This document shows positions 1-32,822 of a DNA stretch of 32,822 bases, piece by piece. This stretch comes from a virus. The number at the start of each line of letters is the position of its first letter. The stretch's first letter is position 1. Both the position numbers and the translations under genes were made by a program. Under the pieces are notes generated by a model, which saw only the letters and a program-made list of their open reading frames with translations, was not told where the DNA came from and did no database searches. Location: positions 1 through 32,822 of IMG/VR virus record IMGVR_UViG_3300032294_001670; one strand, given 5' to 3'.

Positions 1-123
1 TATAATAAGAATCCACCTGATGGACCTGTTGCTGTATGTGTTCCCAATCCTGTCTGTCCTGATGATACAGGATAAGACATTGTAAATGATTCACCAACGA
101 ATGATGAAGTTAAATCTGTTACA
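1..123. repeat. Left copy of 123-bp terminal overlap
   Basis: This segment is base-for-base identical to 32700-32822. It lies inside an open reading frame whose frame is kept across the join, so it is best explained as the overlap of a circular or circularly permuted assembly. The unique genome is then 32,699 bp. Confidence 0.95.
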
Positions 124-2594
124 ACAAAATTATTTGTCATTTGATTGTATATCTTATATGTCCAAACAGGTGTTGCTGTTAAAGTAGTTGTTGGGGTTAA
201 AGTCGGAGTTCTTGTTGGTGTTTGTGTTTGTGTTGCGGTATTGCTTGGTGTTTGAGTTTGAGTCGCAGTATTAGTTGGTGTTTGTGTTTGACTTGCAGTA
301 ATACTCGGTGTAGGGGTCTGTGTTTGAGAAGCAGTAATACTTGGAGTTGGTGTAGGTGTTTGAGTTGCAGTAGGTGTAGGTGTTGGACATAATCCAATAT
401 TCACAACATCCAAAGAGAATGGACCTGATACATAAACAGGTGTTGAACGAGAACATTGATACACAGTTGAACTTGGCGGTACCGAACGAGTTACAGTTCC
501 ACCGTCAGCACATGTTGTATAACTTACAATTATTGTTCCTGAACTTGAATTATTTGTCAATTCATAATTGTTACATGCAGGTATTGTAGGTGTTGGAGTT
601 ACAGGAGGTGTTGATGTTGGTGTTGAAGTTCTTGTTGGTGAAGGAGTTTGCGTTTGAGACGCAGTAATACTTGGTGTAGGTGTCTGTGTTCTTGTAGCAG
701 TTTGTGTTGCTGTATTTGTTGGCGTATTTGTTTGTGTTGGTGTATTGGTAGGTGTAGATGTTTGTGTTTGAGACGCAGTAATACTTGGAGTCGGAGTTTG
801 TGTCTGACTTGCGGTGATACTTGGAGTCGGAGTTTGTGTTTGACTTGCAGTAATACTTGGAGTCGGAGTTTGTGTTTGAGTCGCAGTATTAGTAGGTGTC
901 ATTGTGTTTGTAGGCGTTGCTGTTTGAGACGCTGTAATACTCGGTGTTGGAGTTTGTGTCTGACTTGCAGTAATACTCGCTGTAGGTGTCTGAGTCTGTG
1001 TAGATGTATTAGTAGGAGTCTGTGTGCTCGTCGGTGTCTGTGTTTGAGATGCAGTTATCGAAGGTGTAGGAGTTTGTGTTTGTGTTGAAGTATTTGTTGG
1101 AGTCATTGTTTGACTTGCAGTAATACTCGGTGTAGGTGTCTGAGTCTGTGTAGATGTATTAGTAGGGGTTTGAGTTTGCGAAGCGGTGATACTCGGAGTA
1201 GGGGTTTGAGTTTGTGTTGCAGTATTTGTTGGTGTTGAAGTCTGAGTATTTGTTGGAGTCTGTGTTGGTGTATTACTTGGTGTTTGAGTGTTCGTCGGAG
1301 TATTAGTCGGTGTTGAAGTTTGAGTTGGAGTTGGGCATATAGGGTCATAAGTAACAAACACACGAAGACCGAGAGGAGTCGTAGTTTGACCACTAAAAAA
1401 TTGTTGTCCTTGAACAGGATAAATTACACCACTGCCATTTGTTTGTCCTGAAAAGTTTCCATAAGCACTTCCACCGATAATTGTACTTCCTGATATTAGT
1501 GGATTTTGGAATTGTTCCATTACAGACCAACCAAAATCAGTTGACCCAGTAAATAAACGAGACCATGTATTCCAGTTACCAAAATTATTAACTTGATAGA
1601 TAGGATAATTATTACCGTCAGGAGCAACACCCAAAACATAATAACCTTCAATTAAACCTGTTTGCCCAAAAGTTGTTGCACTATAATATCCGAAAGAAAA
1701 TGTTGAGCCTGAAGCAGTTGTTGCTCTGACATAAATTCCAGGGTCTACTAATGTTGAATCACTACTCTCACAAACATTGAATTGTGAAATTGGTGGTGTT
1801 GGGGATGGAGTTACTGTTGGTGTTGGGGTTTGAGTAGGAGTTGTTGTTTGTGTGGAAGTATTAGTAGGCGTTTGTGTAGGGGTTGGTGTTTGTGTCGAAG
1901 TGTTAGTTGGTGTTGAGGTTTGAGTCGATGTTTGTGTTTGTGTTGGCGTTTGAGTTTGAGTTCTTGTTGGAGTTATTGTTGGTGTAGATGTAAATGTAGG
2001 ACTCATCGTTAACGTGTTAGTTGGAGTCGGTGTTGTTGTAGGTGTGAGAGTAGGTGTTGGTGTTAAGAAAACACAGAATGGAGAATTACCACTAATAACA
2101 TACCAATCAGTATGAAGAATATTCTGACATGTGCCAGCAGAGAACACGAAATTATTTTTTATGTAATTGAATTCCTGATAGGTCTCATTGTTTTGAATTG
2201 TAACGGTTGCAGTTTCTGTTCCATTACCAATGAATATTGTCATTACAGGATGGACATCTACGATTTGTCCATTTGCTGTTGCAGTGAATTTTAATTTACC
2301 ATAGGTATCAAAATAAGTTACCCCGTCGAATGGACATTCAAATGGTTGTTGTGAAAATGTTAGACCAGAAACAATACAATAATTTGCGGGTGTTATAGTT
2401 GGAGTTGGGGTGACAGTTTGACATGCACCACTTATTACAAGTCCACATAAATCTGTGAATGGTTTTGAAGTATCCATACACACAGATTGACCAAGTGTTA
2501 ATGTATAAAACGCGGGGGTTCCATCACATGTTGTGCCTGAAATATATTTTGAACCTCCTGTTGGGTCTGCGTGGACAAATAAATTACAACTCAT
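1..2594 (-). CDS. Giant Thr/Pro-stalk tail fibre protein, N-terminal part (continues at 32699-32225)
   Basis: An ATG at 2594 opens a minus-strand frame with no stop down to base 1. Because base 1 equals base 32700, the frame continues to the TAA at 32225-32227, giving about 1022 residues. I see alternating globular modules and Thr/Pro-rich stalks. A Cys-containing head covers about residues 1-175. Stalks lie at roughly 177-265, 420-670, 735-805 and 916-960, built of TPT, TQTPT, SITPT and TNTPT units. Globular modules sit between them. It follows the 1462-aa tail protein (24-nt gap) and precedes a 54-aa gene and the tape measure gene, so it is probably a tail fibre or adhesin. The longest stalk is about 750 nt of degenerate repeats. 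Stalk length may vary by recombination, and the Thr residues could be glycosylated; both are inference. Confidence 0.85.
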   Translation of the reverse strand, partial: MSCNLFVHADPTGGSKYISGTTCDGTPAFYTLTLGQSVCMDTSKPFTDLCGLVISGACQTVTPTPTITPANYCIVSGLTFSQQPFECPFDGVTYFDTYGKLKFTATANGQIVDVHPVMTIFIGNGTETATVTIQNNETYQEFNYIKNNFVFSAGTCQNILHTDWYVISGNSPFCVFLTPTPTLTPTTTPTPTNTLTMSPTFTSTPTITPTRTQTQTPTQTQTSTQTSTPTNTSTQTPTPTQTPTNTSTQTTTPTQTPTPTVTPSPTPPISQFNVCESSDSTLVDPGIYVRATTASGSTFSFGYYSATTFGQTGLIEGYYVLGVAPDGNNYPIYQVNNFGNWNTWSRLFTGSTDFGWSVMEQFQNPLISGSTIIGGSAYGNFSGQTNGSGVIYPVQGQQFFSGQTTTPLGLRVFVTYDPICPTPTQTSTPTNTPTNTQTPSNTPTQTPTNTQTSTPTNTATQTQTPTPSITASQTQTPTNTSTQTQTPTPSITASQTMTPTNTSTQTQTPTPSITASQTQTPTSTQTPTNTSTQTQTPTASITASQTQTPTPSITASQTATPTNTMTPTNTATQTQTPTPSITASQTQTPTPSITASQTQTPTPSITASQTQTSTPTNTPTQTNTPTNTATQTATRTQTPTPSITASQTQTPSPTRTSTPTSTPPVTPTPTIPACNNYELTNNSSSGTIIVSYTTCADGGTVTRSVPPSSTVYQCSRSTPVYVSGPFSLDVVNIGLCPTPTPTATQTPTPTPSITASQTQTPTPSITASQTQTPTNTATQTQTPSNTATQTQTPTRTPTLTPTTTLTATPVWTYKIYNQMTNNFVVTDLTSSFVGESFTMSYPVSSGQTGLGTHTATGPSGGFLL

Positions 2595-2618
2595 TTATAT
2601 TAAATATCTTTTTTTATC

Positions 2619-5600
2619 TTAACCTATGAAACATGTTGTGTATGATGAACAAGGATTTCCTTGAACCCAAATATAAGGGTCACAAGTAACTTCTATTCCA
2701 CCTTGAACACAAACAGGTATTGAGTATGACCTATTTTGTGTTACACAAATACATGCTGTGAAAGTTCCATCACCATTATCCATTACAGGTAAACTTTGTA
2801 TAAGTTCTGTTTCAACACTTGCAGTTCCACACAATGCGTATCTAACATATAAATCATTTGGAACTGTTGTGTAAGTCAGACAATAACATCTACAATCTGC
2901 TTCAGGTGTTGTGCTTGGTGTTGGTGTATTAGTAGGTGTTTGTGTTGGGGTTTCGGTCGGGGTTGGTGTAATTTGATTGAATATAATAAGAACACAAGGA
3001 CAAACAGGAACAACAGAAGTTATTGTAAATCCTGTTATATTAGAACCTGTGTTGTAAGTATGGTTATGGTCGTTTTGAGCCATAATTGTTGTGTATGGTT
3101 GATTGATTGCCCCTCCATTAATATCGTAAGTTCCTGTTATAGTATAATCACAAACAGCGTTCGCATTTCCTGTGAAGTTAGGATTATCAAATAAAGTAAA
3201 TCTTATACTATCTGTTCCTTGTATATTGCTTCTCATATACTGCGTTGTGAAAGTTCCACAAGTTGGTGTGATAGTATGTGTTGGAGTTTGTGTTGGAGTT
3301 TGTGTTGGAGTTCTTGTCGGAGTATTAGATGGAGTTTGTGTAGGTGTTGCTGGTGGTGGGTCAACACATTCTCCTGTGGTACAACTCAATGAAACAATAA
3401 ACGGTTCTTGCATTCCATTGTATGAGAATATCTGAGGTACACCCATTATAAATTGAACACATCTTCTTCTAACACCATTAGTCGTAAACACTTCATTGAT
3501 TAATGTTCCGAAACAATTGTTATAAGATATTGATGCAAAGAACTCCTCAGTTACACCTGTAACATTTAATTCCATACAAACAGGAGTCGTAGGACAAACT
3601 GTTAAAGTTGATGTTGGTGAAGGAGTTATTGTTGGTGTAACACTTGGTGTTGGGGTTTGTGTTGGAGTATTTGATGGTGTCTGTGTCGGACTTGGTGGAG
3701 GTGGATTAACACACTGTCCTGTATTACAATCTAAATCAACAATGAATGGTTCCTGCATTCCATTATACGAAAATACCTGAGGAACACCCATTATAAATTG
3801 AACACATCTTCTTCTAACACCATTGGTTAGGAATGTTTCAAAAATTAATTCACCATAACAGTTGTTATAACTGATTGACGCGAATGATTCTTCTGTAACA
3901 CCTGTAACATTTAATTCCATACAAACAACAGGAGATGTACAACCAGTAGGTGTTGGACTCGGTGTTAATGTTGGGGTTTGTGATGGTGTTACTGATGGTG
4001 TTGGAGATGGTGGTATTGATAAACACTCTTCACAACTTGTATATGCAGACATAATCTGAATCCAATCTGTTTGTTGAACGAATGTTGGGTTAACGTTTCT
4101 AACACATTCTGTTGTTGTGAATCCTGAGTTCTGAATCTTATAAACAGTTGTTCCTGATAATAAATTTGAATCTTCTGACCTGAATGTATATGTGCTTGCA
4201 GAGTTCGTACAAGATAAACCTGTATACCAGAATTGATTTGTCGTACATGCTGATTGTTGAACTATTGTAAAAGATGTTCTACCTGAACAACCACAATCAG
4301 GATATACCCCAACTAAGTTCGGAGTGTAACCAGAAGATAACCAATAGTGTTCGTATGTCTTTAACGGGTCGAATGTATCAAGGGTTACTTGATAACATCC
4401 TAAATAATTTAAGTCATCTGAGTATAATGTAACATAGTTTCCTATGTAGGCGTATAAGTTAAACATCAAATCAGAATTAGAATGTCTTGTAGTTCCTGTT
4501 CCACAAGGTAATAACTCATAATAAAGTTTTCTGTGTGGGGTATATTCTTTTGTAAGTTTAACAAATTCAACATCACATAATGTTGGTTCGAGAGCATTGA
4601 AGTTTGTTATCTTATTAATTCTGAATGGTGTATTACCAATAACAATTTTTTCATTCCAATTTAATTGTTGTATGTCTTGTGGGAATAGGTAAACCTTTGC
4701 TGCGTAGATTTTGTTTTCTTCACTTGTAATATCTTCAACATAAGGTTGGTAATATATGTTGTATAAATCTTCTGAATCAAATACGTATTCCTGTGGGGTA
4801 ATATTTGACTGGTCCTCACCTCTATAATTTATGTAGTGTGAGAAGTTGTTGTAATTGAATGGATATGTTGTGAACCTATTAATGTTTTGGAATCTGTCTT
4901 GAGCACCTCCGTTAATATACCATTGTTGATATTGTGATTGATTTACAATACTCGTACAAGCAACACCTGATGTAGTTGTTGTGAAATTTGCGAGATTAGG
5001 TAATGGTGTCCCAACTCTAACTGATGTAGGATTTATACAAGCACCTGCAGCAACAGATTGTGACCCTAAGTTTACAAATTGATATGATGTGTTCCCATTA
5101 CAATCTTCATACTTTATCCAACCTGCTGTGGTAACATTAATTGTATAACCACTGTTACAATTTGTTATTGCTGTTGTTGTAGAAATATTTGGTAAGAATC
5201 CATAGTTATCATTCGGTAATGTAAGACCTCTAAAAACGACTTTGGGTAATATCTTGAAGGGAACAAAGGTTTGTTGTGTAATCCCTGAAATATCAATCTG
5301 TTTTAACTTTGACATTGAGTTCAAAGTTAACAGAGATACAACTGAGTTGTCTATTGTGATATCAATCGGAGATGAGAATATAAAATCAAACTTTGTTGTT
5401 GTGTCTTTATATTGTAGACCTAATTGGAATTTGTCTGTTCCAAATATTCTGTTTGTCTGTCCCTTGAAATCTTGGTTGGCATAATCTTGGTCTAACTTGA
5501 ATTCATACTCCAATGTTCCATTTAATAATGTTGATGTTGGATATAAGTTTTGAGTTTGATTGTAATCTACTTTTGTTGTCCAATCTAATATTTTACCTGT

Positions 5601-7007
5601 CCCGATGTAGTCTACAATAGGTTCGATAACTAAATTATTTGGTTTGTCGGGATTCGGTACGACAATAAGATTAAACATCTTGTTAATTGATGTGATGAAA
5701 TCTAATTGTTTGTAATCATTCGGTGGGAATTCAATACTATAATCGATGGTTGCCCCGTTCGGAATAAATCTTGGACTATTGACGATTGATTGTGTATAAC
5801 TCAACACATCAATTCCAACACCTGAGAAGAAGAAATTTAGGTTAGTGTTTCCTGTAACATTAATCCTTTGAACGAATGAAACTTGTTGTCCAACTGTATC
5901 ACAATAAATTGTTTGATATAATTCCTGTGTGCTTACACCATCATTTACATTAAATGAAATGAAGTTGTCAGAAGGACCAGCACAAGGACTCATAGGTTGA
6001 ATTATGAAGTTAAAATTGAATGTGTAGATACCAGTGTTTCCTGATGGAATATTGATAGTTGTATTGGTTGCCTGCCATCCTAATGTATTACATTCTACAT
6101 TTACTGATGGGTCGGTAGATACATTACCAAAAGTTGAAACATCCAAATATTCATTACTGAATGTATAACACGCAGGGATTGCGTTTCTTGAATAAACTGT
6201 TTCATCCACGAACTTTAATGGGAGATAAAATCTCTTGAAATAGGCTGTGTCAAAGAAATTTGATTGTATTTGATAACCTGCTTGGTTAACAATCTGTTGG
6301 TATAATTCTCTAATCTGTATAGATGGTTTGAAATAGTAATCACGAACAGGTGTTCCTGAAAAATCAAAGTTACCACGAACAGGATTATAAGTTGTTGCTG
6401 AAAGGACTGGTGAGAACTGAACGAGTGGTGTAATGTCTGATTGAACCTCTGTTGTATTTGTTCCTGAATACTGATAACCGATATTGTATAACCCCCACAT
6501 CGTTCTACCATCTTGATAAGAATAGTTTGTTGAACCAGTCAATGGAAATAAGTTGGGGTCAACTTGTGATTGTAATACAACATCAATAGAATAAGGATGT
6601 GATAAACAAGATAGGTCCAAATCGAATAAGAACTTGTCACCAATGTTTGCCATCAAGTCACCTACCTGATTGTAGAATGTAACCTGATAAATAATCTCAC
6701 CATTGTTAAGTGTAACACCGTTCAACCTGATGTAACCTTGCATAATCTCATAACCATCCCATAACAAAGTTGCTTCGAACTTATTGTTGGGGTCAAAGGT
6801 TGTTGGGATTGCATTTAATTCATAGAAGAAGTTAAACACAAGGTTGTTCTTCTTTGAACCAGGTAATGAGAACGCCTTAGAAAAGTTTGAGTTCTTCTTT
6901 GTGATGTCTTGTAATTCTGCGAATGACAATGATAACAATACAGGTTCGTTCTTGTATAAATCAAGAAAGATAATTTCGTTGTTGACGATGGTTCTTATTC
7001 TTAGCAT
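2619..7007 (-). CDS. 1462-aa tail baseplate/fibre protein with duplicated Cys modules
   Basis: This very long protein starts with ATG one nucleotide after the stop of the 550-aa tail gene. About the first 900 residues look like a baseplate-hub or tail-associated protein: beta-rich and Asn/Thr/Tyr-rich, with a beginning (FAELQDITKKNSNFSKAF) of the kind seen in tail proteins of Bacteroidota siphoviruses. The C-terminal 450 residues alternate Thr/Pro-rich linkers (SPTPSVTPSQTPTLTPSPT type) with Cys-containing modules. Two adjacent modules are near-identical and share CMELNVTGVTEE, RRRCVQFIMGVPQ and YNGMQEPFIV; they are encoded at about 3690-3945 and 3350-3600. Two further, different beta modules follow. 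Its likely role is host recognition at the tail tip. Stalk composition is shared with the neighbouring fibre and the 763-aa protein. Tail assignment is fairly safe; the exact part is inference. Confidence 0.8.
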   Translation of the reverse strand: MLRIRTIVNNEIIFLDLYKNEPVLLSLSFAELQDITKKNSNFSKAFSLPGSKKNNLVFNFFYELNAIPTTFDPNNKFEATLLWDGYEIMQGYIRLNGVTLNNGEIIYQVTFYNQVGDLMANIGDKFLFDLDLSCLSHPYSIDVVLQSQVDPNLFPLTGSTNYSYQDGRTMWGLYNIGYQYSGTNTTEVQSDITPLVQFSPVLSATTYNPVRGNFDFSGTPVRDYYFKPSIQIRELYQQIVNQAGYQIQSNFFDTAYFKRFYLPLKFVDETVYSRNAIPACYTFSNEYLDVSTFGNVSTDPSVNVECNTLGWQATNTTINIPSGNTGIYTFNFNFIIQPMSPCAGPSDNFISFNVNDGVSTQELYQTIYCDTVGQQVSFVQRINVTGNTNLNFFFSGVGIDVLSYTQSIVNSPRFIPNGATIDYSIEFPPNDYKQLDFITSINKMFNLIVVPNPDKPNNLVIEPIVDYIGTGKILDWTTKVDYNQTQNLYPTSTLLNGTLEYEFKLDQDYANQDFKGQTNRIFGTDKFQLGLQYKDTTTKFDFIFSSPIDITIDNSVVSLLTLNSMSKLKQIDISGITQQTFVPFKILPKVVFRGLTLPNDNYGFLPNISTTTAITNCNSGYTINVTTAGWIKYEDCNGNTSYQFVNLGSQSVAAGACINPTSVRVGTPLPNLANFTTTTSGVACTSIVNQSQYQQWYINGGAQDRFQNINRFTTYPFNYNNFSHYINYRGEDQSNITPQEYVFDSEDLYNIYYQPYVEDITSEENKIYAAKVYLFPQDIQQLNWNEKIVIGNTPFRINKITNFNALEPTLCDVEFVKLTKEYTPHRKLYYELLPCGTGTTRHSNSDLMFNLYAYIGNYVTLYSDDLNYLGCYQVTLDTFDPLKTYEHYWLSSGYTPNLVGVYPDCGCSGRTSFTIVQQSACTTNQFWYTGLSCTNSASTYTFRSEDSNLLSGTTVYKIQNSGFTTTECVRNVNPTFVQQTDWIQIMSAYTSCEECLSIPPSPTPSVTPSQTPTLTPSPTPTGCTSPVVCMELNVTGVTEESFASISYNNCYGELIFETFLTNGVRRRCVQFIMGVPQVFSYNGMQEPFIVDLDCNTGQCVNPPPPSPTQTPSNTPTQTPTPSVTPTITPSPTSTLTVCPTTPVCMELNVTGVTEEFFASISYNNCFGTLINEVFTTNGVRRRCVQFIMGVPQIFSYNGMQEPFIVSLSCTTGECVDPPPATPTQTPSNTPTRTPTQTPTQTPTHTITPTCGTFTTQYMRSNIQGTDSIRFTLFDNPNFTGNANAVCDYTITGTYDINGGAINQPYTTIMAQNDHNHTYNTGSNITGFTITSVVPVCPCVLIIFNQITPTPTETPTQTPTNTPTPSTTPEADCRCYCLTYTTVPNDLYVRYALCGTASVETELIQSLPVMDNGDGTFTACICVTQNRSYSIPVCVQGGIEVTCDPYIWVQGNPCSSYTTCFIG
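3340..3945 (-). repeat. In-frame tandem module duplication inside the 1462-aa tail gene
   Basis: About 110 codons occur twice in direct orientation. The copy around 3374-3600 and the copy around 3718-3945 share long identical DNA stretches, for example in the part encoding RRRCVQFIMGVPQ, with scattered mostly synonymous changes. Each copy is followed by its own Thr/Pro linker, so module and linker were duplicated together. Confidence 0.85.
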
Positions 7008-7008
7008 A

Positions 7009-8661
7009 TTAGAATGGTAAATAATATTGTCTGTAAGGAACTTGTTTCAATTCTATTGTGTATTGAAATATTCTCACATACTTTTGGATGAATTGCCTAA
7101 CTTCTTTATTTTCAACGGTGCAAGGTATAAGGTATGGGTAAATGAATGGTTCGTTATTTTCAGGTAACCAATTGTTCATCATCATGTAAACATAAGGGGA
7201 CATCAACAATTCCTCAATAACTTGAACATCATTTTGTTGAACAAATCCTGAATCTACTGTAACCATTTCTTCTGCCTCACCATAGAATGTTTGTTCGCCT
7301 TGGTCATATGATTGTCTGTTCCACCATTGTGTGTTAAGTGATTTCTGACTTGAATAAGTTTTCTTATTTACGTTATATGTCTTTGTGTATTTCTTTGTGA
7401 ATGTATATGTGTCCCAAACTCCCTGTCTATTAAGGAATAGGAATGATACAGGGTCATTAAAACATTCTTCCCCAACCATTTTATACTGAACGATTTGTGA
7501 TACACCATTTGTGTCATAGTCAATCGAACCACAGTTGTCAGTTAAATAAATTGCAACATCACTATCAGTTCTAACTGTGGGGTTTTGTTTGAATACAGCA
7601 TACGCAATTCTTTGTTGTAAGTAAGAATTGAGTGAACCTCTTGCAGTAAAATCTATTGCTTGAGTTTGAACTGTGTCATAATTGTATTGACCATTACCTT
7701 GTGACTTTTGTAAAAAGTTAACACCCTTTACAACATTCGAGTTATCATACAATGGATTCTTTCCATACATGAAAGGTAACATAATAGGACACTTGTAATA
7801 GTGTGTTCTGTATCTTGTTTGATAAACTTGTGAACCAAACATTGTCATAGGTATTGTTTCGTTACCAAATGTTCCCATGAATAAACCTGGTTGTGATTGT
7901 GACATCTGATATCCGTATACCTGTGTATTAAGATAGTTGTATTGACCATTCAAGTTATTACCTGAATAATAAAATTTGTTTGATAAGAATTTGTTTTCTT
8001 GAACACCAGGATAAATCATCACACCATAAGGTTGATTACATGCACTTAATAAAGATAATGAACCACCTGTATAACCTGTGTAACAACTATAATTTGTTGG
8101 GATAATAACCTCTGTAACAGATGTCGCAGATATACAAGTTGATGAAGTCCCCGTAGTGGTGTATTGCACCCCGAAAATACAACGATATTCGTTAATGTGA
8201 TATATGTTATCAAAACCTTCGTAACCCCCGTTAAATCCGTTCGAAAATGTGATTGTTGAGAGTCTATCATTATTCACTGTTGCTTGGTTGGTGTTTAATA
8301 ATACCTCTGTTGTTTGAGAGTTTGCTGCAAGAACTTGATAAGGGTCCGTTGTTGCTGTTCCTGATGTGGAACCAGGATTCATGTTTAAGTTTCTTGGATT
8401 GGCTTCAACTAAGTTATAGATGATAGTTTCCACATTGAAGATACAGTTACCAAACTCATTTGGTGGGACAAGTAGTCTTGCAATCTTTCCTGATGTTTGT
8501 GTCGAACCTGAATCGTTTAAGTATGGATTAGAATAGATGTCAACCACCAATCTAATATCTGTGTATGCACTGAAATCATTCATAACCACATTCCATGTGT
8601 GGTCTGAGTGAGTTGGGGTTACTTCCAACGGCATCTGTCTAATTGTTAATTCTAAACTCAT
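7009..8661 (-). CDS. Tail protein, 550 aa, function unassigned
   Basis: The ATG at 8661 overlaps the TGA of the upstream HK97 gp10-like gene in an ATGA arrangement, suggesting translational coupling, and the stop is one base before the next gene. The protein is soluble, beta-rich and high in Asn, Tyr, Gln and Thr. It has no signal peptide and no Thr/Pro stalk. It ends in a Tyr-rich segment (VPYRQYYLPF). The position, between the tail-completion-like gene and the giant baseplate/fibre gene, suggests a distal tail or baseplate-connecting protein. I do not recognise a named domain. Confidence 0.7.
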   Translation of the reverse strand: MSLELTIRQMPLEVTPTHSDHTWNVVMNDFSAYTDIRLVVDIYSNPYLNDSGSTQTSGKIARLLVPPNEFGNCIFNVETIIYNLVEANPRNLNMNPGSTSGTATTDPYQVLAANSQTTEVLLNTNQATVNNDRLSTITFSNGFNGGYEGFDNIYHINEYRCIFGVQYTTTGTSSTCISATSVTEVIIPTNYSCYTGYTGGSLSLLSACNQPYGVMIYPGVQENKFLSNKFYYSGNNLNGQYNYLNTQVYGYQMSQSQPGLFMGTFGNETIPMTMFGSQVYQTRYRTHYYKCPIMLPFMYGKNPLYDNSNVVKGVNFLQKSQGNGQYNYDTVQTQAIDFTARGSLNSYLQQRIAYAVFKQNPTVRTDSDVAIYLTDNCGSIDYDTNGVSQIVQYKMVGEECFNDPVSFLFLNRQGVWDTYTFTKKYTKTYNVNKKTYSSQKSLNTQWWNRQSYDQGEQTFYGEAEEMVTVDSGFVQQNDVQVIEELLMSPYVYMMMNNWLPENNEPFIYPYLIPCTVENKEVRQFIQKYVRIFQYTIELKQVPYRQYYLPF

Positions 8662-9239
8662 ATTGTAATTTCTTTGGTTATTGTTTGTTCAAGGAATACA
8701 TTAATGTCATCCGCTAACGCTTCAAATAATTCAACTCCTGCCGCTTGTAATTCAGGTGGAAGGTTATTTGGAAAATCATTGAAGTAATCCTCAATACCAT
8801 CGAGTCCTTTATCATAAATATTCGCAGGCTTGATACCATACTTATAAATGTTTTTCTGTATTGCGAATGCCATTTGTAGATTGGAACCTTTTGCGAATCT
8901 ACCTTTCTCATTTCTAAATCTTACACCTCTAATCTTAATCCATTCTAACAAGACTTTAATCGGAACTCTCTTTTTTTCAGGTCTTCTACCTTCGTTTACA
9001 TACTTGAAATAATCTGCATATTCTAACTGAGCAACAGGACCATCAGGAGTTTGTACAACTGAGCCTTGTATTGAATTGTATAATTGACCTGTAGCAATCT
9101 TATTACCTTTACCTCTCGTAGTTCCACCACCATTATAACCTGGTGCATAAGGATACTCTTTCGTTGCGATTTGTTTCTTAATCTGTTCAACGAACTTGTC
9201 GACTAATAATTGGAGTGCCTCTTCTGTGAGTTCGAACAT
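8658..9239 (-). CDS. HK97 gp10-like tail completion/neck protein
   Basis: The 193-residue protein has the layout of the HK97 gp10-like family. It has an amphipathic N-terminal helix, a basic Gly-rich loop, and a tyrosine/GR motif (YADYFKYVNEGRRPEKKRVP at about 74-93). An LLEWIKIRG helix follows, then a C-terminal stretch with an IQKNIYKYGIKP motif. Family members join head and tail or complete the tail. It starts one nucleotide after the stop of the upstream fibre-like gene and overlaps the next gene by 4 nt. Its place among tail genes fits this role. Confidence 0.75.
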   Translation of the reverse strand: MFELTEEALQLLVDKFVEQIKKQIATKEYPYAPGYNGGGTTRGKGNKIATGQLYNSIQGSVVQTPDGPVAQLEYADYFKYVNEGRRPEKKRVPIKVLLEWIKIRGVRFRNEKGRFAKGSNLQMAFAIQKNIYKYGIKPANIYDKGLDGIEDYFNDFPNNLPPELQAAGVELFEALADDINVFLEQTITKEITI

Positions 9240-9240
9240 A

Positions 9241-10035
9241 TTATTTGATTGTGTTTACAACAAATCCATAAGGTGTATTAAATGTTACTGTAGATGAAAA
9301 TGTTCTTACATCTGATGTTGAATAACTTGTTTGGAAATTTGTTAATCCTGAATATACAATAGAAGCCTGACCCGCTGGTGATTTATATGGAGAACTTATC
9401 GAAGTTCCTGCTGATGTTAACTGATAACCCGATTTCAATCCAATGTATTGTGCAAAAAATGAGTTGAATACTGCACCACCATATCTCACAGTTGGTGTCA
9501 CACCACTATTACCTATTCTCATCATAAAAAAATAAACGCCAGGTCCATATGCACTGAATGATAATGTTGATGGTAATGTTGTTGTCCTAATACCTGTTGC
9601 GTTTGATATTAAAGTTGTTCCTGATTGTATAAGTTGGGAAGGTGCTAATCCAACACCATCCACAAATTGTGTTGTGTAAAATCCAACCGTCACTACATCA
9701 CTTGTTGATGTTGCGGTTAATACGCTATAGGTAATCGCAGAATAATCATAAGTTCCATTATCATAAAATGGAATTGCTATCATAACATTCTGTGATGATG
9801 CGACAGGTGCAACTGCTGTGGTTGAAAAACCTAATCCATAGTAATCACCTTTATAATCTTGCATACCCAAAACATTGGGTGCTGTTAAGAAATTAGTTCC
9901 TATTCTTAGACCAGTGTTATTACCCAATCCATCTTGAATTTGTTGTGGGGTTGATGTGATACCTGTTGTTGCTGTTGCCAAGTTTAATAAACCTGGATAT
10001 GTATCCTGTATCGCTTGTCCTGTTAAGTTTGACAT
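9241..10035 (-). CDS. Virion surface/fibre-like protein
   Basis: The 264-aa product begins NLTGQAIQDTYPGLLNLAT and has DGLGNNTGLRIGTNF at about residues 35-49. This N-terminal pattern is common in phage structural and fibre proteins. The rest is Ser/Thr/Gly-rich and probably beta-sandwich, with no Cys and no membrane segment. It lies between the 763-aa stalk protein and the gp10-like gene, with spacers of 10 nt and 1 nt. A receptor-binding or decoration role is likely but not proven. Confidence 0.65.
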   Translation of the reverse strand: MSNLTGQAIQDTYPGLLNLATATTGITSTPQQIQDGLGNNTGLRIGTNFLTAPNVLGMQDYKGDYYGLGFSTTAVAPVASSQNVMIAIPFYDNGTYDYSAITYSVLTATSTSDVVTVGFYTTQFVDGVGLAPSQLIQSGTTLISNATGIRTTTLPSTLSFSAYGPGVYFFMMRIGNSGVTPTVRYGGAVFNSFFAQYIGLKSGYQLTSAGTSISSPYKSPAGQASIVYSGLTNFQTSYSTSDVRTFSSTVTFNTPYGFVVNTIK

Positions 10036-10045
10036 AAGTTATTTT

Positions 10046-12337
10046 TTAATAAGTGTTTCGTCCCAATGTTGTTTGGAATGAATTTATAATTGTTGATAAT
10101 GTTGATATTTGACTCGCTGTTAAACCTTTTCCTATAAATGCAAAGTTCAATGTTTGGTTAGCATATCCATTAGAATAAGGAACACCTTCAAAATTCATAG
10201 TCCATAAGAAAATATTAAGACCAGTAACAGATTCTGTATAACTATTCGTTGCAGTTAAAATTGGTGTTGTGTTACCATTTCTAAACAGAGAACTTGATGT
10301 GCTACCTGTTCTTGTTAAAGCATAGAACCCTGTAACATTACCACCATTCGATGCTGTTGTTGCGGCTCCATTTTGTCCCGACCTCATGAAATATAATGAA
10401 GGATTAAGGTTAGTTGCTATTTGTAAACTTGGAAGATTACCTGTGGTAGAAAACGCACCCATTATTACTTCTTCAGTTTTTGATGGGGTATTATTACTAA
10501 ACTGATATAATCCCATCGAGTAATCATTTTGTATCGTTAATGTGTTTAGGTAGTTTGTATTCGCATAACTACTTGTTCCATTACCTGTTGCACCTGATGC
10601 TGAATAACTAAATCCACCACCACTATAACGTAAGTCATAAGTAGTTCCTGATGTTCTTTTTCCATTCAGTGCTGTTGATGCTGCAACCCCTCCTAACATC
10701 GGATAGAACACATCTAACAAATCGTATAACCCATTAGATACTAATGATGTAAACAATGTTCTTGTAGCCGCAGATACTGTCGGAGTGATACCTGTTCCAC
10801 CAGCAGCCAATACTGATGCTAAGTATGTTTCTGCTTCAGTTGTTCCTGATACAAATGTCGGTGTTGGACTTGGTGTTAATGTTGCAGTTGCAGTCATTGT
10901 CGGAGTTGGTAATGGTCCACAAACATTCCATAAGTTTGAGTTGTTCTCCCATAGAGAAGTTGTGAAATTCCATACACAATTTGCTGGTGTATTAGTTGGT
11001 GTTAGTGTTGGAGTAGATGTGTTAGTTGGTGTGTTCGTATTCGTTGGTGTCATTGTTTGAGTAACACTTGGAGTTGGTTCAGGTGTAACACTTGGTGTTG
11101 ATGTTACAGTTGGAGTATTCGTCGGAGTCTCAGTTATTGTCTGCGTCGGAGTCATACTCGTTGTAACACTTGGCGTAGGTGTGTTAGTTGCTGTTTGAGT
11201 AACAGTCGGAGTCTGTGTATTAGTTGGAGTAATGGATGGTGTTGGAGTTGGTTCAGGTGTAACACTTGGTGTTGGTGTGTTTGTTGCTGTTGGTGTTGGA
11301 CTTGGTGTAACGAATGTATCGAAGAACGCAGCATCACATCTGTTAAGAGATGTCATTACTTGTATGTTCAAAGTTGCTGTCCATCCCCCCAATAAATCTT
11401 CATACTGTTCTATAAATGGAACACATGTGATTGGATTGTCTAAGTAATATTCATTGTTGAAATTACCGAGTGCTTGTGTCACTGATAATCTAAATTGAGA
11501 AATGATATCATCCATAATCTGGTTTGTATCACTCAACACGTCTGTTTGATTGGCTAAATCCCTTTGAATAATATCTGCAACAATGATGTCGAACTTGTAT
11601 TCCATGAAGTTAAACTTCTGAACTACATCATTCGGTACGACATACATCAAGGGATAATAAGGTGATTGGAATTCTGTGTTGTCTTCTTTGTCTCTTAATT
11701 GATTGGTGTATTGGAAGTCCCCAACTGAACCAAAACCAAATGAATTGATTTGTTTGTGATGGTCTGCTAACATCTTGAAGTCTTCATAGAATGTTTTCAA
11801 GTTGATACCGTTCACGTGTTGTATTGGAGTTCCTGTGAAAGTTTCATACGCTGCTGCACATCTATTGAGTGGGGTCATTGTTTTGATTCTTATAACCCCA
11901 TTCCAACCATTCAAGTAATCATCCTCTTGTCCTAAAAATGGTGTGCAGTTAACTTCATCATCAACAAAGTAATCGTTATAATAGTTACCAAATCTTGCAC
12001 TAACAGATAATCTCCATTGTGATATAACGTCCTGTAAGATTTGTAATGTGTCTGATGTAATATCTACTTGGTTTGCAAGTGTTCTTTCTAATACATCTGC
12101 AACGATTGTATTAAACTCCCATGTCTTATATTCTAAATCGTTATCAATCTTTGATGGAACAACATATAGTAATGGGTAGTATGGTGCTTGGAATTCTGTG
12201 TTCTCTTCTTTATCTCTTGTCTGTGTCCAATAAGATAACTGGTCTGAGTTCCCCAAACCAAATGAATTAATTTGTTTGTGTGAGTCAGCAAGTTTTTGAT
12301 AGTCTTGGGCAATCTTCTTAAAATTTATTCCACTCAT
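10046..12337 (-). CDS. Duplicated-domain tail protein with Thr/Pro stalk and C-terminal binding domain
   Basis: The ATG at 12337 overlaps the -1-frame stop of the preceding gene. The protein has three parts. First are two tandem ~170-residue copies of one domain (about 3-170 and 176-345). They share [30 protein letters not shown] and T.LNRC.AA, and look like a tail-terminator-type fold (inference). Second is a Thr/Pro-rich stalk at about 347-455, interrupted by a short Trp/Asn island, with a second short stalk to about 500. Third is a Gly/Ser/Asn-rich C-terminal domain ending in [14 protein letters not shown]...LGRNTY, resembling lectin-like C-termini of Bacteroidota phage virion proteins. 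It probably links the tail body to a projecting binding domain. Confidence 0.75.
10855..11310 (-). repeat. Degenerate Thr/Pro codon repeats (stalk)
   Basis: On the minus strand this stretch is a run of ACx-CCx-ACx codons encoding TPTPTNTPSVTP-like units, interrupted at about 10905-10985 by a short non-repetitive island. Similar blocks occur at about 180-390, 580-1335, 1800-2065, 2905-2965, 3270-3355, 3600-3705, 3945-4015 and 32410-32545, always in frame within tail genes. Confidence 0.9.
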
Positions 12338-13082
12338 CTATTATTTCTTTGTTGTTCTTTCATTATTTTTTCTTTCTCATTATTGAGGTCAGTGAGATAA
12401 GACAGATGATTAAGGGCAGAAGTAAGACCCAAAGAAGTGACAAAGTTAATCTGCCAAACTTTGTCTTCTGCAAGAAACGAGATAATTTGGTAGTAGCCCC
12501 AAAACTTTGAAAAGTTATTCTCAGTCTCATTATCTGAAACATCAATGGACTCTTGGAAGAGAGTTCCATAATTTCGTACAACCCCATCTCTAAATTTAAT
12601 AAAAAAAAAAGTGCTCCCTCAACAATGTGAGACGGAGCATCCAACATCTTGTCAATTCTTACTTTGAAATTAGACTCAGAATATTTTGTTCCTTCTTCAC
12701 AATACATATACGCCATTAACTCATTGAGGTTTGCAATTCTATATGATTCATCTTTTCTAAGGAATGTATCAATGTCCACGAACTGACCAAATGACATGGT
12801 GTTAACATCCATAAACTTATATGTGATTCCGTTCAACTCAAATGATTGAGTTAACTTCTTGGATTCTTTGTTGTAGTGTGCAAATAATATTGACCCAATC
12901 TTTTGAATCGTAGTTGCATCTAACTCCATTATCTCTTCGTTTGACATACCTGTCACCTTCTCAATCAATCTAATATTCAACTCATCTTCATTTAAGATGT
13001 CCTTAAATTTCATTACATCACAGAACTCTCTGATGGTGGGTTCACTTACTTCGAACTTCTTTGATTTACTTGTAATAGTCAT
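12334..13082 (-). CDS. Tail gene read through a -1 frameshift (tail assembly chaperone-like)
   Basis: The frame starting at ATG 13082 (an in-frame TTG lies at 13088) gives a plausible soluble protein up to a T10 run, bases 12610-12601. Beyond it the zero frame continues to a stop at 12363, but the product turns into an odd basic/hydrophobic string. Slipping one base back (-1) on the T run gives a sensible acidic C-terminus. It contains [17 protein letters not shown] and ends [12 protein letters not shown] at a TGA (12336-12334) that overlaps the ATG of the next gene. The full -1 product is about 249 aa. Phage tail assembly chaperones use exactly this kind of -1 slip, and it follows the large terminase at the head of the tail genes. 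Alternatives are a homopolymer sequencing error or a true indel. The assigned function is inference. Confidence 0.75.
12601..12610 (-). promoter_or_regulatory. T10 slippery run, candidate -1 frameshift site
   Basis: The coding strand reads CTT TTT TTT TTA in the zero frame. A -1 slip keeps perfect pairing and opens the frame that ends exactly at the start of the downstream gene. Transcriptional slippage on the run is also possible. Confidence 0.65.
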
Positions 13083-13119
13083 ACTCAATTATAAATATCT
13101 TTTATTTTATCAACTCACT

Positions 13120-14265
13120 TTAATAGACATAGACACCAGTGTTTCTCATAACCTTCATTTGAAGAATATATCTAATAGGGTCAATGATGTGGTTATTTTT
13201 ATCTTCTGGTTCATCCAAATTGTTTCCGTTCTTATCGTTTTTCCACACATAAGAATTTAATTCATTGATAAGGTTTTGTGAATTAGAATGAACAAAGAAG
13301 TTGGACCTCTTGATTTGGTCTATACCTGACAGGATGGTGTCCTTCTTTACTGGCTTTGCATTAATACCGTTTCTTGACAGTTCAGCGATGGCTTGAGGGT
13401 TACTACTGTCACAAATAAAATCGTCGGTTAAATTGATTCCTAAGTCCTTTATCTTGTAAATAAAATCAGGTATGGTAACATTCCTGAGGTATAATAATTC
13501 CTCACAGTAAATGTTATCATTATGTTTGTATACTCTGACTAATGTGCATGGGTCTGACCATCCCCAATCGACCCCTAATCCTAATAGTTTTGCTTCTTTT
13601 GGTAACTCATCATAATATTGTTGATGTGAGAATACAACTCTCGTTGGAATACCTTTCTGTCCTAATCCAAATACTCTCCATAGATTAGGGTCTCTGTGTT
13701 GTAACTTTTCAATTTCTTCTACTTGTTGTTGGGGTAGGAATACGTTGTCTTTGTATGTTGTGATGGTGTAAAATGTATCTTCTTGTTGTTCCATATCATA
13801 CAACCAAGATTGCCAAAGTGATGGGTTAAAATCTAATATCATTCTTTCACTTGTACGAAGTGATAACTGAATGTATTCATCGTAAGTTATTTCTGTTGCT
13901 TCATTGATAAAACAAATATCTCTTTTACGACCTCTGATTTTTTCTTCGGTATCGAGACTGAAAAACTCTATGATGTTACTACCTATCTCAACATACCCAT
14001 CAACTGAATGCCATTTGTTTGAATCGTATAAATTTAATTTGAGTAATATTTCTTTAAGGTCTCGCAACACCGAGCCTTTCAAACTCGGTAATGTTTTACG
14101 GACAATAGAATAAACTTTATCTTCTTGATTGAGAATGTTTATTACCATCCATAAAACTATGTTATAAGTTTTCCCCGCACGAGAAGACCCCTGAAACACA
14201 TAGTTTCTATAATTGGGGTTTAATAAATCCTGAAATACTTTTGTGGTCTGTAACTTAATACTCAA
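13120..14265 (-). CDS. terL: Terminase large subunit
   Basis: This is the packaging motor ATPase and nuclease, 381 aa. The ATPase half shows Walker A GSSRAGKT (residues 26-33), Walker B ICFINEAT (117-124) and the coupling motif LDFNP (144-148). The nuclease half shows GVDWGWSD (Asp233), ICDSS (Asp286) and HIIDPIRY (Asp362), the expected RNase H-like acidic triad. The size is on the short side for the Terminase_3/PBSX-type family but all key motifs are present. The only available start is TTG at 14265, inside the last codons of the HNH gene (11-nt overlap). This suggests the endonuclease gene was inserted at the 5' end of the terminase gene. Confidence 0.95.
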   Translation of the reverse strand: MSIKLQTTKVFQDLLNPNYRNYVFQGSSRAGKTYNIVLWMVINILNQEDKVYSIVRKTLPSLKGSVLRDLKEILLKLNLYDSNKWHSVDGYVEIGSNIIEFFSLDTEEKIRGRKRDICFINEATEITYDEYIQLSLRTSERMILDFNPSLWQSWLYDMEQQEDTFYTITTYKDNVFLPQQQVEEIEKLQHRDPNLWRVFGLGQKGIPTRVVFSHQQYYDELPKEAKLLGLGVDWGWSDPCTLVRVYKHNDNIYCEELLYLRNVTIPDFIYKIKDLGINLTDDFICDSSNPQAIAELSRNGINAKPVKKDTILSGIDQIKRSNFFVHSNSQNLINELNSYVWKNDKNGNNLDEPEDKNNHIIDPIRYILQMKVMRNTGVYVY

Positions 14266-14830
14266 TTATCTTATCTCTTTTAGACAGATTATCTTCCCAC
14301 CAAAGGGGTTGAAGATTTGTATAATGGCATAAGGGTTCCATTTCTTCAATACTTTTAGCAGATGATAAAGGTTTAATGTGGTCCAAATGCCACCCGAATT
14401 GAGACCAATTATCCCAAGTCATTCCAAATTGGAATTGGGTTTCAATATGATTCTTTAACTCTTCAATAGAACATCCGACTAATTTTGTTGTAGCAGTAGT
14501 TTTTGGATTTGATTTCAACATCTTTTTAACTCTTGACCTCAAGGCATTCTTTAATCGTATTTCTAATTTTTGACTGTATTTTTTTCTATACTCTACATTC
14601 TTTGGATTACTCCAATTTCTTTTTTTGGATTCAATCGCAGTTTGTTTCCTCTTATTAGGATTTTCTAAAAGATATTTTTGTTTCTGTTCCGCAACATAAT
14701 CTCTCTTGTTTTGATTTTTATATCTACAAGTATCGCTACAAAATCTTTGAACATGACTAAATTGTCCTGTATGTTGATTACCACATTCGTTACAAATAAT
14801 TGTTCGTGTTGGATAAGAATATTTTTTCAT
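14255..14830 (-). CDS. HNH endonuclease (probable homing type)
   Basis: The 191-aa protein has an N-terminal zinc finger (CNECG...CSDTC, about residues 13-35), a Lys/Arg-rich middle and a C-terminal HNH nuclease core with WHLDHIKPLSS, HYTNLQPLWW and DNLSK. I chose ATG 14830 over the in-frame TTG at 14845. The TTG lies inside a TAnnTTTG promoter element, and the ATG starts the zinc-finger sequence cleanly. The gene sits between the small- and large-terminase genes, a favoured site for free-standing homing endonucleases, and its 3' end overlaps the terminase start. It might also mobilise the group I introns in the capsid gene; that is speculation. Confidence 0.88.
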   Translation of the reverse strand: MKKYSYPTRTIICNECGNQHTGQFSHVQRFCSDTCRYKNQNKRDYVAEQKQKYLLENPNKRKQTAIESKKRNWSNPKNVEYRKKYSQKLEIRLKNALRSRVKKMLKSNPKTTATTKLVGCSIEELKNHIETQFQFGMTWDNWSQFGWHLDHIKPLSSAKSIEEMEPLCHYTNLQPLWWEDNLSKRDKIIEY

Positions 14831-14834
14831 ATAA

Positions 14835-14842
14835 CAAAGATA
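14835..14842 (-). promoter_or_regulatory. TAnnTTTG promoter element of the HNH gene
   Basis: TATCTTTG on the minus strand ends four bases before the HNH ATG. It matches the -7 box of Bacteroidota sigma-A promoters. The spacing predicts a leaderless or nearly leaderless transcript, so the gene probably has private transcription within the packaging operon. Confidence 0.6.
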
Positions 14843-14847
14843 CAAAA

Positions 14848-15030
14848 TTATTTAATATCAAAACTTATTTGTTCAGATTGAGTTTGACCTGATTTTTGTT
14901 TCTTCCACTCTTCATGTTTCTCATAAGCGAGGTTAACTTGTTTCTGCCATAGACCTTTCATTTCTTCGTTTCTCTTGGCTATTCTTTTACGGTGTGCTTT
15001 TGCACCACCTCTCTTTTGACTTTTACCCAT
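14848..15030 (-). CDS. Small basic protein, unknown function
   Basis: About 60 aa beginning MGKSQKRGGAKAHRKR, very rich in Lys, Arg and Glu, ending QISFDIK. I use ATG 15030 rather than the upstream in-frame TTG at 15117. The stop of the 43-aa upstream gene overlaps this ATG (ATGGGTAA), a tight coupling arrangement. The position between terminase subunits suggests a nucleic-acid-binding packaging accessory protein. The function is not known. Confidence 0.7.
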   Translation of the reverse strand: MGKSQKRGGAKAHRKRIAKRNEEMKGLWQKQVNLAYEKHEEWKKQKSGQTQSEQISFDIK

Positions 15031-15154
15031 TTCGTTTTGCGTTTTGTCTATGATATGTTGATTTGGAATTGTGTTTGTTGAAGTTCTTATTTGCTTTCCC
15101 ACCTTTACGTTTTCCAAATGTGGTTTTTCTACTGTCCGTCTTTATCTTCGCCAT
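15023..15154 (-). CDS. Hidden 43-aa basic protein overlapping the small terminase gene
   Basis: ATG 15154 lies in a different frame inside the last codons of the small terminase gene (26-nt overlap). The stop TAA (15025-15023) overlaps the ATG of the next gene. The product starts MAKIKTDSRKTTFGKRKGGK and has 43 residues, about a third Lys/Arg. It resembles the short FGKxKxGKxxKxxNK-type proteins common in Bacteroidota phages. The alternative reading of this interval, extending the next gene to a TTG, gives a less convincing protein. Function is unknown; DNA or RNA binding is likely from the charge. Confidence 0.65.
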   Translation of the reverse strand: MAKIKTDSRKTTFGKRKGGKANKNFNKHNSKSTYHRQNAKRNG

Positions 15155-15497
15155 CTCTCTTTGATGTTATGATTTCAATTTGTATTGAAGGTTTATTGTT
15201 TATCTTCTCACCATCGGTTGTTATATCCAATGATTCTTTAACTTTACCGTATCCTCTGTCCAATAACAATTGAGATGCTTTAACATTCCCCGCCTTTGCT
15301 TGTCTCTTTAACGCTTCGAGTATCTGTTCTGCTTCACTCTTTCCCTCCTCGTTTTGAGCACCTAATACCTTTGTGAGTATTTCCTTCAGGTCTGGCATTT
15401 TAGGTCTTCCTGGTCCTCCTTTGTGTCCTTTCTTGAAGGGAATAAGACCACTTGTGTTCCTATTACTCTTCTTTGGTTTTTCTTCTTCTGAACTCAT
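15129..15497 (-). CDS. terS: Probable terminase small subunit (DUF5681-like)
   Basis: 122 aa. The N-terminus carries the signature FKKGHKGGPGRPK (about residues 23-35), followed by a helical segment (LKEILTKVLG...AEQILEALKRQAKAGNVKASQLLLDRGYGK) typical of DUF5681 proteins found beside large terminases. The C-terminus is short and charged. Small terminases recognise phage DNA and deliver it to the motor. It is separated from the large subunit by two small basic genes and the HNH gene. Confidence 0.75.
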   Translation of the reverse strand: MSSEEEKPKKSNRNTSGLIPFKKGHKGGPGRPKMPDLKEILTKVLGAQNEEGKSEAEQILEALKRQAKAGNVKASQLLLDRGYGKVKESLDITTDGEKINNKPSIQIEIITSKRDGEDKDGQ

Positions 15498-15510
15498 TTT
15501 GTTCTCATTT

Positions 15511-15792
15511 TTATTTTAACCTTACCAACAATTCTTCTACTTGATTTTTTGCTCTTGATAAACATATCTGGTCACAGTAACTTGGTATTATATCTCCATA
15601 ATGTTTGAACATAAAATCTGCCATGAATTGTCTTTCAGTTTCCCTTTTATTCGTTGAACTAATGTAGTCTTTGATTCTTAATAGTTCTTCTATTGTATAA
15701 TCAGTTGGTTGTTGTACCGCTTGAACCTGTATTGGTGTTACCCCCTTTGGAACCACCTGTTGTTGTGGTTGTTGTTTACATCCGCATCCCAT
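15511..15792 (-). CDS. Small Cys-leading protein, unknown function
   Basis: 93 aa beginning MGCGCKQQPQQQ. A Gln/Pro/Val-rich linker follows, then a helical domain with Cys at about residues 74 and 78 (IIPSYCDQICLSRAKNQ). The ATG overlaps the end of the sigma-like gene by 17 nt. No named family is recognised. The N-terminal CGC and Gln-rich tail could bind metal or form a flexible tether. Confidence 0.75.
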   Translation of the reverse strand: MGCGCKQQPQQQVVPKGVTPIQVQAVQQPTDYTIEELLRIKDYISSTNKRETERQFMADFMFKHYGDIIPSYCDQICLSRAKNQVEELLVRLK

Positions 15793-16258
15793 CTCTTAAT
15801 TGTTTTAATTGTCTTCGAACTTTATTGATATCCCTTGAAACACTATTGATTGGAATTGTTGTTCTCTTTGATAATTTAGTTACTGAACATCCTTCTTCAA
15901 TGTATAATTCAAATAGTCTACCGTAATACCAGTCTATTGATTTTAATTGTTCGTACACCCATTCCAAATTGAATTCATCCTCTTCATATACTACATCAGG
16001 AATTTCTGTTTCGACCACATCACTAAATTGGTATCTTCTATAAGTATAATGATATCGACTACTTTTTGAATGGTATTGGTTTCTTACAATCTTTGTAAAA
16101 AAATATAGTTTCTCTTTATCTGCTATCTGATGAACCCTTTTGTTCTTAATGAATTGTTCAACGCACAAATGTAACAAGTCATCAACCTCTTCTGGTGTTG
16201 AGAACTTGCTACATATATTTTTTAATTCGTTGTAATTGTTGGATAACCAATCGTTCAA
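15776..16258 (-). CDS. RNA polymerase sigma-70-like factor
   Basis: 160 aa with two-part ECF-like architecture. Residues about 20-75 resemble region 2 (EEVDDLLHLCVEQF, FFTKIVRNQYHSKSS). Residues about 105-155 resemble region 4, a helix-turn-helix (LFELYIEEGCSVTKLSKRT then NSVSRDINKVRRQLK). The start is TTG at 16258, because the frame has a stop just upstream and no early ATG. It lies between the replication-like genes and the terminase genes, so it may redirect host RNA polymerase to later phage genes. Similarity is by pattern only; a sigma-like DNA-binding protein without activity is possible. Confidence 0.65.
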   Translation of the reverse strand: MNDWLSNNYNELKNICSKFSTPEEVDDLLHLCVEQFIKNKRVHQIADKEKLYFFTKIVRNQYHSKSSRYHYTYRRYQFSDVVETEIPDVVYEEDEFNLEWVYEQLKSIDWYYGRLFELYIEEGCSVTKLSKRTTIPINSVSRDINKVRRQLKQLRDGMRM

Positions 16259-16278
16259 AACTTATTTGATATTTGGAT

Positions 16279-16533
16279 TTATCCTTGTTTGGTTCCTGAA
16301 TGGAATCTTCTGTTGTAGTATTTGTTTTCGTCATAGAACTCGTGTTGTGCTCCTACATAACGGTTCTTGATTAGATACTGAATTTTATCTCTAACAGAAT
16401 TGATTGATACATGATTACCTAATAGGTTCCAGATTTGGGCTGTAGTGATACTTGATACTTTCTTGTCACTTCTGTTAATGTCATCATTGATGATGTCGTA
16501 GATTCTTTTTGTTGTTTCGTTTTTGATTTTCAT
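16279..16533 (-). CDS. Small winged-helix-like DNA-binding protein
   Basis: 84 aa, basic. An N-terminal helical region (TKRIYDIINDDIN) leads into TTAQIWNLLG and NSVRDKIQYLIKNRYV, which reads like a winged helix with a beta-wing. It lies 20 nt upstream of the sigma-like gene and downstream of the replication-initiator-like gene, so a regulatory or replication accessory role is plausible. Confidence 0.65.
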   Translation of the reverse strand: MKIKNETTKRIYDIINDDINRSDKKVSSITTAQIWNLLGNHVSINSVRDKIQYLIKNRYVGAQHEFYDENKYYNRRFHSGTKQG

Positions 16534-16573
16534 ATTTTATAATTATTTACTTACTTCCCATAAGGATAGTTAT

Positions 16574-16852
16574 CTAACTATAAAATTCAATAGTTTTTTG
16601 AATAATTCTTTGAATCATATCTGCTCTTTCATATTCTTGGTCCTCTTCTGATTCTAGTCTTCTGTCATCGAGTTGAGAAATATGATAAGGTAGATTATCT
16701 AAATTCTTAAATCCTTTATGTATTTGTTGAACTACTAATCTAGCAAGTTCTTCTTTATCTTCATCTGGCAATTTCCAATAATCTTCTAATTCAATGTCAT
16801 ATTTTGAATCTAACAATAAATCTACTTTATATTCTTCAATTCCTTTTTTCAT
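16574..16852 (-). CDS. Acidic small protein, unknown function
   Basis: 92 aa, rich in Asp, Glu, Leu and Tyr, mostly helical, without Cys or membrane segments. It starts MKKGIEEYKVDLLLDSKYD and ends IIQKTIEFYS. It sits 19 nt after the replication-initiator-like gene. No family recognised. Confidence 0.65.
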   Translation of the reverse strand: MKKGIEEYKVDLLLDSKYDIELEDYWKLPDEDKEELARLVVQQIHKGFKNLDNLPYHISQLDDRRLESEEDQEYERADMIQRIIQKTIEFYS

Positions 16853-16871
16853 TTATAATAAATATTGCGAT

Positions 16872-17417
16872 TTATTTTTTAAGTAATTTTTCTAATTCCA
16901 ACTCCGCTAATCGTTGTGCTTCTATTGAAAACATATCAATATCAAAATTTTCTATACTAGTTTTAGAACTAGTATCTAGTATATTATTTTGTATATTATT
17001 ACTTTGTAAATTATTACTTTGTACATTATTACTTTGTATACACACTGAGTTTCGGGTAGCCTGATTTTCAGTAAACCCGACGTTCAGTAAGTCCAAGATT
17101 GGTTCTTCATATACAATGTGATTGTAACCTTTGATTAGATTGGAAGTTGTGTCAATCATTTTAACTGAAACAATATATCCCAACTTAACAAGGTTAGTCC
17201 ATGATTTATTGAATCTATCTCTTCCAATGTTCATGTCTTTCCATATCTCAGTTTTGTATACCACCCAATCTTCTGGTAGTGATAATAAATGCACCAAGAT
17301 TGATTTCTCTTCCGATGTTAAAATCTTAGATTGTAAGATGTCATTTGATATTGGAGTGTATTTGCTTTTCCCATTTTTTTTACTCCTAACTATTTGTCCT
17401 GTATTTTTCATAGACAT
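16872..17417 (-). CDS. Replication-initiator-like helix-turn-helix protein
   Basis: 181 aa. Residues about 20-100 form a winged-helix pattern (ISNDILQSKILTSEEKSILVHLL, then YKTEIWKDMNIGRDRFNKSWTNLVKLGYI), as in phage replication initiators and DnaD/RepA-type N-termini. The C-terminal part holds an Asn/Ser/Gln repeat (QSNNVQSNNLQSNN) encoded by 15-bp DNA repeats, then a short acidic/helical tail. It is the first gene of the long minus-strand series and faces the plus-strand gene across 47 bp. Internal repeats in an initiator gene recall the lambda O origin. No other replication gene is visible, so host enzymes are presumably used. Confidence 0.6.
   Translation of the reverse strand: MSMKNTGQIVRSKKNGKSKYTPISNDILQSKILTSEEKSILVHLLSLPEDWVVYKTEIWKDMNIGRDRFNKSWTNLVKLGYIVSVKMIDTTSNLIKGYNHIVYEEPILDLLNVGFTENQATRNSVCIQSNNVQSNNLQSNNIQNNILDTSSKTSIENFDIDMFSIEAQRLAELELEKLLKK
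16954..16975. repeat. Perfect 9-bp inverted repeat beside the 15-bp repeats
   Basis: ATACTAGTT and AACTAGTAT flank a 4-base loop (TTAG). The palindrome lies within the initiator-like gene, 5 bp from the direct repeats, and could be part of a replication origin or a protein-binding site. Confidence 0.6.
16981..17037. repeat. Iteron-like 15-bp direct repeats (candidate origin)
   Basis: Three head-to-tail units of NNATTATTACTTTGT lie at 16993-17007, 17008-17022 and 17023-17037, preceded by a shortened 12-bp unit at 16981-16992. They are AT-rich and in frame with the coding sequence. The location in an initiator-like gene makes them candidate iterons. Confidence 0.55.
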
Positions 17418-17464
17418 AAATATACCTTAAGTAGATTTTAATATCAATAGATGTATTTATTGTT

Positions 17465-17833
17465 ATGAAAAAGATTTGTAACAACTGTATGATTGAAAAG
17501 GATATAACTTCCTTCTATAAGAAAAAGAATGCAAAGGATGGACTACAATCTGTCTGTAAAATTTGTGGTTATGCAATACAAAAAGAATATCAACAAATAA
17601 AAAAACTTGAAGAACCAAATCAGAGAAAAGTTAAAAGGGATTCTAAGTTCCTGAGTCTTGCAGGTATAAGAAAGGAAGACTATTGTAATACTTATTTATT
17701 GTTGTCAAAAATTGGATATAATCCTGAATTTGATATTCACCCTCAGTTTATGGAAAGATGGTCTCTAAACGTCTCTAAATCCCCAAGAAAGGGTAGTCCT
17801 AACCATTTCACCTATAAGGATTGTCAGAAATAA
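17465..17833 (+). CDS. Zinc-ribbon protein, the only plus-strand gene
   Basis: 122 aa. The N-terminus has CNNC (residues 4-7) and CKIC (about 32-35) around ITSFYKKKNAKDGLQ, a zinc-binding layout usual at the start of phage HNH/endonuclease VII-like proteins. No HNH core follows. The C-terminal part is basic (WSLNVSKSPRKGSPNHF). It diverges from the initiator-like gene and ends in a shared hairpin facing the lipoprotein gene. It may be a DNA-binding regulator or a nuclease remnant; the opposite orientation suggests independent control or acquisition. Confidence 0.75.
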   Translation: MKKICNNCMIEKDITSFYKKKNAKDGLQSVCKICGYAIQKEYQQIKKLEEPNQRKVKRDSKFLSLAGIRKEDYCNTYLLLSKIGYNPEFDIHPQFMERWSLNVSKSPRKGSPNHFTYKDCQK

Positions 17834-17864
17834 AAAAACCCCACCCATTACAGGTGAGGTTCTT
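17832..17864 (-). terminator. Strong terminator after the small-gene cluster
   Basis: A 9-bp stem (arms 17837-17845 and 17853-17861) with a 7-base loop is followed on the minus strand by seven T. The single non-Watson-Crick pair is a G-U wobble on the minus-strand RNA. It lies between convergent genes, ends the lipoprotein transcript, and may also act weakly on the plus strand. Confidence 0.85.
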
Positions 17865-17884
17865 TGTTATTAACACACTACAGA

Positions 17885-18241
17885 TTAATAAGTTCCACTT
17901 ACTGAGGCAATTACATATGCTCCTGAACTTGTTTGTGTTGAGATTACTCTACCATTTTTGATGATTGATACTGTTACTGAACCAGAACCTTTATTGTTCT
18001 GAGCAGATACATACAAAAATCTTGCTCCTGATTGTTTCCATTTATAAGACCAACCGTTACCCACATTGGAATACTGAGCAGTACCACTCGGAGCACCTTC
18101 GATAGTTACACTATAAGAACCTGATGTTCCATTCACTGTGTAAGAATAATCTGAGTTACCAAGATACAAAGCAGAGTCTTTAGAACAAGACTGTAATAAC
18201 ATTGCAATTGAGGTGATTGCGACCATAAGCATTTTTTTCAT
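17885..18241 (-). CDS. Phage-encoded lipoprotein
   Basis: 118 aa. The N-terminus is a lipoprotein signal: MKK, a hydrophobic stretch, then LLQSC with the lipid-anchor Cys at residue 19. SKDS follows the Cys; an acidic/Lys stretch here resembles surface-export signals of Bacteroidota lipoproteins. The mature part is Ser/Gly/Thr/Tyr-rich and probably a small beta-sandwich. The gene is last in the small-gene cluster, directly behind its own promoter and in front of a strong terminator. Phage lipoproteins often block superinfection by masking receptors, which is the best guess here but not shown. Confidence 0.8.
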   Translation of the reverse strand: MKKMLMVAITSIAMLLQSCSKDSALYLGNSDYSYTVNGTSGSYSVTIEGAPSGTAQYSNVGNGWSYKWKQSGARFLYVSAQNNKGSGSVTVSIIKNGRVISTQTSSGAYVIASVSGTY

Positions 18242-18253
18242 AGTGTGTGTTTT

Positions 18254-18529
18254 TTACAAAGTTACTGAATTTTCTAATTCCAACATCAAATCTTGAATTT
18301 TTATTTTTACAACAGATTCGATGATTGAGGTATAAAGAGTTGCTTCACTTGAATTCAAACCGTGAAGAATTGTATTCATACCATAGTGTTCATTACAAGA
18401 ATCGTATTCATCAAATATTTTTTCTACAATTTCGTCCATACAATCTTCTGTAAGGAAATCACCATAATCGTGGCATAATGATTCTGTAATTGAAACGATG
18501 TCTTCGAGTGTAAGTTGTTTGATGTTCAT
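18254..18529 (-). CDS. Small acidic early protein, unknown
   Basis: 91 aa, helical and acidic (IVSITESLCHDYGDFLTEDC...KIFDEYDSC), with three Cys and no recognised domain. Its last codons (V-T-L-stop) are formed by the promoter element of the next gene. It has its own promoter box at 18547-18554 and the cluster-wide leader. Host take-over or anti-defence is a guess from position only. Confidence 0.7.
   Translation of the reverse strand: MNIKQLTLEDIVSITESLCHDYGDFLTEDCMDEIVEKIFDEYDSCNEHYGMNTILHGLNSSEATLYTSIIESVVKIKIQDLMLELENSVTL
18257..18264 (-). promoter_or_regulatory. TAnnTTTG promoter of the lipoprotein gene
   Basis: TAACTTTG on the minus strand ends 15 bases before the ATG; the gap reads TAAAAAACACACACT. 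The box overlaps the last codons of the upstream gene, so the gene has its own start of transcription. Confidence 0.7.
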
Positions 18530-18546
18530 AGTGTGTTTATTTTTTA

Positions 18547-18554
18547 CAAAGTTA
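18547..18554 (-). promoter_or_regulatory. TAnnTTTG promoter of the 18254-18529 gene
   Basis: TAACTTTG followed by an A-rich leader ending in ACACACT before the ATG, the same layout as at the lipoprotein gene. Confidence 0.7.
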
Positions 18555-18558
18555 CTGA

Positions 18559-18762
18559 TTATAGTGATACGAATTCATATTCGTAAGAAATTATTCTGAG
18601 GTCAGTACGATTCTCTGATTCATTACAATCATCGTCCTGTTGTTGAAGTTGTTCTTCAATATCACATTCTTCCTCGTTATCGAAAGGACCAACTTCAAAC
18701 CATTCATTTACATAGGTGGGGTCATTCCACTTGATGTCATAAACTCTAAGATACTTTTCCAT
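18559..18762 (-). CDS. Small acidic early protein, unknown
   Basis: 67 aa, strongly acidic (FDNEEECDIEEQLQQQDDDCNE), beginning MEKYLRVYDIKWNDPTYVNE. Two Cys and no known domain. The acidic, DNA-mimic-like charge is notable for a small early phage protein, but that function is speculative. Leader and promoter-like box precede it. Confidence 0.7.
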   Translation of the reverse strand: MEKYLRVYDIKWNDPTYVNEWFEVGPFDNEEECDIEEQLQQQDDDCNESENRTDLRIISYEYEFVSL

Positions 18763-18788
18763 AGTGTGTGTTTTTTAATTGTGAGAAA

Positions 18789-18796
18789 CGAAGGTA
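18789..18796 (-). promoter_or_regulatory. Degenerate promoter box of the 18559-18762 gene
   Basis: TACCTTCG on the minus strand differs from TAnnTTTG at one position. The leader before the ATG is longer than in the neighbouring genes but ends in the same AAAAAACACACACT. Confidence 0.5.
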
Positions 18797-18800
18797 GTGA

Positions 18801-19052
18801 TTAGTTTACAATATCCAAAATATAATCACGAAAATATTTACAAAATTGTTTTGATGCCGCAACATAGTCAGAATCCACAGAAGCATACCAATTTATAACT
18901 TTGAATTCTTCTGTGATTAACAACATCAGTTTATGAAGTTTGTCGATAGTCAAACTATTAGATTCATCAACAGTTAAAAATTCCATTACAATATAGTCCA
19001 AAACAATTCTTTGTTGTGGAGTCAAAGTCAATTCAAGTTCTTGAGTAGTCAT
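18801..19052 (-). CDS. Small helical early protein, unknown
   Basis: 83 aa from ATG 19052. The frame is open further upstream to 19109, but the conserved leader (AATAACACT directly before this ATG) fixes the start at MTTQELELTLTPQQRIV. Mostly helical, ending in YFRDYILDIVN. No recognised family. It starts a few bases after the stop of the 45-aa gene. Confidence 0.7.
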   Translation of the reverse strand: MTTQELELTLTPQQRIVLDYIVMEFLTVDESNSLTIDKLHKLMLLITEEFKVINWYASVDSDYVAASKQFCKYFRDYILDIVN

Positions 19053-19056
19053 AGTG

Positions 19057-19194
19057 TTATTTTTTATTAACGAAGTTTGATAATAGGGTTGTTTCATTAA
19101 ACTCATCAACTATTTGTTGAATCACTTGAATTCTTGTTTCTTCAGGTAATTGACAGATGTAGTCAATTAATGGTCTTAATATTTTTTCCATCAT
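19057..19194 (-). CDS. 45-aa early protein, unknown
   Basis: ATG-ATG at 19194/19191 starts a frame of 45 residues beginning MMEKILRPLIDYICQL and ending LLSNFVNKK. It follows the same kind of promoter box and leader (AAAAAAAACACATG) as its neighbours, which supports that it is real despite its size. Helical; function unknown. Confidence 0.65.
   Translation of the reverse strand: MMEKILRPLIDYICQLPEETRIQVIQQIVDEFNETTLLSNFVNKK
19071..19078 (-). promoter_or_regulatory. Weak promoter box of the 18801-19052 gene
   Basis: AAACTTCG lies at the position where neighbours carry TAACTTTG. It has two mismatches, so this gene may depend partly on readthrough. Confidence 0.3.
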
Positions 19195-19206
19195 GTGTTT
19201 TTTTTA

Positions 19207-19214
19207 CGAAGTTA
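19207..19214 (-). promoter_or_regulatory. Promoter box of the 45-aa gene
   Basis: TAACTTCG, one change from TAnnTTTG, with an A-rich leader ending in ACACATG before the start codon. Confidence 0.5.
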
Positions 19215-19216
19215 TA

Positions 19217-19399
19217 TTAATCTTGTGATTCTACAAAATTTAATTTTGTATCCACAATTTTTGTGTAGGTATACCATTCAGTTAAAAATTCAACAGTATC
19301 CATCTCTGATAGATGTAATGCTTCAGAAGTTTTTTGTAAGTCGACACCTAATTCAATCAAGTGCAGTAATCTCAAATATTGAACATTAGTTAATTCCAT
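19217..19399 (-). CDS. 60-aa early protein, unknown
   Basis: Starts MELTNVQYLRLLHLIELGVD and continues with ALHLSEMDTVEFLTEWYTY. Two or three helices, one possibly helix-turn-helix-like (LQKTSEALHLSEMDTVEFL). A small regulator is possible. It carries a full-consensus promoter box at 19420-19427. Confidence 0.65.
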   Translation of the reverse strand: MELTNVQYLRLLHLIELGVDLQKTSEALHLSEMDTVEFLTEWYTYTKIVDTKLNFVESQD

Positions 19400-19419
19400 A
19401 GTGTGTTTTTTTATTTTTA

Positions 19420-19427
19420 CAAAGATA
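19420..19427 (-). promoter_or_regulatory. TAnnTTTG promoter of the 60-aa gene
   Basis: TATCTTTG, a full match, with the standard A-rich leader and ACACACT directly before the ATG. Confidence 0.65.
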
Positions 19428-19435
19428 GGGAAATA

Positions 19436-19756
19436 TTATATTGCCATAAAATATTTTGTTGAGAATTTTATTCCTTCTTGATAATCATAGAATAATTCAC
19501 GGAGGGCTGACATAGCATCACCATAACCCAAATTGTTCTTTTTAAGATTATTCCAAACCTTTTTTTGAAATCTTGTGGTTAAAACTTTATTTTGGAATTC
19601 ATTAAAAATTCCGTAATTCATACATCTTTGAACTGTATCCTCTTGTTGTAATGTTGTAAATGAATCACATTCCCAATTCTTTTGATTGTGAAAAACTCGG
19701 AAAATACATTCGTCAATCATTGTTTGTGCTTTTGGTGTTCTGTTGAATTTTAACAT
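19436..19756 (-). CDS. 106-aa early protein, unknown
   Basis: Begins MLKFNRTPKAQTMIDECIF and ends QEGIKFSTKYFMAI. Basic N-terminal half, helical, three Cys (residues about 17, 29, 45). No known domain seen. Part of the small-gene cluster with its own promoter-like box (19772-19779). Confidence 0.7.
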   Translation of the reverse strand: MLKFNRTPKAQTMIDECIFRVFHNQKNWECDSFTTLQQEDTVQRCMNYGIFNEFQNKVLTTRFQKKVWNNLKKNNLGYGDAMSALRELFYDYQEGIKFSTKYFMAI

Positions 19757-19771
19757 AGTGTTTAATTTTTA

Positions 19772-19779
19772 CGAAGTTA
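19772..19779 (-). promoter_or_regulatory. Promoter box of the 106-aa gene
   Basis: TAACTTCG on the minus strand, one change from TAnnTTTG, then an A/T-rich leader ending in AAACACT before the ATG. Confidence 0.5.
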
Positions 19780-19784
19780 CTTAA

Positions 19785-19961
19785 TTATATTTTACCAGCC
19801 AAAACTTCTATCCAAATTGTTATTCCACCTGTATTGTTGGTGAATACATTTGTGATATACTCTTTTAACAATTCTGCGTGGTGTGGTTCACCATTAAATG
19901 TTGTGATGGTCGTACCATCTTCTCTCTTCATTTGAACAAGGATAAAATTCTTCTTTTTCAT
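19785..19961 (-). CDS. 58-aa early protein, unknown
   Basis: ATG 19961 opens a frame of 58 residues: MKKKNFILVQMKREDGTTIT, then a HAELLKEYITNVF helix, a NNTGG turn and ITIWIEVLAGKI. The pattern suggests a compact beta-alpha-beta domain. It is the first gene after the double hairpin at 20030-20098 and has a full-consensus promoter box. Function unknown. Confidence 0.65.
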   Translation of the reverse strand: MKKKNFILVQMKREDGTTITTFNGEPHHAELLKEYITNVFTNNTGGITIWIEVLAGKI

Positions 19962-19981
19962 ATCGTTTGTGTTTTGTTACA

Positions 19982-19989
19982 CAAAGATA
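19982..19989 (-). promoter_or_regulatory. TAnnTTTG promoter starting the small-gene cluster
   Basis: TATCTTTG lies 20 bases upstream of ATG 19961, with an ACAAAACACAAACG-type leader. It follows a terminator, so it probably begins a new transcription unit. Confidence 0.65.
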
Positions 19990-20029
19990 AGGGATTGTAT
20001 TTTACTGGCAAAATAAAAGTTATCCACAT

Positions 20030-20063
20030 AAAAAAGAACCCCCATCGTAGAGAACGACAGGGG
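20030..20063 (-). terminator. Intrinsic terminator below the 69-aa gene
   Basis: The minus-strand RNA forms a 10-bp stem (CCCCTGTCGT with ACGATGGGGG, two G-U pairs) around a TCTCT loop. TTCTTTTTT follows. It separates the 20117-20488 genes from the small-gene cluster. Confidence 0.8.
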
Positions 20064-20098
20064 TGGGTAGGAAATAATGGCATATAAAAACCTACCAC
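20064..20098. repeat. Second inverted repeat next to the terminator
   Basis: GGTAGG and CCTACC (with flanking partial pairing) enclose about 19 bases immediately upstream, in transcription order, of the terminator hairpin. This gives two stacked hairpins in a 70-bp gap. Confidence 0.5.
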
Positions 20099-20116
20099 TT
20101 TATGCAAGACATAATT

Positions 20117-20326
20117 TTATTCGAACTTTTTATTGATGAAATTATCTATTGAGTCCAATCTGTCCCCAATTTCTTTACTATAACCATTGATACAATAGTC
20201 AACTAATACATTTGTTATCGCAACCAATTCTTTTAACTTAAATGGTTGATTAATTTGTTTACTATACTCCTGTGTAAACTTCAGCATACTCTGTGATACT
20301 ATCACTTTTTCTTTGTCTTGTGCCAT
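20117..20326 (-). CDS. 69-aa protein, unknown
   Basis: Begins MAQDKEKVIVSQSMLKFTQE and ends DSIDNFINKKFE. All-helical, slightly basic. It lies 6 nt after the stop of the 51-aa gene and ends before the 20030-20063 terminator, so the pair forms a short transcription unit. No family recognised. Confidence 0.65.
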   Translation of the reverse strand: MAQDKEKVIVSQSMLKFTQEYSKQINQPFKLKELVAITNVLVDYCINGYSKEIGDRLDSIDNFINKKFE

Positions 20327-20332
20327 TGTGTT

Positions 20333-20488
20333 TTATTTTATATCTGATAATAATTCTTCGTATGCTAATTTTTCAGCCTCTTTCTGTGCTAACCATAACT
20401 GATAATCCATTTCTAAATCATCAGGATATTGTGTTTCATCTAATTCTAATTCAAAGATGTTGTCTAATAATTGTTTCATTTGTCCCAT
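20333..20488 (-). CDS. 51-aa acidic protein, unknown
   Basis: ATG 20488 opens a frame of 51 residues: MGQMKQLLDNIFELELDE, then MDYQLWLAQKEAEKLAYEEL. A helical, acidic micro-protein of a kind often seen in Bacteroidota phages. It is the first gene after the 20545-20577 terminator and is tightly spaced to the next gene. Confidence 0.65.
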   Translation of the reverse strand: MGQMKQLLDNIFELELDETQYPDDLEMDYQLWLAQKEAEKLAYEELLSDIK

Positions 20489-20544
20489 ATTTATTTCTTT
20501 TTATAAAATGTAAGACATAAGGGGGATAAGGTCAATAGTATAAG

Positions 20545-20577
20545 CAAAAAAAAGTTTGATTTTTTAGGTCAAACTTT
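20545..20577 (-). terminator. Terminator at the end of the head-gene operon
   Basis: A perfect 9-bp stem, AAAGTTTGA with TCAAACTTT (20569-20577 and 20551-20559), has a 9-base loop and is followed on the minus strand by eight T including the stem end. It stops transcription coming from the head genes. Confidence 0.88.
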
Positions 20578-20593
20578 CTTAACTAAATAAAAT

Positions 20594-20661
20594 CGGGACA
20601 GGTGGTAAAAATAAATGGTATAGATGGGATGCATAAAACTGCAAAAAACCGACCTGTCCCA
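20594..20661. other. Structured intergenic element with 9-bp inverted repeat
   Basis: GGGACAGGT (20595-20603) and ACCTGTCCC (20652-20660) form a perfect stem. It is extended by GGT/ACC after one bulged base, enclosing about 40 bases that include a TGCA...TGCA pairing. The arms are GC-rich in an AT-rich genome. It lies between the last head gene and the terminator in the longest intergenic gap (20489-20698). It could be a small RNA, an RNA-processing hairpin, or a DNA site for packaging or replication. Confidence 0.55.
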
Positions 20662-20698
20662 CTATTAAATATAACAATTGATAGTATCTTGGTAAAGA

Positions 20699-21667
20699 TT
20701 ATTTCGTTATTGGACCACCGACAACCCATGCGTCACAGGTACGACTGGCTGCACATTTGAAGTCATACGCCTCACAATATCCTAAATCACCTGCGTTAAT
20801 TGAATCATACGGGTCATTACCTACATCACCTAATCCCTGAGCGATACAGTCTAAAATTTCTTTTGTTTGGATGAAGAACGAACAGTTTGCACAGAGTGCT
20901 TTCTTTGCTTCATCAGGTGTGGTATTAAATTTATCTGCTTTTTTTTTCCAATAATCTTCGTTTGGAAGATTAGGGTCTAATGGACCATAGTTTGCTTGGT
21001 CGATACACTTTTGTCTGTTCTCAATATTCAATGGAATATCAAGAGTTGCTGGTGGACACTCAGACATCGCAACAGCAACAGGTGCTCCAACAACATTAGG
21101 ATTACTTCCTCCTGTCGGTTGAACTACAACAGATGCTGAACATCTTTTTCTCGCCTCTTCTCTTGTTAAAGATGAATCTTCTCTCATTCTCTTGGCAATA
21201 CAATCACCAATGTTTGTGTCTATGTTTTCCATCGCAACAGGTTCAACAATTAGTTCAGACATACACATTGAATACGCTTCTTTGTAATCTTTCCCCATTG
21301 TCTTGTATTTGGACATACAACCCTCAAATTTCACCTCAGGATGTTCTTCTGAACCAAACTCCTCAAGACGACTCCAATACTTGTAATAAGAGTTAAAACC
21401 GTGTAAACACTCATTCATTCTTTCCTTCATACCAGGAAATTGTTTTCTCATTTCTGAATGTTGTGAACAACGAGTTAAATATTTGCCACGTGACTCACTC
21501 TTTTTTGGCTTCAAAACAAACATATCTTCTGACATACTTCTATTTGCCACTTTCTTTTGACATATTGCGTATGCTTGTTCTCTTGTATATTCGTTGGATA
21601 TTGCTTTGATACATCTTGGCAAGAATTCATCCGTTCTTTCTCCTTTTTCTGGTGTTGGAATTGGCAT
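20699..21667 (-). CDS. Cys-repeat virion-associated protein
   Basis: 322 aa. Four ~35-residue repeats (about 1-40, 52-92, 108-140, 148-180) share a Cys - helix - Cys plan with roughly 18-22 residues between the Cys. The first reads DEFLPRCIKAISNEYTREQAYAICQ. Such Pro/Glu-(D/K)-F-RC...C motifs occur in phage head proteins. A Pro/Val-rich linker follows. The C-terminal part is a different Cys cluster (CANCSFF, DCIAQGLGDVG, GYCEAYDFKC, RTCDAWVVGG), which might bind metal or an Fe-S cluster. It is the last gene of the head operon. A virion or morphogenesis role is likely; chemistry is unknown. Confidence 0.7.
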   Translation of the reverse strand: MPIPTPEKGERTDEFLPRCIKAISNEYTREQAYAICQKKVANRSMSEDMFVLKPKKSESRGKYLTRCSQHSEMRKQFPGMKERMNECLHGFNSYYKYWSRLEEFGSEEHPEVKFEGCMSKYKTMGKDYKEAYSMCMSELIVEPVAMENIDTNIGDCIAKRMREDSSLTREEARKRCSASVVVQPTGGSNPNVVGAPVAVAMSECPPATLDIPLNIENRQKCIDQANYGPLDPNLPNEDYWKKKADKFNTTPDEAKKALCANCSFFIQTKEILDCIAQGLGDVGNDPYDSINAGDLGYCEAYDFKCAASRTCDAWVVGGPITK

Positions 21668-21668
21668 A

Positions 21669-22046
21669 TTAATATTGAAGGGTTAATAAATATAATGTGT
21701 GATTTACACTACCCAAAATTTCATCTCTCATGTTTAATAAGTCGGTGTCTTTTATAGGGTCTAAGGCTTTTGTTAATTGATATAAGAAGTCTTTGAATTG
21801 AGATAAATAGATTTTAATATCCAATGTTCTTGGACAATCGAACTCTATTGAAAATGTAGGACCAAAATCAGGTCTACCGTATTCTGGTTTACCAATCATA
21901 GTTTCAACGAAGTTATCAATTTTGTCACCTAACAAGTCGTACAACTCACCTAATGCACGATGTTGTGCATCACCCATCGTTACCCAATGGTTGAATCTAA
22001 TCTGTGCTTGACAGTGAACAAAATGTAATATTATTTCTTCTTTCAT
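21669..22046 (-). CDS. Ferritin-like/DUF5856-like helical protein
   Basis: 125 aa, all-helical. HFVHCQAQIRFNHW and GDAQHRALGELYDLLGDKID, with later FVETMIGKPEYG, resemble the four-helix phage proteins related in pattern to Dps/ferritin-like folds. His and Glu residues recur at suitable positions but metal binding is not certain. It is one base from the next gene. Its role in the head operon is unknown. Confidence 0.6.
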   Translation of the reverse strand: MKEEIILHFVHCQAQIRFNHWVTMGDAQHRALGELYDLLGDKIDNFVETMIGKPEYGRPDFGPTFSIEFDCPRTLDIKIYLSQFKDFLYQLTKALDPIKDTDLLNMRDEILGSVNHTLYLLTLQY

Positions 22047-22048
22047 AA

Positions 22049-22309
22049 TTAAATTGATTTACCGTATTTCAACTCTTTGTTTTCTTTATACAAATCATCC
22101 ATCTTTGTTTCCAAATGTTGGATTTTTATATTCAATGATTCAATTTCTTTTTTAAGGTCTTGAATAATTTCTTGATATAAATTAATACTCAACTCCAAGT
22201 TTTTCAATACCTGATTGTCAGTATCTGCGTTTACCTTTCTACGACCTACAAAGAATGATGCGGTTGCCGTCAACAGATTTGATATCAATAACAATAATTC
22301 GTTACTCAT
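22049..22309 (-). CDS. Membrane-anchored coiled-coil protein (possible spanin or holin-related)
   Basis: 86 aa. One N-terminal hydrophobic segment (about residues 4-21) is followed by a charged coiled coil (about 35-82, IIQDLKKEIESLNIKIQHLE). This layout matches an inner-membrane spanin subunit, but no outer-membrane partner or endolysin is recognisable. A structural role cannot be excluded. Its start overlaps the stop of the connector gene (TAATG). Confidence 0.6.
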   Translation of the reverse strand: MSNELLLLISNLLTATASFFVGRRKVNADTDNQVLKNLELSINLYQEIIQDLKKEIESLNIKIQHLETKMDDLYKENKELKYGKSI

Positions 22310-22935
22310 TAATAAAGTCCTCCACTAACACAAGCAAACTCAGGTCCACTGTAAAAACCTATACCTGAGCGTTGCCATCCGTTTATCATTGAATAGTTAT
22401 CCCCATGTCCATTTGGTAAATGAATATTCATATTATAATTTTTTGTCAAATGAGGGAACAACCCTTGTGAACTTGTATAGTTGAAACATAAAGGATAAAA
22501 TTGTGAATTAAAAATAATCTCCTGTCTCATTCTTTCTTGGAAGAATTGAGATGTAGAATCCGCCTTAGTTTGCATGAATTCCATTTCAGAAATTGTAACA
22601 GTTTTTTCTGAACCGTTCACAATCCCATTATTTTTAATTCTCATAAAAATACTAGGGAGTGCTAGTTTGTAAGAATCCCATATGAGTAACGGTTTGCAAA
22701 AATAATTTAAGAAATTAAAATTTGTTGTATAACCAGTTATAGAACCATCTTGTATTTGTTGTAATAACTGAACGTAGTATGGTCTGCCTATGATATATTC
22801 CAGCGTTAATTGTTGGCTCAACGAAACGAACGGTAAAAGAACACTGGAAGTTACGTTGGGGTCAATATCCGTAAACGATTTCAAAACGTTTTCCGATATC
22901 ATCAATATATTTTGGGGCACAATTGCTTGAGACAT
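22309..22935 (-). CDS. Head-tail connector/adaptor-like protein
   Basis: 208 aa. The N-terminal half is helical (ILMISENVLKSFTDIDPNV, LTLEYIIGRPYYVQLLQQIQ), as in adaptor proteins that sit under the portal (DUF6712-like in Bacteroidota phages). The C-terminal half is aromatic and Gly/Asn-rich. It lies directly after the portal gene with a 2-nt spacer, the usual place for a connector. Confidence 0.6.
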   Translation of the reverse strand: MSQAIVPQNILMISENVLKSFTDIDPNVTSSVLLPFVSLSQQLTLEYIIGRPYYVQLLQQIQDGSITGYTTNFNFLNYFCKPLLIWDSYKLALPSIFMRIKNNGIVNGSEKTVTISEMEFMQTKADSTSQFFQERMRQEIIFNSQFYPLCFNYTSSQGLFPHLTKNYNMNIHLPNGHGDNYSMINGWQRSGIGFYSGPEFACVSGGLY

Positions 22936-22937
22936 AA

Positions 22938-24110
22938 TTATAAAATTGTTTCGTTTGTTTTATCTGTAACATCTTTATTTACGTTCACTGTTTCAACAGG
23001 TGCTGCATCAGGAATGGTAACCATTCTAAATGGAACAATTTCTAATTCAGTTGGAACTTTATCACGAAGAGTTAATAATTTTTCAAATACTTTTTTCATT
23101 TCATTGGCAATCGGAGCAACAACTAAGTGGTCGAAGTGGTCTTGTTTTTCTAAGAAGTCACTCGTACCTAACGCACCTGGTGTCATAATACCAATCAATT
23201 CAGGATTGATTTGATGTGATGATAATATTGCTTGTTGAACTGCTGAATTCATTTCAATCCACATCTTATCAGAACCATTTGGTTGAATGGTTGTAATCTC
23301 AGGTGCTTCTTCTTTTGAATTTGCGAACGTCAATAACAATTTTCCTGGATTGTTTGATGAAGAATATTTCGCAGATAAAGTATTGAATATTTGCTCACGT
23401 TCCTCAGGACCAGGGATACCTGAATTCAGCGATACAAATAATGATGGATTCAAACCGTTAATGATGTTTGAGTGCCACCAGTTGTACACCTCAACTTCTG
23501 TCGCAATTGCTGTTGCAGAATTCCAATATGAAGGCATTGAATAATATTCTTGACCTGGCGTGTGAGGAACATACATAAAAACTTGTGATGGTTCATCTGA
23601 TGTTACATTAAATGATGGCAATTTTCTTGGTGGGAATTTTCTATACAAAGCCCAATCAGCACAATAATAATAATTGTTTACATGGTCATTGATGTCACTT
23701 CTCTCGGCTCTTAACTTTGATGTGTCCATTGAATAGATTTCAAAGCCTTGGTCTCTATCTCTACGCCAAACAATATTTAATGCGAATTGACCGTATAAAA
23801 TAAAATCTAAACACGCCTTATTCCATATATCATAAATGCTATCTCCGAGTGAGTTAGCCATTTGTAATCTTCCATTGTCACCATCCTTAATTAATAAATC
23901 CTCACCTCTAACACCTAAATGTTTCGAACGAACACAAGTTCCATGTGTTGGTGATGATTGATATAAACGAATTAATTCTTGAGGTGCTAAGTTTGCGATA
24001 CCCCAAAATACCCATGGCGTTCTGTGATTAAGTCCTGTCTGTTCTTCAATGATTGGAACACGAGCAACTTGAAACTCATGAACGAATATATTATTTTTTT
24101 GTTCTTCCAT
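22938..24110 (-). CDS. Portal protein
   Basis: 390 aa. It forms the dodecameric ring through which DNA enters and leaves. Portal-like features are the N-terminal LAPQELIRLYQSSPTHGTCV, the ACLDFILYGQFALNIVW segment, the WWHSNIINGLNPS turn, the TFANSKEEAPEITTIQPNG strand and SSHQINPELIGIMTPGALG (the conserved helix/loop near the tunnel), ending in a helical tail. I chose ATG 24110 (MEEQKNN) over an in-frame TTG at 24140, because an A/T-rich leader precedes it. Neighbours are capsid and connector genes. Confidence 0.85.
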   Translation of the reverse strand: MEEQKNNIFVHEFQVARVPIIEEQTGLNHRTPWVFWGIANLAPQELIRLYQSSPTHGTCVRSKHLGVRGEDLLIKDGDNGRLQMANSLGDSIYDIWNKACLDFILYGQFALNIVWRRDRDQGFEIYSMDTSKLRAERSDINDHVNNYYYCADWALYRKFPPRKLPSFNVTSDEPSQVFMYVPHTPGQEYYSMPSYWNSATAIATEVEVYNWWHSNIINGLNPSLFVSLNSGIPGPEEREQIFNTLSAKYSSSNNPGKLLLTFANSKEEAPEITTIQPNGSDKMWIEMNSAVQQAILSSHQINPELIGIMTPGALGTSDFLEKQDHFDHLVVAPIANEMKKVFEKLLTLRDKVPTELEIVPFRMVTIPDAAPVETVNVNKDVTDKTNETIL

Positions 24111-24148
24111 ATTATTAAATATAAGTTTTTTGTTTCTCAATCATAGAC

Positions 24149-24574
24149 TTACGGTGTGATTTCTCCTGGTGCAAAAATATAGTTTGAATTAAATTCATCG
24201 TTGGAGATATACTCAACGAAATAATCATTGGATGTTGTTGCAGATTGTGCCACCAATAATGACGTTCCTGTTTCAATCAATCCCTGTGATAAGGCTGGAT
24301 TAAGATTACCATAATTACCTACTCCGTTCTGATAAATGCCATATTGGTACTGACCCTCATACGGGAATTGTATTTGACCAAATCCTTTACCTTCAACAAA
24401 AATAAATTCATCGTATCTCACTTTATGTGATGAGATATCAGTTGGAATAAATCTTACTTGTTGTTTTGAGAAGATATGAGTAAAAGAAAATAACCACTCA
24501 GGATTTGGAATTGTTGCGTTCTGTGAAACAGTTACAACCATTGTATTAACCTGATTTGTTTTAAGTAGTATCAT
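24149..24574 (-). CDS. Beta-rich virion protein, unknown
   Basis: 141 aa from ATG 24574, with an MVVTVSQNATIPNPEWLFSF start and beta-strand-like body (FVEGKGFGQIQFPYEGQYQY), ending YIFAPGEITP. No Cys, no membrane segment. Located between the capsid-side genes and the portal, after a hairpin. Probably a small structural or decoration protein. Confidence 0.65.
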   Translation of the reverse strand: MILLKTNQVNTMVVTVSQNATIPNPEWLFSFTHIFSKQQVRFIPTDISSHKVRYDEFIFVEGKGFGQIQFPYEGQYQYGIYQNGVGNYGNLNPALSQGLIETGTSLLVAQSATTSNDYFVEYISNDEFNSNYIFAPGEITP

Positions 24575-24586
24575 AGTAATAAATAT

Positions 24587-24618
24587 AACATTGGGGGAAC
24601 ATTACATTCCCCCATGTT
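24587..24618 (-). terminator. Hairpin between virion genes
   Basis: A 7-bp GC-rich stem (GGGGGAA with TTCCCCC) is extended by AACAT/ATGTT after a bulge. The following minus-strand sequence is ATATTT, so termination is likely partial. Confidence 0.55.
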
Positions 24619-24634
24619 AAAATTTGTGAATAGA

Positions 24635-25159
24635 TTATTGAACCGCGATACCAGTTGCAACTGAACTTAAAGTTCCGCCTAACTGATTCATAGGATTTGG
24701 TTCTAATGCTTGTAGAGTGATGTTGTAGCCGTTTGCATCTCCGAGCGCCTTTCCTGTCTGAGATGTTCCTGCTGAAACAAACATTCCATAAGTTTCACCT
24801 AAGTAAAAAGAATCACCGTTGTTGTCAACGATTACTACAGCCAATCTTGGAGATTGAGCCAAAGTTTTTAAGATGTTTCTTTTATCTTGAGATAACTTAG
24901 CAAAGTATGTAACCAATTCTTGTGTGTAGAAAACAGTACCGTTCTCTAAACTCGCATTTACAGTTTCAGTATATTGAGATGAAGTTCTAATTAATTGAAA
25001 TTCATAAAATGTACCTGAGCCAGAAATTTGAGTGATTGTATCACCTGTATTTTTTGTGATTGAAGCGATGTTAGTGAAGTCTGTGATATACGCTGTGGCA
25101 ACACCACCGACGTTATCGCGACAACTTAACTGAATGCCGCTTACTAAATTACAAGACAT
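24635..25159 (-). CDS. Probable tail tube or abundant virion protein
   Basis: 174 aa starting MSCNLVSGIQLSCRDNVGGV. It is beta-rich with one helix (LVTYFAKLSQDKRNILKTLA) and a conserved-looking end (GYNITLQALEPNPM). It lies directly after the capsid gene and is flanked by two hairpins, which suggests strong, separately tuned expression as for an abundant structural protein. A tail-tube or head-decoration role is inference. Two Cys near the N-terminus. Confidence 0.6.
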   Translation of the reverse strand: MSCNLVSGIQLSCRDNVGGVATAYITDFTNIASITKNTGDTITQISGSGTFYEFQLIRTSSQYTETVNASLENGTVFYTQELVTYFAKLSQDKRNILKTLAQSPRLAVVIVDNNGDSFYLGETYGMFVSAGTSQTGKALGDANGYNITLQALEPNPMNQLGGTLSSVATGIAVQ

Positions 25160-25194
25160 ATTATATTGATTTATTGTTTTAGTTTATTTTGTTA

Positions 25195-25222
25195 AAAGGT
25201 GGGGCTTTCGCCCCGACCTTTA
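25195..25222 (-). terminator. Hairpin after the major capsid gene
   Basis: AAAGGT/ACCTTT and GGGGC/GCCCC pair around a GAAA tetraloop with one bulged base, followed by TTTT AAC on the minus strand. A partial terminator here would raise capsid mRNA over downstream genes. Confidence 0.8.
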
Positions 25223-25237
25223 TATTTTTTGTATCAA

Positions 25238-26788
25238 TTAAGATAAACCATTACTTACAAAGAATTCAGGGAACGCTAATTGTGTTCCAATTTTCCATGA
25301 AACCATGATTCTTACTTCTTGGACAAGTATAGAGTCTTTACTCTACCTTTTTGTTATCGTTGTTTTTTTAATTTCAACTTCACCACTTTCATTGTTAACT
25401 TATATGTGGTGTTCAGACTATATCATCACCTTTTTATCGGTGTCGGATGCTCGTGTCAGTTTCATCGGTGTTCTACCTGTATACTGTTAGTCGTTGAACC
25501 TTCCTGATATCCCTATCAGGCTCGGCTGCTGATTGTCTTGTTAAAGAGTTTCCAGCAATTCTTCCGATTTTACAAGACCTCCAAGTTGTAACTTCTTGAT
25601 TGTTAAGTCTTGTGACCACCATGCTCTGAATGAATCTTCATCAGATGCTAAGTCAACACCTGCTAAGAAGTATTGTTGTGGTCCTAATACGATTAAGTTT
25701 GAACCTGCTAAACCTGGAACACCTACAACTCTAAAGTTAGTTTGTGGATGGTAAACAGAATAAACTGAACCTAATTTATTTTCACTTGAATCAATATAGA
25801 AATTGTTCACGTTACGTATTGCAGTAATATAACATTTGAACTGCGCTTGACTCATAAATATGATGATGTCATCGCGGTCATAAATGTCTCTTGACATTGC
25901 GTTGATTAAGTTATCAATTTGTGCAAGAACGTTGTTTGCTTTTTCTTGTGCTGTAGAACCAGTCACAGAACATAATGCAGTCTGACCTGTTAAAGTTAAA
26001 ACACCATTTGGAGTTGCTCCTGTAGTGATTGCTGAAAAAGGAATTGTGTTTGCATTATTAACAATCAATTGTTTGTAACCTGAGAATGTGTTAACTGAAG
26101 ATGCAGTTGTTGCATTCCATAACAAATCTTCGTTGTATCTTTTGATTTGCTTAGTTTGTAGGTCTATGATAGCCTGTTCAACAATTTGTTTTTATCTACC
26201 AAGGCTCTTTATCCTTGATTTCACTACCTTCATTTATTCGTAGTGTTCAGACTATATCATCACCGTTTTATTGGTGTCGGGCGCTCGTGTCAGGATTATT
26301 GTTTGTGATACTCACCTGTTAGTCGTTGGACCTTCTTCCTACTTAATTCACTTTGGAAGATTGGATGCTGATTGTCCTCTCGGATTTTCCAGCAATTCAC
26401 CCGATTTTAACTCCGCTTAATGAACCATCAACGGAGCGTTCTCATTGTAAGAACCTGCGTTTAGGTATTGACCTAACCACAATGTGTTTAATTGTTGTAA
26501 ACAAAGTGATTGGTTCACCTTGAATGATTGTACTGTTACTGGAGCAACAGTGAATGTAGTTTGACCTGATTGAGACCAACCACAGTTGATACCTGTTTGT
26601 GGAACTAATGTCTCTGACAATAAGTTCACGTTTTGTGTTCCTTTAATACCAGGAATCACGTTAACATATTCCATAGTAACTGGAGTCAATACTGCTTCAC
26701 TAACGATGTCTGAATTCAAAGCATCTGTGTAACTTGCAAGACCGCCTAAGTCATATGAAAAATTAAGACTCTTAAGATTTTTTTTCAT
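25238..26788 (-). CDS. Major capsid protein, three exons split by two group I introns
   Basis: The exons are about 26788-26419, 26181-25572 and 25310-25238. Joined they give 351 codons including the stop, so ~350 aa, a normal capsid length. The first part starts MKKNLKSLNFSYDLGGLASY. The middle contains DLQTKQIKRYNEDLLWNATT, AMSRDIYDRDDIIIFMSQAQ and VVGVPGLAG. The last is VSWKIGTQLAFPEFFVSNGL, like the conserved end of capsids in Bacteroidota phages. Each piece ends in a stop or loses sense just inside an intron. It follows the protease and scaffold-like genes. The first junction (VH-FEQ) is well supported by P1 pairing; the second could differ by up to 20 bases. Confidence 0.82.
25311..25571 (-). 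ncRNA. Group I intron 2 in the capsid gene
   Basis: About 261 nt. Diagnostic core elements in order on the RNA are P-like AATTGCTGGAAA (25560-25549), Q-like CAATCAGCAGCC (25535-25524), R-like GGTTCAACGACTA (25500-25488) and S-like GATGATATAGTCTGAAC (25427-25411). GACTA and TAGTC pair as P7. A P9 stem CACCAC/GTGGTG and a TAGAGT-AAAG-ACTCTA hairpin follow. No open reading frame for an endonuclease. Splice sites are approximate. Confidence 0.85.
26182..26418 (-). ncRNA. Group I intron 1 in the capsid gene
   Basis: About 237 nt with the same core: AATTGCTGGAAA (26397-26386), CAATCAGCATCC (26373-26362), R-like CCAACGACTA (26329-26320) and GATGATATAGTCTGAAC (26261-26245). The exon end GGTTCATT pairs with the internal guide GGTGAATT, with a U-G pair at the splice site. 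The intron ends in G before TTGAACAG. Joining restores the capsid frame as VH-FEQAIIDL. P9 is CACTAC/GTAGTG. No intron-encoded protein. Confidence 0.88.
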
Positions 26789-26808
26789 CTTGTTTAATTT
26801 TTGTTTTA

Positions 26809-27834
26809 TTAGTTTGAGAGAGTTTCTCTTAATTTCTTCCATCCTTCCAATCTTGGATTAGATGAAGAAAACTCTTGGTTTATTTGATTTTTAGTTACTC
26901 TTGAACCTGCTGGTTCTTTAGAGAACTTTTGGAATTTACTATCAAGTAATTCCTGTTTTGCTGATAATGAATCAATTTTTGTTTCCAATCTTTTCATAGC
27001 CGATGCAAACGCTTCGATGAATCCTGACATATCATCTGATTCTTCTTCAACGTTTTCTCTTTCAACGATTTTACCGTCTTTTACCATTACTCTAATCTTT
27101 GTTTCTTCACCTTCTTCATCCTTCAACTCAACTTGATGTTCGCCATCTGGTGCTGGACTCATTGAACCGTCTTCAGCAACAACATCAATCTTCTCACCAA
27201 CATCAAATGTTGGAGATTCTAATTTAATGTCCCCTGATTTTGCTTCAACAAATTTACCACCTCTTGCTTCTTCTGCTGCTTTAGATTGCATTCCTTTGAT
27301 TTCTCCACCTACGATTTGCATAACCTTTCCGTCTGCTGTTTCGTAAGCACCATCAGCGATTGCAGATAATGTTCCGTCATATCCAACCTTTTTGATTTTA
27401 GTGCCAGTCTCAGGAGTATCACCCCCAATTCTAAGAACACCACCATCTTTAAGTTTGATATCACCATCTTCCATCTCAACTTCCATTTCTTCTGATTCTG
27501 CCATCATCTCTGGTTTGTTTGCGGTTGCCTTCTTTTGCTCTTTTTCTTTCTTCGCATCGTCTGTCTCTTCACCGTAGTTTAAGTCAGTCATTTTGATTTT
27601 AGAAACTTTGCCCATTTCGTCAACTTCAACTTCAGAACCATCTTCCATTTTGTGAGTTCCTGCTGGTGCTGGAATCATCCCTTCATCCGTAGCAACATAT
27701 AATGTCTTTCCTACTTGCATTGAATCTCCCTCCATTTTCACATTGATGCCTTGGTCGGTCTTTGCGTCATAGAACTTGTTCTCTGTAATATTAAGAATTG
27801 ACATTATTTTTTTTAATGCTTCTTTACTGTTCAT
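26809..27834 (-). CDS. Scaffold-like head assembly protein
   Basis: 341 aa, very acidic, Glu/Lys/Met-rich. Three degenerate repeats of a ~40-residue beta-rich unit lie at about 40-85, 140-185 and 210-260 (GKTLYVATDEGMIPAPAGTH, IKKVGYDGTLSAIADGAY, IDVVAEDGSMSPAPDGEH). The C-terminal third is a coiled coil (FIEAFASAMKRLETKIDSLS). This mix and the place between the protease and capsid genes fit a scaffolding protein. It overlaps the protease gene by 11 nt. The triple repeat is unusual for a scaffold. Confidence 0.65.
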   Translation of the reverse strand: MNSKEALKKIMSILNITENKFYDAKTDQGINVKMEGDSMQVGKTLYVATDEGMIPAPAGTHKMEDGSEVEVDEMGKVSKIKMTDLNYGEETDDAKKEKEQKKATANKPEMMAESEEMEVEMEDGDIKLKDGGVLRIGGDTPETGTKIKKVGYDGTLSAIADGAYETADGKVMQIVGGEIKGMQSKAAEEARGGKFVEAKSGDIKLESPTFDVGEKIDVVAEDGSMSPAPDGEHQVELKDEEGEETKIRVMVKDGKIVERENVEEESDDMSGFIEAFASAMKRLETKIDSLSAKQELLDSKFQKFSKEPAGSRVTKNQINQEFSSSNPRLEGWKKLRETLSN

Positions 27835-29482
27835 CTGTAATTGATTTAAGTATTTTTCTTATTTGGTTTATTTTTTTATCCTCTTTTGAGAAGATAGATT
27901 TCTCTGCGAACAGACCCTCAACTGAGAATCCTGTTAGAGATTTATCTTTAATCATCTTCCATACTTTTTCATCTTCTACCTTCATCGAAACAAACCATGT
28001 TCCTTTTGGTAAAGAGAATCCGTATTGATGAGATTTATCGTATATTGGGTCATCACTCACCCATGATTCGGCTATGTATACCTTATCACTTCCAAGTTTT
28101 TTACCGTTGTGTTCTATTGATGTTTCATCGGTACGACCTTGTTGCATGAATTTGTCAGCCATCTTTTTGATTGATGCTGCACTGAAGAAAACATAATATA
28201 AGTTTCCTAACTCATCGTATCTGTGAATCATTTTGTTTGGAACCATCGCTGCTCCCACTACAATCTTTTTGTCTTCATCAAATCCGAATTGCATATGTGT
28301 CTTACCGAAACTCATTTTTTCTTTTTCAAGTTGTTTAAGTTTTCTCTCTGAGTATGTGAGACCTGCTTCACCCCCCCAGCTGTCAAACATTAATTTTCCG
28401 CACCCGTCCTCATAAGTCTTTGATGATTGTAAATCGACCTTATGTCTTGAAAGATAGGAATACATTCTTTTAAGTGTATCCACTGAAATAGGTTCTCCTT
28501 TCGCAAGTTGTGATGCTCTTGTTTTTCCTACCTGAGTTCCACAAGAACCCCATCCATTTTTCTCCGCCCAATCCACAGCACGTTTTGCTGCGTTCTTAAC
28601 TCCTTCAGGATAATCAGAAATTGATTCTGCGAAATCATCCTGTGTCATTTTAATTGGAACACAATTTGGTGAACCATCATCCTTCAGACCTATTGGCTCA
28701 TACCCATCCCAACATGGATTTGGTTCTATATCTAATTTTTCTTCCTTGAATTTGTTTGAAAATATATTTGGACCAGTTCTCGGCATTCCTGGCTTCCACG
28801 ATTGTGGACCAGGGTTTGCTTTCGTTTTATCGTTTCTTGTATCAGGTTGTAATCCTGTTGATTGTGATGAAGGACCTTGTTCTAATCCTTTTGTAGATGA
28901 ACCTGAGTTTCTAATTTGTCCTGTTGGTGCATACCATAGTTTAACCCATGTATGACGACAGTTATAAGAACCTCTCCATAAAAATATATTGTAAGAACCA
29001 AATTCTTCGTTGGCTACGTTGTCTGTTAAATTGTCAATATCCTCTTGTCTATACACTCTATTCTTTGATAACATCTCAGCACAGAATTGTCTGTTCTTCT
29101 CATCTCTTGGTCCAACATATTTGAATCTGATTCTATATTTGTCGTTATCAAGGAATGACGTATCATTCGGTGATGAGAAACGTTCTTGAGCCATCTTGTG
29201 CACCATTTGTGGGGTGATTTTTTCCATCTTAATTATCTCCCAACCCTCATCTATCAAAAACGAATAAGGCTCTCCCAATTCGTCTAATTTTGGGTTGTGA
29301 GAACAGAAGTCACTCTCAACAATTCTGTATGGTGAAAATTCTTCATCACCTTCTAACTTTTGTGAATTAAATGCCATCCATTCTTCATCATGTGCGGGTT
29401 TTGATACCAATGAAATTGCTTCGATTCCTGCCTCCTGATAATCGTCATCAATGAATAACTCTATAATACGGGTATTGTCCAT
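27824..29482 (-). CDS. MuF-like / XkdF-type prohead protease fusion
   Basis: 552 aa with several parts. Residues about 1-190 resemble a MuF/minor-head region (YRIRFKYVGPRDEKNRQFCA, VYRQEDIDNLT, GSYNCRHTWVKLWY). A short Cys motif lies near 255-275 (NPCWDGYEPIGL, PNCVPI). Residues about 285-395 form a domain common in phage heads (AKRAVDWAEKNGWGSCGTQV, RMYSYLSRHKVD, DSWGGEAGLTYSERKL). Residues about 410-525 match the XkdF serine-protease pattern (GAAMVPNKMIHR, TSIEHNGK, AESWV, LPKGTWFVSMKV, GFSVEGLF). Prohead proteases cut scaffold and capsid during maturation. Catalytic residues are not certain; His in TSIEHNG is a candidate. Confidence 0.75.
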   Translation of the reverse strand: MDNTRIIELFIDDDYQEAGIEAISLVSKPAHDEEWMAFNSQKLEGDEEFSPYRIVESDFCSHNPKLDELGEPYSFLIDEGWEIIKMEKITPQMVHKMAQERFSSPNDTSFLDNDKYRIRFKYVGPRDEKNRQFCAEMLSKNRVYRQEDIDNLTDNVANEEFGSYNIFLWRGSYNCRHTWVKLWYAPTGQIRNSGSSTKGLEQGPSSQSTGLQPDTRNDKTKANPGPQSWKPGMPRTGPNIFSNKFKEEKLDIEPNPCWDGYEPIGLKDDGSPNCVPIKMTQDDFAESISDYPEGVKNAAKRAVDWAEKNGWGSCGTQVGKTRASQLAKGEPISVDTLKRMYSYLSRHKVDLQSSKTYEDGCGKLMFDSWGGEAGLTYSERKLKQLEKEKMSFGKTHMQFGFDEDKKIVVGAAMVPNKMIHRYDELGNLYYVFFSAASIKKMADKFMQQGRTDETSIEHNGKKLGSDKVYIAESWVSDDPIYDKSHQYGFSLPKGTWFVSMKVEDEKVWKMIKDKSLTGFSVEGLFAEKSIFSKEDKKINQIRKILKSITDEQ

Positions 29483-29520
29483 TACTATTAAATATTACTT
29501 TTCTTAATTTATACCACTTT

Positions 29521-32058
29521 TTAGATAAGTGAACGGGATTTAATTACTCTATCAAATTGTTGTTGAGTTGAGATATCCCCTGCTGTTACATAAGTTCTAA
29601 TTGGTGTGTCACCAAATGTTTGTTGTATTGCATTTACAAGTGTTTCTGTATTATCTTGTTGAGGTCTATTCTTGTTTGATACCATTCCTCCTACTGCGAA
29701 TTGTGGTAGGTTTGCAGAGTCATTAATCGATTGTAATAACGGTTGGAACATTCTCGTACTTCTTGAATTAACAACGAATTCCCCATCCGATAACATCGCA
29801 GGGATTGAGTCTGTAAACATTCCACCTCCTCCACGAACAAGACCTCCTTGTGCTCTACCAATAGGAGATGGTGCAGTCGCAGATACGTTAACCAATGGTC
29901 TTTCACCTGGTGTTCCTGGTGTTGTTTGAGTTGCGTTTCCACCAGGGTTTGATGGTGCGTTTGGAACCTGAACCGCAACAATCTTTTTAACCGTTGCAAT
30001 ACCTGACGCTACCGCTGCAGCCGCAGCAATCGCACCCAATGCAGGACCAATAACAGGAATACCTGATAATGATTTGTATGCCGCAACTGCGGATTGATAC
30101 GTATCAATTGTTGCCTTAGCAATCGCAAATGATTTACCTGCGATTGTATCCTGTCCAACAATGGTTGATAACTGACCTAACGCATCTCCAATAAGTTTTG
30201 TTTTTTCTTGGTTCGATGCTACCTCTTGTCTTCCAATTTCTCTTCTTGCTAATGCAAGTTGTTTGTCACGTGCGTTGTATTGTTCTTTGGTAATTGTACC
30301 TTTGTCCAATGCGTTTTTAAGGTCAGTCTGATTCTTTTCTAACGCCTGTCTTTGGTCTTCATAATATTGTGAATCGAATCTTTTGAAATCATCATAGTTT
30401 GTTTCAATGGTTGCTTTTTGATTTGAATATGATGTATCTAATAACGCTAATAAGTTATCTTGATAACTTTTCTGTAATTGAAATCTTTCTGCGGGGTTTT
30501 CAACATTAACTAATTGTGCTTGTAACGCTGCTGTGATTCTAATTTGTTCGTCAGCATTACCTTGCGTTTGGTCTAAAAGAAGTTGTAAATCTTTAACCCT
30601 TCTTTCATTGATTGCTTTCTGACCATCTTCAACAATCTTAACATACTTTAATCTAATTAATTCTTTCTCTTCTTCAGTTCCTGTGAAATTTTTTAATTCG
30701 TCTTGGTATGCTTGCTCAGTATAAATCCTTAAATCATTGACACTATTTTTTGATTTAGCAACCCTTGCAACTTCAAGGTCAATAATTGCAGTATCTTTTT
30801 CTTGTTGTCTTTTTACATCTTTCTCATCATAATCCTGATTAATCTTACTGACAATAGCATTATACGCTGTGGTAATTTCAACGGTACTCTTCTTGTTCTT
30901 TATTAATTCAGCCTCTAATGCCGTGAATTGTTCTTTTGCTTTTTGTAACTCAGTTTGTCTTGTCTTTTCTGTTGCTTCATAGCCTTGGTCGACATACTGT
31001 TTTATCTTTCCTTGTAAGTCTTTCTCGATTTGTTCTCTGTCTGCTGCGTCTTTTTTTCTGTTGTTGTTCGCAGTTTCATTTCTTTTCTTTGTAGCCTCTT
31101 GAGCCTCAATTTCACCTTCGAGTGTAAGTTTCTGTAACGCAATTTGATTAGCGTATAATCTATCGTTAGCCGCATTTTTTGCTTTAACTAAATCTTCAGT
31201 CGCTTGTGCTTGTTGGTCTTTTGACAATAACGCAATATCAATCGCTCTCTTTTCAAACTCTCCCCTTGCACCCAATGCTTTCTTATCTACTTCAATTTGG
31301 TCTTTGAGAGATTGAAGTCTTATTTTTTGTAATTCATCCGCAGATTTTCCTGCCTTCTTCGCTTCAAGTAATTGTATATCACCCTTGTCTTTGATTGCTT
31401 GGATTGTGTCACCAAGTATTCTCTGAGTTTGTTGTAGTGTGTTGTTGAATTTTTTCTGTGCTGCTTCTGCATCATTTGTTGATGACGCGAATTCCATTAA
31501 TTTGGTAACAGCGAATCCAAGAGCAACCACGATTGCTCCAATACCTGTTGCAGTTAAAGCCGCAGCGAAGGCTCTCGCTCCTGTAGCAGCAACCCCTTCA
31601 GCAACTCCAATTGCTCTAAATGAACTCGCTAACGCGTTATTTAAGACTGTATAAATCTTTGTTATACCTGTTGCTTTACCAAGTGAAAGAGCAATATCTC
31701 TGAAATCGTCTAAGGTTTCTTTTAATTGGAATTTTAAGTCACTTAATTTGAAACCACTAAATGTCTTGAATAAACCGATTACTCCGTTTACCTTACTGGC
31801 AATATCACCAATGGGACCTGGTATAAGTTGTAATGATGTAAATAAATCGCCTGCACGTGCTTTAGTTTTCGCTAAACCATCTTCTAACTCACCGACTTTT
31901 GATGCTACAATCTCGAACTCCTTTGCTGATAAATTACCCTTCGCTAATTCTGCTTTGAGTATTTTAATCTGTTGGGTGAGTTTCATGGTCTCCGCACCCG
32001 CAAGTTCTACCGACTCTTTGTCTATATCAAATTTTAATTCAATCTTTTTACTTGCCAT
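29521..32058 (-). CDS. Tail tape measure protein
   Basis: 845 aa. It sets tail length and reaches the host membrane on infection. An N-terminal helical segment (1-100) is followed by an Ala/Gly hydrophobic stretch (about 150-190, ALTATGIGAIVVALGFAVTK), a long Glu/Lys/Gln coiled coil (about 200-640), a second hydrophobic stretch (about 660-700, IGPALGAIAAAAAVASGI) and a Pro/Gly linker. The typical C-terminal block has GGLVRGGG, SIPAMLSDGEFVVNSRSTRM and FAVGGMVS. Its start overlaps the 54-aa gene by 11 nt. By the usual ~0.15 nm per residue a tail near 125 nm is expected (inference). Confidence 0.88.
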   Translation of the reverse strand: MASKKIELKFDIDKESVELAGAETMKLTQQIKILKAELAKGNLSAKEFEIVASKVGELEDGLAKTKARAGDLFTSLQLIPGPIGDIASKVNGVIGLFKTFSGFKLSDLKFQLKETLDDFRDIALSLGKATGITKIYTVLNNALASSFRAIGVAEGVAATGARAFAAALTATGIGAIVVALGFAVTKLMEFASSTNDAEAAQKKFNNTLQQTQRILGDTIQAIKDKGDIQLLEAKKAGKSADELQKIRLQSLKDQIEVDKKALGARGEFEKRAIDIALLSKDQQAQATEDLVKAKNAANDRLYANQIALQKLTLEGEIEAQEATKKRNETANNNRKKDAADREQIEKDLQGKIKQYVDQGYEATEKTRQTELQKAKEQFTALEAELIKNKKSTVEITTAYNAIVSKINQDYDEKDVKRQQEKDTAIIDLEVARVAKSKNSVNDLRIYTEQAYQDELKNFTGTEEEKELIRLKYVKIVEDGQKAINERRVKDLQLLLDQTQGNADEQIRITAALQAQLVNVENPAERFQLQKSYQDNLLALLDTSYSNQKATIETNYDDFKRFDSQYYEDQRQALEKNQTDLKNALDKGTITKEQYNARDKQLALARREIGRQEVASNQEKTKLIGDALGQLSTIVGQDTIAGKSFAIAKATIDTYQSAVAAYKSLSGIPVIGPALGAIAAAAAVASGIATVKKIVAVQVPNAPSNPGGNATQTTPGTPGERPLVNVSATAPSPIGRAQGGLVRGGGGMFTDSIPAMLSDGEFVVNSRSTRMFQPLLQSINDSANLPQFAVGGMVSNKNRPQQDNTETLVNAIQQTFGDTPIRTYVTAGDISTQQQFDRVIKSRSLI

Positions 32059-32212
32059 TATTCATAGGTTTCTTTAAGAATGAAATCATTTCAATGTTTT
32101 GAACTACACTTGGTAATCCATCACGAACTTGATTCATTATATCATTTATTCTGTTGGGGTCAGAAACTTCTTTTGTAAGTTCCTCTCCATTATAAAATAT
32201 CTTTATTTCCAT
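32048..32212 (-). CDS. 54-aa protein between fibre and tape measure genes
   Basis: ATG 32212 opens a 54-residue frame: MEIKIFYNGEELTKEVSDPN, then INDIMNQVRDGLPSVVQNIE and a Lys-rich end. Its stop overlaps the tape measure start (11 nt). The compact beta-then-helix pattern and location suggest a tail accessory protein; function unknown. Confidence 0.75.
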   Translation of the reverse strand: MEIKIFYNGEELTKEVSDPNRINDIMNQVRDGLPSVVQNIEMISFLKKPMNNGK

Positions 32213-32224
32213 AGTCTAATTATT

Positions 32225-32822
32225 TTAACAACTTCCAAGTAATGTTGCAAAGCCTGGTCCTGTTGGTGCACTTCCACTCGTACAGATGTTTAACACATCA
32301 CCTGGTTGTCTATTAGGATATGTTGTTGGTGTTGTCTGACCACATAACGTTGCAGTTACAGTTCCAAAACCTGTAACGTTGAATCTATACTGAGTACACG
32401 TACTTCTTGTCTTAGTTGGTGTTTGCGTTAATGTTGGAGTTTGTGTTGCTGTCCCCGTTGGAGTATTGGTATTTGTAGGTGTAATACTTGGTGTATTTGT
32501 TGGAGTTCTCGTTAATGTTGGTGTTGGTGTAGGTGTTATGAATGCTGCAGGTGAGAAATAAATTTCTATTGAATCACTTGAAGATAAGTTTCTAAGTTGT
32601 GCATCTAATCCATAAGGACTACTACCAACTGGTGGATAGTTGTCAACTATTGTTACACCATTCTTTCTGATGGTCATAAATCCTTGTGTTCCTGTAAAGT
32701 ATAATAAGAATCCACCTGATGGACCTGTTGCTGTATGTGTTCCCAATCCTGTCTGTCCTGATGATACAGGATAAGACATTGTAAATGATTCACCAACGAA
32801 TGATGAAGTTAAATCTGTTACA
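32225..32822 (-). CDS. Giant Thr/Pro-stalk fibre protein, C-terminal part (joined to 2594-1)
   Basis: This is the 3' end of the ~1022-aa fibre gene; bases 32700-32822 repeat 1-123. The Met at 32779 is internal, not a start, since the same frame runs on upstream through base 1 to 2594. The segment holds a small beta module (SSDSIEIYFSPAAF), a Thr/Pro stalk (about 32410-32545) and a C-terminal domain with Cys pairs (STCTQYRFNVTGFG, TATLCGQTT, LNICTSG, LLGSC) that ends the protein. Confidence 0.85.
   Translation of the reverse strand, partial: VTDLTSSFVGESFTMSYPVSSGQTGLGTHTATGPSGGFLLYFTGTQGFMTIRKNGVTIVDNYPPVGSSPYGLDAQLRNLSSSDSIEIYFSPAAFITPTPTPTLTRTPTNTPSITPTNTNTPTGTATQTPTLTQTPTKTRSTCTQYRFNVTGFGTVTATLCGQTTPTTYPNRQPGDVLNICTSGSAPTGPGFATLLGSC
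32700..32822. repeat. Right copy of 123-bp terminal overlap
   Basis: Identical to 1-123; see the left copy. Removing one copy gives a circle with uninterrupted coding sequence. Confidence 0.95.

Follow-up and report, generated by a model that had tools for sequence, protein, structure and literature searches.

The window analyzed here is the complete 32,822-base stretch of the viral record IMGVR_UViG_3300032294_001670, and it carries a 123-base direct terminal repeat (positions 1-123 and 32700-32822) consistent with a complete circular assembly. On the minus strand, positions 26788-25238 hold a single gene in three pieces, separated by two intervening sequences with group I cores. Exon 1 (26431-26788, 358 nt) ends in ...CTCCGT, on the first base of the codon for Phe120, and its boundary was set by translation, the U·G pair of P1, the profile score of the join, and comparison with intronless relatives. 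It is followed by intron 1 (26182-26430, 249 nt, terminal G at 26182); exon 2 (25606-26181, 576 nt), which ends in ...ACAAGACT, on the first base of the codon for Phe312; intron 2 (25324-25605, 282 nt, terminal G at 25324); and exon 3 (25238-25323, 86 nt including the stop codon TAA). Exons 2 and 3 were delimited by translation, tblastn, join scoring, and relatives. Neither intron 1 nor intron 2 contains an endonuclease gene. Translation of the joined exons gives a reading frame of 1020 nt that encodes 339 amino acids plus a stop. Each intron splits a Phe codon behind its initial T; the codons belong to the conserved motifs PFE (residues 119-121) and DFQ (residues 311-313), which span the joins and are invariant or nearly so among 43 relatives. 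Elsewhere in the genome, positions 3-2594, 2619-7007, and 10046-12337 encode several large proteins with long Thr-Pro-Ser-Gln repeats (TPTPTQTP...), which are likely tail or surface proteins.

We located the splice sites by scoring every candidate join of each intron with a profile built from capsid relatives. A join was admitted when its 5' site followed a U engaged in a P1 pairing and its 3' site followed a G. The best joins were 26431/26181 for intron 1 and 25606/25323 for intron 2, and these joins independently show a P1 consisting of a U·G and six to seven pairs, together with a terminal G. The internal guide sequence of intron 1, GCGGAGU (26410-26416), pairs with the end of exon 1, GCUCCGU, and that of intron 2, GGUCUUGU (25572-25579), pairs with the end of exon 2, ACAAGACU, in each case with the U·G at the splice site. 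P10 pairings were read by eye from the sequence: in intron 2 the six-base strand CUUGGA (25580-25585) is perfectly complementary to UCCAAG, with which exon 3 opens (25323-25318), and in intron 1 about four pairs can form (UUAA/UUGA). A 5' site after a U that is paired with G in P1, and a terminal G, are features of both window introns and of the other 22 family introns whose joins were resolved. A tblastn search with the spliced protein showed that, in other phages whose second site is occupied by an intron, the first piece likewise ends at residue 312.

Uninterrupted copies of the same gene are available for comparison. Locus L044 encodes the same protein in one frame over residues 1-339, with 99% protein identity and a DNA identity of 90.3% over the entire spliced gene; the spliced coding sequence aligns over positions 1-1020 to both L044 and L045, and loci L045-L047 are likewise intronless. 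At the junctions, the intronless alleles read CCA TTT GA and CAA GAT/GAC TT(C/T) CAA. The earlier note had expected an alignment with intronless capsids to confirm its joins; relatives such as L044 do run straight through both junctions, but three of the four proposed boundaries had to be corrected. Exon 2 begins at 26181, as proposed, whereas exon 1 ends at 26431 rather than 26419, exon 2 ends at 25606 rather than 25572, and exon 3 starts at 25323 rather than 25310, so that the introns measure 249 and 282 nt, not 237-261 nt. We rejected the original set of boundaries because the 350-residue protein that they produce keeps intron residues (LMVH after NAP and LTIKKLQLGGLV after SQD) and loses FQEVR, which the corrected product of 339 residues restores. 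Interrupted capsid loci number four among the 80 closest (L022, L035, L060, and L101), indicating that intron presence is the minority state, with the last 27 capsid loci judged solely by continuous tblastn matches. The Pro119 codon of the window, CCG, is a weak signature of co-conversion because 17 of 77 intronless copies share it. Among 50,697 phage records, no cultured relative of the capsid was found.

Searches with the capsid protein gave no match in Pfam and, in PHROGs, a match to a family of unknown function rather than to any named family. The fold of the L044 protein was taken as a close proxy for that of the window product. The L044 model, built on 43 relatives, has a pLDDT of 74, and a Foldseek comparison with the PDB returned a best E-value of 6.4e-11 with a probability of 1.00 (2.3e-9 for HK97 itself), the top matches being phage capsids and encapsulins of the HK97 fold at TM scores of ~0.5. 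With moderate model confidence, the restored protein family would have the HK97 capsid fold, and from this fold and the position of the gene near portal and scaffold-like genes we infer that its product is the major capsid protein, the head protein present in most copies in the virion. Portal and terminase genes are present in the same genome.

Both intervening segments match the Rfam group I intron model RF00028, at 26513-26227 (60.4 bits, E = 3.8e-13) and at 25666-25393 (56.4 bits, E = 6.5e-12), in each case above the curated gathering score of 50, and these are the only two RF00028 matches in the 32,822-base record; a covariance search thus gave the outcome that had been predicted for it. 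The P7 helix that had been read as GACTA/TAGTC is likewise present in both introns. In intron 1, P7 (26250-26324) pairs GACUA at 26324-26320 with UAGUC at 26254-26250 and encloses the 3' strand of P3 and P8; in intron 2, P7 (25416-25492) pairs GACUA at 25492-25488 with UAGUC at 25420-25416. In the P3/P7 structure, P3 joins 26404-26398 to 26283-26277 in intron 1 and 25567-25561 to 25449-25443 in intron 2. Helices P3, P4, P6, P7, and P8 are paired in both introns, bar one P3 pair of intron 2, and the P3-P9 core with its P3/P7 pseudoknot is present.

To assess covariation, 15 subfamily introns were aligned without the use of structure. The drawn P3-P9.1 structure is paired in 92.9% of cells, a percentage that leans toward intron 1, since the structure was drawn from that intron; the two-sided changes do not follow from the drawing. 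Such compensatory changes occur at 20 pairs, a result equaled by none of 500 shuffles, and the covariation score, 0.249 versus 0.098 in shuffles, is lost when the partners are slid. P9.1 is not kept in every member (66.7% paired). P7.1, an extra pairing between P7 and P3, is paired in 15 of 15 introns, with two-sided changes at three of its four pairs. P7.1 is the mark of subgroup IA, and by this pairing the introns probably belong to that subgroup.

The Rfam matches, the uninterrupted near-identical genes, the P1 U·G and terminal G features, with P10 pairing as a tentative addition, the covariation, and the HK97 fold all uphold the central claim of the earlier note, that two group I introns interrupt the major capsid gene. 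At the level of sequence, the intron cores, the splice-site signatures, and the empty sites are evident, and we conclude with high confidence that this gene carries two ORF-less group I introns that are predicted to splice out, giving a 339-residue capsid protein of the HK97 fold. The splicing mechanism is established for the group I intron family. In the late mRNA, each intron would fold as a ribozyme, with its guide sequence pairing with the end of the upstream exon to form P1; a guanosine bound in P7 would attack after the P1 U at the 5' splice site, and the freed exon would then attack after the terminal G, joining the exons inside the invariant Phe codons 120 and 312 to encode the full-length protein. 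For this phage we infer catalysis and splicing efficiency. Gene finders miss the capsid gene, which in this genome would show up as two short, unrelated ORFs with a 29-residue end lost, and the phage could therefore be scored as lacking a capsid.

Two tandem introns might also give rise to exon skipping, in which exon 1 is joined to exon 3 to produce a second product, a 147-residue protein. This join is compatible with the reading frame, exon 2 being 576 nt long and both introns lying in the same phase, and skipping has been reported with the tandem group I introns of the SIOphi phage terminase (PMC11878797). However, the shorter product would be without most of the capsid fold, and insertion in the same phase is expected by chance in one-third of cases; we give this possibility only a slim chance. 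Slimmer still is the chance that the introns are degenerate and no longer splice, leaving a capsid gene that is dead or yields truncated proteins. The support for splicing is so far drawn from sequence, and without splicing, translation would run into a stop within each intron (a TAA near 26418 in intron 1 and, in intron 2, the end of an ORF at 25541). Both introns, however, have kept P1 and all of their core helices, a second phage carries an identical copy of intron 2, and the exons are open and together encode a protein that fits the family without gaps.

Excision of two intact introns is thus our preferred reading, and introns of the same subfamily occupy at least four mapped sites within this capsid family. 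They are found near residue 70 (L025 and L027), near residue 96 (L007, L010, L011, L019, L026, L027, and others), at residue 120 (the window, L036, and the second intron of L011, the last read by eye), and at residue 312 (the window, L006, L021, L022, L024, L039, L043, and others). In L014, L018, and L028, an intron lies just behind the matched capsid frame, and we set these apart from the mapped sites. Insertion sites C and D have a common guide target, UCCGU. In L060 (3117-3366) and L022 (1-214), a divergent insertion follows residue 45 of this capsid gene, and its two copies are 100% identical over their overlap; it has a P1 (GUGAU/GUCAC), a terminal G, and a P3-like pairing, gave no Rfam match, and in our reading is probably group I-like. 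From the mapped sites and the residue-45 insertion, it follows that L011, L022, and L027 also have two-intron capsid genes. The earlier note had called two introns in one capsid gene unusual; the two-intron gene is real, but related introns lie in many phage capsid genes, such pairs recur in this family, and published phage capsid genes have from one to several group I introns (PMC3706429, PMC7886860).

The two window introns have different affinities. Intron 2 is identical at 282 of 282 positions to the intron at the same site in L022, whereas the exons are 90% identical, and this points to a transfer or conversion in the recent past. For intron 1, the nearest relatives occupy other sites in distant capsid genes, and the one in L027 matches it at 88.6% identity. 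The L036 intron occupies the same site as intron 1, yet in a tree of intron cores it falls in the group of intron 2, indicating that insertion site and intron lineage are uncoupled. Judged from these sequence comparisons, the introns have moved laterally. Origin of both introns by duplication of a single one inside this gene might be suggested by their common subfamily, lengths, and core and by their shared position after the first base of a Phe codon, but intron 1 has 84-89% identity with introns of other phages and 73.5% with intron 2, the latter measured over the aligned core, and the core tree separates the two with 100% bootstrap, placing intron 2 with the other site-312 introns and that of L036; given this similarity and the tree, we reject duplication as very improbable. 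The two introns are best explained as two branches of one subfamily, separately acquired from other phages. Their route in this phage may have been homing driven by an endonuclease acting in trans, or else recombination after a reverse-splicing event. Insertions that are translated or bypassed, through an intein, ribosomal bypassing, or an assembly error, have a negligible probability: the in-frame reading of exon 2 does extend ~65 nt beyond the splice site as corrected and enters the intron core before reaching a stop, but there are stops in both insertions, neither encodes an intein, both match the ribozyme model with covariation, and intron 2 recurs identically in the independent assembly of L022.

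Two endonuclease-like genes occur in the genome outside the introns. A small endonuclease VII-like gene at 17465-17833, on the plus strand and thus opposite to most genes, occurs in 15 of the 22 related phage records compared; we rejected it as the mobilizing enzyme because it is found in most intronless relatives. An endonuclease VII/HNH-like gene at 14255-14845, on the minus strand, adjoins the large terminase gene. It was detected in one of 38 related records, that of this genome, but the intron-bearing relative L021 (28.7 kb) lacks it too; we regard it as a candidate free-standing homing endonuclease that may or may not have mobilized the introns.

Beyond this capsid family, the intron motif of the window was found in 41 IMG/VR contigs, 26 of which carry it in or beside this family, and a broader motif was found in at least 112 further contigs. 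The 123 downstream frames listed gave 39 Pfam capsid-family matches, 23 of them to SU10_MCP, in a count in which one frame could match more than one family, and over 10 different PHROGs families annotated as major head protein were represented among the matches listed. Other host genes include psbA (at least 15 upstream frames) and the genes for ribonucleotide reductase, DNA polymerase, dUTPase, and terminase. Contigs L009 and L029 each have four group I intron matches within a few kb, inside a fragmented SU10-type capsid gene, and in L192, a 279-kb phage contig, at least five stretches resembling the window introns lie within 3 kb, adjoining homing endonuclease genes.

Since only one in dozens of phage genes encodes a capsid protein, these counts suggest that the intron subfamily is strongly enriched in capsid genes, with the qualification that the motif was derived from capsid introns and that IMG/VR is redundant, so that we attach no rate to the enrichment. 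Within one capsid family the subfamily appears at several sites, it also occurs in many capsid families unrelated to that one, and its phylogeny does not track insertion site. We tentatively propose, as a reading that could well prove wrong, that a mobile, mostly ORF-less intron lineage prefers phage major capsid genes and switches sites within them, capsid genes being a general hotspot. If so, the window would capture two such introns that arrived independently. The preference might be caused by reverse splicing, with the late mRNA of highest abundance as the target. Should the preference hold in an unbiased survey, it would provide a natural system for studying how introns without endonuclease genes move and whether strong transcription of the target plays a part. 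In a brief search with incomplete literature coverage, no paper was found that reports phage group I introns to favor capsid genes in general.

Group I introns in phage capsid genes, including several per gene, have already been published, and the window is a clear further example; in our view, the apparent capsid preference and the switching of sites are more interesting than the two introns themselves. The Cluster J mycobacteriophages LittleE and BAKA have group I introns in capsid and tail genes, with splicing proven by RT-PCR, and a capsid-gene intron of the lactococcal phage Tuc2009 is cited in the same paper (PMC3706429). Like LittleE, the window has introns within the major capsid gene, U/G boundaries, and intronless relatives at hand (PMC3706429), but LittleE has one intron per gene, of 820 bp and with an endonuclease gene, whereas the window has two, of 249 and 282 nt, without one. 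Another published case is a crAss-like phage of the Zeta group (cMAG OLRF01000054), in which the major capsid ORF is split into five fragments and three of the four gaps contain group I intron domains (PMC7886860). The window and this phage both have a single major capsid gene interrupted by several group I introns, but the crAss-like Zeta phages are 145-192 kb in size and their segments encode intron-type proteins, while the window phage is 33 kb and its introns are ORF-less. In the Jug phages, group I introns average 18.5 per genome, about half of them transcript-supported in the samples tested (PMC12363816). In the Bastillevirinae, tandem group I introns interrupt DNA polymerase, ribonucleotide reductase, and terminase genes, the capsid gene going unmentioned in that report (PMC11878797); these phages resemble the window in that a single gene holds two or more group I introns, but the genes concerned are other than that of the capsid. 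The introns in cyanophage psbA genes, such as that of S-PM2, have a related core, with 69% identity over ~155 nt, but psbA is a photosystem gene, whereas the host gene in the window is structural.
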